In this document: positions 1 through 64,000 of the stretch, piece after piece
Numbering within the stretch: position 1 is the stretch's first letter
Layout of the letters: the number at the start of each line of letters is the position of its first letter
Assembly: GCA_016183065.1 (NCBI GenBank)
Contig: JACPFF010000004.1
Coordinates: 62,001-126,000, forward strand
Length of the DNA stretch: 64,000 nucleotides
DNA from: Deltaproteobacteria bacterium
GTDB lineage: Bacteria > UBA10199 > GCA-002796325 > JACPFF01
Reading direction: 5' to 3'
Position numbers and translations under genes: made by a program
Notes under the pieces: model-generated
What the model saw: the letters and a program-made list of their open reading frames with translations, nothing else
Told to the model about the DNA's origin: nothing
Databases searched by the model: none

Positions 1-1
1 C

Positions 2-661
2 GAGAATTCCCTCGGCGGCAATGTCGCACAGATTGACGACCTCTTGATCGAGCACGATCTGTCGATCATTGCCGAGGTGAACGTGCCAATCAGTCATTGC
101 CTGATTACCCTGCCCGATACACATTACCGCGATGTCCGTGCAGTCTATTCACATCCCCAGGCCTTGTCACAGTGTCGCGGTTTTATTGCGCGCAACCAGC
201 TTGAACCGCGTCCCTACTATGACACGGCAGGATCTGCGCTGATGTTGGCGCGGGAAAAGCCAAAAGCGACTGCCGTGATTGCCAGCGCGCTCTCTGCCGA
301 GCTCTACAATCTCCAGATTCTGAAAGAGCATATTGAAGATGTCCACACGAATTGCACGCGATTTGTCGTCTTGGCCAAAGAACCGACGCGTGACCGTGGT
401 GATAAATGCTCGATCATCTTTTCAGCGGTTGAAGACCGTCCTGGCACGCTCTTTCGACTCTTGAGCGCATTTTCGGAGGCGGAGATCAATCTGACACGGA
501 TCGAATCTCGGCCATTGCGAAATGGGCCCGGCAAATACGCATTTTTGGTCGATTTCCTCGGGTCGGAGGACGAGGCCCATGTCAAGGCGGCGCTCGCGAA
601 AGTCCGCCAGGAAGGGGCATTGTTCAAATTCCTCGGCTGTTACCGGAAGGCGGATGTATGA
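2..661 (+). CDS. pheA: Prephenate dehydratase, C-terminal part (5' end outside window)
   Basis: Converts prephenate to phenylpyruvate in phenylalanine synthesis. The reading frame is open from base 2, where it already encodes the ENS-x-GG stretch typical of the dehydratase domain, so the true start lies left of the window. 219 residues are visible. The last 80 or so form an ACT regulatory domain (EDRPGTLFRLLSAF followed by N-L-T-R-I-E-S-R-P), which in this family binds phenylalanine for feedback inhibition. The stop overlaps the tyrA start as ATGA, so the two aromatic genes are translationally coupled. Whether a chorismate mutase domain precedes it cannot be seen. Confidence 0.93.
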   Translation, partial: ENSLGGNVAQIDDLLIEHDLSIIAEVNVPISHCLITLPDTHYRDVRAVYSHPQALSQCRGFIARNQLEPRPYYDTAGSALMLAREKPKATAVIASALSAELYNLQILKEHIEDVHTNCTRFVVLAKEPTRDRGDKCSIIFSAVEDRPGTLFRLLSAFSEAEINLTRIESRPLRNGPGKYAFLVDFLGSEDEAHVKAALAKVRQEGALFKFLGCYRKADV

Positions 662-1437
662 AAATCGGGGTCGTGGGTGCGGGACATATGGGACAGTGGG
701 TCATCCGGCAACTGGCCGCCGACCACGAGATCGTGGCGTATGATATGGCGCCGGTGGATCATATCTGTCGGGATCGGGTGGAGTGGGTGGCGACACTCGC
801 CGATGTCGCGGGTGCCGGGCCGGAAGTGCTGGTCAACGCGGTGAGCCTCCAGAAGACGCTCGCCCTCTTTCACGCGCTCGTTCCGTTATTGCCGAAGGCG
901 TGTGTGATCGGGGATCTGGCATCGGTCAAGCACGAGGTCGTCGGGTATTATGCCACAACGGGGCGTCCTTTTTTCTCCATCCATCCGCTCTTTGGTCCCA
1001 CGTTCGCGAATCTTGAGGCCCTGAGTCGCGAGAACGCCATCGTGATCGCCGAGTCGGATCCCAGGGCCAAGGCGCTCTTTGTCCATCTCTTTGCCCGGTT
1101 GGGAGTCAAAGTCTTTGAGTGTACGTTCCAAGAGCACGACGCCATGATGGCCTATTCCCTGACCACACCGTTCGTGGCCACACTCGTTTTTGCGAGTTGC
1201 GTGGACCAGACGGCGGTGCCGGGGACGACTTTTGGACGGCACATGAAGATCGCGAAGGGCCTGTTGGCCGAAGACGACCACTTGTTGTCCGAGATCCTCT
1301 TCAATCCCCATTCCCTCAGGCAGCTCGAGCAGATGACATCAAAGCTCGAATTTCTCAAGCACGTCATCCGTGCGCGAGATACCGGCGAAATGCAGCGACT
1401 CTTTGCCAAACTGCGGGCCAATATTGTGGAGAGTTGA
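658..1437 (+). CDS. tyrA: Prephenate/arogenate dehydrogenase
   Basis: NAD(P)-dependent oxidative decarboxylation of prephenate (or arogenate) toward tyrosine. The 259-residue product starts with a Rossmann dinucleotide-binding motif (GVVGAGHMG at residues 4-12). It continues with the TyrA-type segments LVNAVSLQKT, DLASVKHEV and HPLFGPT, the last being a family hallmark. The start ATG overlaps the pheA stop, and the two genes form an operon for the last Phe/Tyr steps. There is no ACT domain, so feedback control may sit elsewhere. The length matches the compact monofunctional class. Confidence 0.92.
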   Translation: MKIGVVGAGHMGQWVIRQLAADHEIVAYDMAPVDHICRDRVEWVATLADVAGAGPEVLVNAVSLQKTLALFHALVPLLPKACVIGDLASVKHEVVGYYATTGRPFFSIHPLFGPTFANLEALSRENAIVIAESDPRAKALFVHLFARLGVKVFECTFQEHDAMMAYSLTTPFVATLVFASCVDQTAVPGTTFGRHMKIAKGLLAEDDHLLSEILFNPHSLRQLEQMTSKLEFLKHVIRARDTGEMQRLFAKLRANIVES

Positions 1438-1515
1438 GTCTCCATTGTTTTCTCTCGCGTGATGGGGCCCATACTGTTGCAGATTCAGCCGGCGACAGTG
1501 GCCGCCGATGATTGT

Positions 1516-1971
1516 CTACGACCGGCCGAGTTTCATCCAGATCGTCCCGGTGCCGAGCGTGTCGCTGGTGGTCGAATAGATGATCCAGACATTGTCGATG
1601 ACGCCGGTCGGCTCGTCGATCGGCCCCTTTGAGGTATCGCTATTCCAGTTATCGAGGGTCAGTTTTCGGGTCGCACCATAATCGTCAATGGCCCAGCTGG
1701 TCCAATCGGTGGTTTCAATGGTGGAGACGGACCACGCGCCGCTCGATGAACCGAATTGCCACGTCCCAGCCGCATCAAGGACGACGAGCATTGTGACCGG
1801 TGTAATTTGCTGCGTCAATCCAGAATCGTAATAGACGGTCTCTGTCAGGATCCGCCAGTCGCCGACCAAATCCGTGTCGACGGTTCCGCCTCCGCCCGTG
1901 GTGCCCGAAGAGCCGCAGGCCACGAGACACATCAGCCCGATCATGACGACCCACCCACGTACTGTTTTCAT
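1516..1971 (-). CDS. Predicted lipoprotein, unknown function
   Basis: 151 residues with a type II signal peptide: a positively charged start, a hydrophobic core and a lipobox ending LVAC at about residue 19. A Gly/Thr/Ser-rich linker follows. The rest reads like a small beta-rich domain (GDWRILTETVYY, then a region rich in W, T and S) such as lipocalin-like secreted domains often show; that comparison is only structural impression. It converges on tyrA. No family is recognised. It belongs to the set of small serine/glycine-linked lipoproteins in this window. Confidence 0.75.
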   Translation of the reverse strand: MKTVRGWVVMIGLMCLVACGSSGTTGGGGTVDTDLVGDWRILTETVYYDSGLTQQITPVTMLVVLDAAGTWQFGSSSGAWSVSTIETTDWTSWAIDDYGATRKLTLDNWNSDTSKGPIDEPTGVIDNVWIIYSTTSDTLGTGTIWMKLGRS

Positions 1972-2085
1972 GGTGCATTCCCCCCTGTTTGTCTCAACGG
2001 AGTATTATATCCCCTCGATGAAGGAAATGGAAGCCTTTTGACAGACGGCGGCGTTTTCTTCGGGAAAGAGCGAGAGCTGCTGGTC

Positions 2086-2415
2086 TCAGACCTTGTCAAT
2101 CTCCTCACAGGGGATTTCCTGGAGGATGGCGAGTTCGTTGCCGAGACGGCCAAGGAGTCGGTGGTATTCTGCCTGCACCTTTTGACTTTTCGGTCCCACG
2201 CCAAAGGTTTCAGAGAGAATCTCTGGGAGCGGAATGCGATTGAAAAATGGCGCGACACGATCAAGGTGGGAGATGCGCCAGTTCATCGCGGGATTGGAGG
2301 AGAGGCCGGTCTCCACGGCAAAAATCTGGTCGGTGCGATAGGCACCCGCTTCCCCGCATGTGTACGACGTACCCGCCACATTCGAGGATAGTGTTCGAAG
2401 CGCTACTTGGGCCAA
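2086..2415 (-). CDS. Hypothetical protein, last gene of the DUF4116 unit
   Basis: 109 residues. The ATG overlaps the stop of the upstream gene (WPK-stop and the new start share bases around 2403-2415), which argues for translational coupling. The product has an ordinary amino-acid mix (for example FFNRIPLPEILSETFGVG, then a charged helical C-terminus with EYHRLLGRLGNELAIL) and no signal peptide or membrane segment. No family recognised. It could also be a displaced C-terminal part of the upstream frameshifted protein. Confidence 0.5.
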   Translation of the reverse strand: MAQVALRTLSSNVAGTSYTCGEAGAYRTDQIFAVETGLSSNPAMNWRISHLDRVAPFFNRIPLPEILSETFGVGPKSQKVQAEYHRLLGRLGNELAILQEIPCEEIDKV

Positions 2416-4107
2416 TGCTGGCGTATGCGCTGATAGGTCTCTTGCAGGCCCTGTGGATTGCGTAAGGCCTGCTCCATCTCCGGCGCGACCAAGACGGGGA
2501 AAAAACGCCAGCCAGGGGCATCGGTCTTCATTACATAGAACGTCATGGAAGAAATCTGGGCCAATCGCTCGGTCATGGCCGGATTCTCTTCGGCTCGAGT
2601 CTGCTGTGCATGCTTTTTCGTGGTATTCTCCATTTGGAAGTGAAATTTGTGTCGCAATTCGGCCAGACTATCACCTGCATGCTTGATGGGAACTTCGATA
2701 AAGAGCACCAAGCCATAGTGAGAGAGGTCTCTTTCAGGGGAAGACCCCATGGTGCCAATGGCACTCAACATCTCGAGGAGGGTGTCTGTTTGCAGGGCGT
2801 GCTTTGGCTCGGCGGAAACCGGGAGACAATAGACCCCCTCTCCGCAGGGATACGCCGAGTCACTCGGGGGCATCCAGAGTGTCCCCGTGGTGTCCCGCGT
2901 ATACTGCGTGGAAAGCTCGAGAGACGTCTCCTCAAAGGCCTTCTGCAATTGCGATCTCAGGGATGCTTCCCAAAGCGCCCTGTGCGATTCTGGCCATTGT
3001 GGGAGGGTGATCTGCAGGGCCAATGACCCGTGCGGTCGATATGGAGCTGGAATCCTGGCCAAGTTCTTCCCCAGCGCTGCCCACGGTTCCACAAAGGCCC
3101 CGATGCCCTGGCCGATAGCAGGGGTGACCCGGATCTCCCACGCGGTGCCCTGATGTTGTGCGGCATAGTGCGCGAAGGCCCCGCTGTTTGCGGTTTCCCA
3201 CTCCGAAAGGTAATGTGCGAGTGCGGCCGTGTCTGAAGGAAACTGTGGCCAGCGCGGCCAGTCCTCCATGCGGGTTTTTTCGCATAAGGAAATCTCCTCA
3301 ATGCGGGGATAAATACTTGCACTGATACTGAGCAGATTGCCACTGCTGACGGGTCGGTCCATATCCTCTTCCTGTGCACAGATGCGGGATTCGTTGCGGA
3401 GCTGCTCTGGAAGGCCCCCTAGAGCATTTTTCAGGGTTATTGGGAGGATGTCACTATTGAGATCATCATAACTCGGCAGCACGTCTTCGATGATTTGTAC
3501 CGCGCCTTCTTCCTCTGGCTGTGCAGTGTCATCCTCGGCACGATCGGCAACGCTATAGGCCACTGCCATGCTGAAGGCCCCCGGAGTGGCAAGGATCTTG
3601 TGGGCGAGGGGAGAGGCAGACGAGGCCAAAGTCCGCCGATAATGCCAAGGCTGTATGGGGAGATTGACGGTTTTCCCGGAGCACAGTCTTGGCAATTGGA
3701 CCGCGTGTCCGACGAATATCCTCCTCAGTGATGACGGCCTCGGTCCCCTTGCTCCATGGAATCCCGAACGCGTATCCGGATTGGGCCTGATCAACGCGGT
3801 TGAGGTCCACGGTGGCGAGCGGCAGGCAGTGTGTTGCGATATCTGTTACCTCCGAAGTGGCCTCTCCCATGTCACTCACCCCCGAGGCGGTCGTGACAAT
3901 GATGCCCGCATTGACCATCCGATCAATGTCGCCCGGGAGACAGACGGTGTCATTGGTCGTTGCCATTGCCGCAGCACTCCTCCCCAGGAGCCAGAGTGCC
4001 GATGCGAGAGGTGCCAGGAGGTGCCAGTGGAGACGGGGTGTCTGCCGTACCGGTGTCGGGGACGTATCACGCTGCGTTGGTATCGCCGCGTGCAGTCGGA
4101 CTGTCAT
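2403..4107 (-). pseudogene. Secreted unknown protein, split by an apparent frameshift
   Basis: Two overlapping frames join into one plausible protein of about 568 residues. The N-terminal frame, from an ATG near 4107 (the frame is open back to an ATG at 4275), has a signal-like hydrophobic stretch (LLAPLASALWLLGRSAAA). It stays protein-like through ITEEDIRRTRGPIAKTV. The C-terminal frame takes over near 3650-3690 at a GGGAAAA tract (PIQPWHYRRTLASSAS onward) and runs to 2403. A single-base gain or loss would restore one frame. No known domain is recognised. It lies just downstream of the DUF4116-like gene, which is also frameshifted. Either the operon is decaying, or there are assembly indels or a real frameshift site. 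Confidence 0.6.
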
Positions 4108-4259
4108 CGCAGATGGCAGGGGTGGTGCGGCCCTCTGGTGTTGGTCTGTGAAGACCGCGGGTCGGGAGGTTGTACCGCTTCTCAGAAAGCGGGTGCATTG
4201 CACTACTCGGGGGCCGGTCAGCATACGGGACCATGCCGCGCGATGCCATGGAAGCATGA

Positions 4260-5920
4260 TTACGGGACGACCCATTCGATCTCTCCCTGCTGTTTGGGCG
4301 TTGTCCGTTTTGGTACGGGTCGTTGTGTTCCGGCGATGGATGATTGTTCACCGCTCGTCCAGGTGACGCGGAGTCGCAGATCGTTTGTGATGGCCACCTC
4401 CATCGGTGCGGCATCGTGCCGTGTACTATAGATATGAAACGTTGGTGGTACCTGCAGTGCAAACTGCGGGGCCACGGCCGTTCCGCCAAAGGCGGTGTCG
4501 AGGAGGAGCTGTCCATTTGGATCGAGTGATGGGGCAATATCTGCGAGCAGATCGGGTGGGAGTGCGTCTCCCTGACTGGTAATCACCATGGTATGAATGG
4601 GACGCCCGAACTGCTTGACGGTGCGCTCAATGGTACGTCGGACATCTGCGCCATCACGAGTTTCCTCATAGAGGGTCAAAAAATGCGGGGATTGCTGAAA
4701 AGCCGCAATGACCTGATTGTGCCGGGGTTCTTCTTTGGATGCATCCGGACGCACAAGGAGGAGCGCGATCGGCCGATTGCCCCGTGGTGGTTCGCAGCGA
4801 TTTTTCGTCCGGCACCAGGCCTCATAGAGATCGCGAAAAGCCATGAGGCGCGCAGGATTCGCAAGCCCGATCCCTTGCAGAAAAGCGGGATAGCTCCCGA
4901 GCATGTCCGGGGAAAAATGGAGCCCGTTGGGCTGAAAGGCTTGCTGGAGCTGATGCCAGACTGCCTGCTGTTGTGAACCATGGAGTTGGGCCAATATCCG
5001 ATGATTCGTGAGGGCGGCAAACGCCAGCAGGCTGATATCCGACTGGAGGGACGGTTGCAGATCGGCATAGGCATCTGGATCTTGTGTCAATGCCGCCAGC
5101 GCCATCGCGGGATCCTTCTGCATGGCGGGCGACAGATATCGGTAGGCCCGGCCATTTAGGCGGACGAGGCGCAGCAGGTGGTCGGCATTTTCGCATATTG
5201 TCGTTGCGGCATGGCGAATGGCCTCGGCGTCGCGACTCACCGCGTGCTCGACGACGGAAAGTGTCCCTTGCAGGCGTGGCGAAGCATAGGCCAGCGCGAG
5301 GCCATTCGATTGCACCGCAGCGATGACGATCTCCAGATCATCGCGCAGTGTTGCATCCGCGTACTGCAGCGCAAGGCCGTTGTGTCGAACCGCAGCAAGG
5401 ACGATCTCGCGGTTTCGCTGCAGGTTTGGCGCGACATGTTTCAGACCCAGGCCATTGCGTTGTACGGCGGCCATAGCCACATCGTGTACGCCGGAGAGCG
5501 TCCGATCAAATTGCAGGGGGAGAAAATGCGGCGGACATTGGGCGATAAGGGCGCTGAGAAACGGACGGTGACTGTACAAGGCAATGAGGTCGGCATATTC
5601 TGATCCTGTGAGACTTTCCGGCGGACGCAGGCGGATGAGACATCGGCAAATAGCGAAAAATGGTGCGCGGCGAGCATGTAATCCAATTGCTGAAACGCAT
5701 TGGCACCGACGATCCGAGAGAGCGCGCCGAGATCTTGCAAAGAATAGCTGTGCTGGGGCTGGACATCGAGGAGATCAATGATCTCCTCTTTGGTGAGCGA
5801 TCCATCGGCAAAGTACGCCTCTTTTCCCACACTCACGTGATAGGTACGAAACCAATCCGTCAGTTGTTGAAAGGCCGAAGGCGATGTCGGCACACTATTG
5901 ATATAATTTTCTCCGCTCAT
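4260..5920 (-). pseudogene. DUF4116-like repeat protein, split by an apparent frameshift
   Basis: The N-terminal frame starts at ATG 5920 (MSGENYINSVPT) and is protein-like through HHFSLFADVSS. It then becomes arginine/cysteine-rich noise while a second frame picks up (LRPPESLTGSEYADLIALYSHRP) and continues to 4260. The switch is near 5620-5650, with no long homopolymer there. The joined product would be about 553 residues. Its middle contains at least three tandem repeats of the DUF4116 type (AAVQRNGLGLKHVAPNLQ, AAVRHNGLALQYADATLR, AAVQSNGLALAYASPRLQ). The function of such repeats is not established. It is the first gene of a leftward three-gene unit. Confidence 0.65.
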
Positions 5921-6284
5921 ACGAGTTTCTTTACAGCAAGGATTGTGCCAAGCAGCGCTTATGGCGTACGAATTGCCGTAATGAGTGAACATCGATGAGT
6001 TTTATTGCGTACGTCATGGAAGATGGTGGTGTGTAGACGTTGTCACCAGATGAAAAATCGTGTTCGTAATCCCGAAATCAGTGCTCCGAATGTTGTCCAA
6101 AAGGGGAAGGATACCGAGGCGTGATGCGATCAATGATGGAGGCCGACCCCATTGGGAGGACTCCAAGAATTCTCCTTGCAATTCGGATCTGTAGCGCTAA
6201 TGCTCAGCCATCGAGCAACTTTTTGCGATGAAAAGCCGATATCTTCATAATGACGACACATGCAGCGATACTGGAGGTGGCATG
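5921..6284. other. Intergenic region between divergent genes
   Basis: 364 bases separate the leftward DUF4116-like unit from the rightward C25 protease gene. It should hold both promoters. I see no convincing -35/-10 pair, hairpin or conserved ORF in it, only an almost ordinary mixed-composition spacer. Confidence 0.5.
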
Positions 6285-7553
6285 ATGCGGACATATCAAT
6301 GGAAGCATGGGAGGAGGTTGTGGTGGACTCGGTTGATCCTCCTTCCGATGATGGCGGGTCTGCCACTCACGACACAGGCCACTCCCGCGAGGCAACAGCA
6401 GTTACTCCTGCAGGGCCCTCAGGGAGGGGCTTGGTATGCAGCGGGAAAGGCGGACGCCAGCCGCGCACGCTACCTCATTCTTGCCGATCAACGGTTTTCC
6501 GCAGCCGTCGACCGCCTCCGTGAATACCGCGCACAAGATTTTCAGGTGACCGTGGAGTCGGTGACGCCGGAGACGACGCAAGAGACGATCCGTTCCATCA
6601 TTCGTCAGCATGCGGATCCTGATTCCTTTGTCCTCCTTGTTGGACGGTGTGAGACCGTGGCCTGTGACATCATCACGGAAGAAGGTGATGTGTACCGCAC
6701 GAAAGATGGCAAGAGTGAGAAAGAATCGTATACGAGACAATACAACAGCGATGCCGCCTATGCCGATCTGAACGATGACCTCGTCCCCGACCTCTTTGTG
6801 GGCCGCATCCCGGTGGAGACCACTGCGGAGCTGGAGGCCATCGTCGACAAGGTGATCAGTTATGAAAAAGGATCGTCGCTGGCGACACCGGAGTATCTGT
6901 TTGTCGCAGGTTCTGAAATTACGCCGGAACAGCGTACCGAGCAGCCGAATAATATGTGGAAGACGGGGAGTTATTTTGATGAACAGTTGATCCCCGTCGT
7001 CGAGGGGGAGGGCACTGTGGAACGGATCTATTGTTATTGCCAGAACACGAGCGATGGGTGTCAGGGGAACACCGATCAGCTGGTCTCGTCGATGAATAAC
7101 GGGGCTTCGGTCGTCACCTTCATGGGACATGCCACGCAGAGCGGGATTGAAAACCAGTGTTGCTACAAGGATTCGTTCAATGCCGAGCGGATCGATGGCG
7201 ATCTCGTCAACTATGGCCGGTACCCGATTTTTGTGGGCTTCTCCTGCAATATCGCCGACCTGATCAACGAGGAATATTATCTGGACGGGCGGAAGAGTTT
7301 CGGCGAGGAAATCCTTAAAATTCCGCAGGCCGGCGCCGTGGCATTTGTCGGATCCTCAGCCACGACCGGCCTCGGGGTCTTTGATGCCTTTGCCCCGAGT
7401 TTTTACGCGGCACTGAGCGATCCCTCAATGCACACGCTCGGCGAGGCCTTCTGTGGCGGAAAACGGAAGGGCGGGAAGGACAAACCGAAGATGGCTGAAC
7501 GGATGTATCAACAACTCCAGCTCTTTGGTGATCCCGCGTTGCGCATTCATTGA
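6285..7553 (+). CDS. C25-family (gingipain-like) cysteine peptidase, secreted
   Basis: 422 residues from ATG 6285, seven bases after a GGAGG; ATG 6282 is equally possible. A signal peptide (WWTRLILLPMMAGLPLTTQATPA) points to export. The body has the gingipain-type segment DLVPDLFVGRIPV, a catalytic histidine in FMGHATQ (about H282) and a catalytic cysteine in VGFSCNIADL (about C321). The spacing is compatible with peptidase family C25. The usual C-terminal immunoglobulin-like and sorting domains of gingipains are absent: the protein ends soon after ALRIH. It is probably a periplasmic or secreted protease. The natural substrate is unknown. Confidence 0.8.
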   Translation: MRTYQWKHGRRLWWTRLILLPMMAGLPLTTQATPARQQQLLLQGPQGGAWYAAGKADASRARYLILADQRFSAAVDRLREYRAQDFQVTVESVTPETTQETIRSIIRQHADPDSFVLLVGRCETVACDIITEEGDVYRTKDGKSEKESYTRQYNSDAAYADLNDDLVPDLFVGRIPVETTAELEAIVDKVISYEKGSSLATPEYLFVAGSEITPEQRTEQPNNMWKTGSYFDEQLIPVVEGEGTVERIYCYCQNTSDGCQGNTDQLVSSMNNGASVVTFMGHATQSGIENQCCYKDSFNAERIDGDLVNYGRYPIFVGFSCNIADLINEEYYLDGRKSFGEEILKIPQAGAVAFVGSSATTGLGVFDAFAPSFYAALSDPSMHTLGEAFCGGKRKGGKDKPKMAERMYQQLQLFGDPALRIH

Positions 7554-7604
7554 TGATCGGGGCATGACGACCGGCAATAGCGATTGCCTTTCAGCGCAAC
7601 CATT

Positions 7605-7808
7605 ACAGGGGCTCACGTCGCCCCCCCAACGGGCAAAGCCCGTTGGGTCCCCCCTTCTCGCGCGCGGTGCGCGCTGGGGGACTTCCTCGTCCACCCAGCT
7701 TCGCTGGGTCCCCGGACTCGGTCGTTGCCACTACCCCCCCAACGGGCAAAGCCCGTTGGGTCCCCCCCTTCTCGCGCGCGGTGCGCGCTGGGTCGTGGGG
7801 CCCCACTT
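7605..7808. repeat. Modular palindromic repeat, copy A (two linked units)
   Basis: Starts with the family leader ATTACAGGGGCTCACGT. It then has a hairpin with arms CCCAACGGGC and GCCCGTTGGG around AAA, a GCGCGC-GGT-GCGCGC hairpin, and GGACTTCCTCGTCCACC with a small CCAGC-TTC-GCTGG stem. The CCCAACGGGC hairpin and the GCGCGC module then appear a second time and end in TGGGGCCCCA. It fills the gap between the C25 protease and the TSUP permease and has no credible ORF. Confidence 0.9.
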
Positions 7809-7824
7809 TTGGGAGAAATGGGCG

Positions 7825-8613
7825 ATGGACTATCTCGTGATTGCATTGGCATCGTTCTCTGCCTCGGGTCTGACAATGTTTTCCGGATTCGGCCTTGGTA
7901 CAATGCTCTTGCCGGTCTTTGCGATTTTTTTGCCAGTGGATCTCGCCGTCACCTCAACCGCATTGGTGCATGCCGTTAGTAATGTGATGAAGGTCAGCCT
8001 GCTCGGCCGCTACGCGAGCGGGTCGATTGTGGTCCGTTTTGGGCTCCCCGCGATGGGCGCGGCCTTTGTCGGCGCCGCGTTGCTTGGCGTTGTTGCGCGG
8101 CTACCGTCCATTGTGCAATATCAGCTTTTTTCGCTCCAGGCGGAGATGACGCCGATCAAACTGGCCCTGGGCGTGCTGATTCTCTTCTTTGCCGCCCTGG
8201 AATTGCTTCCCCATTGTCAGCGTCTGGCATTTCATCCCCGTCATCTTCTCCTTGGCGGGCTCTTGTCGGGATTTTTTGGCGGACTCTCAGGACATCAAGG
8301 CGCCCTCCGTTCGGCCTTTTTGGCAAAGACCACGTGCACACCATCGACCTTTGTCGGGACCAACGCCGTGATCGGTTTTGGGGTCGATCTCGTCCGGCTT
8401 GGCGTCTATGGGGCCGTCATTATGATTCCGCAGTTGGGGGGACTGACCGCAATGCGTGAAGGCGGGTATTTACTCGTCGGGGCCCTCGCCGCATCCCTTG
8501 GGATCGTCATCGGCAAGCGACTGCTGCACAAGGTGACGATGCGCCGGATCCAGTATCTGACAGGGATCTTCTTGTGTGGTATCGGCCTTTTGTTGGGTGC
8601 CGGGATCCTCTGA
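7825..8613 (+). CDS. TSUP (TauE/SafE) family membrane permease
   Basis: 262 residues beginning MDYLVIALASFSASGL. The start is placed at 7825 because upstream in-frame sequence is translated palindromic repeat. About eight hydrophobic segments are visible. The first helix pair carries SGFGLGTMLLPVFAIF, typical of TSUP permeases, and a second half repeats the fold (GGLLSGFFGGLSGHQGAL). Members export sulfite or organosulfonates or take up similar anions across the inner membrane; the substrate cannot be set here. Transcription must cross or begin within repeat copy A, which ends about 17 bases before the start. Confidence 0.88.
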   Translation: MDYLVIALASFSASGLTMFSGFGLGTMLLPVFAIFLPVDLAVTSTALVHAVSNVMKVSLLGRYASGSIVVRFGLPAMGAAFVGAALLGVVARLPSIVQYQLFSLQAEMTPIKLALGVLILFFAALELLPHCQRLAFHPRHLLLGGLLSGFFGGLSGHQGALRSAFLAKTTCTPSTFVGTNAVIGFGVDLVRLGVYGAVIMIPQLGGLTAMREGGYLLVGALAASLGIVIGKRLLHKVTMRRIQYLTGIFLCGIGLLLGAGIL

Positions 8614-8658
8614 TGATCGGGCTATTGTACACCGTCCAGTAGCGCGCATCGTCTTCTG

Positions 8659-10029
8659 CTATTCGACGATCGCTTCTGCGGCAGAACGGACAAAACTTTG
8701 CGCATCGGCCATATGGCGCAGTGTCAGTGAGCCCGCCTTGGGATCAAAGACCAACGGTGGCGGTTCGAAATCGACGAGGTATCCGAACTGTTTCCGGAAT
8801 TCATCCAGTGAGAGTCCCGCGGTGGCCGCAAATTTTGCCAATTCATGGGCATCGGCAAAGTCGTCCTTGCGCAGGCGGATCATGTAGCGGCGTGCAATCG
8901 CGTACATCGTGGAATTGATATCGACCAGCCGCAGTCGCGATTTTCCCGTGGCCGGATCGATCAGCATGGTCAGGGGAATCGGGGCGAAATTGCCGCTGTC
9001 GATGGCGATCATCACCTGATTGCCTCCCTCGATAATATGCTTGGCGGCACAGTACCCGAGATCGCGGGTGTATTCCATATCGAGTGGGATGGGATCTGCA
9101 CAGCGCAACTCATAGCCGATATTTTTGGCGATGATGGTGGTCTTGATGCCAAACGATTTCAGGCGCTCCTGGACTGCGGCTTTCAGGATCTCGCCGAGAT
9201 TGATTTCCGCAATGCGCAAATGGTCATGGGAATCCCGCTCCACATTCGCGAGTCCTTCCAGATCCTCCGGGTCGATATCGAGCACCAATCCCTCGGCGAT
9301 CACGGCGACGCCGTGGCGACGTCCATAGCTCAGCCGTTTGATGATTGCGCCCACAAGACTATCGACAATCGTTTGCAGGGGGATCAACGTGCCGTTGCGA
9401 ATAAACTCCTCGGAAATCAGCGTGAGTGTTGCACCGGCGGCCTTGCCAATGCCCAGCGCCAGATGCCCGGCCTTGCGTCCCATGGAAATCACAAAATACC
9501 ATCGCGAGGTGGTGCTTGCATCGACAATGAGATTTTTGACAATCTCCACCCCGATATGCCGTGCAGTTTGGTATCCAAAGGTGTTGAGATGATGGGGCAG
9601 GTCGAGGTCATTGTCGATCGTTTTCGGGACATGCACGACACGAATGCGTCCTTCCGCCTTCTCGACGAGTTTCATGGCCGAATAGGCCGTATCATCCCCG
9701 CCAATCGTGATGAGTTGCGAGACATTCAGGCGCAACAGCGAGATGACGGACTGTTCCAGATGCTCGGGATTGAGCGTGGGATTTGCCCGGGAAATGCCGA
9801 TGGTCGAACCGCCACGGAAATGGATGCGAGAGACATCGGAGATGGAGAGCGGCATCACGTGATCGATGTCGCCCTTCATGATCCACTGAAATCCGTCTTG
9901 GATGCCGACAACCTGGATTCCCTCGAGGGAGGCCCGGATGGTGGCCGCGCCGATCACGCTGTTGATCCCCGGCGCAGGCCCGCCACCGACCAGGATCGCC
10001 AATTTTTTCTGTTGCGGCATGGCAGACAT
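8659..10029 (-). CDS. 6-phosphofructokinase, PPi-dependent type
   Basis: 456 residues. Phosphorylates fructose 6-phosphate. The PFK fold is shown by GGGPAPGIN (15-23), GGDD at 110-113, PKTIDND at 135-141 and GRKAGHLALG further on. The second Asp in GGDD and the Lys in PKTIDND replace the Gly residues seen in ATP-dependent PfkA. These are the classic markers of pyrophosphate-dependent enzymes, which work reversibly in glycolysis and gluconeogenesis. Length also fits the long PPi class. The start at 10029 follows a purine-rich stretch; ATG 10020 is an alternative. Confidence 0.9.
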   Translation of the reverse strand: MSAMPQQKKLAILVGGGPAPGINSVIGAATIRASLEGIQVVGIQDGFQWIMKGDIDHVMPLSISDVSRIHFRGGSTIGISRANPTLNPEHLEQSVISLLRLNVSQLITIGGDDTAYSAMKLVEKAEGRIRVVHVPKTIDNDLDLPHHLNTFGYQTARHIGVEIVKNLIVDASTTSRWYFVISMGRKAGHLALGIGKAAGATLTLISEEFIRNGTLIPLQTIVDSLVGAIIKRLSYGRRHGVAVIAEGLVLDIDPEDLEGLANVERDSHDHLRIAEINLGEILKAAVQERLKSFGIKTTIIAKNIGYELRCADPIPLDMEYTRDLGYCAAKHIIEGGNQVMIAIDSGNFAPIPLTMLIDPATGKSRLRLVDINSTMYAIARRYMIRLRKDDFADAHELAKFAATAGLSLDEFRKQFGYLVDFEPPPLVFDPKAGSLTLRHMADAQSFVRSAAEAIVE

Positions 10030-10059
10030 CGAAATCTTCGTCCCCCGTGATATAGTATT

Positions 10060-11118
10060 TCAACGTTTAATGATCGGTTTTCCGCCACGGCTCATGGCCG
10101 CGCCGCGAATAAAGTCGACCTGGCCGCCGATCCCGCTATAGAACCGGTACCCGACGGAATCCGACACGACCTGGCCGGTGAGGTCCACCTCCAGCGCACT
10201 ATTGATGGCGATCATCCGATGATGTTGCGCAATGACTTGGGGATTATTCACGTAATCCGACGGGTAAAAATCGATATGCGGGTTTTCATCGACGTACTCG
10301 TACAACGTTCGTGTCCCGATACAGAAGGAGGCCACGGTCTTCCCCGGATGAAGCGTCTTCTTCCGGTTATTGATCGTCCCCCGTTCCAGGCACGCAATAA
10401 TGCCGTCACTAAACATTTCCGTGTGGACCCCGAGATCGTTGTGCTGATCGAGATACCGGAGGACGGCATCGGGTATTTTTCCAATGCCCATCTGCAACGT
10501 GGACCCATCCTCGATGAGTTGCGCCACATACTGGCCAATCTGCAATGTCACGGCATCGAGTGTCGGCGGGGGGATCTCGGGGAGTGGGGTCTCGCACTCA
10601 AAAATCGCGTCGATATGATTCAGATGGATAAAGCTCTGTCCCATGGTGCGGGGCGAACGGGCATTCATCTGGGCAATGATATGTCTGGCCGAGGCACAGG
10701 CCGCCGCCACTACATCGACGGAGACCCCGAGTGAGCAATATCCCTGCGCATCAGGGGGGCCGACCTGGACCAAGGCCACATCCACCGGGAGCACCTTGGA
10801 ACGGAAGAGTTCCGGGATTTCGGAGAGGAAGCAGGGGGTATAATCGGCATGCCCCAGACGCACAGCCTCGCGTGTACCAGCCCCGAGAAAGAGGGAGTTC
10901 GTCCGGAGATGCGGGAGATAGGATGGCGCGGTCCAGGGTGTCTCACCCAGGGTCAGGATGTGGACAATTTCCAGGTCCCGGAATTGCTCCACGTGACGGA
11001 GAAATTCCTCCATGAGGGCCAGCGGGACCGCCGCGTTGGATCCGACAAAGAGCCGGTTCCCATTGCGAATGAGCTCGGGCCACATTGCGGGACGAAGTCG
11101 TTGTGCGTCGGGGATCAT
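10060..11118 (-). CDS. Acetyl-CoA hydrolase/CoA-transferase family (4-hydroxybutyrate CoA-transferase-like)
   Basis: 352 residues from ATG 11118; ATG 11145 is possible. The reading frame is open further up to 11346 but would run into the divergent cysK-like gene. The AtoA/Cat1-type fold is shown by LFVGSNAAVPLAL near the start, VDVALVQVGPPDAQGYCSLG, LQMGIGKIPDAVL and the TEMFSDG motif, whose glutamate normally forms the CoA-thioester. It exchanges CoA between short acyl groups in the cytoplasm; the substrate cannot be told. It is 30 bases downstream of the PFK gene's start on the same strand, so the two are likely co-transcribed. Confidence 0.85.
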   Translation of the reverse strand: MIPDAQRLRPAMWPELIRNGNRLFVGSNAAVPLALMEEFLRHVEQFRDLEIVHILTLGETPWTAPSYLPHLRTNSLFLGAGTREAVRLGHADYTPCFLSEIPELFRSKVLPVDVALVQVGPPDAQGYCSLGVSVDVVAAACASARHIIAQMNARSPRTMGQSFIHLNHIDAIFECETPLPEIPPPTLDAVTLQIGQYVAQLIEDGSTLQMGIGKIPDAVLRYLDQHNDLGVHTEMFSDGIIACLERGTINNRKKTLHPGKTVASFCIGTRTLYEYVDENPHIDFYPSDYVNNPQVIAQHHRMIAINSALEVDLTGQVVSDSVGYRFYSGIGGQVDFIRGAAMSRGGKPIIKR

Positions 11119-11254
11119 TGGTCCGTGCGCTCCGACAGCCTCCATACAGCAAGGCGATGGGGACGACAACACTTTGAAGGACTTCTGGTACTCCACGTGT
11201 CGACCATCGATTCCTATTGCAGATGGATGGGAGACGCCATAGAGAGAGGGCCCT
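11119..11254. promoter_or_regulatory. Divergent promoter region
   Basis: 136 bases between the leftward CoA-transferase start and the rightward cysteine-synthase-like start. It must carry both promoters. No unambiguous -35/-10 boxes were identified by eye. Confidence 0.4.
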
Positions 11255-12208
11255 ATGCTTTCCATGATTCCCGGGAAAACGCCGCTGGTCTCTGTTGGTG
11301 CCATCCGTGCCAAATTGGAATGCACGAACCCCTGTGGGAGCATCAAGGATCGGATTGCCGCCTATATCCTCCGCTGCAGCCTGGCCCAGGGACTCCTCAA
11401 ACCCCATCAACCGATCGTCGAGGCCACGAGTGGCAATACCGGCATTTCGCTCGCCTACTATGCCCGTGCCCTCGGTCATCCGGTGACGATTATCATGCCG
11501 GAGCAGATGACCGAGGAGCGGAAGAAAGCCATTCGCGATCTCGGCGCGACACTCCGGTTATGTTCTGCCGCAGGGAGTTTTGCCGAGGCCGTCGCCTGGC
11601 GTGACACCTTGGTGGAGAGCAAGGGCTATTTTTCGACCGATCAATTTGCCAATCCGCTCAATGTTGCCTGTCATCGCGAAACGACGGGCCAGGAGATTCT
11701 TGCACAGGTCGGCGAAGGTCCGGTCGATTGTTTCGTGGCCGGCGTCGGGACCGGTGGGACCCTGCTCGGCGTGGGTCGCGCCTTGCGTGCGGTCTACCCG
11801 CAGATACAGGTCGTGGCCGTGGAGCCGACAGAATCTGCGGTGCTCAGCGGTCGTCCGCCGGGGTCGCACGGGATCTTCGGTATCGGGGATGGATTCATTC
11901 CGCCCATTCTCTGCGATGCTGAAGGACGGCTCAGCCGCGAGATCGATGCGGTCGAGACCGTCTCCACGGCCGAGGCCATTGCCGCGGCCCAACAGATCAA
12001 GGAGACCTTCGGATTTTGTGTCGGGGTCTCCTCGGGGGCCAATTTTTTCGTGGCGTCACGACTCGCCAGGCGGTTTCGACAGGTGGTCACGATCTTTCCC
12101 GACGGATATTACAAATATCGATCCCAGGGATTGGTCCATTGTGCCTCAGCGCGCTGCCCCTACGAACATCCGCGCGATGGAGTGATCCGGGAGCTTGCGT
12201 CCACATAA
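11255..12208 (+). CDS. Cysteine synthase / PLP-dependent beta-replacement enzyme
   Basis: 317 residues of the CysK/CysM/CBS fold-type II family. Visible motifs are GKTPLV near residue 7, CGSIKDR with the PLP Schiff-base lysine at K31, ATSGNTGIS, VGTGGTLLGVGRAL and a late SSGANFF loop that holds the PLP phosphate or pyrimidine side. The likely reaction is O-acetylserine (or O-phosphoserine) plus sulfide to cysteine. The N-terminus is shorter than in classical CysK by a few residues, and the C-terminus has extra cysteines (HCASARC). ATG 11264 is an alternative start. A cystathionine beta-synthase-like role cannot be excluded. Confidence 0.88.
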   Translation: MLSMIPGKTPLVSVGAIRAKLECTNPCGSIKDRIAAYILRCSLAQGLLKPHQPIVEATSGNTGISLAYYARALGHPVTIIMPEQMTEERKKAIRDLGATLRLCSAAGSFAEAVAWRDTLVESKGYFSTDQFANPLNVACHRETTGQEILAQVGEGPVDCFVAGVGTGGTLLGVGRALRAVYPQIQVVAVEPTESAVLSGRPPGSHGIFGIGDGFIPPILCDAEGRLSREIDAVETVSTAEAIAAAQQIKETFGFCVGVSSGANFFVASRLARRFRQVVTIFPDGYYKYRSQGLVHCASARCPYEHPRDGVIRELAST

Positions 12209-12297
12209 TATCTGTGTGGAGGATCCGCCGGGTTCCCTTTCGCATCACAGCATGGTAAGCTCTTGTCATCGTCCGTCGAAATGACCTGGGGGGGGGT

Positions 12298-13779
12298 ATG
12301 ATCACAATCCCATCATCATGGCATGGTCTCCAAAGCCGATGGCTGATCGGCCTCTGTTACCTGGGGCTCCTCTGCGCATGTGGTGGCACGGGAAGTCCCT
12401 CGGCAACAGAAACGGAGACCGAGACAGAGGGTGGGACGACGACGAGTTCGGGGTATCATATCGTCGGGACGGTATCGTCTGTCACCGTCAATGCGTCCCT
12501 CGGGAAGGCGCAAGAGACCGCGACCGTGACCGATGTGATCGCGGTCAGTCCAGGGACGGGCGATGTCAGCTGCAAATCGGCGACGGTCGATGCCACGGCC
12601 GGAACGTTTGACCTCAAGGTGGCCAGTGGCCGACCGTGGATTTTGTTCTTTATCGATGCGTACCGCACGCAAGCCAACATGTTCCTGGGGCATTTCCGGA
12701 CCTCAACCCTCGATACGTTGACGCCGACGACCACGGAAGGGACCGCCCAGCTCGGATCGGTCACCGTGAATGCCGAGAGTGGTGTGGCCACGTCCACCAC
12801 GGACCACACCGAGATCATCGATGACCTGGGGGTCGATAGTGAAACCGCCGAGGTCGTGGGTGAGGTCGATGATGTTGCGACGCGCTATAGTAATCCTGAT
12901 CTCGATGGGGATGGTACGGTCGATTGTCAGACCGAGAGCGGGGATGAGGACGCCACGGCCGCGCCGCAGGGGCAGCTCGATTTTCATGTGCGCTTCAACA
13001 TGCTGATCAACGGGACGCAGTCGCGCGTGAACAATATGATCGGTCGGTTCTTCGATACCGCAACCACCACGGCGCAATATGAGAGTACGGGCGTCTATGT
13101 CAATTATCTCGATAGTTTCTCCACGGCGGCCTCCGGGAACGTCACCTGCGCCGACTCGGCCGTTACGACGAGCGAAGGCGGGGCATTGGCCGCCAATACC
13201 GCTACGACCGCCGTCACAGAAAACGCCTTCGGAAACTATCATGGCTTTGGCATCAATATCGTCAATACCTCGGAGCTTCCATCGGGACGGATCGTCTTTG
13301 CCATGGGAACGAAAACGCTCACGTTCACCGGGGTCGACACGCCGAGTCTGGCTGAACTCACGGCCCCGACCGGACGCATTTTCCCCTTTCTTTCGCTGAC
13401 ATTGACTGACGCCAGTTGCACCACAGAGTGCACGGTATCGAGTATTGAGTATCAATGGCTCAAGAAAACGGCAGGCGGATGGGAGGAAGTCACCGTGGCG
13501 GAGCTCTCCCTCCTCATACGCGCCGGGACGCCGTTGTTCGGTTTTCGTGTCGATGAGAATGCCAACACGACCGTCGGTTTTGCCATCCCCATCTCGCAGG
13601 TCTCCGGGACGATTGCCTGGAGTGCGGAGAATGCGACCCTCTCCGGTGTCACGTCGACGCAATTGATAAATCTCGTCACGACGCAGATCTGCCATGTCGG
13701 TCTGAGCTACGATGACCAGTTGGGGATGCGCTATTTTGAGACAATTGAAAATGCCGTGGGGAGCTGTGGCGATACATAG
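12298..13779 (+). CDS. Large predicted lipoprotein, unknown function
   Basis: 493 residues. The signal peptide ends in a lipobox LLCAC at about residue 28, followed by a Thr/Glu-rich linker (ETETETEGG). The remainder is Thr/Ser/Val-rich and beta-like. It includes a short Asp-rich segment, NPDLDGDGTVD, resembling a calcium-binding loop, and a number of cysteines that could pair in the periplasm. The start follows a run of Gs (GGGGGGG) acting as a Shine-Dalgarno. No family recognised. It resembles the lipoproteins at 41.2-42.4 and 55.5-56.9 kb in composition. Confidence 0.78.
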   Translation: MITIPSSWHGLQSRWLIGLCYLGLLCACGGTGSPSATETETETEGGTTTSSGYHIVGTVSSVTVNASLGKAQETATVTDVIAVSPGTGDVSCKSATVDATAGTFDLKVASGRPWILFFIDAYRTQANMFLGHFRTSTLDTLTPTTTEGTAQLGSVTVNAESGVATSTTDHTEIIDDLGVDSETAEVVGEVDDVATRYSNPDLDGDGTVDCQTESGDEDATAAPQGQLDFHVRFNMLINGTQSRVNNMIGRFFDTATTTAQYESTGVYVNYLDSFSTAASGNVTCADSAVTTSEGGALAANTATTAVTENAFGNYHGFGINIVNTSELPSGRIVFAMGTKTLTFTGVDTPSLAELTAPTGRIFPFLSLTLTDASCTTECTVSSIEYQWLKKTAGGWEEVTVAELSLLIRAGTPLFGFRVDENANTTVGFAIPISQVSGTIAWSAENATLSGVTSTQLINLVTTQICHVGLSYDDQLGMRYFETIENAVGSCGDT

Positions 13780-13869
13780 GACCGATCGATCGAGCGTAGG
13801 GTCTGATCGATTTCACCGATGATGAGGGGAGAGGACCCGCACACCATTGTTTGATTGTGCCGACAGAAT

Positions 13870-14739
13870 CTATCGTCGAGCATGGCGTTCCTCGCAGTCG
13901 TTGGTCACGGTTACGCGATGGACGTCGTCGATATGTTCCCCGCGACAGCGGAGATGGTCGATACGAATGCGGCCCCAATCGTGTGCGCGTTCGCAGGGAC
14001 GCCAATGGGTTTCCTCGGTACAGTGGTCGGCATACCGGTCTACATAGAGGCGCAGGCCGCTTTCGGTGTTGAGGATGGCTGCAAGCATTGTCCGCGATTG
14101 GTGATATTGCTGGGACGCCTCTTCCAGTGGCGATTGCTGGAGGGTGGAGAATGGGGTTGCCTTGAGCATGATCGCGCCAATCTCTTCCGGACGGATCGCA
14201 TTAAAGATCGTCTCCTCCTGTTCGGCGGCCAGATAGAGCTGCGATGCCTGCTGCCAGATGGTTGTGGCTGCGGATCGATGGGCCGTGGCCACCTCCTCGA
14301 CCGCTGCAGCGGTGTGGCACTGTGGTACGGTCTCGGTCTGGAGGCACGTGAGCAATGCGCGCGCCCCATGAAGGACGCGGTCCTCAAAGGGGGAGAGGTC
14401 GGGGACCTCCCCGGGGGCCATGAGATCGATCCAGAATCGGGCCAGGCGGGGAGAGAGCGAGACAATGGGACGGCGTTCGCGGAGCCCGTCATAGATTTTT
14501 CCGCGCGCTGTGACATGCAAAAGTCCTGTCACCGGGGCCTCTGCGGTGCCGAGCTGGTACCGGAGAAAGACGTCCCCGTCATGCGGTGCTGGACCGCGAT
14601 AGATGGTCACCTCGTCGCGCAGTCCGTAATCCTCGATGACGCGCGTCAGGGGACCGACATCATCCTTGTCCTGCAACCACGCTATCAGCTGTCGAATCGC
14701 CTCCATCGGGATCCGGTGTGATTCGCCCAATGTGCTCAT
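13870..14739 (-). CDS. Hypothetical cytoplasmic protein
   Basis: 289 residues from ATG 14739, which is preceded by a strong AAGGAGGTCT site. That is why this start is chosen over an upstream in-frame ATG at 14814. It is soluble, with no signal peptide. It has a helical N-terminus (MEAIRQLIAWLQDKDDVG) and a middle region of glutamine- and alanine-rich helices (AAEQEETIFNAI). The C-terminal tail is basic and cysteine/histidine-containing (HCTEETHWRPCERAHDWG). No domain recognised. It is transcribed away from the histidine kinase; repeat copy B lies between them. Confidence 0.65.
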   Translation of the reverse strand: MSTLGESHRIPMEAIRQLIAWLQDKDDVGPLTRVIEDYGLRDEVTIYRGPAPHDGDVFLRYQLGTAEAPVTGLLHVTARGKIYDGLRERRPIVSLSPRLARFWIDLMAPGEVPDLSPFEDRVLHGARALLTCLQTETVPQCHTAAAVEEVATAHRSAATTIWQQASQLYLAAEQEETIFNAIRPEEIGAIMLKATPFSTLQQSPLEEASQQYHQSRTMLAAILNTESGLRLYVDRYADHCTEETHWRPCERAHDWGRIRIDHLRCRGEHIDDVHRVTVTNDCEERHARR

Positions 14740-15182
14740 GAGACCTCCTTGATGGAGTGGAGTGTATGCAGAGCGCGTGCCAAGGTCGTCAGAGGCATCA
14801 GGCGCGGTCCGCACGTCTCACGGGGTTTGTACAATGAACGATCGCAGGACAGTCGTGATGCAAAGTCCGTCAGGAGTGACGAAGGGGTGGACACTATTGG
14901 AGGGGCTCACGTCGCCCCCTCCACCGGCAAAGCCGGTGGAGCCTCCCCCTCTCGCGCGCGGTGCGCGCTGGGGGACTTCCTCGTCCACCCGCTTTGCGGG
15001 TGCCCGGACTCGGTCGTCGCCACCGCCCCCCCAACGGGCACAGCCCGTTGGGCCCCACCAAAGCGCGCCCAACATATTGTGTTGCATGTGATCGTTGTAA
15101 TTTATTGAAATACATGGCAAAAAATCATTCAGCCGACTTTCCTTCGCTGGCGTTCCCAGGATACGGTATACTTAGGGGTACG
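14740..15182. other. Intergenic region containing repeat copy B
   Basis: 443 bases between divergent genes. The first 150 bases are unique sequence. Repeat copy B fills about 14890-15073, and the last 110 bases before the histidine kinase are AT-richer and probably carry its promoter. Confidence 0.6.
14890..15073. repeat. Modular palindromic repeat, copy B
   Basis: Leader ATTGGAGGGGCTCACGT. A hairpin follows with arms CTCCACCGGC and GCCGGTGGAG around AAA, then a GCGCGC-GGT-GCGCGC module and GGACTTCCTCGTCCACC. Next is a CACCCGC-TTT-GCGGGTG stem, then CGGACTCGGTCGTCGCCAC and a second hairpin with arms CCCAACGGGC and GCCCGTTGGG around ACA. Compared with copy A the first stem sequence is different yet still complementary. 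Confidence 0.9.
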
Positions 15183-16625
15183 ATGCAGGTGACCAAACGA
15201 CTCCATGGAATCACGGGACGGCTCCTCTTGGGCTTTGGGGTCGCCATCGCCGTGTTACTGATCCAGGCCAGTATCGGGGCCTATTACGATCACGCCTATC
15301 TCGAAAAACGGCAGGAAGCGAATGAACTCTGGCGTCTCGTTCACGGGCTCGAGGTGATGGGGCTCACCGTGGATCGCGTGGTCCGTCCGGCCCATCATGT
15401 CACCAAGACCTGGCAGGCGACAGCGGCTCAGGAAGTCTTTTCCGCCGAATATGCCCTCCTGCAGGGAGATATCCGCCAACTCATCGATGGCATGGCACAG
15501 CGGCGCTTTGCCATGCAGCAATTGGCCTCTCGTGTCGAAGAGGGGGCTGCCCAGCTCAATGTCTCGATGCAACGGTTTCTCTTTCTCGCCGGTGATGTGG
15601 AAAAACGGTTGAATGGCCACACCGAGGCCATCCCTGCGGCCGACATGACCAAGGCCCGTGCCCTCTTGACCGAGGTGAATGACGCCCAGCGCGTACTGCA
15701 GGTGCAGATCGGTGTCCTGCGGGAGGCACTGCAACACGAGGTTACGAGCCTCCATCGCATCATGGAAATGGGGATTCACCAACCGATCTGGATTACGTTC
15801 AGTGTGGCGGCGCTGATCGCGACCCTCCTGGCGTTGCTTGCGAGTTCGATCATCCGGGCCATTCGCGGACGCGTTGAGACCCTGACGCAGATGCTCGATA
15901 AGCAGCTCTATCATGATGTGGCGCGGTTGCAGGAACTAAGTGAAAAAAAGAGCAGTTTTGTCTCCTATGTGGCGCACGAACTGAAATCGCCGCTCTCCGT
16001 GATCCGGGGGAGCATGGGGAACATGATGGGGGGGGTCTATGGGCCGGTGAATGAGGCGCAACAACGGGCGATCCAGATGGTGCAACAGACCGTGGACCGG
16101 TTGGTCCGGATGATCCGCGATCTCCTCGACCTCTCGCGCATCGAAGTCGGCAAGTTGCCGCTCAAGGCCGAGGAGGTCGATTTCGGGGCCCTCGTGCGGC
16201 AGGTGGCGGACCATTATGCCGAAGAGTGTGCAGAAAAACGGCTCGCGTTCGAGCAGACGATTCCATCGGAGACGATCGCAGTGGCGGGTGACCGAGACCG
16301 TCTGGCGCAGGTGGTGATCAACCTTGTGACCAATGCCATCCAATACACCCCGGATCACGGGCATATCGCCCTCCGCGTGGAGCAGGCCGACGGGACGGTG
16401 CGGCTCGCCGTCGAGGATAGCGGTATGGGTATCCATGAGAATGATTTGGAACGGATCTTTCATTCCTATGAGCAGGTCGATCCGGGGGAACGTTCCGGTC
16501 ATGGCCTTGGTCTCCCAATTGCTCGCGAGATTGTGAAATTGCACGGCGGGAAGATCTGGGCCGAGTCGCAGTGGGGGAAGGGGACGCGCATGTTGGTGGA
16601 GCTCCCCCTCGGCACGGTGCAGTAA
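15183..16625 (+). CDS. Sensor histidine kinase (orphan)
   Basis: 480 residues from ATG 15183; earlier in-frame sequence is repeat. One membrane helix lies near residues 13-33 and a second near 200-222, with a 165-residue periplasmic helical sensor between them, similar in layout to 4-helix-bundle sensors. The cytoplasmic part has an H-box SYVAHELKSPL (His near residue 265), an N-box (NLVTNAIQYTPDHG) and G-boxes (DSGMGI, GHGLGLPI). It should autophosphorylate and pass phosphate to a response regulator. None is encoded nearby, so its partner is elsewhere. Confidence 0.9.
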   Translation: MQVTKRLHGITGRLLLGFGVAIAVLLIQASIGAYYDHAYLEKRQEANELWRLVHGLEVMGLTVDRVVRPAHHVTKTWQATAAQEVFSAEYALLQGDIRQLIDGMAQRRFAMQQLASRVEEGAAQLNVSMQRFLFLAGDVEKRLNGHTEAIPAADMTKARALLTEVNDAQRVLQVQIGVLREALQHEVTSLHRIMEMGIHQPIWITFSVAALIATLLALLASSIIRAIRGRVETLTQMLDKQLYHDVARLQELSEKKSSFVSYVAHELKSPLSVIRGSMGNMMGGVYGPVNEAQQRAIQMVQQTVDRLVRMIRDLLDLSRIEVGKLPLKAEEVDFGALVRQVADHYAEECAEKRLAFEQTIPSETIAVAGDRDRLAQVVINLVTNAIQYTPDHGHIALRVEQADGTVRLAVEDSGMGIHENDLERIFHSYEQVDPGERSGHGLGLPIAREIVKLHGGKIWAESQWGKGTRMLVELPLGTVQ

Positions 16626-16828
16626 GGGCGCGTCACCCGCGCTATAAAAAAATCTTGACGGTTCCAATGATCTGATGATAGCCGGACGATGTATGTCCAA
16701 GATCCATTCCGTCCACGCTGTCATGTGTATGTCCTGTATGGGGTGTTAACCACCCCACGTCCCGTTGTCCCTTCATGTCGTCGTGAATTCTTCTAAAAGC
16801 CGCCCCAGGTGGCAGAAGCGGGTTTTCC

Positions 16829-18085
16829 ATGGGACCACGGACAGTAGGCATCCTCTATCAACCCCTCGGGCATCCATCGCCCACGAATCTCTATCGCGGC
16901 CATCTGGCGCGGATGGTCGGTGCCGTGCACACCATGGGGATGCAGGCCATCGTCATGGTTCCTCCGCAGACCCCCGACGCGGCACTGCCGCAGGCCGGGG
17001 AAACGGTCGTCGCGCTTTCCACACCATTCACGCAGACCGCTGCGGTGGTTGAGGCCGTTGGGACCGCACATCGTCGCCATGGCTTTCACTATCTCTTTCC
17101 GTTCCAGGAATGCACGGTGTCGGTCGGTGCGTACAGCTGTGAGACGCACGACATTCCCGGTGTGCGTCCGTCGATCGCACAACGCTTTCGCGACAAGTGG
17201 GTCATGGCGCAGGCCGTGAAGGCCCTCGGTATTGTCGCCCCCCGGACGGTGCTGGTCCGTACCTCTGCCGAGGCAGAAGCGTTTGCCAACACGCATGGGT
17301 GGCCCATCATCCTGAAGCCGCGCGACGCGGCCGGGGCCGAGGGAGTCATCAAAATGGACTCTGCCGAGCAGTTGGCCACGGCATGGGAGGCCATCGCCGT
17401 ACCCCGCGGAGTGATCGCGCAGGAATTCATTGCGGGCGATGAATACCATGTCGATAGCATCGTCCGCAGTGGCCAGATCCTCTTTGCCGTGGCGTCGCGC
17501 TATTTCCGGCCCCTCCTCCACTTTCACGAACACCCCCCCGGTTCGGTCACACGCCTCCACCAGCGGACGCCCGGTGAGGAAGCGATGCTTGTCGCGAATG
17601 CGGCCGTCCTCTCCGGCCTCGGGCTGATCGATGGCATTGCCCACGTTGAATTTTTTCTCCGCAACGATCGACCGGTCTTTGGCGAGGCAGCGGCCCGCGT
17701 GGGGGGTGGTCATGCCGTCCCCACGGTCGAGGCGGCCACAGGGGTCCATCTTGCAGAGGCCTGGGCGCGTGCGGTCCTCGATCCGACCTATCAGATTGTG
17801 CCGTCCATCAATGGGCATGAGGTCGGCGGACAACTGTTACCCGCAGCGGCCGATGGGGTTATTGAGGCCGTGGTCTCGCCGGAGACATTGACCGGGGGAT
17901 CGTCACAATTACAGGACGCCACCTTCTGGTATCGCGTCGGCGACCACTTGCACGCGGCGACGCGATCGACCCGGATGTTCGGATATCTCCTCGGATCCGG
18001 GCCGACGGCGGCAGAGGTGACCACGCTGTTGCAGGAAGCGCTCGCGCGCTTTTGGGTCCGGACGCGCCGGGAGACTGTGGCCTGA
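16829..18085 (+). CDS. ATP-grasp domain ligase
   Basis: 418 residues. It has an N-terminal pre-ATP-grasp domain and a central ATP-grasp fold: ADP-holding segment WPIILKPRDAAGAEGV, then VIAQEFIAGDEYHVDSIV and the metal/ATP segment AHVEFFLRNDRPVFGEAAARVGGG. The layout matches carboxylate-amine or carboxylate-thiol ligases of the PurK/biotin-carboxylase-like type that make small peptides or amino-acid conjugates. The substrate cannot be predicted. A unique gap of about 200 bases with a TTGACG hexamer (16655-16660) precedes the start. hemH follows after 67 bases in the same direction. Confidence 0.82.
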   Translation: MGPRTVGILYQPLGHPSPTNLYRGHLARMVGAVHTMGMQAIVMVPPQTPDAALPQAGETVVALSTPFTQTAAVVEAVGTAHRRHGFHYLFPFQECTVSVGAYSCETHDIPGVRPSIAQRFRDKWVMAQAVKALGIVAPRTVLVRTSAEAEAFANTHGWPIILKPRDAAGAEGVIKMDSAEQLATAWEAIAVPRGVIAQEFIAGDEYHVDSIVRSGQILFAVASRYFRPLLHFHEHPPGSVTRLHQRTPGEEAMLVANAAVLSGLGLIDGIAHVEFFLRNDRPVFGEAAARVGGGHAVPTVEAATGVHLAEAWARAVLDPTYQIVPSINGHEVGGQLLPAAADGVIEAVVSPETLTGGSSQLQDATFWYRVGDHLHAATRSTRMFGYLLGSGPTAAEVTTLLQEALARFWVRTRRETVA

Positions 18086-18152
18086 CCCGCGCTTCGCCTG
18101 ACCCGCGCTTCATCTTGCACATTCTGATCGCATTCGGTACAGGTGGTGGCGT

Positions 18153-19193
18153 ATGGCCAAGCGTGGCGTCCTCCTCGTCAATCTGGGTACTCCTGCGGCG
18201 CCAACGCCGGGTGCCGTGCGACGCTATTTGCGGGCATTCCTCGGAGACCCACGAGTCCTCGATGGCCCGGCATGGCTCCGCTGGTTACTCCTCCACGTCG
18301 TGATCCTGCCGCGGCGTCCGCGTCGCTCCGCCGAGGCATATGCGCGCATTTGGACGGACGCCGGGTCGCCACTCCTCGTGCATGGGGAGCGCCTTCGGCA
18401 ACAACTGGCCGAACGTGTGGGAGGCGCCATGCCGGTTGCCTTGGCAATGCGATATGGCGTTCCATCAATTCGCGATCGATTGCGATCCCTGGCAGAGGTC
18501 GGAGTCGATCGTGTGACCGTGATGCCGCTCTTTCCGCACTATGCCACCTCCTCGTGGGGTTCTGCAGTGGCCAACGTCTATGCCGAAGCCGCGCGGTGTT
18601 GGAATACGCCGTCATTGCAGGTCGTGCCGCCCTATTTCGATCATCCCGACTATCTGGAACTCCTCGCAGCCCGGGTGCGTCCGCTGTTGACCGAGCTGCG
18701 ACCGGACAAGGTGGTGATCAGTTTCCACGGGCTCCCCGTGCGACAGCTCCGGAAGAGCGATCCTGCCCACGGCGCGTATTGTCTGCGCGTGCCGGGCTGT
18801 TGTGAACGGATGCGTCCCGAGAACGGCTGGTGCTATCGGGCACAGTGCATGGCCACGGCCCGTGGGGTCGCTGCCCGCTTGCGTCTTGCGCCCGACCACT
18901 ATCTCATCACCTTCCAGTCGCGGCTGGGACGCGAGCCGTGGATCGAGCCATACACCGACGTGACGGTGCGGACACTGGCACGGCAGGGGATACGGCGCGT
19001 CGTGATTCTCTCGCCGTCGTTTGTGGCGGACTGCCTGGAAACGCTCGAGGAGATCGGGATACTCGCCGCACGCGACTTTGTGCGGCATGGCGGCGAACGC
19101 CTGGTCCTGGTCCCGGCCCTGAACAGTGACCCGGCATGGGTCGACGTGGTGGCGGCGCTCATCACGAACGCGTGCAGGGAAAAAAACGTCTGA
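18153..19193 (+). CDS. hemH: Ferrochelatase
   Basis: 346 residues. Inserts Fe(II) into proto- or coproporphyrin at the end of heme synthesis. Motifs are KRGVLLVNLGTPAAPTPGAV at the start, VISFHGLPVRQ with the catalytic His, FQSRLGREPWIEPYT, and the C-terminal SPSFVADCLETLEEI signature. The start ATG follows a GGTGG sequence. Between the two lobes there are five cysteines in a short span (CLRVPGCCERMRPENGWCYRAQC). Classical enzymes lack this density; some bacterial ferrochelatases carry a [2Fe-2S] cluster, so a metal or Fe-S site is possible. hemB is 20 kb away. Confidence 0.94.
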   Translation: MAKRGVLLVNLGTPAAPTPGAVRRYLRAFLGDPRVLDGPAWLRWLLLHVVILPRRPRRSAEAYARIWTDAGSPLLVHGERLRQQLAERVGGAMPVALAMRYGVPSIRDRLRSLAEVGVDRVTVMPLFPHYATSSWGSAVANVYAEAARCWNTPSLQVVPPYFDHPDYLELLAARVRPLLTELRPDKVVISFHGLPVRQLRKSDPAHGAYCLRVPGCCERMRPENGWCYRAQCMATARGVAARLRLAPDHYLITFQSRLGREPWIEPYTDVTVRTLARQGIRRVVILSPSFVADCLETLEEIGILAARDFVRHGGERLVLVPALNSDPAWVDVVAALITNACREKNV

Positions 19194-19232
19194 AGGGGTT
19201 GATTTTTGCCGTTGGCATCGCTACAGCTCAGT

Positions 19233-19255
19233 CGTTGACTGTTGTCTGGTCAACG
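19233..19255. promoter_or_regulatory. Inverted repeat upstream of the DHS-like gene
   Basis: Arms CGTTGAC and GTCAACG around a 9-base spacer in the 115-base gap between hemH and the deoxyhypusine-synthase-like start. It could be an operator or a small hairpin. Two 7-base arms can occur by chance, so the support is weak. Confidence 0.3.
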
Positions 19256-19308
19256 ATGTGGGAACGAAGCAGACCGCTCACGGTTGTGACGCGCTCGAAG
19301 GAGAAACA

Positions 19309-20280
19309 ATGGGAGAGACAATTCGCCGCTTCATGCAGGAGAATTACCGGCATTTTAATGCCGCCGTCATGGTCGAGGCGGCAGAGGCCTGGATCCAGCT
19401 CTTGGAGCGTGGGGGGAAAATGTTGCTCACCATGGCCGGGGCCATGAGTACGGCGGAATTGGGGATCTCGCTTGCCGAGTTGATCCGTCAGGAGAAGGTC
19501 CACGGCATTTCGTGCACGGCCGCCAATCTGGAGGAGGACTTTTTCAACCTGGTCGCGCACGACCACTATGAACGGGTCCCCCACTACCGGCAGTTGTCCC
19601 CCGCCGATGAAGTTGCGCTGTATGATCGCGGACTCAATCGCGTCACGGATACGTGTATCCCCGAAGAGACCGCCATGCGAAAAATCGAGGGGGTCATTCG
19701 CAAATACTGGGCGGCAGCCGGTGAAAAAGGTGAGCGGTATTTTCCGTATGAATATTTCTACCAGATGATTCGTGGGGGTGACCTGCGGGCCGAATACCAG
19801 ATCGATCCGAAGCACTCGTGGGCCATTGCGGCCTGCGAGAAGCATCTCCCCATCTATACCCCGGGATGGGAAGATTCGACGCTGGCCAATATGTTTGTCG
19901 CCGATGTGATGAAAGGGTGGATCAGCGATTATCGGATCCTGAAGAGCGGGGTCGAACAGATGGCCCATCTTGTCGGTTGGTATCGCGAAAATACCGCAAA
20001 AGCGCCGATCGGATTCTTTCAGATCGGCGGCGGGATTGCCGGCGATTTTCCAATCTGCGTGGTGCCGTTGATTGCGCAGGATTTGCGCCAGGAGTGTCGT
20101 CTGTGGGGGTATTTCTGCCAGATCAGCGATAGCACAACCTCATTGGGCTCCTATAGCGGGGCCGTCCCCAATGAAAAAATCACCTGGGGCAAACTCGGCG
20201 CGGAGACACCCCGGTTTGTGATCGAATCCGATGCCACGATTGTGGCGCCATTGATCTTCAACTACGTCCTCGGTCGGTGA
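19309..20280 (+). CDS. Deoxyhypusine synthase-like protein
   Basis: 323 residues starting MGETIRRFMQENY, chosen because of the GAAGGAG site 6 bases upstream. The DHS fold is shown by MLLTMAGAMSTAELG (NAD-binding start), ISCTAANLEEDFFN, GFFQIGGGIAGDFP, and NEKITWGKL, whose lysine aligns with the spermidine-bound catalytic lysine of eukaryotic DHS. Bacteria lack eIF5A, so bacterial members are thought to make homospermidine or act on another amine; the actual role here is unknown. It is a standalone gene in the same direction as hemH. Confidence 0.85.
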   Translation: MGETIRRFMQENYRHFNAAVMVEAAEAWIQLLERGGKMLLTMAGAMSTAELGISLAELIRQEKVHGISCTAANLEEDFFNLVAHDHYERVPHYRQLSPADEVALYDRGLNRVTDTCIPEETAMRKIEGVIRKYWAAAGEKGERYFPYEYFYQMIRGGDLRAEYQIDPKHSWAIAACEKHLPIYTPGWEDSTLANMFVADVMKGWISDYRILKSGVEQMAHLVGWYRENTAKAPIGFFQIGGGIAGDFPICVVPLIAQDLRQECRLWGYFCQISDSTTSLGSYSGAVPNEKITWGKLGAETPRFVIESDATIVAPLIFNYVLGR

Positions 20281-20311
20281 ATAGCGATGAGAGAGATGCG
20301 TTTCATCGGTG

Positions 20312-23300
20312 TCACGCCACGGCAAATCGGGTGCTGCCGGGACCGAAGAGCGTATCCACGGCCGCAACCAGGTCCGGCGACGGAATGACCCGATAGTCGG
20401 CCGGAAGGCGCAGGACCGTCTCACTGCTATTGGGAATGATCAGGTGGAGAAACATCGGACACGATCCGCGGTATTGCTGCAACAGGGATTTCAGGCCTTC
20501 CAATTCCCCACGCGCCGCGCGATCCGCGCTGAGAGTCACATGGACACTCTGGGTCATCTTCTGCGGGGCCTCCTGCAGGGGGATCATCTCTTCGCAGATG
20601 ATTTTGACCGTCTCTTCATTGACATCGGTCGTGCCGAGCACAAAGAGTGGGGTCTCCGACTCGATGAGCGGCTTGGCCGCACTATAGGCCTCCGCGAAGA
20701 CGACGACGTCGATCACACCGTGGAGATCCTCGAGGGTGACAAAGGCCATGCGATCGCCCCGTTTCGTCGTGATTTCCCGGACACCGGCCGGGACACCACC
20801 GATCCGCACCCGTTGCCGGTCCCCGGCTTGGATCGCCGTATCCGTGCGATGGGAGGCACACTGCTGCAGGATGGTGGCATACTGCGCCAGGGGATGCCCG
20901 GTGATATAAAACCCGAGCGCCTCCTTTTCACCGGCCAACCGTTCGGTCTCGGACCATGGCGTGGCGGTCTGGTAGGTCGGTTGCTCTCCTGAGGGATCCG
21001 CCAACACGTGAAACAGATTCTCCTGACCGGACTCGCGTTCGCGCTGCCGCGCATTCCCGTAGTCGAGGGCGCGGTCGATCGAGACCCAGAGGATTTCACG
21101 CGCGGTCTTGAGTGAATCAAAGGCCCCGCATTTGATCAGGCTCTCGATGACCCGCCGGTTGACCCGCCGCGTATCGATCCGCTCGCAACATTGGAAAAGG
21201 TCCGTGAAGGGACCGTCTGTGGCACGTGCGGTCACGATCGATTCAATGGCGCTTTCGCCGACATGCTTCACAGCCGCCAGTCCGAACCGGATCTTGTGCG
21301 GCTCCACGACGGTGAAGGTCCGATCACAGGCATTGATATCGGGGGGGAGCATCTCGATGCCATGGGCCTTGGCGTCGTTCATGTAGCGCAGGACCTTGTC
21401 CGTAGATCCCATTTCATTGCTGAGGATCGCGGCAAAAAATTCGGTCGGGTAGTGGGTCTTGAAATAGGCGGTATGATACGAGACCAGGGCATACGCCACG
21501 GAATGCGCCTTGTTAAATCCATATCCCGCAAATTTTTCCATGAGATCGAAGATCTGCTCGGCCTTCTGCGGGGCCAAGCGGTTGGCCGCCGCGCCCGACA
21601 GGAACCGCGCCTTTTGCCGGGCCATCTCCTCCGGTTTCTTCTTCCCCATGGCGCGGCGCAAAAGGTCGGCCTCTCCCAACGAATAATTGGCAAGGAGGCT
21701 CGCAATCTGCATGACCTGTTCCTGATACAAAATCACCCCGTAGGAATCGCGCAAGATCGGTTCCAATGGGGGAAGGAGGTAGCTGATCGGCGTGCGGCCA
21801 TGCTTGCGATTGATAAAGTCGTCCACCATGCCGCTTCCCAAGGGTCCAGGGCGAAAGAGGGCCACCAGCGCCACGATATCCTCAAAGACCGATGGCCGCA
21901 GCCGCCCCACAAGGTCGGTCATCCCGTTACTTTCCAGCTGGAACACGCCCGCCGTATCTCCGCGACCGAGGAGCGCAAAGACCTCGGTGTCATCGAGCGG
22001 GATCTCCTCGAGACGGAGGGTCGGCGCACCCCCTGCGGCAATCAGGGCGATCGTGTCATGGAGGATCGTCAGTGTTTTGAGGCCGAGAAAGTCGAATTTG
22101 ATCAACCCGATCTTTTCCACCCCCTTCATGTCGAACTGGGTCACGATTTCATCGTTCGACCCGCGGTAGAGGGGGAGGAAGTCGGTCAGGGGGCGGTCGG
22201 AGATCACCACCCCGGCCGCATGGGTCGAGGCATGCCGCGGATAGCCTTCGAGGGCCTGGGCAATGGTGAGCAGACGGGCGACGCGCTCCTCTTTTTTGGC
22301 GAGGGCGGGGAGTTGCGGTTCTTGTTCCAGGGCGTCCGCGAGCGTGATCCCCAGCGTGTTCGGGATGAGCTTGGCAATGCGGTCGGCATCGCCATAGGAG
22401 AAACCCATGACCCGCGCGACATCGCGGACGACGGCTTTGGCCTTCATCTTGCCGAACGTGATGATCTGGCCCACGTTGCCGTATTTTTCCTGCACATAGC
22501 GGATCACGGCATCGCGCTTGCGCATGCAGAAGTCGATATCCATATCTGGCATGCTGATCCGTTCTGGATTGAGAAAACGTTCAAAGAAGAGCCCGAACCG
22601 GATCGGATCGATATCGGTGATCTGCAGGCAATACGCCACGAGGGATCCCGCGGCAGACCCGCGTCCGGGTCCCACGGGGATATCGTGGGTCTTGGCGTAG
22701 AGGATAAAGTCGGCCACAATGAGAAAATACCCGGAAAATCCCATCGTCGTGATACACTCGAGTTCTTCACGGAGGCGGGTGTCATATTGGGCGCGAAGCG
22801 CCGCGGGGTCGGTGGTGGTCCACCGCGCAATGAGGGGCCACCGTGTGTCGAGGCCCGCAAGGGCCTCTTCCCGCAGTTTCTCGTCGAGGGTCTTCCCTGC
22901 CGGGGCATCAAAGCGCGGAAAATGGTAGGTCTTGAAATCGAACTCGACGTGACACCGGTCGGCAATGGTCATGGTGCTGGCAAGGGCCTCCGGGAGATCC
23001 GCAAAGAGGGTGGCCATCTCATCGGGCGAGCGAAAGAAAAATTGATCGCTCGACATGCGGAGCCGTTTTTCGTCGTCGAGGGCCTTGCCGGTCTGGATGC
23101 AGAGGAGTGCATCGTGGGCGCCGGCCTCATGGGCCTCACAGTAATGGCAGTCGTTGGTGGCCACAAGGGGGCGCGAGTACCGCGCAGCGAGTGCCATGAG
23201 CTCGGGATTGACCTTCTCTTGTGCGGCGAGCCCGTGCCGCATGATTTCCACATAGACCTGTTCCTCACCAAACGTCTGGAGAAGCCATTCCATGGCGAGT

Positions 23301-23782
23301 GCGGCCCGCGGCGCATCGCCCTGTTCGAGTCGCCGCGCAATCTCCCCGGTGAGGCAGCCGGTGAGACAGAGCAATCCTTCTCCATATTCGGCCAGGAGTG
23401 GTTTGTCGATCCGCGGTTTGTAATAGAATCCATGGAGGTGGGCGATGCTGATGAGGCGGCACAAATTTTGATAGCCGGTCTGATTGGCGGCCAGCAAGGT
23501 GAGGTGGGAGAGAAATCCGCTCTCTCCCGGTCGAATGGTCCGATCAGTATGGAGGCCGTCGGTGAGGAGATAGACCTCGCAGCCAATAATCGGTTTCAGT
23601 CCGGCATCGGTCATGGTCTGATAAAATTCAATGGCGCCAAAGAGGTTCCCGTGATCGGTCATGGCCACTGCAGGCATGCCGCAGGCCTTGGCCTTCCGGG
23701 CCAGCCGGTCGATTGGATTGGCGCCGTCCAGGAGACTATAATAGGTATGGGTGTGGAGATGGACAAACGGGGCTGCGGACAT
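20312..23782 (-). CDS. dnaE: DNA polymerase III alpha subunit
   Basis: 1156 residues from ATG 23782 (MSAAPFVHLHTHTYYSLLDG); the frame is open 28 residues further up without support. Replicative polymerase, cytoplasmic. The N-terminal PHP domain has HLHTHT and MTDHGNLFG. The catalytic site carries GPGRGSAAGSLV and the aspartates of MPDMDIDFCMRKRD. Helix-hairpin-helix and OB-fold regions follow toward the C-terminus. Length is typical of DnaE1. A very long open frame on the opposite strand is only its shadow. The gene is divergent from the EF-G paralogue. Confidence 0.96.
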   Translation of the reverse strand: MSAAPFVHLHTHTYYSLLDGANPIDRLARKAKACGMPAVAMTDHGNLFGAIEFYQTMTDAGLKPIIGCEVYLLTDGLHTDRTIRPGESGFLSHLTLLAANQTGYQNLCRLISIAHLHGFYYKPRIDKPLLAEYGEGLLCLTGCLTGEIARRLEQGDAPRAALAMEWLLQTFGEEQVYVEIMRHGLAAQEKVNPELMALAARYSRPLVATNDCHYCEAHEAGAHDALLCIQTGKALDDEKRLRMSSDQFFFRSPDEMATLFADLPEALASTMTIADRCHVEFDFKTYHFPRFDAPAGKTLDEKLREEALAGLDTRWPLIARWTTTDPAALRAQYDTRLREELECITTMGFSGYFLIVADFILYAKTHDIPVGPGRGSAAGSLVAYCLQITDIDPIRFGLFFERFLNPERISMPDMDIDFCMRKRDAVIRYVQEKYGNVGQIITFGKMKAKAVVRDVARVMGFSYGDADRIAKLIPNTLGITLADALEQEPQLPALAKKEERVARLLTIAQALEGYPRHASTHAAGVVISDRPLTDFLPLYRGSNDEIVTQFDMKGVEKIGLIKFDFLGLKTLTILHDTIALIAAGGAPTLRLEEIPLDDTEVFALLGRGDTAGVFQLESNGMTDLVGRLRPSVFEDIVALVALFRPGPLGSGMVDDFINRKHGRTPISYLLPPLEPILRDSYGVILYQEQVMQIASLLANYSLGEADLLRRAMGKKKPEEMARQKARFLSGAAANRLAPQKAEQIFDLMEKFAGYGFNKAHSVAYALVSYHTAYFKTHYPTEFFAAILSNEMGSTDKVLRYMNDAKAHGIEMLPPDINACDRTFTVVEPHKIRFGLAAVKHVGESAIESIVTARATDGPFTDLFQCCERIDTRRVNRRVIESLIKCGAFDSLKTAREILWVSIDRALDYGNARQRERESGQENLFHVLADPSGEQPTYQTATPWSETERLAGEKEALGFYITGHPLAQYATILQQCASHRTDTAIQAGDRQRVRIGGVPAGVREITTKRGDRMAFVTLEDLHGVIDVVVFAEAYSAAKPLIESETPLFVLGTTDVNEETVKIICEEMIPLQEAPQKMTQSVHVTLSADRAARGELEGLKSLLQQYRGSCPMFLHLIIPNSSETVLRLPADYRVIPSPDLVAAVDTLFGPGSTRFAVA

Positions 23783-24051
23783 CCCCGTGCAGCTACCGGA
23801 TCTCTGCCGGGCGTGCAACTCCTTTGCGGAGAGACGACGCTCAGCGCGGTGTCGACGATTGTGCAATGGTCAGCGGAACCGCATGCCCGTTCCGAGGCGA
23901 GGGGATCGCTCGTCGGGTAGGCGGTTGGCTCGCCATCGATGGGCCCCACTTTCTATTGCCGCCCATCGAAAGATTCGCTAGGTCTTTCTTCAATGACCCG
24001 CGGGTCCATCATCCATTCCTCGAACAACCTTGCTCACGTCAGGAGGTCGCT
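23783..24051. promoter_or_regulatory. Divergent promoter region dnaE / EF-G paralogue
   Basis: 269 bases between two divergent starts. The right end has a strong AGGAGG ribosome site 5 bases before the EF-G-like ATG. No clear sigma-factor boxes or hairpins were seen by eye. Confidence 0.4.
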
Positions 24052-26142
24052 ATGAAGGTCTATCCACCGGAGAAGATCCGGAATCTGGTCTTTGTTGGGG
24101 CGCGGGGCGTTGGGAAAACGACATTTCTTGACGCCCTGGCTTTTATTGGCGGCCTCAATTCCCGCCACGGCCATGTCGCCGATGGTACGTCGTTTTTTGA
24201 TACCGATCCTGCGGCCGTAAAGCGGCAGGCCACGGTGCAGGGGAGTTGCGCGTCTCTTGAGTGGAAGGGCTGTAAGGTGACCCTCCTCGATACCCCCGGC
24301 TTTGCCGATTTTTTTGGCGATGCCATCGCCAATATCTGTGCGGCCGACATCGTGGTCCTCTGCGTGGATGCCGTCAACGGGGTCCAGATTCATACCAAGC
24401 GCCTCTCTGAATTTGCGCGGCAGCATCGGAAACCGATCGTGCTCCTCCTCACCAAGATGGATCACCCACAGGCCAATGCCCAGGCGACCCTGGCGCGCTG
24501 TCGGGAGGCGCTCGACGCGCGCTTCGCGCTGATGCAGATGCCGATCGGATCCGGCCCGCAATTCGCCGGCGTGGTCGGGCTCTTTCATCTCAGGGCGTAT
24601 ACGACGGCGGCCGGGCGAACAACCGTAGTCGATGCGTCGGGCGAACTCTTGTCGCAGGCCATGGCGACGCGGACCGAGATCATGGATGATATTGCCGAGA
24701 CCGATGAAACCTTGATGGAAAAATATCTGGCGGGAACACCCCTGAGCGATGCCGACCTTCATCACGGCATGGCCAAGGGGATCGACGAGGGGACGGTCAT
24801 TCCGGTCGTTTTTTCGAGTGGGGCAACCCTAGCCGGTGGCGAGGCCTTTCTCAACATGGCGGTCGACTGGCTCCCGGGCCCGCACGAGGTCCCGGAGCGC
24901 ACGTGGGAGACGACTCCGGGAAGCGCCGTCACACTGGCGGCGGATTCCCGCGGAAAAGTCGTGGCGCATATTTTTCGCGTCACGGCCGATCCGGGCATCG
25001 GGGAGGTCTTTTTCTTCCGCGTGATCCGGGGGAGCATTGCGCACGGGATGGATCTCTACAATGCGCAGCGACAATCCACAGAACGGATGGGGCATCTCTT
25101 TGTGGTGCAGGGCCGGGAGCGGATTGAGGTCGCGGAATTGACGGCCGGGGATATTGGGGCCGTGGCGAAACTCAAACTCTCCGGGGTGAATGACACGCTC
25201 TGTGACAAGGCGGAGATCGGCCGATGTCCGGCCATTCCCTTTCCCGTCCCCATGGTGCAATTGGCAATCACCCCCAAGACCAAGGCCGATCAGGACAAGC
25301 TCGGCGGTGCACTCTCAAAGCTGACGACGATCGATCCGACCTTCACGGTCCACGTCGATCCGCAATTTCACGAAACAGTCATTGCAGGGCTCGGCGAGAT
25401 CCACCTCGAGGTGATGCTCGAACGGCTGCACGAGCGCTACAAGATCGAGTTCGATGTGGGACGACCCCACATCCCCTACAAAGAACGCCTCCAGAAAAAA
25501 GTGAAAGTGCAGGGAAAATATAAAAAACAATCCGGTGGTCGTGGCCAGTATGGGGATTGCTCGATTGAAGTCACGCCGCTCCCGATCGGGTCGGGGGTTG
25601 TCTTCGAAGAACATATCTTTGGCGGGGCCATTCCCGGAAAGTATCTCCCGGCCATCGAGAAGGGGGTGCGTGAGGCCATGCAACGGGGGGGACTTGCCGG
25701 CTATCCGCTCGACGATGTCAAGGTCGATGTAGTCGACGGCAGCTATCACGATGTCGATTCGTCGGACATGGCCTTCCAGATCGCCGGGTCGATGGCGATC
25801 AAGAAGGCGCAGGACGAGGCGCGATCCGTGTTGATCGAGCCGATCATGGATGTCGATATCACCACCCCACAGACCTTTGTCGGGGATTTGACGAGCGATA
25901 TCAGCGGACGGGTGGGGCGTGTCCAGGGGATGGAAAATATGGGCGATCACACCGTCATTCATGCACAGATTCCGCTGGCGCAATTGCATGCCTATGCCAC
26001 ACAATTGCGGGCCATCACCCGCGGGGCCGCGAGTCACACGATGCATTTTTCCCACTATGATGTCGTTCCGGCGCACCTGGCCGAGAAGGTCATTGCAGCG
26101 GCCCGGCGTGAACACGATGTCACCGAGAAACGCGCGGGCTGA
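24052..26142 (+). CDS. Elongation factor G-like GTPase (EF-G paralogue)
   Basis: 696 residues, start set by the AGGAGG site. The five-domain layout of EF-G is present: G1 GARGVGKT (16-23), G3 DTPGFADF, G4 TKMD, then domains II-V including GEIHLEVMLERL and a C-terminal FVGDLTSDISGRVGRVQGM segment. Canonical EF-G has AHIDAGKTT at G1 and RGITI in switch I; both are replaced here (ARGVGKTT, QATVQGSCASL). It is therefore the divergent EF-G-like/FusA2 type rather than the main translocase. Such paralogues act in ribosome recycling or are of unknown role. Confidence 0.88.
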   Translation: MKVYPPEKIRNLVFVGARGVGKTTFLDALAFIGGLNSRHGHVADGTSFFDTDPAAVKRQATVQGSCASLEWKGCKVTLLDTPGFADFFGDAIANICAADIVVLCVDAVNGVQIHTKRLSEFARQHRKPIVLLLTKMDHPQANAQATLARCREALDARFALMQMPIGSGPQFAGVVGLFHLRAYTTAAGRTTVVDASGELLSQAMATRTEIMDDIAETDETLMEKYLAGTPLSDADLHHGMAKGIDEGTVIPVVFSSGATLAGGEAFLNMAVDWLPGPHEVPERTWETTPGSAVTLAADSRGKVVAHIFRVTADPGIGEVFFFRVIRGSIAHGMDLYNAQRQSTERMGHLFVVQGRERIEVAELTAGDIGAVAKLKLSGVNDTLCDKAEIGRCPAIPFPVPMVQLAITPKTKADQDKLGGALSKLTTIDPTFTVHVDPQFHETVIAGLGEIHLEVMLERLHERYKIEFDVGRPHIPYKERLQKKVKVQGKYKKQSGGRGQYGDCSIEVTPLPIGSGVVFEEHIFGGAIPGKYLPAIEKGVREAMQRGGLAGYPLDDVKVDVVDGSYHDVDSSDMAFQIAGSMAIKKAQDEARSVLIEPIMDVDITTPQTFVGDLTSDISGRVGRVQGMENMGDHTVIHAQIPLAQLHAYATQLRAITRGAASHTMHFSHYDVVPAHLAEKVIAAARREHDVTEKRAG

Positions 26143-26277
26143 AGACGTCCGGCGATGACGCAACCGATAGGCCTTTGGTGATGACTGCGGCCCGCCACCC
26201 GTTCGGGGGTGGTGCCAACAGGTCCTCCAATAGAGGCTGTTGCATTCCCTGCGCCTTTCTGGCAAGACCGCGCCCGT

Positions 26278-27378
26278 ATGGGATTCAATTGTGGGATCGT
26301 CGGTCTCCCCAACGTGGGGAAATCGACCATTTTTAATGCGCTCACCAGCGCGGCAGCCGCCGCGGAAAACTTCCCGTTTTGCACCATTGAACCGAATACC
26401 GGCATTGTGCCGTTGCGCGATCCCCGCCTCGACCGGATGGCGGCGATCAGCGAGTCGGCCAAGGTGACGCCGACGACCATGGAGTTTGTCGACATTGCCG
26501 GGCTGGTCAAGGGGGCGAGTCAGGGCGAAGGACTCGGGAATCAGTTTTTGGCGCACATCCGTGCCGTCGATGCCATCGTGCAAGTGGTGCGCTGCTTTGA
26601 CGACCCCGATGTGGTGCATGTGCATGGGGTCATCAATCCGGTGGAAGATGCCGACGTGGTCAATCTCGAACTCCTCTTCGCCGACCTTGAGACCGTGGAA
26701 CGCCGCGCGGAGAAGGTCGAGAAACTTGCCCGCGTGGGAAAAAAAGAGAGTGTCGTGGAGGCGGAACTCCTTGGGCGGTATCGTGAGGCCTTACGCGATA
26801 ATCGCCCCGCACGATCGGTGGCGGTGACTGCCGAGGAACAGTCGATCGTCCAGTCATGGCAATTACTGACGAACAAGCCGATGCTCTATGTGGCCAACGT
26901 GGGGGAAAAAGCCTTGAAGATGCTCCCCACCCATCGGTCGTACCAACAATTTGTGGTATTCGCGAAGACGACGGGTGCCGTCGTGGTGCCGATTTGCGGG
27001 GCGATCGAGTCGGAGATTGCGCAACTCGCGCCCTCGGATCGGGCGGTGTTTTTGGCCGATGTCGGCCTTGAAGCATCGGGCCTTGATCGCCTGGCCCATG
27101 CCGGGCATCGCCTGTTGCACCTGATCGCCTTTTTTACCACCGGCCCCAAAGAGACGCGCGCCTGGACGGTCCGCGAGGGGACCACGGCCCCGGAGGCCGC
27201 GGGGAAGATCCACAGCGATCTCGAACGCGGCTTCATTCGCGCCGAGACCTATCAGTGCGACGAACTCTTTGTGCATGGTTCGGAGGCCGCGCTGCGGGCC
27301 AAGGGATTGATTCGGCAAGAGGGAAAGGCGTACATCGTCTGCGATGGCGACGTCATGTTTTTCAAGTTTCACGTCTAG
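26278..27378 (+). CDS. ychF: Redox-regulated ATPase/GTPase YchF (OLA1 family)
   Basis: 366 residues from ATG 26278 (MGFNCGIVGLPNVGKSTIF). Obg-related nucleotidase that binds ribosomes and prefers ATP in studied members. Visible are the P-loop GLPNVGKS, the EFVDIAGLVKGAS G3 region with long coiled-coil insert (ERRAEKVEKLARVGKKE), and a TGS domain at the C-terminus (AWTVREGTTAPEAAGKIHSDLERGF). Length matches the family (about 363). It ends with TAG. It lies 135 bases after the EF-G paralogue on the same strand. Confidence 0.95.
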   Translation: MGFNCGIVGLPNVGKSTIFNALTSAAAAAENFPFCTIEPNTGIVPLRDPRLDRMAAISESAKVTPTTMEFVDIAGLVKGASQGEGLGNQFLAHIRAVDAIVQVVRCFDDPDVVHVHGVINPVEDADVVNLELLFADLETVERRAEKVEKLARVGKKESVVEAELLGRYREALRDNRPARSVAVTAEEQSIVQSWQLLTNKPMLYVANVGEKALKMLPTHRSYQQFVVFAKTTGAVVVPICGAIESEIAQLAPSDRAVFLADVGLEASGLDRLAHAGHRLLHLIAFFTTGPKETRAWTVREGTTAPEAAGKIHSDLERGFIRAETYQCDELFVHGSEAALRAKGLIRQEGKAYIVCDGDVMFFKFHV

Positions 27379-27562
27379 ATTCCCGCGGGGAGGCCCAGGG
27401 GAATCTCTCCAGCGAGCTCGGCGGGCGTGAGAGGCGACACGCAGGCCTATCTCTCGGCGCTCGGCATGCAGACCATCGTGAGGAAGAAGAAGTGAGTGCG
27501 TTCTCATTACGTGCATGCATGCGACTTGCCAATCAGCGCCTGATTTGTCATAGAAGCACACT
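27379..27562. other. Intergenic spacer with possible gene remnant
   Basis: 184 bases. A short frame around 27430-27495 encodes a protein-like stretch (GDTQAYLSALGMQTIVRKKK then stop) that has no start of its own. It may be the tail of a deleted gene. No terminator hairpin with a U-run was found. Confidence 0.3.
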
Positions 27563-28711
27563 ATGCGACGTGATTTGCGCGATCTCCCGGTTGGGGAATT
27601 GGCCGGTGTTGCCGAGGCCGCAGGGCTGAAGGCCTATGGGGCCAGGCAGCTCTATGACTGGCTCTACCGGCAGGGGGCGACGAGCTTTGAGGCCATGACC
27701 AATCTGTCGGCCACGGTGCGTGCGCGGTTGGCTGAAGCCTACGATCTGCGCACGATGGTCCCTTCGACCACCCAAGAGGCCCGCGACGGGACGACAAAGC
27801 TCCTCTTTAGACTTGATACCTCAAGACCGCCGCAGGCGGTCAGCGAGCACCGCGAGCGAGAAGGGGAGGCTCCACCGGCTTTGCCGGTGGAGGGGGCGAC
27901 GCGAGCCCCTCAGATCGAAACGGTGGTCATCCCGGCCAATCGCCGTGATCACAGCCCACGGCGCACGCTCTGTATCTCGACGCAGGCGGGGTGCGCCATG
28001 GGATGCACCTTCTGTCACACCGGGACTATGGGGTTGGTACGGCAGCTCACGCAGGGAGAGATCCTCGGACAGATCTTGGCCGCACGGGCGATGCTTGCAG
28101 GACGTGGCGAGGCGCTGACGAACATTGTCTTGATGGGGATGGGTGAACCCCTCCATAATTATGAACAGACCGTGGCCGCGGTGCGGATCATGATCGACGA
28201 CCGCGGACTCGGCTTTGGCAAACGCCGCGTCACGCTCTCCACCGTGGGGCTTGCTCCGGCGATCCGGCGGCTGGCTGACGAACAACTCGGGACCAAGCTC
28301 GCGCTCTCGCTCCATGCCACGACCGACGAGCAACGGCAGGCCTTGATCCCCATGGCCCGCAAGTATCCATTACGCGAGGTCCTCGATGCGTGTCACTATT
28401 ATTGTCGCCGCCAAACCCATCGCGATGCGCGCGTGACCTTCGAATATGTATTGTTGCGCGGCGTGAACGATCTCCCGGACGATGCACACCGGTTGGTACG
28501 GATCGCGTCGCACCTGCCGAGCAAAGTGAATCTCATCCCGTGGAATCCCTATCCGGGGGCTCGATGGGAGCGACCGGAAGAGACGCGTATCGGGCGTTTT
28601 GCGGAGCTCTTGCAATCGAGCGGGATTCAGGTCAATACCCGGATCAGCCGCGGACAGGAGATCCTGGCCGCATGTGGGCAGTTGGCGGTGGGCCCAGCGC
28701 GGCCTGAATGA
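27563..28711 (+). CDS. rlmN: 23S rRNA/tRNA adenine-C2 methyltransferase RlmN, carrying an in-frame repeat
   Basis: 382 residues. Radical-SAM enzyme that methylates A2503 of 23S rRNA and A37 of some tRNAs. The Fe-S cluster motif C-x3-C-x2-C is at C144, C148 and C151 (GCAMGCTFC). The GMGEPL segment and the C-terminal methyl-carrying cysteine in ILAACGQL (C371) are present, so the active site looks intact. Residues 86-117 do not belong to the family: normal RlmN goes from LLF-x-L almost directly to IETV. This insert is encoded by repeat copy C. It starts 184 bases after ychF and is followed by the MTA phosphorylase. Confidence 0.93.
   Translation: MRRDLRDLPVGELAGVAEAAGLKAYGARQLYDWLYRQGATSFEAMTNLSATVRARLAEAYDLRTMVPSTTQEARDGTTKLLFRLDTSRPPQAVSEHREREGEAPPALPVEGATRAPQIETVVIPANRRDHSPRRTLCISTQAGCAMGCTFCHTGTMGLVRQLTQGEILGQILAARAMLAGRGEALTNIVLMGMGEPLHNYEQTVAAVRIMIDDRGLGFGKRRVTLSTVGLAPAIRRLADEQLGTKLALSLHATTDEQRQALIPMARKYPLREVLDACHYYCRRQTHRDARVTFEYVLLRGVNDLPDDAHRLVRIASHLPSKVNLIPWNPYPGARWERPEETRIGRFAELLQSSGIQVNTRISRGQEILAACGQLAVGPARPE
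27818..27913. repeat. Modular palindromic repeat, copy C, inside rlmN coding sequence
   Basis: In reverse orientation it matches the family: AGGGGCTCGCGTCGCCCCC, then a hairpin with arms CTCCACCGGC and GCCGGTGGAG around AAA, then CCTCCCC and the TCGCTCGCGGTGCTCGCT module. A second small hairpin (GACCGCC-GCA-GGCGGTC) sits at its left. The insert is 96 bases, a multiple of three, and adds 32 codons with no stop. Its frame reads REREGEAPPALPVEGAT. Confidence 0.92.
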
Positions 28712-28756
28712 GAGGATGGGATGATGGATGGTGACAGCGGGAGTGGGAGCGGAGAG

Positions 28757-29626
28757 ATGACAGAGGGGATTGTCGGCATCATCGGCGGGAGCGGGCTCTA
28801 TCATATGGATGGTGTCACCATGACTGAAGAGCGTCAGGTCGACACACCGTACGGTCCGCCGAGCGATGCCATCCGGCTGGGGCACCTTGACACCACGCCC
28901 GTGGCATTTCTCGCGCGCCATGGCCGGCGGCATACGATTTCGCCGAGTGACATCAATTTCCGCGCCAATATCTGGGCCCTCAAATCGCTCGGCGTTGAGG
29001 TGATCCTTGCGGTCTCTGCCGTGGGAAGTATGCGGGCGGAGATCGTCCCGGGACATCTGGTGATTGTCGATCAATTCATCGACCGGACGCGGCATCGACC
29101 GGCGACATTTTATCACGATGGCATTGCCGCGCACGTCAGTGTGGCCGATCCGATCTGTCTGGAACTTGCGGCCCTCCTCTATGAATGTCGGACCGCAGTC
29201 GAGGTCCCGGTGCACCCCCGTGGGACGTATCTCTGCATCGAAGGTCCCATGTTTTCCACGCGAGCCGAATCGCATCTCTATCGCTCCTGGGGGGTCGATG
29301 TGATCGGGATGACGAATTATCAGGAGGCGATCTTGGCGCGCGAGGCCGAGATCTGCTACGCGACGATCGCGCTTGCCACCGATTATGATTGCTGGAAGGG
29401 GGAGGCCTGTGACGCGGCCACCATTATCACCGTGCTGCAACACAACGTGGCCAATGCCCAACGGGTGCTGCGGGCGGCGATTCCCCATGCCTCTGTCCGG
29501 ACGGCAACTGCAGCGGCACGTTCCGCGCTGGCCACGGCGATCATCACGCGGCCGGAAGATATTCCGAGTGCGACGCGGCGGCGCCTCGCCCCCATGCTGC
29601 GCAAATATGTCTCCATCGACACATAG
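28757..29626 (+). CDS. mtnP: S-methyl-5'-thioadenosine phosphorylase (MTAP/PNP family)
   Basis: 289 residues from ATG 28757 (MTEGIVGIIGGSGLY); an upstream in-frame ATG at 28721 adds 12 Ser/Gly-rich residues and is less typical. Cleaves methylthioadenosine with phosphate in methionine salvage and polyamine metabolism. Motifs are GGSGLY, FLARHGRRHTISPS, AVSAVGSM, EGPMFSTRAES, VIGMTNYQEAILARE and ATDYDCW, the last being the MTA-type rather than guanosine/inosine-type specificity loop. It follows rlmN and overlaps recO by 20 bases, so they share a transcript. The deoxyhypusine-synthase-like gene upstream may be another polyamine-linked step. Confidence 0.9.
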   Translation: MTEGIVGIIGGSGLYHMDGVTMTEERQVDTPYGPPSDAIRLGHLDTTPVAFLARHGRRHTISPSDINFRANIWALKSLGVEVILAVSAVGSMRAEIVPGHLVIVDQFIDRTRHRPATFYHDGIAAHVSVADPICLELAALLYECRTAVEVPVHPRGTYLCIEGPMFSTRAESHLYRSWGVDVIGMTNYQEAILAREAEICYATIALATDYDCWKGEACDAATIITVLQHNVANAQRVLRAAIPHASVRTATAAARSALATAIITRPEDIPSATRRRLAPMLRKYVSIDT

Positions 29627-30386
29627 CCGGAGCGACCTTGGCATTGTCCTCCGGACACGTCCGCTCCGCGAGGCCGATCTTCTCGTGACGTTGCTGACCA
29701 AAGACCATGGCCGACTCGTCGGTGTGGCGGCCCATGCGCGAAAGTCGCGACGACGTTTTGGCGGAGGCCTTTCGCTCGGGACCGTGGGAGAGATCGATTT
29801 TGTGGAGCGTCCCCAGAGTGATCTGGTCCGATTGGAGCAGATCGCTGTGGTGCATCCGCCGCCCGATGTCCGGACTCCCTTGGTACGGTTTGCCCTCTTT
29901 GGCCTGGTCTTGAATCTGGTCGAACAGATGAGTGTGTCACATCAGCAGGGTCAGGATAAATTTGCGCTGGTCAGAACGGTCGTGGCAGCCACCGAGGCGT
30001 TGCTGCCGCAATCGCTCTTCCTCTATTTCATGGTGCATTGGCTCGCGCTGACGGGATTTGCCCCCACCATGACCGAGTGCGCGCGCTGCGGCATTTTCTG
30101 CGGTGCCGCGCCTTTAGTCTGTTTCGCGTCACACGAGGGCGGTGTGATCTGCCAGACCTGTGCCCCACAGGTGCGGGGAGCGCTCCCCGTGCCGTCCACA
30201 GCCCGTGCACTGTGGCATGATCTGCTGGAGGCCGGGGCGCCGGATGACGTGCGGCCACTCTCCCCCGAGGAAAACGCGTTTTTTCACACGGCCCTCTGGC
30301 AATATCTGCAACACGTCCTTGATCGTCCCCTTGCGGCCGCGCCCTATTGGCCGGTATTATGGGAATCCTCACGAGGCATTGCATGA
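29607..30386 (+). CDS. recO: DNA repair protein RecO
   Basis: 259 residues from ATG 29607, which lies inside the end of the MTAP gene. RecO loads RecA with RecR in the RecFOR pathway. The N-terminal OB fold reads GIVLRTRPLREADLLVTLLTKDHGR. A zinc-binding Cys4 set follows in the middle (CARCG, later CQTC), as in many RecO proteins, and the helical C-terminus ends near the stop. The stop overlaps the next gene as ATGA. The product is slightly longer than E. coli RecO and has the full zinc motif. Confidence 0.9.
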   Translation: MSPSTHSRSDLGIVLRTRPLREADLLVTLLTKDHGRLVGVAAHARKSRRRFGGGLSLGTVGEIDFVERPQSDLVRLEQIAVVHPPPDVRTPLVRFALFGLVLNLVEQMSVSHQQGQDKFALVRTVVAATEALLPQSLFLYFMVHWLALTGFAPTMTECARCGIFCGAAPLVCFASHEGGVICQTCAPQVRGALPVPSTARALWHDLLEAGAPDDVRPLSPEENAFFHTALWQYLQHVLDRPLAAAPYWPVLWESSRGIA

Positions 30387-31198
30387 CGGATCGACGATGG
30401 ATCGGCCGTACGCTCCTGATGGTCGCAGCGCTTTCTCTGCTCCTCCATGGTGTGGTGGGTGTCATCCTCTGGCAACTGCTGTGGCACCATGAGGCCCGCT
30501 TGCGTGAAGCCCGCCTGGCAGCACTGGCCGCGCAGGAGATGGAGCTCGTCTATCTGACCCTCCCGGCGAATCAGATTCGTCCATCGCGGGCCCGTGCCGT
30601 GGGAAAAGAGGATAATACCACCTCACGGGAGACCGTGGCCAGAGTGGCGCAACGAGCGCCACAAACGCCACCGGCCGCAAAGCCCGAGACGCCATCGCGG
30701 TCACACGCCGAAGAACCACCGGGCGAGGCGCTTACAGCACCACAGAGACGACGACGCCTCCCTGCGACCGCCGTGGTGAAAACGTATGGAGGGGCGGGCC
30801 CGATGTCCCACCTGCCGGAAGATTATTTCCCGGACTATCGGCATGGTGGCCACACTTACATTAATGTCCTTCGCCATCCTGGCGTCGATTATTTTGTCGA
30901 AATCAAACAGTCGGTCAGTGTGGCCTGGAATCCGCGACCGGCCCTGGAAGGGCACTTTCAGACGCTCGCCGCACATGGGGGGATTCGGACGGTCTTGGGT
31001 GTGGCCATTGCCGAGGATGGGGCATTGCACGAGGCCTTTGTCCTCAAAAGTTCCGGCGTGCAGAGCTATGATCGTGAGGCCTTGCGCGCCTTTCGTTCCA
31101 CGTTTCCCTTCTTCCGTCCCCCAAAAAGTCTCCTGTCGCTCGATGGAGAACATGACCAGTTGTTACGGATGAGCGTCTCCTTTCACGTCGTCCTCTAG
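30383..31198 (+). CDS. TonB C-terminal domain protein
   Basis: 271 residues from ATG 30383, overlapping the recO stop. A single N-terminal membrane helix (LLMVAALSLLLHGVVGVILWQLLW) anchors it in the inner membrane. A Pro/Ala/Arg-rich periplasmic spacer follows (VARVAQRAPQTPPAAKPETP). The C-terminal globular part, about 100 residues, resembles a TonB/TolA-type domain: VLGVAIAEDGALHEAFVLKSSGVQSYDREALRAFR. It may transmit energy to, or bind, outer membrane proteins; no ExbB/ExbD is nearby. An earlier ATG at 30359 is also in frame. Confidence 0.82.
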   Translation: MTDRRWIGRTLLMVAALSLLLHGVVGVILWQLLWHHEARLREARLAALAAQEMELVYLTLPANQIRPSRARAVGKEDNTTSRETVARVAQRAPQTPPAAKPETPSRSHAEEPPGEALTAPQRRRRLPATAVVKTYGGAGPMSHLPEDYFPDYRHGGHTYINVLRHPGVDYFVEIKQSVSVAWNPRPALEGHFQTLAAHGGIRTVLGVAIAEDGALHEAFVLKSSGVQSYDREALRAFRSTFPFFRPPKSLLSLDGEHDQLLRMSVSFHVVL

Positions 31199-31318
31199 GG
31201 TCGCATGTCGGCAATCGTTTGTGAGTGGATCTGTCATGTCAGCGGGGCATCGCGGCCATTCTCCTCGTTTTGACATACTCGACTTTACTCTCGCGCGCAT
31301 TTTCAGTACGGTACATCA

Positions 31319-33550
31319 ATGGGGCAACCCCTCGTCAGGCGCACCATCTACCATGCCGTTTTCCTGGTCATCTTTGCGATCGCCATCGGGGCCCTGTTGC
31401 GTGATCATGCGGCGTTGCCGGTTGGCAAAGCGCCGCCCCTCCTGATGCATGGGGCGACGACCTACGAAGGGATCCATCATCTCTCGGGCGCCGAGACGCC
31501 TTTTCTTCGGCAGGGGGGCACACAGGCCATTTGGTGGTTTGGCTGGCAGCGGGAGGCTTTTGCGACGGCCATGCTCCTCGAACGACCCATTCTCCTCTAC
31601 ATTGGCGCGGCATGGTCGGAAACGAGTCAGTATCTCGACGAGGTCACCTTCCGCGACGCCACATTGGCGGATCTCATCAACCACCGGATGATTCCGATTC
31701 GTGTGGATCTTGAGGCCTCCCCGGATATCGATGCACGCTACCGCCTTGCCGCCCGCGTCATTGGCGGGGGACATAGCGATGCCGTGGTCCTCTTTCTGAC
31801 ACCGACGGGCGATCCGTTTTTTGCCGCCGACGCCATCGACCACGGAGAGGAGGCCTGGGAAACGCTCCCCACGCTGGTCGAGTCTGTGGCGGATTTTTTT
31901 GCCCGCCAACCAAACGTCGTTGAGGCAAATGCCAGCGGCCTGCGCGGGCAGTTACAGGCGTATTTTATGAGCGATTGGGTCGATACGGCCCTGCCAAAGA
32001 TCTCCACAGTGAACGAGTACATTGCGGCGACGGCCTCACAATTTGATCGGACATCCGGCGGATTCCGCGATCAGGTGGGGCTCTGGCCGGATCCGACGAC
32101 CTTGGGGCTCTACCTGCGCATCGGTGCCGATCCCGCGCGGCGCGATGTGCTGCAGATGGCGGTCCAGGGCCTTCGGGCCATGGTGCGGAGCGCACTCTAT
32201 GACCATGTGGATGGCGGATTCTTCCGCGGCGCGCGGGACACGGCCTGGCGGGCCCCGTATGTGGGGAAGCGGCTCATCATCAATGCCGAACTGTTACGCC
32301 TCTATATCGATGCCTACCAGCTGACCGGAGAGACCGAGTTCCGCCGCATTGCCGAGGAGACGACGGACTACCTGCTCGCGCATCTCTACAATCCCGAACA
32401 AGAGGTCTTTATGGCCTCGGAACTCCTCTCTATTGACGATGCCACCTGGAGCGAAGAGGAACTCCTCGGCCTTTTTACCGGGCCGGAACGCCAGGTCGTA
32501 CAGCTCCGGTTTGCGCTGGCACGAGAGCCGCGCCTCTTTCCCGATCGGCCGTTTCGGAATGCCCTCGCGGTCGGGGCCTCGCTGGACGCGATTGCGCAGC
32601 GTCTCGGGTGGAGCGCGGAAAAAACCGCGCAGATCGACGCAACGATTCGTGAACGGTTGCGGGATGCGCGCCGCGAGCGACGCGCGATTCCCCGCGATGA
32701 GAGCGCCTATGCCGATGCCAATGGGGTGGCCATCCAGGCGTTGTTTCATGCCAGCATGCGCCTCGATCTTCCGAAGGCGGGTGAGATTGCGCAGCACGTC
32801 TTGCGGCATTGGGTGCGCAAGGGGGTTGATCGCCTGGGAGTGCGACATGCCCTGGTGGGCGATCATCCAAATTATCTCCTGGCCGATCAAACTGCCATGC
32901 TCGAGGCACTGTTGACCGCCTATGAGGCGACACATGACCAGGCGTGGTGGCGCGAGGCCATGGGGTTGGTCCACCGGATCGAGCAATATTTCGGGTCCGA
33001 GATTTTGGCAGGGTTTTATGACCGTCCGCAGGTGGCGTTGCCCTTTCCGCTGCACGGACTGGTCCAGGTCCCCGTGCGGCCCTATTTTGACTTCATCGGT
33101 GCGCCGAGTAACCCGCGACTGGCAAAGATCTTTGATCAACTCTCTTATCGCACGGGGGATGAGGATTGGCGGATTACCGCGGATGGCATTCTCCTCGGAT
33201 TGGCGGGCATCGTGCAGGAAGGGATGAATCGCTCCATGGCATCCTATATGAGTGCCGTCCTTCTGCATCATCGTCCCCCCGTCCATGTGATCATTCTCGG
33301 GACGGACGATGCGAAGAGCACCGCGGCATTTGAACGGGCGGCGCGGCGTGGCGGCGGAGTGGATCTCCTGCTGGACCGCGTCTCACCGCGCGCTGCCGTG
33401 CCATATCTTTCCGATGACGTTCGTCACCTCCTGCCACAGATCCCCGCGTCGCACGGCGGGGCGGCCATCTTCTGTCGTGGCACCGTGTGCAGCCCTCCGA
33501 TTGTGGAACCGCGCGAACTGCTCCGGCAACTCCGCCAGACGTCGGGTTGA
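31319..33550 (+). CDS. DUF255/thioredoxin-like and (alpha/alpha)6 domain protein, CxxC absent
   Basis: 743 residues. One N-terminal helix ([16 protein letters not shown]) suggests membrane anchoring or export. The fold follows the YyaL/spermatogenesis-associated protein 20 family: a thioredoxin-like part ([22 protein letters not shown] and [17 protein letters not shown]) and then a long glycosidase-like helical barrel ([29 protein letters not shown]). Most members carry a Cys-rich redox motif where this one has AAWSETSQ (97-104), so disulfide chemistry is unlikely. Ends 32 bases before clpB. Confidence 0.8.
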
Positions 33551-33582
33551 CTTTCCGCACGACGGGTTCCATATCTCCATGC

Positions 33583-36126
33583 ATGCGCTTTGATCGACTC
33601 ACCCTCAAAAGTACCGAGGCCGTCCATGCCATGCAGGATGAGGCGATCCGGCGAGGCCACCAACAACTGCTTCCGCTCCACCTCTTGGTGGCCGTCGTGC
33701 AGCAGCACGAAGGGATTGTGCCGCCGCTATGCCAAAAAATCGGGGTCAATCTCCCGCTGCTCCTCGAGGCCTGCCGGCGTGCGCTCGAGCAGATTCCCCG
33801 CGTCAGCGGGGGAGCGGCAGGAGAGGTCTATTTTTCCGAGGTCCTCAAGAAGGTCTTCGATGCCGCATTTCAATGCGCGGAATCGATGGGCGACCAGTAT
33901 GTCAGTGTGGAGCATCTCTTTCTCGGCCTGGCAACGCACGGCGAGCAGGCGGCACAACTTCTCGCACACCACGGGGCATCGGCAAAGGCCATCGAGCAGG
34001 CCCTGCGTGAGGTGCGCGGTCCCCACCGGGTTGCCGACCAGGACCCCGAAGGGAAATATCAGGCCCTGCAGAAATATGCGCGCGACCTGACCGAACGTGC
34101 CCGCAGCGGGAAACTCGATCCGGTGATCGGACGGGATGATGAAGTGCGACGGGTCATGCAAGTCTTGTCACGCCGGACCAAAAACAATCCGGTCCTGATC
34201 GGCGAGCCGGGGGTTGGCAAGACGGCCATTGTCGAAGGGCTGGCGCAGCGCATTGTGAATCGCGATGTTCCGGAAGCGCTCGCCACGAAGCGGCTGATTG
34301 CCCTCGATTTGGGCGCCCTGGTGGCCGGCGCAAAATATCGAGGCGAGTTCGAGGATCGCCTCAAGGCGGTGCTCAAAGAAATCGATGAGGCCAAGGGAGA
34401 GATCATCCTCTTTATCGACGAGCTCCATACCCTGGTCGGTGTCGGTGCGGCCGAAGGGGCGATCGATGCCTCAAACATGCTCAAGCCGGCGTTGGCCCGC
34501 GGGGAACTCCGCTGCGTGGGGGCGACGACGATCAACGAATATCGAAAGCATATCGAAAAAGACGCGGCGCTCGAACGCCGGTTCCAGCCGATCCTCGTGG
34601 AAGAGCCATCTGTGGAAGAGGCGACGGCCATCTTGCGGGGGCTGAAAGAGCGCTATGAACTCCATCATGGCGTGCGCATCCAGGATGGCGCGATTGTCGC
34701 GGCCGTGACCCTTTCGCACCGGTATATTGCCGACCGGTTTCTCCCCGACAAGGCGATCGACCTGATTGACGAAGCGGGGAGCAAATTGCGGATCGAGATC
34801 GACAGCCTCCCCACCGAAATCGATGAAATCGATCGCCGCATCCTGCAGCTGCACATCGAGCGCGAAGCCCTCAAAAAGGAGCGCGATCCCGCCAGTCAGG
34901 ACCGACGCGAAAAACTGGAGCGTCTCCTGGGAGAGTGGCAGGAGGAGGCAGATCGGCTCAAAGCCAACTGGCAGCGCGAGAAGGGGGCGATTGCCCGGAT
35001 GCGCGAGATCAAAGAGGGGATGGAACGGGCGCGGGTTGAACAGGCCAATGCCGAGCGGAGCGGGGATCTCCAGCGGGCCTCGGAACTCAAGTATGGCACG
35101 CTCTGGACATTGGAACGCGAGTTAGAGACGGCCAAGGAGGCCTTGGCCGCCGTGCAGGCCGGTGGCCATATGCTCAACGAGGAAGTGACCAGTGAGGATG
35201 TGGCCGAAATTGTGGCGCGCTGGACGCGCATTCCGGTCGCCCGACTGCTTGAGGGCGAAAAGGAGAAATTGCTCCAGATGGAAGAGCGGTTGCACGGGCG
35301 GGTCATTGCGCAGGATGCCGCCATTGCCAAAGTCGCCGCGGCGGTCCGGCGGGCGCGTGCCGGCTTGCAGGATCCGCATCGCCCCATCGGGTCCTTTCTC
35401 TTCCTCGGCCCCACCGGTGTGGGAAAGACTGAGACGGCACGGGCGTTGGCCGAGCTCCTCTTCGATGACGAGTCGGCCATGATTCGCATCGATATGAGCG
35501 AATACATGGAAAAGCATGCCGTGGCTCGATTGATCGGGGCACCACCGGGCTATGTCGGCTACGACGAAGGGGGACAGCTGACCGAGGCCGTGCGCCGCCG
35601 TCCCTATGCCGTCCTCCTCTTCGACGAGATCGAGAAGGCACATCATGACGTCTTTCACATTTTTCTCCAGATGCTCGACGATGGTCGTCTGACGGACAGC
35701 CAGGGACGGACCGTCGATTTTACCAACACCGTGATGATCATGACGAGCAATGTGGGGATCTCGGAGGCGGATGTGCGGCGCGTTTTCCGGCCGGAGTTCC
35801 TCAACCGGATCGATGAGATCGTGACCTATCACGCCTTGCGGGAGGAGGACATTCTCCGCATTGTCGATATCCAACTCGGCATGCTTGCCACACGGTTCGT
35901 CGATCAGCAGCTGACGCTCCACGTGACCGACGCGGCAAAGGCCTTTCTCGCGCAGGAGGGCTGGGATCCGGCCTTTGGGGCCCGTCCCCTGAAGCGGGCC
36001 ATCCAGCGACACCTCCTCGATCCCCTGGCGGTCGCAGTATTGGAGGGGCGCATTCACGCCGGCGAGCGGATTGTCGCCGATCTGTCGGCGGGTACCCTCT
36101 CCGTGCGTCCAGAGACCACGGCATGA
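33583..36126 (+). CDS. clpB: ATP-dependent chaperone ClpB
   Basis: 847 residues from ATG 33583. Disaggregase working with DnaK. It has a Clp N-domain ([20 protein letters not shown] onward) and an AAA1 with Walker A GEPGVGKT and Walker B LFIDEL. Between the AAA modules is a coiled-coil middle domain of about 120 residues ([20 protein letters not shown]). AAA2 has Walker A GPTGVGKT and LLFDEI. It begins 32 bases after the DUF255 gene. Its last 73 bases overlap the 3' end of the convergent hydrolase gene. Confidence 0.96.
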
Positions 36127-36980
36127 TCGCGTAAAAATGCGGCGAGCCGGTCGTTGAAAAATGCCGGGGTCTCCATCAGGGCGGCATGGGAGCCCTGGGG
36201 AATGACGACCAGTCGGCTCGTGCCGATCTGGCGATGCATGGCCTCGATCACGTGGAGCGGGATAAAACGGTCAGCCTCTGCTGCGATCAACAATGTTGGG
36301 ACCGCAACTTCGGCACACACGTGATCCGCAGGGGCGGCTTCCGCCCCCTGCAGCAGCGCGACGAAGAGTTGCGGATCTCGATCGGCGACATGGCTCAAGT
36401 AGCGTGCAATCTCGCGTTTGCAGGCCTTTGTGGGATCGATAATGCCGAGTTGTCCGGCAAGAGCATAAAAGAACGCACTGTTGTGGAGGAGGGAAAACCC
36501 GTAGGCGACCGCCCGTGGGTAATACGTGGCCACGAGATAGAGGAGATCGAATCCGGCACGACTCCACGCCGAATCATAAAAGGTCGTGAGTGGGTGGGCC
36601 GCGACACCCAAAAACGAGACCAGGTGCGAAAATCGCGCCGGCGCCGTGCCGTAGAGATGGAGGAGGATCTGAAAGCCGATGCTGTGACCGACACCCGTGA
36701 CCTCGCGTAAGTCGAGATGCTCGATCACCGCAAGGCCATCCTCCACGAGATGGTGCAGGGTGGCAGTCGTTGGACGCGGAGGCGCTGCAGAGCGACCATG
36801 GCCGCGATAGTCCCAGCAGACGACGCGATGACGGGCGGAAAAAGCGGCCGCGAGCGACTGCCAAAAATACGTGGAGACCCCGAGACCGTTGCAGCAGAAG
36901 ATCGGCGATCCGTTGCCGATCGTGTGAAAGGCGATGCGCGTTCCGTCACGACTGCGGACCGATCCGTGCCGGGTCCGCAT
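36054..36980 (-). CDS. Alpha/beta hydrolase
   Basis: 308 residues from ATG 36980, which shares a base with the aminotransferase stop (TGATG), so the two are coupled. Alpha/beta-hydrolase fold: oxyanion segment [14 protein letters not shown], nucleophile elbow GVGHSIGF (Ser), an Asp in AEADRFIPL and a His in QGSHAALME, forming a full catalytic triad. Close to haloalkane-dehalogenase/esterase-like hydrolases of the RsbQ or MenH type; substrate unknown. The C-terminal 24 codons overlap the clpB end on the other strand and may be an extension ([18 protein letters not shown]). Confidence 0.86.
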
Positions 36981-38146
36981 CAGAGGAGTCTCCGGATATT
37001 GCGGACGGCCTGACGGATCCGATGCTCGTTTTCGACCAGGGCAAAGCGGACGAATCCCTCGCCGGCCTGCCCAAAGCCGATACCAGGGGAGACCGCGACC
37101 GCGGCCTCGTCGATCAGCCGTTTGGCGAAGGCCATCGATCCTTCGGCCCGGTGCCGTTCCGGGATCTCGGCCCAGACAAACATCGTCGCCTGGGGCGGAG
37201 CGATCGGCCATCCGGCGCGCGTGAGGCCGTCACAGAGGGCATCGCGGCGCCGGCGGTAGACCTCAGCAATGTCGCGGACTGCCGTATCGCCTTCCCGCAA
37301 GGCCACGGTGGCGGCAATCTGGATCGGCTGGAAAATACCGTAATCGACATAACTTTTGAGGCGCGCCAGCGCGTGGAGGATGGCGCGATTGCCGGCACAG
37401 AATGCCACGCGCCAGCCCGGCATGGAGTAACTCTTCGACATCGTGAAACACTCAATGGCGATCTCTTTGGCCCCTGGCACCTGCAAGAGACTCGGTGCGG
37501 TATAGCCATCGAAGACGAGGTCGGTGTAGGCGAGGTCGTGAATCAGCGGGAGCTCGTAGTGGGTGGCAATGGCCACGGCCTCGCGAAAAAAATCGAGATC
37601 AACCGTCATAGTGGTGGGATTGGCCGGGAAGGAGAGGATGCCGAGCGTCGCGCGCGTCCCGGCGGCCGCGATGGCACTCTTCCAGGCCTCGAGAAAGTGT
37701 GCGGCCCCGCCGGTGAGCGGAATCGGGTATGGCTCTGCACCGGCAATGATCGCGGCATAGGTGTGGATCGGATACGTTGGGGCCGGGACGAAGACGAGGT
37801 CGCCAGGGGCCACCATGGCCATGACGGCGTGGGTGATGCCGCCCTTCGATCCCATGGTGACGACAATTTCCGACTGGGGATCGAGCGTGACCTCGTACCG
37901 TCGGGCATACCATTCGGCGAGGGCGGTGCGGAGTCCCAGAATCCCCTTCGACACTGAGTATCGATGGTTCCTCGGATTCCTGGCGGCCTCGATGAGTTTG
38001 TTGACGATAAAATCGGGGGTCGGGAGATCTGGATTCCCCATGCCCAAATTAATAATGTCGTCCCCCGCGCGCCGCGCGGCCATCATTCGTTCCGTGATCT
38101 CACCGAGGATATAGGGCGGCAGGCGTTTGATCCGTTCACAGTCCAT
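36980..38146 (-). CDS. PLP-dependent class I/II aminotransferase (AlaC-like)
   Basis: 388 residues from ATG 38146 (MDCERIKRLPPY); the frame is open further up but that part is translated repeat. Transfers amino groups from amino acids to keto acids. Motifs are INLGMGNPDLPTP, KGGITHAVMAMVAPGD, HDLAYTDLVFDG and TMSKSYSMPGWR, which carries the PLP lysine. The product resembles the glutamate-pyruvate (AlaC) or LL-diaminopimelate-like group, but exact specificity is uncertain. Coupled to the hydrolase downstream. Copy D of the repeat family lies 55 bases upstream of the start. Confidence 0.85.
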   Translation of the reverse strand: MDCERIKRLPPYILGEITERMMAARRAGDDIINLGMGNPDLPTPDFIVNKLIEAARNPRNHRYSVSKGILGLRTALAEWYARRYEVTLDPQSEIVVTMGSKGGITHAVMAMVAPGDLVFVPAPTYPIHTYAAIIAGAEPYPIPLTGGAAHFLEAWKSAIAAAGTRATLGILSFPANPTTMTVDLDFFREAVAIATHYELPLIHDLAYTDLVFDGYTAPSLLQVPGAKEIAIECFTMSKSYSMPGWRVAFCAGNRAILHALARLKSYVDYGIFQPIQIAATVALREGDTAVRDIAEVYRRRRDALCDGLTRAGWPIAPPQATMFVWAEIPERHRAEGSMAFAKRLIDEAAVAVSPGIGFGQAGEGFVRFALVENEHRIRQAVRNIRRLL

Positions 38147-38198
38147 GGTCACCGTACTTGAGCAATTTTTCTCTGTGCTGTCTAGGCCCGATTTCTCT

Positions 38199-38297
38199 AT
38201 TACAGGGGGCTCACGTCGCCCCCCTCCAGTGGCAAAGCCACTGGAGCTTCCCCCCTCACGCTCGCGGTGCTCGCTGGGGGGCTTCCCACGGGCGACG
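38199..38297. repeat. Modular palindromic repeat, copy D
   Basis: Leader ATTACAGGGGGCTCACGT, then a hairpin with arms CTCCAGTGGC and GCCACTGGAG around AAA, then a CTCGCGGTGCTCGCTGGGG module. The stem sequence is unique among the copies here yet fully complementary. It sits in the 180-base gap between a small gene and the aminotransferase start and would be in the 5' leader of the latter. Confidence 0.9.
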
Positions 38298-38326
38298 GGA
38301 GTCTGTCGATCCATTCCGCCATCGTA

Positions 38327-38629
38327 TTATGCATCCGAAGGTTCGCCAACAAATGAATCGTTCGGGGCCTTGATGAAATCATCTGTGAGAGGGGAAAAGG
38401 CACTCCATCCACTCCCATCATCGATGGCAACGATGACTCGAATGTTTTTATTGGGTTCCGCATCCCAAAAGACCTGTATATCCACAGAATATTTTGTACC
38501 CGACTTTGCAGAGACTTCCAATGGCGATGCATCATTGTTCTGTAACAACTTGATGAGGTCCGTATACGGCATGTTGCGCAATGTGTTGATCTGTTCTTGA
38601 AGTATGTTGTTGGCTTCGTCTCTATTCAT
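38327..38629 (-). CDS. Small conserved-looking hypothetical protein
   Basis: 100 residues from ATG 38629; ATG 38632 is adjacent. A GGGAGG site lies just upstream. The N-terminal helix is amphipathic (MNRDEANNILQEQINTLRNM). A compact domain follows (GTKYSVDIQVFWDAEPNKN, then VIVAIDDGSGWSAFSPLTDDFI). Similar small proteins of unknown function occur in environmental bacteria, from memory only. No signal peptide. It stands alone between repeat copy D and hemB. Confidence 0.65.
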   Translation of the reverse strand: MNRDEANNILQEQINTLRNMPYTDLIKLLQNNDASPLEVSAKSGTKYSVDIQVFWDAEPNKNIRVIVAIDDGSGWSAFSPLTDDFIKAPNDSFVGEPSDA

Positions 38630-38765
38630 CATCCCTCCCATGCACATCGGGGAAAAAGCCTCCCCGTGAAAGATTGCACGACGAGTTTTTCCTCCCTGCG
38701 CGCGTCTGTCAACCGGCAATTTCCCGTCCCTTGACAATCGGGGGGGAAACGATGAAATGCGCTCC

Positions 38766-39752
38766 ATGAGCCATCCGATGGAACGCCCGCGCCGATTACG
38801 CCTGCAACCCGTGATGCGCCAAATGCTTGCGGAAGCGCAGATCAGGCCGAGCGCCTTGATCCAACCAGTGTTCGTGGTGGAGGGGACCGGCATTGAGGCG
38901 CCGATTCCCCGGTTGCCCGGCGTTTCGCACTATTCCGTGGATCGCCTCGTCGATGCCGTCCGTGCGGTGGCCGATGCGGGGATTCGCGCCGTGCTGTTGT
39001 TTGGCGTGCCGGGACGCAAAGATGCGCAGGGGAGTGCGGCCTGGGCGTCCGACGGTGTGGTGCAGCGGGCCTGCGCTGCATTGCGCGAACGGTGCCCGGG
39101 GCTCATCCTCATGACCGATCTCTGTCTCTGTGCCTACACGGATCACGGGCATTGCGGTGTGGTGCGCTCAGGGTGCATCGACAACGATGCCACCCTCGCG
39201 TTGCTGGCAGAGACCGCGCTCTCACAGGCCAAGGCCGGGGCCCATGTGGTTGCCCCGTCCGACATGATGGATGGACGCGTCGGGGCCATCCGCACAGCCC
39301 TCGATGCCGCCGCACAGCATGACGTGGCGATCATGAGTTATGCCGTGAAATATGCGAGCGCATTTTACGGACCTTTTCGCGAAGCGCAGCATTCATCGCC
39401 GCACGAGGGGGATCGACGGAGTTACCAGATGGATCCGGCCCGCGGGGAGCGAGAGGCCCTCCGTGAAGTCCGGCTCGACATCGAGGAGGGCGCTGACATG
39501 GTCATGGTGAAGCCCGCACTGCCGTATCTCGATATCCTCCGGGCGGTGCGCGAGGCCTCCCAGGTACCGGTCGTGGCCTATCAGGTGAGTGGCGAATATG
39601 CGATGATCGAGGCCGCGGCCCAGGCCGGGAGTCTCGACCGAACAGCGGCCCTCTGGGAGTCATTGACGGCCATCCATCGCGCCGGTGCCGACCTGATCAT
39701 CACCTATGCGGCCGCGGAGATGGCCCGCAAAATGGCTGTTGACAAGGGCTGA
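38766..39752 (+). CDS. hemB: Delta-aminolevulinic acid dehydratase (porphobilinogen synthase)
   Basis: 328 residues from ATG 38766; ATG 38757 is also in frame. Condenses two 5-aminolevulinate molecules to porphobilinogen in heme synthesis. The catalytic zinc site is the cysteine set in LMTDLCLCAYTDHGHCG. The Schiff-base lysines are in MSYAVKYASAFYGP and MVMVKPALPYLDIL. Length matches the family (about 330). A rho-independent terminator follows at 39868-39891. hemH is 20 kb upstream, so heme genes are scattered. Confidence 0.95.
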   Translation: MSHPMERPRRLRLQPVMRQMLAEAQIRPSALIQPVFVVEGTGIEAPIPRLPGVSHYSVDRLVDAVRAVADAGIRAVLLFGVPGRKDAQGSAAWASDGVVQRACAALRERCPGLILMTDLCLCAYTDHGHCGVVRSGCIDNDATLALLAETALSQAKAGAHVVAPSDMMDGRVGAIRTALDAAAQHDVAIMSYAVKYASAFYGPFREAQHSSPHEGDRRSYQMDPARGEREALREVRLDIEEGADMVMVKPALPYLDILRAVREASQVPVVAYQVSGEYAMIEAAAQAGSLDRTAALWESLTAIHRAGADLIITYAAAEMARKMAVDKG

Positions 39753-39867
39753 CGGGTATAGCTATAGGACAAACTTCTTATGAAACGGGTAGTGTACCAT
39801 CATGTTCATCATCATCCCTCCGAGAGGGCCCGGTGAACGTGTAGGTGCAGTGAGCATGTCAACACGA

Positions 39868-39891
39868 CGCCGGCCCCAGGGCCGGCGTTTT
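39868..39891 (+). terminator. Rho-independent terminator after hemB
   Basis: A perfect 9-bp stem (arms CGCCGGCCC and GGGCCGGCG, 2-base loop) followed by TTTT, 116 bases after the hemB stop. It separates hemB from the next gene, whose start lies 50 bases on. Confidence 0.88.
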
Positions 39892-39940
39892 GCGTTTCAC
39901 GCGTTGCGCCGCCTGGTTCCTGGCAGAAGGGATATGATCC

Positions 39941-41245
39941 ATGGGAACGCTCAGTGCGGTGCGATATCGTGCGATAGACCCTGCACCCATTCGACAACGG
40001 GTCTATGTACGACGACCGTTGGCGGAACAACAGGCCGGATATGGGTTTTATCAGACGCCATGCGAGACCGGTGACCGAGGCCGTATGCCCCATCCTGACG
40101 CGGCCACCATCTTGGGCACGCACGCCAGACGCTTTGCCTATGTCCGGGATGATCGATGGGATGCCGACGGTTTTCACGCCACGACCGATGTGCCGGCCGG
40201 CGCCATCATGCCAGGCCGTTTTACGGATGAGGGCGCGTTTGTCCCTTCGGTGCCGGGATCGCTGACCTGCGCCTCGGGTGTGGGATCCTGCGGAATCTCC
40301 ACCCTCGGATCGATGCTCGATATGGCCGCACGTTTCTCGGTTGTGCATGACCGTGCAGGGAAGAAGGTCGTGCAGGGGATGGCCGGGCAGCCGGTCCGAT
40401 TGGGGACGACGGGGATTGCCTGGCCCTATCACGGAGGGCCGGAGGACCCAGCCATGCGCGATGTGTCGACGCTCTCCGCATGGATCGAGAGTTATTTTTC
40501 CTATCTGCGGTGCTGGCAACGTGGCCCGACAACGGCCATTGCACGCAGTTTTGGAGGGACCGCGCTGCTCGAGTGGGTCCTCTGTCATGGTGGGGCGCTC
40601 GATCTGCTCGTGGCCGTGTCGCCCTATATGCCGGCCTGGACGCCGACCGTCTTCCGTGATCTCGGGGTCAAGGGACGGCAGCTCCGTCGCGAGGCGTGGG
40701 AATGGATCCTGGCCCTCGACGGCCTCCCCGCTGGCGTGAGCGTGGATGTTGAAGAGATGGCCTCGTTGCAGGCCTTCGTGGATCGCTACGGCACAATGGC
40801 GATCGATGACTATTGGGACCGCATTCGTGATCGCACGCAATGGGAGTTTCCGAGGGCACTCGAACGGCGATTAGCGAAGATGCGCGCGCGCGATCCATCG
40901 ATCGATGACCTCTGGCGAGCCGACTGGCGATCCTTTTCGCCGGCCCAGGTCGCGCAGCGGGATGTACAGGCCCGTGCCGCGCGTGGCGATCTCCCCACGC
41001 CTGCGGGACGGATCGTCATCCTCTATGGGGAGCTCGACACGCAATATCCACGGGGGAGTCCCGCGGTGGAACGCCCGGAGATCTCCGTCCGGGCCTTCTG
41101 GCAGGCCATGAGCATTGCCTTTGGGATTGAGGCGCGCGGCGTCGTTGCAGGACACGACCCCTTAAGTGGGCCACGTGCAGACCGATCGACAGTGCAATAT
41201 GTCTACGATGTCATTCGGTCCATCGTGATGCCACAGGGGATCTGA
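39941..41245 (+). CDS. Alpha/beta-hydrolase-like protein, unknown substrate
   Basis: 434 residues with no signal peptide. A late segment gives a plausible hydrolase triad: nucleophile-like ARSFGGTALLEWVL, an Asp in VILYGELDTQYPRG and a His in VVAGHDPLSGP. The N-terminal 150 residues are unlike ordinary hydrolases, with GSLTCASGVGSCGISTLGSM and a VRRPLAEQQAGYGFYQT start. The protein could be a large acylesterase or acyltransferase; the function is inferred from motif order only. It starts after the hemB terminator and converges on the lipoprotein gene, whose stop is the next base. Confidence 0.6.
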   Translation: MGTLSAVRYRAIDPAPIRQRVYVRRPLAEQQAGYGFYQTPCETGDRGRMPHPDAATILGTHARRFAYVRDDRWDADGFHATTDVPAGAIMPGRFTDEGAFVPSVPGSLTCASGVGSCGISTLGSMLDMAARFSVVHDRAGKKVVQGMAGQPVRLGTTGIAWPYHGGPEDPAMRDVSTLSAWIESYFSYLRCWQRGPTTAIARSFGGTALLEWVLCHGGALDLLVAVSPYMPAWTPTVFRDLGVKGRQLRREAWEWILALDGLPAGVSVDVEEMASLQAFVDRYGTMAIDDYWDRIRDRTQWEFPRALERRLAKMRARDPSIDDLWRADWRSFSPAQVAQRDVQARAARGDLPTPAGRIVILYGELDTQYPRGSPAVERPEISVRAFWQAMSIAFGIEARGVVAGHDPLSGPRADRSTVQYVYDVIRSIVMPQGI

Positions 41246-42442
41246 TCAGAGCACCTTGCCGACCTCTCCGCGAAGAGTCAGCGTTGTCGTCGAGGGGGCA
41301 CCCTGACTATCCATGGCACTCACCGTGCATTCAACGATGGTACCGATGTTCGGGGGGTTGTTGGAATATTTGTACACAATCAACATCTCCTGCATGGCCG
41401 TTGGCGCTGGCGCCACTGTCCAACCAGCAATCTTCGACCAGGTGGCCTTTGTGGAACCGCTGCCGACGGTTGGCAGACACTGAATGAGGATGGTCACCGT
41501 GTCATTGTCGGGGTCGGTCACGCTGATCTTCGGCAGCTCGCCGCTTGGCTGCAGGGCCATAGCAAAGAGTTTCTGTTGCGTATTAATCAACATCGGGATC
41601 ATGGTGGAGGGAGAGAAGTTGACTGCAGTAAGCGTCGGTGCTGAATTCACTTTCTCCGGTGTTGGGGGATTCTCTTCAGGATCAGCGTTCGTTCCACCCA
41701 TGGGGGCTGTTTCCGCCGTGCTCTCCACGCGTGTGGCGGCCAACACCGCGCTCATCTGGCAATTTTTGAGTGGCGGTGGACAACCCCCCGTGAACGTCAC
41801 GGTGGCCCCGAGCGTGCCGGTGGCTTCACCGCCACTCAGTTCCAGTCGAGCCGTGGTGTAGCTGTCGACCGTGCAACCCTCGACGACCGTTTCAGTAGGA
41901 GGCGCCATCTCCACGGTGAGGATAGTGCCGCCGACCTTGCAGGTGCTGTATTCGACATCAAAGAGCTCATCACTGCTGGAACTGTTACCGGCATCTTCTG
42001 CAGTACCCGGCGCAATGACGGGCGCCTCTTCTGTACTTGTCCCTCCACTGGGCGCAATGGCCCCGGGCACGCTCGCCTCTTCAGTACTTGTCGTACTTGT
42101 CCCTCCCACAGCAATTTTCGTCAGGCCCGTTGTCATGGTGCCACCGGTACCGGAGACCCCGGTCATACTCACTGTTCCGCCGGCCTCCTCCAATGTACAT
42201 CCACTGTCGGTCGAGACCACATTGTAGGTCCCCTCAAGGACGCCGACCTTACTCACATCGACCGCCGCACCATCTTCATCGACGCAGGTCGTCTGCTGCA
42301 ACGTCGCCTTCACATCCCAGAGATCGAACCAGCCAGCATCCGGGGCAATGTCCGGGACAGCCAAATCGACAAGGAGACTGTTTTTCCCTTCTTCACAGGC
42401 CATGCAGAGTATCACGGCAAGAGATGCGATCACTTTTTTCAC
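41246..42442 (-). CDS. Large predicted lipoprotein, unknown function
   Basis: 398 residues from a GTG at 42442 with AAGGAG 8 bases upstream. The lipobox LCMAC follows a short signal peptide. The mature protein is Thr/Ser/Gly-rich with low-complexity spacers (TSTTSTEEASVPGA, SGGTSTEEAPVIAPG) and pairs of cysteines. The C-terminal half resembles a cadherin/Ig-type beta domain (PKISVTDPDNDTVTIL). It is probably displayed on the outer membrane. The stop abuts the stop of the convergent hydrolase gene. Confidence 0.75.
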   Translation of the reverse strand: MKKVIASLAVILCMACEEGKNSLLVDLAVPDIAPDAGWFDLWDVKATLQQTTCVDEDGAAVDVSKVGVLEGTYNVVSTDSGCTLEEAGGTVSMTGVSGTGGTMTTGLTKIAVGGTSTTSTEEASVPGAIAPSGGTSTEEAPVIAPGTAEDAGNSSSSDELFDVEYSTCKVGGTILTVEMAPPTETVVEGCTVDSYTTARLELSGGEATGTLGATVTFTGGCPPPLKNCQMSAVLAATRVESTAETAPMGGTNADPEENPPTPEKVNSAPTLTAVNFSPSTMIPMLINTQQKLFAMALQPSGELPKISVTDPDNDTVTILIQCLPTVGSGSTKATWSKIAGWTVAPAPTAMQEMLIVYKYSNNPPNIGTIVECTVSAMDSQGAPSTTTLTLRGEVGKVL

Positions 42443-42561
42443 CGATGGACTCCTTTTTGAGAGAATTGCACTGTGCACACCGCCATACTGCATATTGCAC
42501 ACAGGCGGGGAAACATCAAGAAAGGATTCACCGTGCAGCGGAAACGTGTTAGACGCCTTCC
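42443..42561. promoter_or_regulatory. Divergent promoter region lipoprotein / polA
   Basis: 119 bases between two divergent starts. No unmistakable promoter boxes or hairpins seen. Confidence 0.4.
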
Positions 42562-45300
42562 ATGTCACCGATCTATCTGATTGACGGTTCCGGATACATC
42601 TTTCGTGCCTTTTACGCCATTCGGCCACTCTCGACTTCTCACGGGCTTCCCACCAATGCTCTCTACGGTTTCACGAAGATGCTCCTCAAGTTGTTTCGGA
42701 GCGTGCATCCCACACATGCGGCCATCGTCTTTGATTCGAAGGAACCAACCTTTCGGCATGAGCGGGCCGCGACCTACAAGGCGAATCGCGCCGAACCACC
42801 CGACGACCTGATTGTGCAGTTTCCCTATTTTCGGCGCATGGTGGCCGCGCTCAATATTCCCCAATTTGAAATGCCTGGCTATGAGGCCGATGATATCATC
42901 GGCACCATTGCCACCCGCATGGCCGCGATCGGCGAAGAAGTGGTGATTATCACGGGCGACAAGGACTTCATGCAACTGGTCACGCCGCACATCACGTTGT
43001 GGGACACGATGAAAGATCGCCGCACGGACGAAATCGCCGTGAAGGAACGATTTGGGGTGATTCCACGGCAGGTGGTCGATCTGCAAGGGCTTGCAGGGGA
43101 TGCCGTGGACAATGTCAAGGGGGTCCCGGGGATCGGGGAAAAGACCGCGGCGAAGTTGATTGCCGAGTGGAAGACCCTCGACAATCTCCTCGAACACCGT
43201 CACGAGATACCAGGAAAGCTCGGCGAGCGATTGCGGGCGCATCGGGAGGGGGCACTCCTGGCGCGCGAGCTCTGCACGATTCATTGTGAGGTCCCGATCC
43301 CGAATGGCAAAGGGCTCTTGGCCGTCCAGCCGCCGGATCTCACGGCGCTCAAGGCCCTCTGTCGGGAGCTGGAATTTGTCCAGTTGTTGGCCGAACTGAC
43401 GCCGGCCATGATGGCTGGTCCGCCGGTCCCCTCTGCTGATGGAGACGCCGTGACTCTGCCGTCGGCGGGTGCGTCGTCGAGAGAGGGTGTCGCGTCGCCC
43501 CATCAGTGCGTGAGGACTGCGGGAGCGCTCGAGGCGCTCGCCGCACACATTCGGGCCGCGGGCCGATGTGCCCTCGACACCGAGACGATCGGCCTTGATC
43601 CCCGGCATGCGACACTGGTGGGGGTCTCTGTCGCCACGACACCGGACGTTGGGTATTATATCCCGGTTGCCCATACGGCGGCCGTGGCCCCACAACAATT
43701 ACCACTGCCATTGATCCAGCGCACGTTGGGGCCCGTGTTGCGCGACCCCGCGATTCGCAAACTGTTTCACCATGCCAAGTTCGATCTCCCCATTTTGCAG
43801 CGCCATGGATTGTCTATCGTCCCTCCGTACGATGACACGCTGCTTATGGCCTATCTCCTCGACCCTGGCGGATCCCACGGCCTCGATGCGTTGGCCCAGC
43901 GATACTGCGACCACCAGATGACGAGCTTTACCGCGCTCGTTGGGAAAGGCCGCGGGGCCCAGACCTTTGCCGAGGTCCCCCTCGATGCCGCCACAGCCTA
44001 TGCCGGCGATGATGCCGCTGTGACATGCCGGTTGGGTGCACGGCTGCACGAGGATCTGACACGACTGGGGCTCGATCAACTCTATGCCACCATCGAGTTG
44101 CCATTGATCCACGTGCTCCTCTCCATGGAGGCTGCAGGCATTGCCATCGACGTGGCCATGCTCGACACATTGCGGGGAGAATTCGCCGAACGCATTGCGG
44201 TCCTCGAAACGACCATCTATGCCGAGGCCGGGACGACATTCAATATTGCGTCACCGCAACAACTCGGGAGTCTCCTTTTTGAGACATGGCAATTACCGAT
44301 GCGTCGTCGGACAAAGACCGGCTACTCGACTAGTGCCGATGTCCTTGAAGCGCTGGCACGGCACCATCCGTTGCCGGGACTCGTTCTCCAGTATCGTTCC
44401 CTGGCCAAATTGCGATCCACCTACATCGATGCGCTCCCCACGCTCATCGACAGGACCACGGGGCGCATTCACACGACGTTCAACCAGACAGTGGCGGCCA
44501 CCGGCCGGCTCTCGTCTCGGGATCCGAATTTGCAGAATATCCCGATCCGCAGCGAAGAAGGGCGGCGCATTCGTGCGGCGTTTGTGGCCTCTCCTGAAAA
44601 AGTGTTGCTCTCGGCGGACTATTCGCAGATTGAACTCCGCCTCCTGGCCCATCTGAGTCGCGATCGACGATTGATGGCGGCCTTTGCCGACGGACGGGAT
44701 GTCCACGCGGAAACGGCGGCGGGGTTGTTCCATATCGCCGTCGATCAGGTGATGCCGGCACAGCGTTCCATCGGCAAGACCGTCAACTTTGCTGTGTTGT
44801 ACGGCCAGAGTCCCTTCGGCATGTCGCGGATTCTCCAAATTCCGCCGGAGGAGGCGCGGCAATACATCGAGCATTTCTGGCAACTCTATCCCGAGGTGAC
44901 GAGTTATCGTGCGGCCGTGTTGGAAGAAGTGCGCCGCTGCGGTGCGGTGACGACCCTCTATGGTCGCCGGCGCCCGATGCCGGAGATCGTCAATACGCGC
45001 CCGAATATCCGGAGTGAGGCCGAACGGATGGCATTCAATACCGTTGTCCAGGGGACGGCAGCCGACATCATCAAACAGGCGATGTTGACCATTGCGGCCG
45101 CACTGATGCGCGAGCGGTTTGTTGCGCAGTTGCTCCTGCAGATTCATGATGAACTACTCTTTGAAGTGCCCCACGCGGAAGTCGGGCGGCTGACGGTGCT
45201 TGTCCGGGGCCATATGGAAGGTGTGACCCCGCCGCAGGGGACATTTGCCGTGCCACTGGTGGTCGACGTCCATACGGGGAGGCGCTGGGCCGAGTGTTGA
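42562..45300 (+). CDS. polA: DNA polymerase I
   Basis: 912 residues. Repair and Okazaki-fragment polymerase. The 5'-nuclease domain covers about residues 1-290 (YLIDGSGYIFRAF, GYEADDIIGTIA, VKGVPGIGEKTAAKL). The 3'-5' proofreading domain is intact: exo I ALDTETIG, exo II FHHAKFDLPIL, exo III YAGDDAAVTC. The polymerase domain has the DYSQIELR motif A and the QIHDELLFEVP motif C. All three domains are present, so this is the full E. coli-type enzyme. It converges on the FHA gene with an 18-base gap. Confidence 0.96.
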   Translation: MSPIYLIDGSGYIFRAFYAIRPLSTSHGLPTNALYGFTKMLLKLFRSVHPTHAAIVFDSKEPTFRHERAATYKANRAEPPDDLIVQFPYFRRMVAALNIPQFEMPGYEADDIIGTIATRMAAIGEEVVIITGDKDFMQLVTPHITLWDTMKDRRTDEIAVKERFGVIPRQVVDLQGLAGDAVDNVKGVPGIGEKTAAKLIAEWKTLDNLLEHRHEIPGKLGERLRAHREGALLARELCTIHCEVPIPNGKGLLAVQPPDLTALKALCRELEFVQLLAELTPAMMAGPPVPSADGDAVTLPSAGASSREGVASPHQCVRTAGALEALAAHIRAAGRCALDTETIGLDPRHATLVGVSVATTPDVGYYIPVAHTAAVAPQQLPLPLIQRTLGPVLRDPAIRKLFHHAKFDLPILQRHGLSIVPPYDDTLLMAYLLDPGGSHGLDALAQRYCDHQMTSFTALVGKGRGAQTFAEVPLDAATAYAGDDAAVTCRLGARLHEDLTRLGLDQLYATIELPLIHVLLSMEAAGIAIDVAMLDTLRGEFAERIAVLETTIYAEAGTTFNIASPQQLGSLLFETWQLPMRRRTKTGYSTSADVLEALARHHPLPGLVLQYRSLAKLRSTYIDALPTLIDRTTGRIHTTFNQTVAATGRLSSRDPNLQNIPIRSEEGRRIRAAFVASPEKVLLSADYSQIELRLLAHLSRDRRLMAAFADGRDVHAETAAGLFHIAVDQVMPAQRSIGKTVNFAVLYGQSPFGMSRILQIPPEEARQYIEHFWQLYPEVTSYRAAVLEEVRRCGAVTTLYGRRRPMPEIVNTRPNIRSEAERMAFNTVVQGTAADIIKQAMLTIAAALMRERFVAQLLLQIHDELLFEVPHAEVGRLTVLVRGHMEGVTPPQGTFAVPLVVDVHTGRRWAEC

Positions 45301-45318
45301 TGGATCGTGCACCTGGGA

Positions 45319-46272
45319 CTACTCGCTCTCGCGGAACTCGAGGAGAAAGTCGCCGATCTGGAGCTGATCTCCCAACTGGAGTTCCGCTTCGGTCACGCGG
45401 GCGCCATTGAGAAAAACGCCATTGGAACTTTGCAGGTCGATGACAAACCACTCCCCGTCCTGCTTTCGAATGAGGGCATGCTGGCGCGAGACTTTCGCTT
45501 CCTTCAAGGTGATCCGATTATCGCTGCCACGCCCGATGCTGGTCTCGGTCGCGAGTGGAAAGACCGTCCCCTCACCTTTCCCTTCAATGAGCGCCAGCAC
45601 GGGACCTCCCTGGGCATGGCGTCCCGGCCCGACGTCCGTATCGGAATCGAGGTCCGCCGTCTGGAATCGTCGCGTTGTCCGTGCCGGGTCGACATGGAGG
45701 TCCTCTTTCTCACGGGGGGGACGCGTTGCGGCATCTGCTGTCGGCGTTCGCACTGACTCGACATCGTCCAGGGCCTCTTGGAGAGAGATTTCATCGGGAG
45801 TCTGGGTGAGCGGACGGGGTCCTTCCGGCAGCAAATCCGCTTCGTCGGCAAAGAGTTTTTCGTAGCGCTCAATATTCCCATTGACCGCGGCCAGGAGTGC
45901 CTCAAATTTGGCCAATTTTTCACTGACCTGCGTGCTACGATCCTCGAATTCCTTGCCGGAAAATTCGCCCAGGGTCTTTCGAAATTTGAGTTCTTCAATC
46001 TCTTCGGTATATTGGGTCACCTGGCTGCGGACCTTGGTGCGGGCCTCGTAGAGGGTGGCCAACTCCTTGTCGATCTCCCCCTTTTTGGAAAGAAGGGCGG
46101 CATTGGCCTCTTCCAGTTTTCGTTGATAGTCGGCACGCACGCGGGCATAGACGTTGGTACTGACCTCCGCTCGATTGGCCTCGACCCGTTCGAGGCGCTC
46201 GCGGATGACGCGCCGTTCTTCTTTCAGCCGATTGGCCTCTTGTAACAGGGCCTGGTTAATAGGGAAATCCAT
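45319..46272 (-). CDS. FHA-domain protein with coiled-coil N-terminus
   Basis: 317 residues. The first 150 are charged heptad-like helices (EANRLKEERRVIRERLERVEANRAEV onward in pieces), predicting a coiled coil. A linker follows with acidic and Pro/Arg/Lys patches. The C-terminal FHA domain has the phosphothreonine-binding pattern GRG-S-DN, S-R-QH-A and NG: SIGRGSDNRITL, KVSRQHALI, SSNGVFLNG. It likely binds phosphorylated partners of a Ser/Thr kinase system. No signal peptide. The repeat cluster begins about 40 bases upstream of its start. Confidence 0.85.
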   Translation of the reverse strand: MDFPINQALLQEANRLKEERRVIRERLERVEANRAEVSTNVYARVRADYQRKLEEANAALLSKKGEIDKELATLYEARTKVRSQVTQYTEEIEELKFRKTLGEFSGKEFEDRSTQVSEKLAKFEALLAAVNGNIERYEKLFADEADLLPEGPRPLTQTPDEISLQEALDDVESVRTPTADAATRPPREKEDLHVDPARTTRRFQTADLDSDTDVGPGRHAQGGPVLALIEGKGEGTVFPLATETSIGRGSDNRITLKEAKVSRQHALIRKQDGEWFVIDLQSSNGVFLNGARVTEAELQLGDQLQIGDFLLEFRESE

Positions 46273-46315
46273 GAGTGAGTTATTCTAAGGGAGAACACCG
46301 ATCGTGTCAATTTCC

Positions 46316-46800
46316 ACCATTGGAGGGGCTCACGTACCCTGCAGCGAAGCCTTCGGGTACTTCCTCGTCCACCCGCTTCGTGGGTCCCCGGACTCGGTCG
46401 TTGCCACTATTACAGGGGCTCACGTCGCCCCCTCCAGCGGCAAAGCCGCTGGAGCCTCCCCTTCAACGCCGCGGTGCGGCTGGGTCGTGGGGCCCCGGAC
46501 GTCAGTCCGGGGGGGTCGTGCTCCGGCGAAGCCTCCTCCCAGGGTGCCACGGGCGTGAGCCCGTGGGGCCCCACTGCGCCCCCCCCAACGGGCAAAGCCC
46601 GTTGGGTCCCCCCTCTCGCGCGCGCGGTGCGGCTGGGTCGTGGGGCCCCGGACGTCAGTCCGGGGGTGTCGTGCTCCGGCAAAGCCTCCTCCCAGGGTGC
46701 CACGGGCGTGAGCCCGTGGGGCCCCACTGCGCCCCCCCCCAACGGGCAAAGCCCGTTGGATCCCCCCTCTCCCGCGCGCGGGTCGTGGGGCCCCGCAAAA
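46316..46800. repeat. Palindromic repeat cluster, copy E (with 153-bp tandem duplication)
   Basis: Nearly 500 bases built only from repeat modules. Two leaders (ATTGGAGGGGCTCACGT and ATTACAGGGGCTCACGT) start subunits. Hairpins include a CTCCAGCGGC/GCCGCTGGAG stem, CCCCGGA/TCCGGGG, CACGGGC/GCCCGTG and two CCCAACGGGC/GCCCGTTGG stems. A segment starting GCGGTGCGGCTGGGTCGTGG near 46471 recurs at 46624, a direct tandem period of 153 bases with few differences. No credible gene; long open frames here are repeats translated. Confidence 0.9.
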
Positions 46801-46964
46801 TGTCGGTGAAACGTCGATGAAGCACGAACCGCCTGACGGCGGCTGGTTCTCCCCGCACCCCCCTTCCGCCGCGCCCCCATCACTTAAGGCCTGGAAATGC
46901 GGAGTTTATGATTAGATTGATAATATGATTGACATTCTAGTTGATGTTTGTTACATCCCAAAAC
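46801..46964. promoter_or_regulatory. Leader of the AT-rich Fic island
   Basis: 164 bases where composition falls from very GC-rich to AT-rich at about 46890. AT-rich bases (for example ATGATTAGATTGATAATATG) precede the Fic gene and likely carry its promoter. Confidence 0.4.
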
Positions 46965-48011
46965 ATGTACAAACCCCATTATCAGATCAGCGACAAGATT
47001 GTAAACCACTTGACCGAAATTGCCGTGGCAAGAGAAATTGTGGAAAAAGCCAGGTTGGTTCCCAAGTGGGAAATCTTCTTAAGACGGGAGGCGTTGATTC
47101 ATTCTGCTCATTCCTCTACTCACATTGAAGGAAACAGTCTAACGCTGGAGGAAGTGAGTCAACTGGCACTGGGTCGAGAGATCAGCGCCATACGAAAAGA
47201 TAAGCAGGAAGTGCTCAATTATCTCCAAGTCCTCTCCAATCTTGAAAAATATATCCCAAAAGAAAAATTTGCCATCCAATTGATTTTACAGATTCATAAA
47301 GATCTCGTGAAAAAAACTTTAAATCGATCCGAAGATGAAGGGGTTTTTCGCAATCGACAAGTCGTTGTGGGCTACAAGGATAATGAAGGGCGAACCGTTG
47401 TCACCTTTCAGCCTCCTCGGACGAAAGAAGTTCCTCAATTGGTTCAATCCTTTCTCGATTGGCTGAATCAATCCGGCACCCAACGGATGAACTCTGTCTT
47501 GGTTGCAGGGATTGCTCATTATGAAATGGTGCGCATCCACCCTTTTATTGACGGGAACGGAAGAACAGCCAGGACATTGGCCACGCTTCTTCTCTTGATG
47601 CAAAAATTTGATACCAAGAGATTTTTTGCGTTGGATGATTACTATGACAGCGACCGAATGGCCTACTATGCCGCTCTAAAATCGGTGGATTCCAAGACAA
47701 TCAATATCACAAAGTGGATAGAGTATTTTTGTGAAGGGGTTGCCTTCTCCGTCAATCGAGTTAAAGAAAAGGTGTTGGTATTGAGCGGAAGTAAAAAAGC
47801 CACCGCTTTTCTTGAACAAGTCGCACTAACGAAACGGCAGATGCAGATTGTGGAAGCGATCAGCCACGCCGGTAAAATCACCAGCAAGGAAATGCAGGCG
47901 ATGTTCAAAATATCGCCCCAGGCGATTCACAAGGAGATGAAAAAACTAATGGATTTGAAAGTGGTGAAACTGGCAGGAGCGGGAAGGGGGGCGCGTTACG
48001 AATTGGTGTAA
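46965..48011 (+). CDS. Fic-family AMPylation protein
   Basis: 348 residues from ATG 46965; an ATG at 46944 is in frame. Fic enzymes attach AMP (or other nucleotides) to target hydroxyls. The active motif is HPFIDGNGRTAR with the catalytic His at about 192. The N-terminal inhibitory helix has the S-x3-E-G pattern in STHIEGN (about 51-56), so this is class II with self-inhibition. A C-terminal winged-helix-like part follows (FKISPQAIHKEMKKLMDL). The gene is clearly AT-richer than the surroundings with lysine-rich coding, which points to recent transfer. Confidence 0.9.
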   Translation: MYKPHYQISDKIVNHLTEIAVAREIVEKARLVPKWEIFLRREALIHSAHSSTHIEGNSLTLEEVSQLALGREISAIRKDKQEVLNYLQVLSNLEKYIPKEKFAIQLILQIHKDLVKKTLNRSEDEGVFRNRQVVVGYKDNEGRTVVTFQPPRTKEVPQLVQSFLDWLNQSGTQRMNSVLVAGIAHYEMVRIHPFIDGNGRTARTLATLLLLMQKFDTKRFFALDDYYDSDRMAYYAALKSVDSKTINITKWIEYFCEGVAFSVNRVKEKVLVLSGSKKATAFLEQVALTKRQMQIVEAISHAGKITSKEMQAMFKISPQAIHKEMKKLMDLKVVKLAGAGRGARYELV

Positions 48012-48016
48012 TGGAC

Positions 48017-48259
48017 TTATTTCAGCGTATTGGGATGAGAACTTCGGATCAAATTGCCCGGACTTTGCACGACGGAACCTAGCACCCCCAATTTTCCCAG
48101 GTCAGTTGTGTGAATGGTCTCCCGATAATCGTGTAATTGGCCAGTTGCAGTATCCAGCATGACTGATGCTGGAGTTGGTAGGATAGTGTCTTCTTCAACC
48201 AATCTAATCCTTTCGTCTTCCAAGACGGATTTAATTTTTGGTAGGTGATCAACGCTCAT
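48017..48259 (-). CDS. Small hypothetical protein paired with a CheD-like gene
   Basis: 80 residues (MSVDHLPKIKSVLEDERIRL). The ATG at 48259 overlaps the stop of the upstream gene, indicating coupling. It is acidic at the start and ends with a basic tail (NLIRSSHPNTLK). It is AT-rich like the neighbouring Fic gene and converges on it with a 5-base gap. Nothing known; it might be an inhibitor or substrate of the protein before it. Confidence 0.5.
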   Translation of the reverse strand: MSVDHLPKIKSVLEDERIRLVEEDTILPTPASVMLDTATGQLHDYRETIHTTDLGKLGVLGSVVQSPGNLIRSSHPNTLK

Positions 48260-48570
48260 CGTATTTCCGCCAACCAAACGAGCTTCATTTTACCGATAGT
48301 CACACCGTGCCTTTGAAGATGTTTTTTTATGAGCGCCAAAGAAGTGTTGAGATCAGTCAGAACATCAATGTGGGCCATTACACCAGTTTTTGTATCTTTG
48401 TCACATAACGTGAGGATGTCACAGGACCCCGCTCCATAAGTTTGAAGGTGTGTCGCTCGGCTTTCACCAGGACGTGTTATGGCATATTCCCTTTGGAGAA
48501 CCTCAATGGCATCTTCTCTATCAGATATGGGAAGGCAAATACAGTTCCTCAATATCGGAACGAATCCCAT
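48256..48570 (-). CDS. CheD/glutamine-deamidase-like small protein
   Basis: 104 residues from ATG 48570 (the frame is open to 48678). A core segment YGAGSCDILTLCDKDTKTGV followed by MAHIDVLTD lines up with the CheD deamidase signature (GSC, then Asp, then G-M-x-H); Cys near residue 50 and His near 67 would be the catalytic pair. CheD-type enzymes deamidate glutamines; related Cys-His folds occur in CNF toxins and in NTAN1. No chemotaxis gene is nearby. It is the first gene after tRNA-Ser on the same strand and part of the AT-rich insert. Confidence 0.5.
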   Translation of the reverse strand: MGFVPILRNCICLPISDREDAIEVLQREYAITRPGESRATHLQTYGAGSCDILTLCDKDTKTGVMAHIDVLTDLNTSLALIKKHLQRHGVTIGKMKLVWLAEIR

Positions 48571-48706
48571 GGTTCGTGACAAATCCGCCCACTTTTCTTT
48601 TTCCGCCCCCTTCCAATTTGTCGCAAAACAAAAGGGGTTTTTGGAAAACCTTCCGTCCCGAATATCGGGCCGCCCCACGCTTTCGGATGTGGAAGTTTCA
48701 CGCTGC

Positions 48707-48792
48707 GGAGAGGCAGGGATTCGAACCCTGGATACGGTTTCCCGTATAACACCTTAGCAGGGTGCCGCTTTCGACCGCTCAGCCACCTCTCC
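48707..48792 (-). tRNA. tRNA-Ser (GCU)
   Basis: 86 bases on the minus strand with a 7-bp acceptor stem (GGAGAGG pairing CCTCTCC) and an anticodon loop CTGCTAA, anticodon GCT. A long variable arm (GTTATACGGGAAACCGTAT) is typical of serine tRNA, and the T-arm is GGGTTCGAATCCC. The 3' CCA is not encoded. It marks one edge of the AT-rich Fic island. Confidence 0.95.
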
Positions 48793-48913
48793 CGATTGCG
48801 CCAAGGGGAGATCCCCCCGAATGTCGATCACCTATTGACCATCACCAGGAAAGTCCAGAGAGAAAGTGGTCTCGAATCGACAATGATGGGAGAGGATCCG
48901 CACACGATTGTTG

Positions 48914-49453
48914 TTACAGCAGACTCAGCGCCCCAAGAATGGCGACAAATTCATCGGCGAGTTGTTGCGCCTCGTCAACGGACGTGGCGATGATTTCCAG
49001 TGCGAGCGTCAGCACAAGATCACCATCCGAGGCATAGACGAGATTGATTCCCCAACTGTTTGTCGTGTCGGAGTCGCGATTGACCGTGATCATGTCGATG
49101 CCGTCCTCCGATGAGGTGCTGGTCTCATCGCCGTCTGCGGCGCGAAGGTCTGCATATGCCGACAAGGTCGTGCCACTGGCCAGGGTATCGACGAGAATAA
49201 CGAGATGCGTTTCGCCTTTTGTGAAGGCCACGACCGTTTCGGCGGTGCCAATGGGATCGCTATAGAGCGAGGCGCCCGTCGGATTGTCGGCGGTAAACTC
49301 CTCGACGCTCCATCCATCGGGGAGGCCGATGGAGAAGGCGTATTTCGTGTTCTCGTACGTACTGCTGATCGGATTCAAGACCTCTGTGCCGCTGCCGCAG
49401 GCCGACGGTGCGATGCATGACAACAGGAATAACCAACGTTGATAGGATTTCAT
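48914..49453 (-). CDS. Predicted lipoprotein paired with a TIGR02147 gene
   Basis: 179 residues. The signal peptide ends at lipobox PSAC. After a short linker the chain is a compact domain (YAFSIGLPDGWSVEEFTADNP, later LVILVDTLASGTTL and WGINLVYASDGDLVLTLALEIIATS), which reads like an unknown Mog1/PsbP-like secretory fold by impression. The start overlaps the stop of the TIGR02147 gene by 4 bases, so the two are co-translated. The lipoprotein probably faces the periplasm or outer surface. Confidence 0.75.
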   Translation of the reverse strand: MKSYQRWLFLLSCIAPSACGSGTEVLNPISSTYENTKYAFSIGLPDGWSVEEFTADNPTGASLYSDPIGTAETVVAFTKGETHLVILVDTLASGTTLSAYADLRAADGDETSTSSEDGIDMITVNRDSDTTNSWGINLVYASDGDLVLTLALEIIATSVDEAQQLADEFVAILGALSLL

Positions 49454-50280
49454 ACGACCTCCGAGAGGTTAAAGAGTTGAAAGTTGACTTGATACAGGAC
49501 TTCCCGTTTCTCTGTCTGTGCCGCGATGTGGTGGATTTCTTCACGACAGCGTTGAATGGCGCACTTGATCTGCTCAAAGGTTTGACGATCAATGCTCACC
49601 GTGAGACCACTGATATCGCGGTGGGTGTGTGGTGTATGGGCAATCGCCATCTTGGCCTTGTCGAGCATGGCGTGATGGTAGTTCACGACTGCCACCGAGA
49701 AGATTTCCGGGGCGCAGACGACATGGGCATCGCGTTGGACCAGCCGACCGTGGCTGTCACGCACCAGGATCTTGATTGCCAGAAGTTGATCGATGATCAT
49801 GGCGAGTTGTTTTTGTGTCAGCTGTGTGCAAAGCTTGCGATTCACATACGAGACGTCTTCCACAAAATCCTCGAACGTGACGAGCTCACGAATCGCCACG
49901 TTGTGCCAGTGCGAGAGGTGGGCGTATTGATCGACATCCATTGTGCGGACCTGTTTCTTGTGGCACAGACGTGCAATCGTCGAGAGATGCTGGTTCTTTG
50001 CCTCAATGGATCGTGCCTGCTCAAAATGAATGAGGGCAGCGAAATATTCTCGCTCCACTTTGTTGTTGCAGAGCGCGCCGATCAATTTGTGTTGTGCGGA
50101 TTTTCCAAGATCGCGTTGGCCATCCATGACGAGCTTCAAAAAGTTGGGCGAGGTGAACCCGCAGAGACGGACAAAGACCCGATGGGAGAATCCGCGGACG
50201 GTCTCTTTTTTGTGGGCATAGAGATCCCGGAGGAACGCGCGGTAACTGGTATACTGAAAGAGATGGAGTCGGTGTTTCAT
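49450..50280 (-). CDS. TIGR02147-family protein
   Basis: 276 residues. The family hallmark is the N-terminal run YRAFLRDLYAHKK followed by VRLCGFTSPNFLKLVMDGQRDLG; members occur widely in Bdellovibrio and Fibrobacter-like lineages. The function is not established. The N-terminal helical region looks helix-turn-helix-like, so a regulator is one possibility. It is the first gene of a two-gene unit with the lipoprotein at 48914-49453. Upstream the DNA turns AT-rich and carries a perfect 18-base palindrome. Confidence 0.82.
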   Translation of the reverse strand: MKHRLHLFQYTSYRAFLRDLYAHKKETVRGFSHRVFVRLCGFTSPNFLKLVMDGQRDLGKSAQHKLIGALCNNKVEREYFAALIHFEQARSIEAKNQHLSTIARLCHKKQVRTMDVDQYAHLSHWHNVAIRELVTFEDFVEDVSYVNRKLCTQLTQKQLAMIIDQLLAIKILVRDSHGRLVQRDAHVVCAPEIFSVAVVNYHHAMLDKAKMAIAHTPHTHRDISGLTVSIDRQTFEQIKCAIQRCREEIHHIAAQTEKREVLYQVNFQLFNLSEVV

Positions 50281-50587
50281 CTGTCCCTCGATTTCTTCCC
50301 TTCTATGCGTATTATCAGCAGCAGTGCCAGCAAAGTTGCGCTATGAATGCATTATCTGTATTCAATTTTGAATACAAAATATTATTATATACTATATAAA
50401 TAATTATAATAACAATAAGTTATCATATATAAAATATAAAATAGGAATCACTATTATAGAAATATGAATACAATATGTCGCCAGGTGGGTGGGCGGGGAA
50501 TGACCCGCACCGTGTCGACGCAACCTATTGGACGCACTGCCGATACGTGACCATGTGCGTTCTGGTACGGCGCGCGGGGAGACTGCC
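50281..50587. promoter_or_regulatory. AT-rich divergent control region
   Basis: 307 bases between the leftward TIGR02147 gene and the rightward 526-residue gene. Positions 50340-50470 are strongly AT-rich (many TATATA and AATAAT runs), unlike anything nearby. The region holds the 18-base palindrome at 50358-50375 and a half-site GAATAC near 50466. Confidence 0.55.
50358..50375. promoter_or_regulatory. 18-base perfect palindrome, probable operator
   Basis: Arms GTATTCAA and TTGAATAC with two bases between. It is 78 bases before the TIGR02147 start and 213 before the rightward gene, in the AT-rich divergent control region. The dyad is symmetric enough to be a protein-binding site; a half-site recurs about 90 bases on. 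Confidence 0.6.
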
Positions 50588-52168
50588 ATGGCGGAGAATA
50601 TTGAAGGGATCAAGTCTGTCGTCTGTCTCGTGCGCGGGCTCTTCGCGCCGGAGACAGAGCGACCACCCCATTGTCCGGAGGAGATGGAAGGGAAATCGAT
50701 CTCCGAGCACTATGCCGTGTATCTCCCCAAAGTCGAAGCGGCCGTTGGTTCGCTCGGCGCATGGAATTCACTCCTGAGCGTCGATTGGACCGATCTGACA
50801 CGGCCCGAATGGTGTTACATTGGAGACTCCTCCGAGGTGTGGCTGTCAGATGCGATGACGGAGACGCGTCGGGGTGCCACGTTCAATGTCCGTGCGGCAA
50901 TGGTCGCATTTTACGGGGCCTGTCTGTCGGCTGCGGTTGTCCATGGCGATGATCGGTTGCAGATGGATCTCCTCTATACGTTGAGTGCAGCCACCAGTCT
51001 CCCGGAACCAACACCGGAATGGGACAGGTTTGTCCAGGTGGCAATGGCAGGAAGGCGGTCCACGGGCATTTCCGTACTGACCGAGCACGCGCGCAACAAT
51101 GTCTCTCAGGACACGGTCAGTTGGATGCGACAACTGTTGCATTCGGTCCATGACAATCTCTTTACGGCCTCCCGCGATGCGGCAGCAGGGAAGCGCATTG
51201 TCGAGGCGCAGATGGAATCGTGGCCGGCAGGAATCGCCCTCGAGTTGGGGCACGATACGGAGGAGATTTTTACCGCAGACGGTCGCGAGCAATTGCCACT
51301 CCCTGCGGAGTGGGATGCCCTCCGCGTGCGCAGTGCCCTCCAATATGCCAATCCCTCGATGCAGGCCTTTCTCTATCACCTCCTGCGGCAGTATCATGCG
51401 GTCGGTTTTTCCGAGGCCCTGCCGTATCTCCAGGCCTGCGGACGGGGTGAGCTCTGTTCACCCTCGGTGAGCAGTGCAGCCAGGCGGTATCTGGTGGAGC
51501 AGAGTCAACAGATCGGCCGCCGCCGCGACGCAGAGACCGTGGTCCGCTCGGAGCGGAGTGTTGATCACGGTGTAGTTACCCAGCCATCGGATATTGTGCC
51601 GGATCTCCGGCAGTGGGTCGGCATTGACTGGGGGGGAGGTCTCTACACGGCTGGAACGCGAAATGCTGTTCTGGCAAATGAGTGGTCCGGTGGACGAGAA
51701 GACTTCGGACTGCGCACGGACGTTGCGGTGACCTGGCCGGTCGCGCCTCATGTGGCCGTGGGGGGGATGGCCGGCATTGGGGTCGAGCTCTCGACATTCA
51801 ACGGTGCCATCGCCCTCTATCGGGATGCGGCCGGCACAGCAACCGATACCGCAGGCTCAGGGGGGATGCTCTGGGGCGAGGTGGCCCCCCTGCTCCAATA
51901 TTATGACGATGACCCGGCCTTGCGGAGCCTCGGCGTGTCGTTTGGCCTGCGCGGTGCCGCGACAGCACTCTTTCCGGGGAAGCACTTTGTCGATCCCGGG
52001 ACCACACGAGTGGATTTCCGCGGGGTCGCAGGGTTTCATGGGAACTATGGGCCGTTTCATTACGGCGCAGAGGCCGATTTCTCATTCCTCGGCTGTCCGG
52101 CATTTCCGGAAGGGATCTGTTTTGGACCCGGTGGGCGCATCTATCTTGGCGGAGGGTTTGACCTATGA
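50588..52168 (+). CDS. Large protein with barrel-like C-terminus, unknown function
   Basis: 526 residues from ATG 50588 (MAENIEGIKSVVC). The first 320 residues are helical and acidic-rich (for example PEWDRFVQVAMAGRRSTG). The last 190 alternate small and hydrophobic residues as in outer-membrane strands (WVGIDWGGGLYTA, VGGMAGIGVELSTF, VDFRGVAGFHGNYG, RIYLGGGFDL). Barrel proteins normally have a cleaved signal peptide, and none is seen here, which is odd. Its stop overlaps the next start as ATGA. Confidence 0.55.
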   Translation: MAENIEGIKSVVCLVRGLFAPETERPPHCPEEMEGKSISEHYAVYLPKVEAAVGSLGAWNSLLSVDWTDLTRPEWCYIGDSSEVWLSDAMTETRRGATFNVRAAMVAFYGACLSAAVVHGDDRLQMDLLYTLSAATSLPEPTPEWDRFVQVAMAGRRSTGISVLTEHARNNVSQDTVSWMRQLLHSVHDNLFTASRDAAAGKRIVEAQMESWPAGIALELGHDTEEIFTADGREQLPLPAEWDALRVRSALQYANPSMQAFLYHLLRQYHAVGFSEALPYLQACGRGELCSPSVSSAARRYLVEQSQQIGRRRDAETVVRSERSVDHGVVTQPSDIVPDLRQWVGIDWGGGLYTAGTRNAVLANEWSGGREDFGLRTDVAVTWPVAPHVAVGGMAGIGVELSTFNGAIALYRDAAGTATDTAGSGGMLWGEVAPLLQYYDDDPALRSLGVSFGLRGAATALFPGKHFVDPGTTRVDFRGVAGFHGNYGPFHYGAEADFSFLGCPAFPEGICFGPGGRIYLGGGFDL

Positions 52169-53967
52169 GTGACTGTTCTGCAGAAACACGGAGACGTATC
52201 ACACAGAGATTGAGTGCAGCGGGGCTTGGGTGGGTTGCGCCGATCATCCAAGAGGGGTTGCGCGATTGTGCGTCGAAGTCGACACAGACCTTTACGACAC
52301 TCAACTGCGATGCCGAGGGAGCGTGTCATGTTGCGAGTGAAGCGCGGACGGTTGCCAGTCTGGAGACCGGCGATGCCTCGATGTTTCTCGAGACCACCAC
52401 GGTGGAGAGCGGAGTGCTTGCACAGCTTGGACTCGGATGGTCGCGCGGCGATCCGCTGACGCGCTGGCAACTGACGGTCCCGGAACCTCCCTGGCGGGAA
52501 ACAGATCGACCACAGATCGTTCCGTCTGGTGGGAGCCCGTCCACTGCATATCCCACTCCTCTTGCGCAATTACGGACGGAGCGTCGGGCCGACTATTTTC
52601 GTCTCGGCGAGCGCGTCTTTGCCATTTTTTCCGGGTCGGCACTCGTTGACGTCGGACCGATGGCCGTGCATCTGCGCGTTCCACCTCAGCTTGCCACGTG
52701 TACCCAGCGACGCGGTGCCTATGCCTGTTACTATCGCGATCTCCAGGATGGCAGGGACGTGGACTACCAAGAGGTGGCAGTAGCGGGGCTGGTCCTCCGT
52801 CTTTTACTGGTACTCGGTCTTGTTGCCGAGGCCACCGATTGTCCCAAAAGTTCGGAGCGGGTCCGCTATTTTTCCGACGGGCTCTCTTTTGGCGATGGAG
52901 GACTCGATGTTGTCTTCCAGGGGAATGACACGTCGATCGGCATGCCGACCGATGAAGTGGTGCTGGAAGATCACGGCCCCTCGGTCACAGATGCCGTGGA
53001 AGTCTCAGATACGGGAACCGTGATGGATGGCATCGTCACCGATGGGGTCATCGACAGTGTGAGTGCCGATGCCCCGGTCGGTGACGTGTTCGTCATTGAG
53101 GACACGGACGATGGTTTTATTGACAGCATCGTCGATACGGTCATCGACAGTATGACGGATATGGTCGTGTCTGATAGTGGCCCTGATGCCACAGAGGTAT
53201 CCATCGGTCAGGATACGGTTGCTGACGTGATCTCGGATATGGCAGATGGCATCATCGATGTCGTCGAGGGCCTCGACATCCCCGTATTCCCCGATACGAT
53301 GGAGGATCTGTTCGTCTTCTTCGATCTGCATGGCGCGGAGGATACGGCAGATGCCGATAGCACTGATGCGGTTTCCGATGGAGCAGTCGTAGATATCGCT
53401 CCCCCAGTGGATAGTGCCGTCCCAGACACTGTGGTCGTGGATACCATGGCAGAGGATGTCGCGATTCCCGATGTCACAGTGCCGGATCTGCTGATCCTCC
53501 CGGATGTGGCCGATGATGTGGCCTGTGAGGAGCCCATCCCCGCAGATGCCATACAGCTCGGTCAGAAGGGCTGTGACGTGCCAGAGCTGTTTCTTCTCGA
53601 TATCGATCAGTTGACATCCCTTCCCGAGATCGTGCAGCACCTGTATGAAGAGGTCCCGTTGGGGGTCGATGTGACACTCGCCGATGCCTACTGTCCTTTT
53701 GTGCTGTCCATGTCGGCAGTCTATGTATATCCCGGTCTTGCGGCAGAGTGGATGAATAAGGAACTCTCCGTCGAGCTCAACCCGTTGTGCATTATGGACG
53801 CCCAAGTGGCGACATATTCCGATGGCACCTGGCTGACGTTTTTGGCTGCCGATGTGGTGGAGGATGAGCCGTGCGATCCCGAGACGACAACCGCGGTGTA
53901 CGGGACCTTTCTCCCCACAGGATCGGAGAGTGGTGTCGTGAAAGAGCCGTATGATGAATGTCTCTAA
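52165..53967 (+). CDS. Asp-rich repeat-like protein with central hydrophobic segment
   Basis: 600 residues. The N-terminal 200 are unique and cysteine-containing. A hydrophobic run at about 209-223 (GLVLRLLLVLGLVAE) can be a membrane anchor. From about 250 to 455 it is dominated by Asp, Val, Thr and Ser (VDTVIDSMTDMVVSDSG, VVDTMAEDVAIPDVTVPD), resembling the acidic spacers of myxobacterial-type surface proteins. The C-terminal 140 residues have paired cysteines (GQKGCDVPELFLL, PEDEPC-like). A GTG inside could instead start a separate lipoprotein-like form. It is coupled to its neighbour upstream. Confidence 0.6.
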   Translation: MSDCSAETRRRITQRLSAAGLGWVAPIIQEGLRDCASKSTQTFTTLNCDAEGACHVASEARTVASLETGDASMFLETTTVESGVLAQLGLGWSRGDPLTRWQLTVPEPPWRETDRPQIVPSGGSPSTAYPTPLAQLRTERRADYFRLGERVFAIFSGSALVDVGPMAVHLRVPPQLATCTQRRGAYACYYRDLQDGRDVDYQEVAVAGLVLRLLLVLGLVAEATDCPKSSERVRYFSDGLSFGDGGLDVVFQGNDTSIGMPTDEVVLEDHGPSVTDAVEVSDTGTVMDGIVTDGVIDSVSADAPVGDVFVIEDTDDGFIDSIVDTVIDSMTDMVVSDSGPDATEVSIGQDTVADVISDMADGIIDVVEGLDIPVFPDTMEDLFVFFDLHGAEDTADADSTDAVSDGAVVDIAPPVDSAVPDTVVVDTMAEDVAIPDVTVPDLLILPDVADDVACEEPIPADAIQLGQKGCDVPELFLLDIDQLTSLPEIVQHLYEEVPLGVDVTLADAYCPFVLSMSAVYVYPGLAAEWMNKELSVELNPLCIMDAQVATYSDGTWLTFLAADVVEDEPCDPETTTAVYGTFLPTGSESGVVKEPYDECL

Positions 53968-53977
53968 AGGGGGATCT

Positions 53978-55315
53978 ATGAGTCGATTGCCAATGCTCTT
54001 TCAGATCATCAGCGTCATCGCCCTTTTCGGGCCGCGGTCGGGTTGGGCCGTCGAGCCATGTGCAGTCACCGTCTTTCAAGGGGACGCCAGTCTCGATGAA
54101 ACGCTCCCCAACAAGGTGGTGGACCTGAATGCTGGCCTCTGTACCGCAAATCAAATCGATTTTTCCACAGATATTTCGCATGTGACAATTCCAGACGGTG
54201 CATCTCTGGCGATCTCCAAGAAATCGGCATCCATTCTTGGCCAATCGCAGACCGGAGTGAACGGCAATGTGAATAGCGCACTATTTATCATGTAGGGGAA
54301 CTCCATCGTGCTGGATGATTTGGACATGAAGAATAAACATATCTCGGGCCGCGTCGTCTGGTTTTTTGGCCAGGCCAAGCAGGGGCGTATCGAAAATAGC
54401 AAACTGGCCGCGGTGAATGCGACAGACGGTATTGTGAAATTGGACAATGTGCACAATATCGTGACGCGATGTTCCTACCATTTTACCGGTACCTTTGACG
54501 TGACGCGCGCGATTGTGACGTCGTCTCCTGGCGATCTGTTGATTGCGCCCCATACCTTTTCGACACAGATCAATCCGGGATTGGCCACGTGGACGTTCAG
54601 CGGGGCAGTGGACACGAATGCCAATCGGGTCGAGCTCTATCGCGTCGATCCCGTGGAAAAATCGATAGTCTTCCGTCAGGGTGGGGCAACCGCAGATGGA
54701 ACCTTTGCACTGACTATTGATGTGGTGAAAAATCCCCCTACGGAGACGTATGTCGCACTCGGAATGAATAACACCCCGGGAGCGTATCAGACCTCGCTCT
54801 TTTCCACCCCGTTTGAGAACCCGAGCACCGATCCGCAGTTTTTTTCGGCCGTCCCAAGTTGTTCCGGATCGACTTGGTTGCTGGACGAGACCAGTGGCGG
54901 TCTTGACGGCGATATGGACGGTGATGGACTCAGCAATGGCATGGAAGATGTGAATGCCGATTGTACGGTGGACGAGGGAGAAACTGACCCTGCCAATCCC
55001 GATACGGACGACGATGGAGTGGGAGATACCCTCGACAATTGCCCGACGACATCGAATGCCGACCAGCTCGATACCGACAGCAACGGGGTGGGAGACGCCT
55101 GTACCCTGCAGGAACCGGAGGAAGAGGGTGGTGACGGGACGGCTGAAGAGGGGGCTGGCAGTGAGAACCCCAATGAAGATGACGGTGCTACCACCGGTGA
55201 AAGCGACGAGAGTGGCGGAGCGGACAATGCTGACGGAAATAGTAATGATGATGGCGATGACGGAGCCTCGACCGGCGCCACTGGGGGAGGGTGCCAGCTC
55301 GTTCCACCGGTTTGA
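53978..55315 (+). pseudogene. Secreted TSP3-like calcium-binding protein, interrupted by amber codon
   Basis: Signal peptide MSRLPMLFQIISVIALFGP. A beta-helix-like middle contains a TAG stop at 54293-54295; the same frame then continues to 55315. Downstream are thrombospondin-type-3-like Asp repeats (DGDMDGDGLSNGMED, DTDDDGVGDTLDNCPTT) and an acidic Gly/Asp tail ending GGGCQLVPPV. A GGGGA lies 7 bases before a GTG at 54308, so restart is possible, but that product would have no signal peptide. Either a nonsense-mutated gene, a readthrough case, or a sequencing error. Confidence 0.7.
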
Positions 55316-55513
55316 GCACTCGATCAGGTACATCCGACCCCTCCCCAAGTGGAAATTAGGTAGAAACTCACCCGAGGATTAGGGATGAGAAATCTGGAAC
55401 TACTTGAAAATGCTCAATAATCAATTTTTTTACCACTTGGCCCCTCCCTTGCATTCACCATGGCAACGTAAGAGTATCTGCTGTTGAATGCCGCAACCTC
55501 AAAGGGGGAGATT

Positions 55514-56902
55514 ATGTCACGCACATTCATAGAACAGAGCCTCATCGCGATGATGACATGTATGCTCATCGCGTGCGGGTCATCGGGCTCCACGAGTGAG
55601 GAGAGTACAACCACGACCACGGGTGACAACCTCAGCGTGAGCGATCTCTCGTCCCTCCCCGACATCGAGGACATTGTCTCCGCGGATGGAACGAGCGCGG
55701 CGCTCTCGCTCCTCAAGGCAGTCTCCGGGACACCGCCCAACCTGGTCGATATCGACGATACCGCCGCCGATACGCTCTTCTGGGATGGGCTCGTTGCCGA
55801 CATCAACACGAACGGTCTCAACGATCCCGATGATCAATCGAACTTTTGGCAAGGTGAGGGTCGTTGTCGTATGGCGCAAGACGTCGGCTACTCGTTTCAA
55901 GAAATCAACATGGCCGGCACCTCGCTGTGCTACATGAAAAACGCCCCATCCGCCTCGGGGGGGGTCTCGGTGGTGTCTGGCGATCTCTCCGATCCAAGCA
56001 CGCTCTTTAATCAGTCGGAGTCATCACGACTCGTGAAGGTCCAGGTCTCCGGGATGGGCGATATGCCCGGAGAAACCGGCTCCAATTCGCAAGAGATCTT
56101 TATCCGCGTCTATGGGTCATCCACGACCGAAGGTTCGGCCGGATACGCCGTTGATCTCTGGTTCTGCAGCGAGAGTGGCCAGACCGCGGGATACCAGCTC
56201 ATTCGCGTCAACAATAGCACCGGGGCGCTGACGCTGACGAATGCCGAAACCAGCTTCGGCAATTTCACGATGGAGTTTACCGGGAAACTGACGGAAGACG
56301 CGAGTGGCAACCCGATCTTTGACAGTGCGCAGGCGCAATCCGCGGACTTTGTCTTTGAAGACCCGCAGTTCGGTACGCACAAGGGGCATGTAACGGTCAA
56401 TGGTTCGACCATGATCTCAAGGGGATGGAACAGCTATACCACGCAGGAAGGCCAATCCGAGACGCGGAGAAGTTACGTCCAGAGCACCTACAGTGGTACA
56501 AGCACGGCGACGCTGAAGTTTCTGAGTGCCGGGTTTGCCGTCGAGTGGTCGGTCGACGGACAGAGCGATGCCTTCTATGGCGGTGCTGAATATCAGGACA
56601 CGAAATATGTCTCCAGCGAGAGTGTCGATCATTTCACGACCGCCAACAACTACGATTTTGATGCCGATAGTTTCTGGAGCGGCTCGCTGGCGATCGATGC
56701 CGACGTCATGAATGCGATCAGCAACTACAGCTGCTCGGCGACCCCGGATATTGTGGTGGCCATGGATATGAGCAATACCACGCTGCAAACCGAAGTGGTC
56801 TCGGTCTGCGAAAATGCCTTTTCAGAGATGAATTTCTGCGATTCGCAAAGCATTCAGCAGGCCCGCAGCGCGATCTTCTCGCAAGGATTTGGAGACGAAT
56901 AA
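55514..56902 (+). CDS. Predicted lipoprotein, unknown function
   Basis: 462 residues from ATG 55514 with a GGGGGAG site. The lipobox MLIAC ends the signal peptide, then Ser/Thr-rich linker (GSSGSTSEESTTTTTG). The remainder is beta-rich with acidic patches (DDTAADTLFWDGLVADINTNGLNDPDD, split by normal residues) and the segment WQGEGRCRMAQDVGYSF. Unknown family. It has a strong terminator after it and stands alone. Confidence 0.75.
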   Translation: MSRTFIEQSLIAMMTCMLIACGSSGSTSEESTTTTTGDNLSVSDLSSLPDIEDIVSADGTSAALSLLKAVSGTPPNLVDIDDTAADTLFWDGLVADINTNGLNDPDDQSNFWQGEGRCRMAQDVGYSFQEINMAGTSLCYMKNAPSASGGVSVVSGDLSDPSTLFNQSESSRLVKVQVSGMGDMPGETGSNSQEIFIRVYGSSTTEGSAGYAVDLWFCSESGQTAGYQLIRVNNSTGALTLTNAETSFGNFTMEFTGKLTEDASGNPIFDSAQAQSADFVFEDPQFGTHKGHVTVNGSTMISRGWNSYTTQEGQSETRRSYVQSTYSGTSTATLKFLSAGFAVEWSVDGQSDAFYGGAEYQDTKYVSSESVDHFTTANNYDFDADSFWSGSLAIDADVMNAISNYSCSATPDIVVAMDMSNTTLQTEVVSVCENAFSEMNFCDSQSIQQARSAIFSQGFGDE

Positions 56903-56929
56903 TCGACGGGTCACCATGGTCGGAAAAAC

Positions 56930-56974
56930 CAGCCCCCGCATCTGTCAGCAACTGATGCGGGGGCTGTTGTTTTC
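56930..56974 (+). terminator. Rho-independent terminator after the 55.5-kb lipoprotein
   Basis: A 13-bp stem (arms CAGCCCCCGCATC and GATGCGGGGGCTG) around 11 bases, followed by TTGTTTTC. Located 27 bases after the lipoprotein stop; it also faces the convergent small lipoprotein gene at 56990-57172. Confidence 0.93.
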
Positions 56975-56989
56975 ATGACGCGTGCGGGG

Positions 56990-57172
56990 CTATTGGGCCT
57001 CGTCGGTTTCTTCCGATTCCGTCTGTTCCATGGGTGGCGCACTCTCCGGTCTCGGTGCGGTCATATCGGCTGGCGTCTCCGGAGTGGCCGCTGGTGCCGG
57101 TCCCTTTTGGCAGCCGATGAATCCCGTTGACGCGACGAGCAGGGCGACAAGTATCAGTGGACGTTTAGACAT
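56990..57172 (-). CDS. Small predicted lipoprotein
   Basis: 60 residues, AAGGAGG 6 bases before ATG 57172. The lipobox FIGC is at about residue 21 (MSKRPLILVALLVASTGFIGC). The mature chain is short and rich in Pro, Ala and Glu (ATPETPADMTAPRPE, ending EETDEAQ), without a folded domain. A possible outer-membrane-anchored spacer or structural lipoprotein. Confidence 0.75.
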   Translation of the reverse strand: MSKRPLILVALLVASTGFIGCQKGPAPAATPETPADMTAPRPESAPPMEQTESEETDEAQ

Positions 57173-57331
57173 GTTCCCTCCTTGTTGGTGTCCCCGATGA
57201 TAGGCCGCCCTTGTAGAATTGTTTTTCCACAGTGTCAAGGGCGTGGCGTTTGTCGTCCCTTGCGAAGGTCACGGGGAGATTTTTTACTTGCCCGCGCTTG
57301 GAAAATTCCCATAGATTCCACCACCACGTCA

Positions 57332-57404
57332 GCCGACGTAGCTCAGCTGGTAGAGCAGCGCATTCGTAATGCGCGGGTCAGCGGTTCGAATCCGCTCGTC
57401 GGCT
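57332..57404 (+). tRNA. tRNA-Thr (CGU)
   Basis: 73 bases with acceptor GCCGACG/CGTCGGC, D-arm (AGCTCAGCTGGTAGAGCA), anticodon loop TTCGTAA with anticodon CGT at 57365-57367, and T-arm GGTTCGAATCC. No encoded CCA. A GC-rich hairpin (GGGCGCG-TA-GCGCGCCC region near 57448) follows, which may help 3' processing. Confidence 0.96.
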
Positions 57405-57489
57405 CATCCACGGCATAGAGAAGTCCAAGAGGCGCTGCGCGGCGCCGAGGGCGCGTAGCGCGCCCCGCGCGCACGAGTCCCTGGAATCG

Positions 57490-58071
57490 TCACGGGGCCA
57501 AGTACGTCACGATCCACGCTCGTCCGTCCCAGGTGTGGCGTTCCCGCCTGTTGAGCCGGATGAGGGAGTGATAGAGGAATTCGATCCAGAGCGGTTCGAT
57601 GATATACCCGACATACCAGGGTGACCGTGGAATGACTTTTTCGCCACGCCACCGTCGCCGCGCATCAGCGAGTTGCTGCAACAGATAGTGTGTCGAGGGG
57701 ATCAGGGCGGACTGGGCGAACTCGAGGTGATAGAGCAGTTGCGCATCCCGAGGGCGCGGGCGCCAAAGAGATTCGACTTCATCATCGGGCATCGGATGCA
57801 CGCGTCCGCGCGAACGGATCTGCACTTTGAGGGACGCCCAATGGATACAGAGCTCCACGAGCGGTTGTGCAGCTATATGTGCCACCTTTGGACTCCGGGC
57901 GCGTGTGACAAAATGAAACCCGCGCACGTCAATCCCCTTGACCAAGACCGTGCGAACCGCGGGAATCCCTTCGCCATCGACGGTCGCGAGGGCCATGGTT
58001 TCCGCGGCGGCATCCTTTTTTTTCCGGGCCTCTTTCCAGTAGGTCGCTGTCTGCTCCAGCGGTGTTCGCAT
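57490..58071 (-). CDS. pdxH: Pyridoxamine/pyridoxine 5'-phosphate oxidase
   Basis: 193 residues. FMN-dependent last step of PLP synthesis. Motifs are MALATVDGEGIPAVRTVLVKG, GFHFVTRARSPK, PLVELCIHWASLKVQIRSRGRV, and a C-terminal PNPOx tail WDGRAWIVTYLAP. It is a bit shorter than E. coli PdxH but has all core segments. It is co-oriented with the next membrane gene (78-base gap). Confidence 0.9.
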   Translation of the reverse strand: MRTPLEQTATYWKEARKKKDAAAETMALATVDGEGIPAVRTVLVKGIDVRGFHFVTRARSPKVAHIAAQPLVELCIHWASLKVQIRSRGRVHPMPDDEVESLWRPRPRDAQLLYHLEFAQSALIPSTHYLLQQLADARRRWRGEKVIPRSPWYVGYIIEPLWIEFLYHSLIRLNRRERHTWDGRAWIVTYLAP

Positions 58072-58149
58072 GGAGATGCCATCGCCTGCGGGGCGCGTGT
58101 TGTCAAGCGCACCGCACGTTCCGGTTGCCGAGGCACGAGCGGTGCTGGC

Positions 58150-58668
58150 TCAGGTGTTCGAAAAATTTCGGAGAAAAAATGCGGCAAGGTGGGACACGTC
58201 TTCAATGCCGCAGAGAAAGAAGATGGGGCCCGTCAGAGAGAGACGCGCAATCCACCCAGGTACACGGGTTACCGCCCACGGTTCCACATGTTGCTCAAGG
58301 AAGTAGATCGTCGACATGAAGAGGGCGCCCAATGCCGCATCGCACAGCGCATGGATGCCGTGGGATGACAGGACCGGAAAATGCGTTCCCCAATCGCGGA
58401 GGACGTCGGATCCCGCGAGGAAAATGCCGAGCCCCATGAGGGCCTTTCCCGGATGGAGCGGGAGCTCGCGCGAGGCCATGGAAAGACGCCATGGGCGGTT
58501 ATGTCGCCTTGCAATATCGCAGAGCGCATTGAGACCCACAATGGTTCCCGCGAGCCCCAGACCGAGTTGCAGTTTGAGCGGATCGTTCGCCAGCTCCTCC
58601 GTAATACGCTCTGCCGATATCGTGGCCGGTGGTAGCAGCGCGGCCACGGCACCGAGTGTCAACAGCAT
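58150..58668 (-). CDS. Predicted membrane protein, unknown function
   Basis: 172 residues from ATG 58668 (MLLTLGAVAALLPP). Several hydrophobic segments (LGLGLAGTIVGLNALCDIA, ALMGLGIFLAGSDVLR, LCDAALGALFMSTIYFL, SLTGPIFFLCGIEDV) separated by a charged loop. It looks like a small helical integral membrane protein. Some features (GxxxSHG, HALCDAALG) recall PAP2-like or DUF-type membrane phosphatase pieces, but no full motif is present. The upstream frame runs into repeat copy F. Confidence 0.6.
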   Translation of the reverse strand: MLLTLGAVAALLPPATISAERITEELANDPLKLQLGLGLAGTIVGLNALCDIARRHNRPWRLSMASRELPLHPGKALMGLGIFLAGSDVLRDWGTHFPVLSSHGIHALCDAALGALFMSTIYFLEQHVEPWAVTRVPGWIARLSLTGPIFFLCGIEDVSHLAAFFLRNFSNT

Positions 58669-59185
58669 CGGTCCAAGACGCCGAGGGAGGTGGTGTCGAG
58701 CGCTGGTGGCCACTATTGGAGGGGCTCGCGTACCCTCCGGCTCCGCCTGCGGGTACTTCCTCGTCCACCCGCTTCGCGGGTGCCCGGACTCTGTCGTCGC
58801 CACACCCCCCTCCAGCGGCAAAGCCGGGTCAAGGCCCAGCTGTGCTGGGCCGCGAAGCACAGTCGAAGACTGTGCGGAGTGTGATGGAGCCTCCCCCGCA
58901 GCGCCGCAGTGCGGCTGGGCCGTGGGGCCCAGGACGTTAGTCCGGGGCCCCACGGCAGGAGGTGTTTTTGGTGCCAAGACTGGCTGCAACCGGGAGACCT
59001 GTGGCCGTGCGTCTGACCGGGGGCGGGATTGCCGGTGGAGAGTCGTGAAATGCTGTTGTGTTGTGCGCACCATGTATGTAACCCCTCGGAATCCTTGGGC
59101 AGTGTGTAAGCTATTTTTAGTTATATATAGCTAACACATAGAAGACAAGTCAACAAGTATCTTCGAGATGAGCGACTCTGCCTCG
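58669..59185. other. Intergenic region containing repeat copy F
   Basis: 517 bases. Repeat copy F covers most of the first half, to about 58955. The remaining 230 bases are unique and turn AT-rich near 59107-59150 (TATTTTTAGTTATATATAGC, with AGCTAT/ATAGCT inverted arms). No ORF stands out. Confidence 0.55.
58712..58955. repeat. Modular palindromic repeat, copy F, with nested insertion
   Basis: Leader ATTGGAGGGGCTCGCGTACCC, then a GTACCC/GGGTAC-bounded stem and the GGACTCTGTCGTCGCCAC module. The next hairpin (left arm CTCCAGCGGC) is broken after GCCG by about 58 extra bases, GGTCAAGG... to ...GTGTGA, then resumes TGGAGCCTCCCCC. The extra bases hold two hairpins of their own (GGCCCAGC/GCTGGGCC and GCACAGTC/GACTGTGC). 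Later modules include GCCGC-AGT-GCGGC and CCCAGGACGTTAGTCCGGGG. Confidence 0.88.
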
Positions 59186-60466
59186 TTATTCTCGCGACAA
59201 GAGAGGGGAGTGATCGAAAAAGGGGCGCAACGCTTCGGGGATGTGGACGTTCCCATCCGCGTCTTGGTGATTTTCCAGGAGCGCAATCAGCGTCCGCCCC
59301 ACGGCAAGCCCAGAGCCGTTCAGGGTGTGGACAAAACGGAGAGTGCCGTCGTTGTCCTTGAAGCGGATGGCGGCGCGCCGTGCCTGAAAATCCGTGCAAT
59401 TGCTGCACGACGAGATCTCGCGGTAGGTCGATTGTCCCGGGAGCCAGACCTCCAGGTCGTACGTCTTGGCCGCGGAAAATCCGATCTCTCCTGCACAGAG
59501 CTGCACCACCCGGTAGGGGAGTTCGAGCCGCTGCAGAATTGTTTCCGCACAGGTGGTCATCCGTTCGAGCTCTGCGGCCGAATCGTCGGGTCGCGTGAGC
59601 GAGACGAGTTCGACTTTGTTGAATTGATGCTGACGGATCAGCCCCTTGGTGTCTTTGCCGTAGGAGCCTGCCTCGCGGCGAAAGCAGGGCGTGTAGGCGG
59701 TCAGACGCACCGGGCACTGATCGGCAGTCAGGATTTCTCCGGCAAAAATGTTGGTGAGCGGGACCTCGGCCGTGGGAATGAGAAATAATCCGTCCGTGGT
59801 TTGAAAAAGATCGGCTTCAAACTTGGGCAATTGTCCGGTCCCGGTCATGGTCGCCCGATTGACCAACAATGGAGGCATTGCCTCGGTATAGCCGTGGTCA
59901 CGGGTCTGGACATCGAGCATGAAGTTGATCAGCGCCCGTTCAAGACGGGCGCCGCGCCCGCGATAGAGGGTGAAGCGGGCACCGGCCAGCTTTGCACCCC
60001 GCGCAAAATCAAGAATGCCGAGGGATTCACCGAGGGTCACGTGGTCCTGGATGGGAAACGCGAACGTGCGCGGAGTGCCCCACGTGCGCACGACCGGGTT
60101 CTCTGCCGCAGAGATCCCACGCGGTGTCGTGGCATCGAGCAGATTCGGGACATGGAGGAGAGCGGCGTCGAGGGCCTCTGCCGTCCGCGTCATGTTGTTC
60201 TGCAACGCCTTGACGCGTTCGGCGATCTGCGACATCTGTGCAAGGAGCTCCGACACCTCCCGCCCGCCCCGCCCGGATTTTTTGGCTACGCCGATCTCGC
60301 GTGAAGCCTCTTTCTGCTCGTTGCGCAATTGATCGAAACTGGCCTGGAGGGATTTACGCCGGTCGTTCAACGCCCGCAAGGCATCGAGATCGACCACGGT
60401 CCCCCGGGCCTCGCACATCGCCCGGATGGTGTCGGGTGCGTCTGTCAACAGCTTGCGATCGAGCAT
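59186..60466 (-). CDS. serS: Seryl-tRNA synthetase
   Basis: 426 residues from ATG 60466 (MLDRKLLTDAPDTIRAM). Charges tRNA-Ser. The N-terminal long coiled coil binds the tRNA variable arm. The class-II catalytic core follows: motif 2 FRREAGSYGKDTKGLIRQHQF as the consensus region (broken by ordinary residues), and motif 3 NGSGLAVGRTLIALLENHQ. Length is normal for bacterial SerS. The frame opens upstream to 60550 but lacks family support. tRNA-Ser(GCU) is also in this window. Confidence 0.95.
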   Translation of the reverse strand: MLDRKLLTDAPDTIRAMCEARGTVVDLDALRALNDRRKSLQASFDQLRNEQKEASREIGVAKKSGRGGREVSELLAQMSQIAERVKALQNNMTRTAEALDAALLHVPNLLDATTPRGISAAENPVVRTWGTPRTFAFPIQDHVTLGESLGILDFARGAKLAGARFTLYRGRGARLERALINFMLDVQTRDHGYTEAMPPLLVNRATMTGTGQLPKFEADLFQTTDGLFLIPTAEVPLTNIFAGEILTADQCPVRLTAYTPCFRREAGSYGKDTKGLIRQHQFNKVELVSLTRPDDSAAELERMTTCAETILQRLELPYRVVQLCAGEIGFSAAKTYDLEVWLPGQSTYREISSCSNCTDFQARRAAIRFKDNDGTLRFVHTLNGSGLAVGRTLIALLENHQDADGNVHIPEALRPFFDHSPLLSRE

Positions 60467-60500
60467 AGCGTGCGTGATGACGAGCGGTGCGCTCCGGCGA

Positions 60501-61526
60501 TCAGGAATCGCGCTGCAGTTCCTCGTCGATAATTTTCTGGAAGTCCGCAAAGGGGCGTGCCCCGCTCACGGGAATGCCGTTGATAAAGAAGGCCGGCGTG
60601 CCGGTCACACCGACCGCGCTCCCTTCGTCGACATTTTTTTTAATACGTTCGACATATTTGCCACTCTCGAGGCACTGGGTGAAGTCCGGCATGGTCAGCG
60701 AGAGTTCCTCGGCGTATTTCTTCAGTTGGTCCACCTCAAGGGCCCGCTGGGATTCAAAGAGTTTGGTGTTCATCTCCCAATATTTCCCCTGGTCACCGGC
60801 ACAGTAGGCGGCTTCGTGGGCCTTCATGGCCTGGGCATGGAAACTGAGCGGAAAATCCCGGAAGACGTAGCGAACCTTGTCGCCATAATGCTCCAGGATC
60901 TGTGTGACCGTCGGTCGCGATCGGCCGCAGAAGGGACATTGGTAATCGGAGAACTCGATCACTGTGACCGGGGCGTCTTTGGGACCACGGCCCGGCGCGT
61001 CGCCGGCCGCGACCTTGACACGGGGTGGCTCGATGAAGGTCTTGATTTCGGCGCCGGCCTGCAGCGACGAGGCCATCTGCTGTTCAAGCTGCCGCTGTTG
61101 GGAACTGACCAGGAATTTTTCGATCTGGTCCCTGATCTCTGCGAACGATTTCCCCCCCATCTGTCCCTTGTTTTGTTCGTAAAATTGTTTCAGGGCCTCT
61201 TCGGTCGGGGCCTCGATTTTGGCGTCGATCTCCTGTTTGAGGAATTCCTCCGGGGTCTTTCCCTCTTTTTTGGCTTTGGCGGCGATCAGTTTTTCACCAA
61301 CCAGATTATCGAGCGCGACTTTGTGGATTTGATAGATCTCAGCGTTGAGCCGCGTGAGTTGTCCGGCGGCGGCATCCTGTAATTCCTTGGCGGAGATCGA
61401 TTCCCCATCCACTGTGGCGACCACGGCAGGGATCTGCAGCGCGGCACCTCCCTGCGGTTGCGACGGTTGACAGGCAGTGATGCTGACCAGTGCGGCGGCC
61501 ATCATCCAGCGAAATCGGTACGGCAT
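60501..61526 (-). CDS. Lipoprotein with SurA/PPIase-like N-part and DsbA-type thioredoxin domain
   Basis: 341 residues from ATG 61526 (MPYRFRWMMAAALVSITAC); lipobox SITAC. After it come about 130 residues of SurA-like/peptidyl-prolyl-isomerase-like helices (VATVDGESISAKELQDAA, LDNLVGEKLIAAKAKKEGKTPEEFL split) and a DsbA-type thioredoxin_4 domain with active-site motif CPFC (YQCPFCGRSRP) and cis-Pro loop GVTGTPAFFING. It would act as a membrane-tethered periplasmic oxidase or isomerase that also holds unfolded chains. It is the gene before serS on the same strand. Confidence 0.86.
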   Translation of the reverse strand: MPYRFRWMMAAALVSITACQPSQPQGGAALQIPAVVATVDGESISAKELQDAAAGQLTRLNAEIYQIHKVALDNLVGEKLIAAKAKKEGKTPEEFLKQEIDAKIEAPTEEALKQFYEQNKGQMGGKSFAEIRDQIEKFLVSSQQRQLEQQMASSLQAGAEIKTFIEPPRVKVAAGDAPGRGPKDAPVTVIEFSDYQCPFCGRSRPTVTQILEHYGDKVRYVFRDFPLSFHAQAMKAHEAAYCAGDQGKYWEMNTKLFESQRALEVDQLKKYAEELSLTMPDFTQCLESGKYVERIKKNVDEGSAVGVTGTPAFFINGIPVSGARPFADFQKIIDEELQRDS

Positions 61527-61656
61527 ACAGTCCCCCTTGTGTCGATGTAGGCCCCATGGGCGGTTATTGAGTTCTGAGTCGATACGAATTTGATAGCGTA
61601 GCGGGATTGTCTCAACTATGCAAGATGGAAGTAGAGATGGGAAGTAGAGCCGACCC

Positions 61657-62391
61657 ATGACGCAACTCGATCTGACACTCTGGCGTGCCACGGGAGGGAT
61701 CATTGGTGTGATGGCGATCGGGGGATGTTTGCCGTTCCTGGTCGCCAGAAAGGGGCGGTCGCTCTCCTGGGGCCTGGCGTTTGCCGCAGGGATCCTCCTG
61801 GCGTCGGCCTTCTTTCATCTCATGCCTGAGGCCTATGCGGCCATGGGCGCTGCCGCGGGGATGTGGGTCCTCGGGGGCTTTCTCTTTCTCTATCTCTTTG
61901 AGCGATTCATTACGGTCCATATCTGCGAGACGCTTGGATGTCATGTCCATACGGTCGGTCTCTCGGCGCTCTTCGGCTTGTCGATCCATACCTTTGCGAA
62001 TGGCGTTGCGATTGGCGCGGGGGTGTTGGGGGGGCTCGGCAACATGGTTTTTCTCGCCGTGGCCGCCCATAAACTCCCCGAGGCCTACTCGCTCACGACG
62101 ATCCTGCTCCATGAACGCTATGATCGGGCCCGCATCATGCTGATGAATCTCCTCTTTATGTCGATGATTCCGCTCGGGGTCTGGTCGGTGCGCTGGTTGG
62201 TACATCCCCTCTCCGGCGATGAGATCGTGGCGTGGACACTCGCCTTCTCCGCCGGCACGTTTGTCCACATCGCCGTCTCCGATCTGTTGCCGGAGGTGCA
62301 TCAGCGCTCGCATGAGCGGATTGCGCCGGCGGTGGCTTTTCTCCTGGGGATCGTGATGGTGGCGGTGGTGGGGCAGCTCTCCCACCGCTAG
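61657..62391 (+). CDS. ZIP family divalent metal transporter
   Basis: 244 residues, eight predicted helices. ZIP signature residues in helices IV-V: HTFANGVAIGAGVLGG with the metal-binding His, and AAHKLPEAYSLTTIL with His/Glu. It likely moves Zn2+ or other divalent ions inward. The start overlaps no other gene; it diverges from the DsbA-like gene. Its stop is two bases before the inverted-repeat element at 62393. Confidence 0.88.
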   Translation: MTQLDLTLWRATGGIIGVMAIGGCLPFLVARKGRSLSWGLAFAAGILLASAFFHLMPEAYAAMGAAAGMWVLGGFLFLYLFERFITVHICETLGCHVHTVGLSALFGLSIHTFANGVAIGAGVLGGLGNMVFLAVAAHKLPEAYSLTTILLHERYDRARIMLMNLLFMSMIPLGVWSVRWLVHPLSGDEIVAWTLAFSAGTFVHIAVSDLLPEVHQRSHERIAPAVAFLLGIVMVAVVGQLSHR

Positions 62392-62392
62392 T

Positions 62393-62515
62393 GTACTGCG
62401 TCAGAAATTCCTTTATGCTGCGTTACCCCCTCACTCGCGATCCTCACGTACAACCCAGTACGCTCCGGTCGCTCGTTCGCGGGTGCCTTGCCTAAAGAAA
62501 TTTCTGACGCAGTAC
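62393..62515. mobile_element. MITE/REP-like inverted-repeat element
   Basis: Terminal inverted repeats of 23 bases (left 62393-62415 begins GTACTGCGTCAGAAATT; right 62493-62515 is its complement with one mismatch) enclose about 77 bases with an inner hairpin (CGTAC and GTACG). No ORF. Non-coding, 123 bases in all, immediately after the ZIP gene. The structure is like a short transposon-derived or REP-type repeat. It differs from the modular palindromic family in this window. Confidence 0.65.
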
Positions 62516-62609
62516 TGTAAAGAAGCGTTGGACGCACTACACTAGCAGGTTGCTCGGCCGCCACAAAGGGGATCTCAAGCGGTGTCGGGTACTGATCCAC
62601 GCGAGCGCA

Positions 62610-64000
62610 TCAACAATCGTAATAGAGGGCGAATTCGTAGGGGACCGGCCGGAGACGGATCGGCTTCACTTCATGGCCCCACTTGTACTCCAGCCAGGTG
62701 GCAATGGCATCGCGCGTGAAGACATCGCCGGCCAGGAGGAATTCATGATCGTGCTCCAGGGCCTGCAGCGACTCTTCGAGTGACGCCGGGGCTTTCGCGA
62801 CATGTTTCAATTCTTCCGGCGATAGCCCATAAATATTTTTGTCGAGCGGCTGGCCTGGATCGGCCTTGCTCTTAATCCCGTCGAGTGCGGCCATGAGGAG
62901 GACGCTGAAGGCCAGATACCCGTTGCACGACGGATCCGGTGTCCGGAACTCGAGCCGTTTGGCCTTGGGCGACGACGAGTACATCGGAATACGGATGGCC
63001 GCCGAGCGATTGCGGGACGAATAGGCCAGATTGATGGGGGCCTCGAAGCCCGGGACCAATCGGCGATAAGAATTGGTCGTCGGATTGGTAAAGGCGCAGA
63101 TTGCCGGGGCATGCTTCAGGATCCCCCCAATCGCCCAGAGGGCCATCTCGGAGAGGCCGCCGTAGCGGTCGCCCGCAAAGAGCGGCGTGTTCCCTTTCCA
63201 GAGACTGATGTGGGTATGCATTCCGCTCCCATTGTCGTCAAAGAGCGGTTTCGGCATGAAGGTGACGGTCTTGTTGTAGCGACGGGCAATATTCTTCACG
63301 ACATATTTGAACCACATGAGGTTGTCGCCCATCTCCACAAGGCTCGCGAACCGCATGTCGATCTCACTTTGGCCGGCGGTCGCTACTTCGTGATGCTGCG
63401 CCTCAATGCGGATCCCCAGCCGTTCGAGCGTGAGGGCCATCTCGGTCCGGATGTCGTGATGGGCATCGGTCGGCGAGACCGGAAAATACCCTTCTTTATA
63501 GCGCGGTTTGTACCCCAGGTTTGGAGAACCGTTGGTCCCGCTATTCCAGCACCCTTCCACCGAATCGATATGATAGAACCCCTCGTTGGGCGATTGATCA
63601 TAGCGGATATTGTCGAAGATGAAAAATTCGGCCTCGGGGCCGAAATACGCGGTATCACCGATTCCCGTCGATTGCAGATAGGCCTCGGCCTTTTGCGCAA
63701 TGTGCCGTGGATCGCGGGAATAGGGTTCTCCCGTGATCGGATCGACAATATTGCAGATAAAGCTGATCGTCGGTTCAGCCATGAAGGGATCCATCTGCGC
63801 GGTTTTGGGATCAGGAAGGATCAGCATGTCGCTGGCGTGAATCGGCTGCCAGCCGCGGATCGAGGAGCCATCGAAGCCGAAGCCCTGTTCAAAGGACTGT
63901 TCGGAGAGTTCGCTGACCGGGACCGAGAAGTGTTGCCACGTCCCGGGGAAGTCGACGAACTTGAAATCGACCATGGTGGCTTTGGTCTCCTTCGCGAGGG
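62610..64000 (-). CDS. glnA: Glutamine synthetase, type I (5' end outside window)
   Basis: About 462 residues visible. Makes glutamine from glutamate, ammonia and ATP. The frame continues through the right edge (LAKETKAT precedes [17 protein letters not shown]), so the first few residues lie beyond 64000. Motifs are [10 protein letters not shown], the metal site [43 protein letters not shown] and [22 protein letters not shown] in pieces. The adenylylation loop reads [11 protein letters not shown], with the regulated tyrosine present, which suggests GlnE-type control. Confidence 0.95.

Follow-up and report, generated by a model that had tools for sequence, protein, structure and literature searches.

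Palindromic repeats that are read as part of proteins were first described as unique to the endosymbiont Rickettsia, and scattered cases later came to light elsewhere. The Rickettsia palindromic elements (RPE) were reportedly described by Ogata in 2000 and 2002, and counterparts are said to exist in Wolbachia. RPE are short palindromes that lie between genes as well as in frame within unrelated conserved genes, where they encode a shared peptide (PMC10969869, PMC2229807), and their target-site duplication is given as '?' (PMC2229807, Table 1). The GTAG/CGTC REPs are likewise small and mostly intergenic, with some copies lying within genes and adding 20-30 aa; intragenic cases are known from Opitutus, Thauera, Xanthomonas and R. 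conorii (PMC3733652). Bacterial MITEs with ORFs form a third group, which includes the 107-bp Correia/NEMIS element, ERIC and RU-2/RU-3 (PMC2229807).

Here, we describe a repeat of comparable behaviour in an rlmN gene from an unrelated, uncultured lineage. The gene lies in a window of 64,000 nucleotides, by which we mean the whole stretch of DNA analysed. Its insert is, very probably, a copy of a dispersed, non-autonomous, class-restricted hairpin repeat that is translated as a tolerated, disordered surface loop. The features of the gene are as follows:

27563-28711, plus strand: rlmN, an rRNA/tRNA adenine-C2 methyltransferase gene with an in-frame repeat (TIGR00048, fold match, invariant Cys).
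27818-27913, plus strand: the inserted stretch TSRPPQAVSEHREREGEAPPALPVEGATRAPQ, residues 86-117 (alignment against 109 RlmN, pLDDT).
27825-27841, plus strand: accessory hairpin GACCGCC-GCA-GGCGGTC on the 5' side of the insert, common to the copy at C29:1231-1315.
27841-27911, plus strand: repeat core of the palindromic family, in reverse orientation relative to 14900-14970 (94% match, class-wide family).
27870-27892, plus strand: perfect hairpin CTCCACCGGC-TTT-GCCGGTGGAG, its stem preserved through compensatory changes among 139 copies.

The product is identified as RlmN by a family model search (TIGR00048, 360.9 bits; cut-off, 290), by a CxxxCxxC motif with a C-terminal Cys, and by a predicted model whose closest solved structures are RlmN 6fz6, 5hr7 and 3rf9. 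The gene is one open frame of 382 aa without a stop, and the radical-SAM cysteines C144, C148 and C151, which a first-pass annotation had called intact, are invariant in the alignment together with the C-terminal C371. Of the 109 other RlmN compared, 80 come from public genomes and 29 from the relatives searched; nearly all have a turn of five residues, x-D-G-x-x, between a Leu and I-E-[ST]-V, much as that annotation had pictured a normal RlmN. It had also counted 32 added residues: residues 86-117 are indeed inserted, but the L84-to-I118 spacing is 33 residues in this RlmN against 5 in relatives, a net gain over homologues of ~28. The insert peptide was found in 0/109 of the other RlmN, those of three same-order genomes (G002, G003, G004) included, and the expectation that relatives lack these residues held; the same-family genome G001 yielded no RlmN and so lies outside the comparison. 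No close relative offering an empty rlmN site at the DNA level was found, the nearest compared RlmN being ~53% identical.

A structure prediction built from 46 sequences gave a confident model (mean pLDDT 90, pTM 0.90), in which the insert falls between strands 78-83 and 117-125 and pLDDT is below 50 at residues 94-102. The insert is accordingly modelled as a disordered loop in the turn between two beta-strands, outside the fold core, in keeping with the exposed loop proposed earlier. From its reading frame, the insert would be translated as part of RlmN, with EGEAPPALPVEGATR as the peptide expected in the protein, and the predicted model and the kept catalytic residues suggest that the enzyme tolerates it. 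In Rickettsia, a repeat insertion in guanylate kinase altered substrate affinity (PMC2229807), and given this case some cost of the insert is possible. One might go further and regard rlmN as a gene under loss whose insert marks its decay; we hold this to be highly improbable, since the gene has no stops, keeps its catalytic residues and has a confident predicted fold, no second full-length RlmN was seen in this genome (G000), and the era, metG, leuS and typA homologues of relatives carry similar inserts. Misjoining of the repeat into rlmN during assembly also has to be weighed, as this draft genome, some 89% complete, is split over 30 contigs and repeats are apt to mislead assemblers. The kept frame, the position in a turn, the continuous rlmN flanks and the same pattern in many independent genomes make such an artefact scarcely credible.

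The tolerated insert is one copy among many. Its core at 27841-27911 lines up with the reverse complement of the window copy at 14900-14970, at 94% identity over 71 nt, far beyond chance, and is 91-96% identical to numerous copies elsewhere in the genome. Across its 1.97 Mb, we counted 102 candidate places, 40 of which were scored, and most of these are strong matches. The closest full-length copy, on another contig (C29:1231-1315), is 94% identical over 85 nt and aligns to positions 8-92 of the rlmN insert query. Copies in this genome are mosaics with further palindromic modules, and those recognised by sequence match elsewhere in the window are:

7593-7800, minus strand: two adjoining family copies, 5' of a TauE/SafE-like gene.
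14893-15059, minus strand: family copy upstream of a histidine kinase gene.
38200-38315, minus strand: family copy on the 5' side of a minus-strand aminotransferase gene.
46314-46800, minus strand: mosaic cluster of repeat modules.
58700-58900, minus strand: mosaic family copy.

At 46446-46751, within the cluster, repeat modules recur as a 153-bp tandem duplicate with 87% identity.

The family element measures ~60-100 bp, with the core consensus GAGGGGGAGGCTCCACCGGCTTTGCCGGTGGAGGGGGCGACGCGAGCCCCTNNAATAG and, over 139 copies, the consensus GAGGGGGAGGCTCCACCGGCTTTGCCGGTGGAGGGGGCGACGCGAGCCCCTATAATAG. Its hairpin is maintained by compensatory changes: at one stem pair, the 139 copies include 68 C-G, 26 G-C and 12 A-T. 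The element end reads NNAATAG / CTATTNN; neither GTAG nor CGTC was met at the hairpin end, and no clear terminal inverted repeat was noticed in the copies inspected. The repeat core is present in 23/46 genomes of the class and the 60-nt consensus in 22/46, as opposed to 0/195 outside the class (241 genomes in all, surveyed as drafts), and the family spans 22 genera. Loci in the census were drawn from the best-scoring matches and do not form a random sample. A phage or plasmid route of spread was rejected, as no match to the family was found in phage records, plasmid records or viral contigs at the sensitivity used; a known RNA family was also rejected, the rlmN region being without an Rfam match.

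A scan of other proteins recovered the same repeat in frame in many proteins of the genome and of the class. In TypA (G031), RNase R (G024), MetRS (G014), Era (G024), NadB (G031) and PBP1a (G019), the match to the family model extends across the insert. Pfam domains lie beside the insert or run through it in RecG and Mfd (G033), LeuRS (G034), an aldo-keto reductase, ADH, ArsS, a solute-binding protein and CinA. Many inserts are interdomain, as between the FAD and C-terminal domains of NadB, between CSD2 and RNB of RNase R, and before the tRNA-binding domain of MetRS. In a NuoM-type subunit, one particular loop holds the repeat in both G014 and G010 (L189, L255), which belong to different families, and is free of it in G007, G019 and G029, all of the same family as G014; the G007 sequence is 78% identical there. 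Two further occurrences are recorded as observations. A fatty-acid-synthase-like protein of this genome (contig C27, L025:3-3065), likewise with Pfam domains beside or across the inserts, has two separate in-frame copies in opposite orientations, and a phage capsid domain protein of G028 (L254:202-2187) has one in-frame copy, a possible route between hosts.

Copies within genes are strongly biased in both strand and frame. Among loci of at most 57% G+C, in which chance seldom yields a long ORF, 37 copies lie within ORFs of at least 200 aa, 33 of them in sense and 4 in antisense (two-sided binomial ~1e-6); this stricter count supersedes a looser one of 35/39 in sense. Loci above 57% G+C were left out of the frame statistics, a long ORF there not being trusted as proof of coding. 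Copies outside genes showed no significant orientation bias (17 vs 9, p = 0.17). In 31 of the 33 sense copies, the right end is read as ...ATRAP, the other 2 being in another frame. Because the element end is open in two sense frames, this preference for one frame suggests selection acting on the peptide; insertion bias is a possible alternative source. The numbers also bear on the idea that the insert is present in the DNA yet missing from the protein, through ribosome bypass or removal from the mRNA. Known bypassing elements carry a strong hairpin within an ORF, as the rlmN insert does; a skipped insert would, however, be free to take any frame or length, whereas 31/33 sense copies keep to one open frame and insert lengths preserve the frame, and we put very little weight on skipping.

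A translated, tolerated insert remains our preferred reading, under which a hairpin repeat would have entered the beta-hairpin turn of rlmN and, once translated, would form an extra disordered surface loop. Intragenic copies that survive would be those in sense that keep the frame, encode the hydrophilic peptide EGEAPxALPVEGATRAP and lie in loops or interdomain linkers, other intragenic insertions having presumably been mostly purged.

Traces of insertion are preserved at part of the loci. Direct repeats of host sequence, 17-51 bp long, flank 11/139 copies (L215, L149, L154, L152, L002, L151, L164, L226, L150, L187 and L258), and none of that length arose in a control of 212 pairs, whose maximum score was 13. 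Flanking repeats at L240, L023 and L245 were not counted, since they fall within the element's own modules. In all 11 copies, the right duplicate begins 3-11 bp past the CCCCT element end. Parts of tRNA genes, 21-47 bp, are duplicated at L152, L154 and L164, with an intact tRNA remaining beside the element, and gene ends at L215 (rplL), L002, L226 and L150, where an intact end stays beside it. At L215 (G019, minus orientation), a stretch of ~51 bp from the 3' end of rplL recurs past the element, and the duplicates differ slightly. Filled and empty sites can be paired at three places: at L164, where G015 and G020 lack both the element and the second tRNA end; at L215, where the same-genus G007 lacks the element; and at the NuoM-type loop. 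L002, the copy most like that in rlmN, has a perfect 37-bp duplication, and the rlmN-like subfamily was therefore probably active not long ago. The flanking-repeat scan of the 139 copies found no target duplication at the rlmN copy itself, nor at nearly all other in-frame copies; duplication is therefore not obligatory or has been lost. Three claims of the first-pass annotation are supported: that a reverse-orientation repeat lies in frame inside rlmN; that the element is mobile-like, in view of the filled and empty sites and the flanking duplications; and that its sequence is fit for translation, in view of the strong bias to one sense frame.

How the repeat moves is a harder matter. RAYT/Y1-type movement is a proposal made for GTAG REPs, and mobilisation of the repeat as a REP, by a RAYT or IS200-type (Y1) transposase, would agree with in-frame insertion. 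The repeat is a hairpin with a covarying stem, Y1_Tnp was found in 38/46 genomes of the class, and in this genome a RAYT-like Y1_Tnp gene (C2:1756-2076) has a repeat 1.15 kb off, while a TnpA fragment at C8:65820 runs into one. Yet Y1_Tnp matches are missing from four repeat-bearing genomes, G016 (98% complete), G034, G036 and G038, while the repeat-free G003, G044 and G041 are rich in them (8, 10 and 6, respectively). The element ends in ATAG/CTAT without a GTAG tag, and the RAYT-like gene has inverted repeats of its own, GGGTACGTCATAC. No target duplication is expected of IS200-type insertion, in conflict with the 17-51-bp duplications observed. We therefore consider a RAYT or Y1 mover unlikely; repeat load is uncorrelated with Y1_Tnp (PF01797), the sole mobiliser type searched.

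Duplications of variable length are at odds both with the Y1 type and with a DDE transposase of fixed duplication length. Insertion may, instead, duplicate a target of 17-51 bp beside the fixed element end, leaving the tRNA or gene end intact, through an enzyme or repair process that would make variable staggered ends. We only tentatively attribute the movement to an enzyme or repair process of this kind, with somewhat more doubt than trust. Two loci of this genome merit separate mention: on contig C2 (L141:1290-2100), the RAYT-like gene lies between its inverted repeats and may belong to a TIR-type transposon, and on contig C8 (L142:1465-1881), the frame of an IS200-type TnpA fragment enters the repeat where the HUH motif is expected.

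Against the described systems, the family can be placed as follows. Like RPE, it consists of scattered palindromes joined in frame to conserved genes, the same repeat lying both between genes and within unrelated ones, and it has a preferred frame; the likeness to Rickettsia palindromic elements drawn earlier stands for behaviour, but not for membership. Unlike RPE, it is GC-rich, belongs to another lineage, extends class-wide over 22 genera and has 17-51-bp target duplications at some copies; among the 241 genomes it is confined to this class, rather than to Rickettsiales. On lineage and description, we regard it as a family separate from RPE. It resembles the GTAG/CGTC REPs as a small palindrome with some copies inside genes, but lacks their tag, does not track Y1 transposases and has flanking duplications, and no RAYT flanked by the repeat (a REPtron) was found. 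Like the MITEs, it consists of small non-autonomous repeats joined in frame to genes, but no terminal inverted repeat was noticed and the duplication is variable in length instead of short and fixed.

The general kind is not new, intragenic palindromes being already described in other bacteria. What sets this case apart is its lineage, the distribution of a single family across the class, the lack of a GTAG/CGTC tag and the length of the duplications. We see it as close to an even call, leaning slightly towards doubt, that this is an undescribed family that duplicates a 17-51-bp target beside a fixed end, can enter tRNA genes, operons and essential genes yet leave them whole, encodes a harmless loop peptide in one frame, and so amounts to a selfish element that is 'translation-ready', extends class-wide and lies outside Rickettsiales. 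A Rickettsia-like trait occurs, in any case, in an unrelated, uncultured lineage, with one family in dozens of conserved genes across the genera of a non-rickettsial class. Its copies offer a natural catalogue of core-enzyme sites that accept an insert of 20-35 residues, and the flanking duplications and empty sites provide a handle on palindrome insertion, which is listed as unknown for RPE.

The turn occupied in rlmN has been hit twice. An acidobacterial MAG (L096) has another palindrome, GTAGGGGCGGACC...GGTCCGCCCCTAC, in frame at this turn of its own RlmN; it is like the rlmN repeat in position, but its sequence is unrelated and the event independent. Because two different palindromes sit in frame at the same place, this turn of RlmN marks a permissive insertion site. 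The acidobacterial element (L096:10250-10327, JACQDE010000019.1) is a GTAG-type palindrome, and it recurs in its own genome with 17 matches, partial ones counted, some of them as halves.
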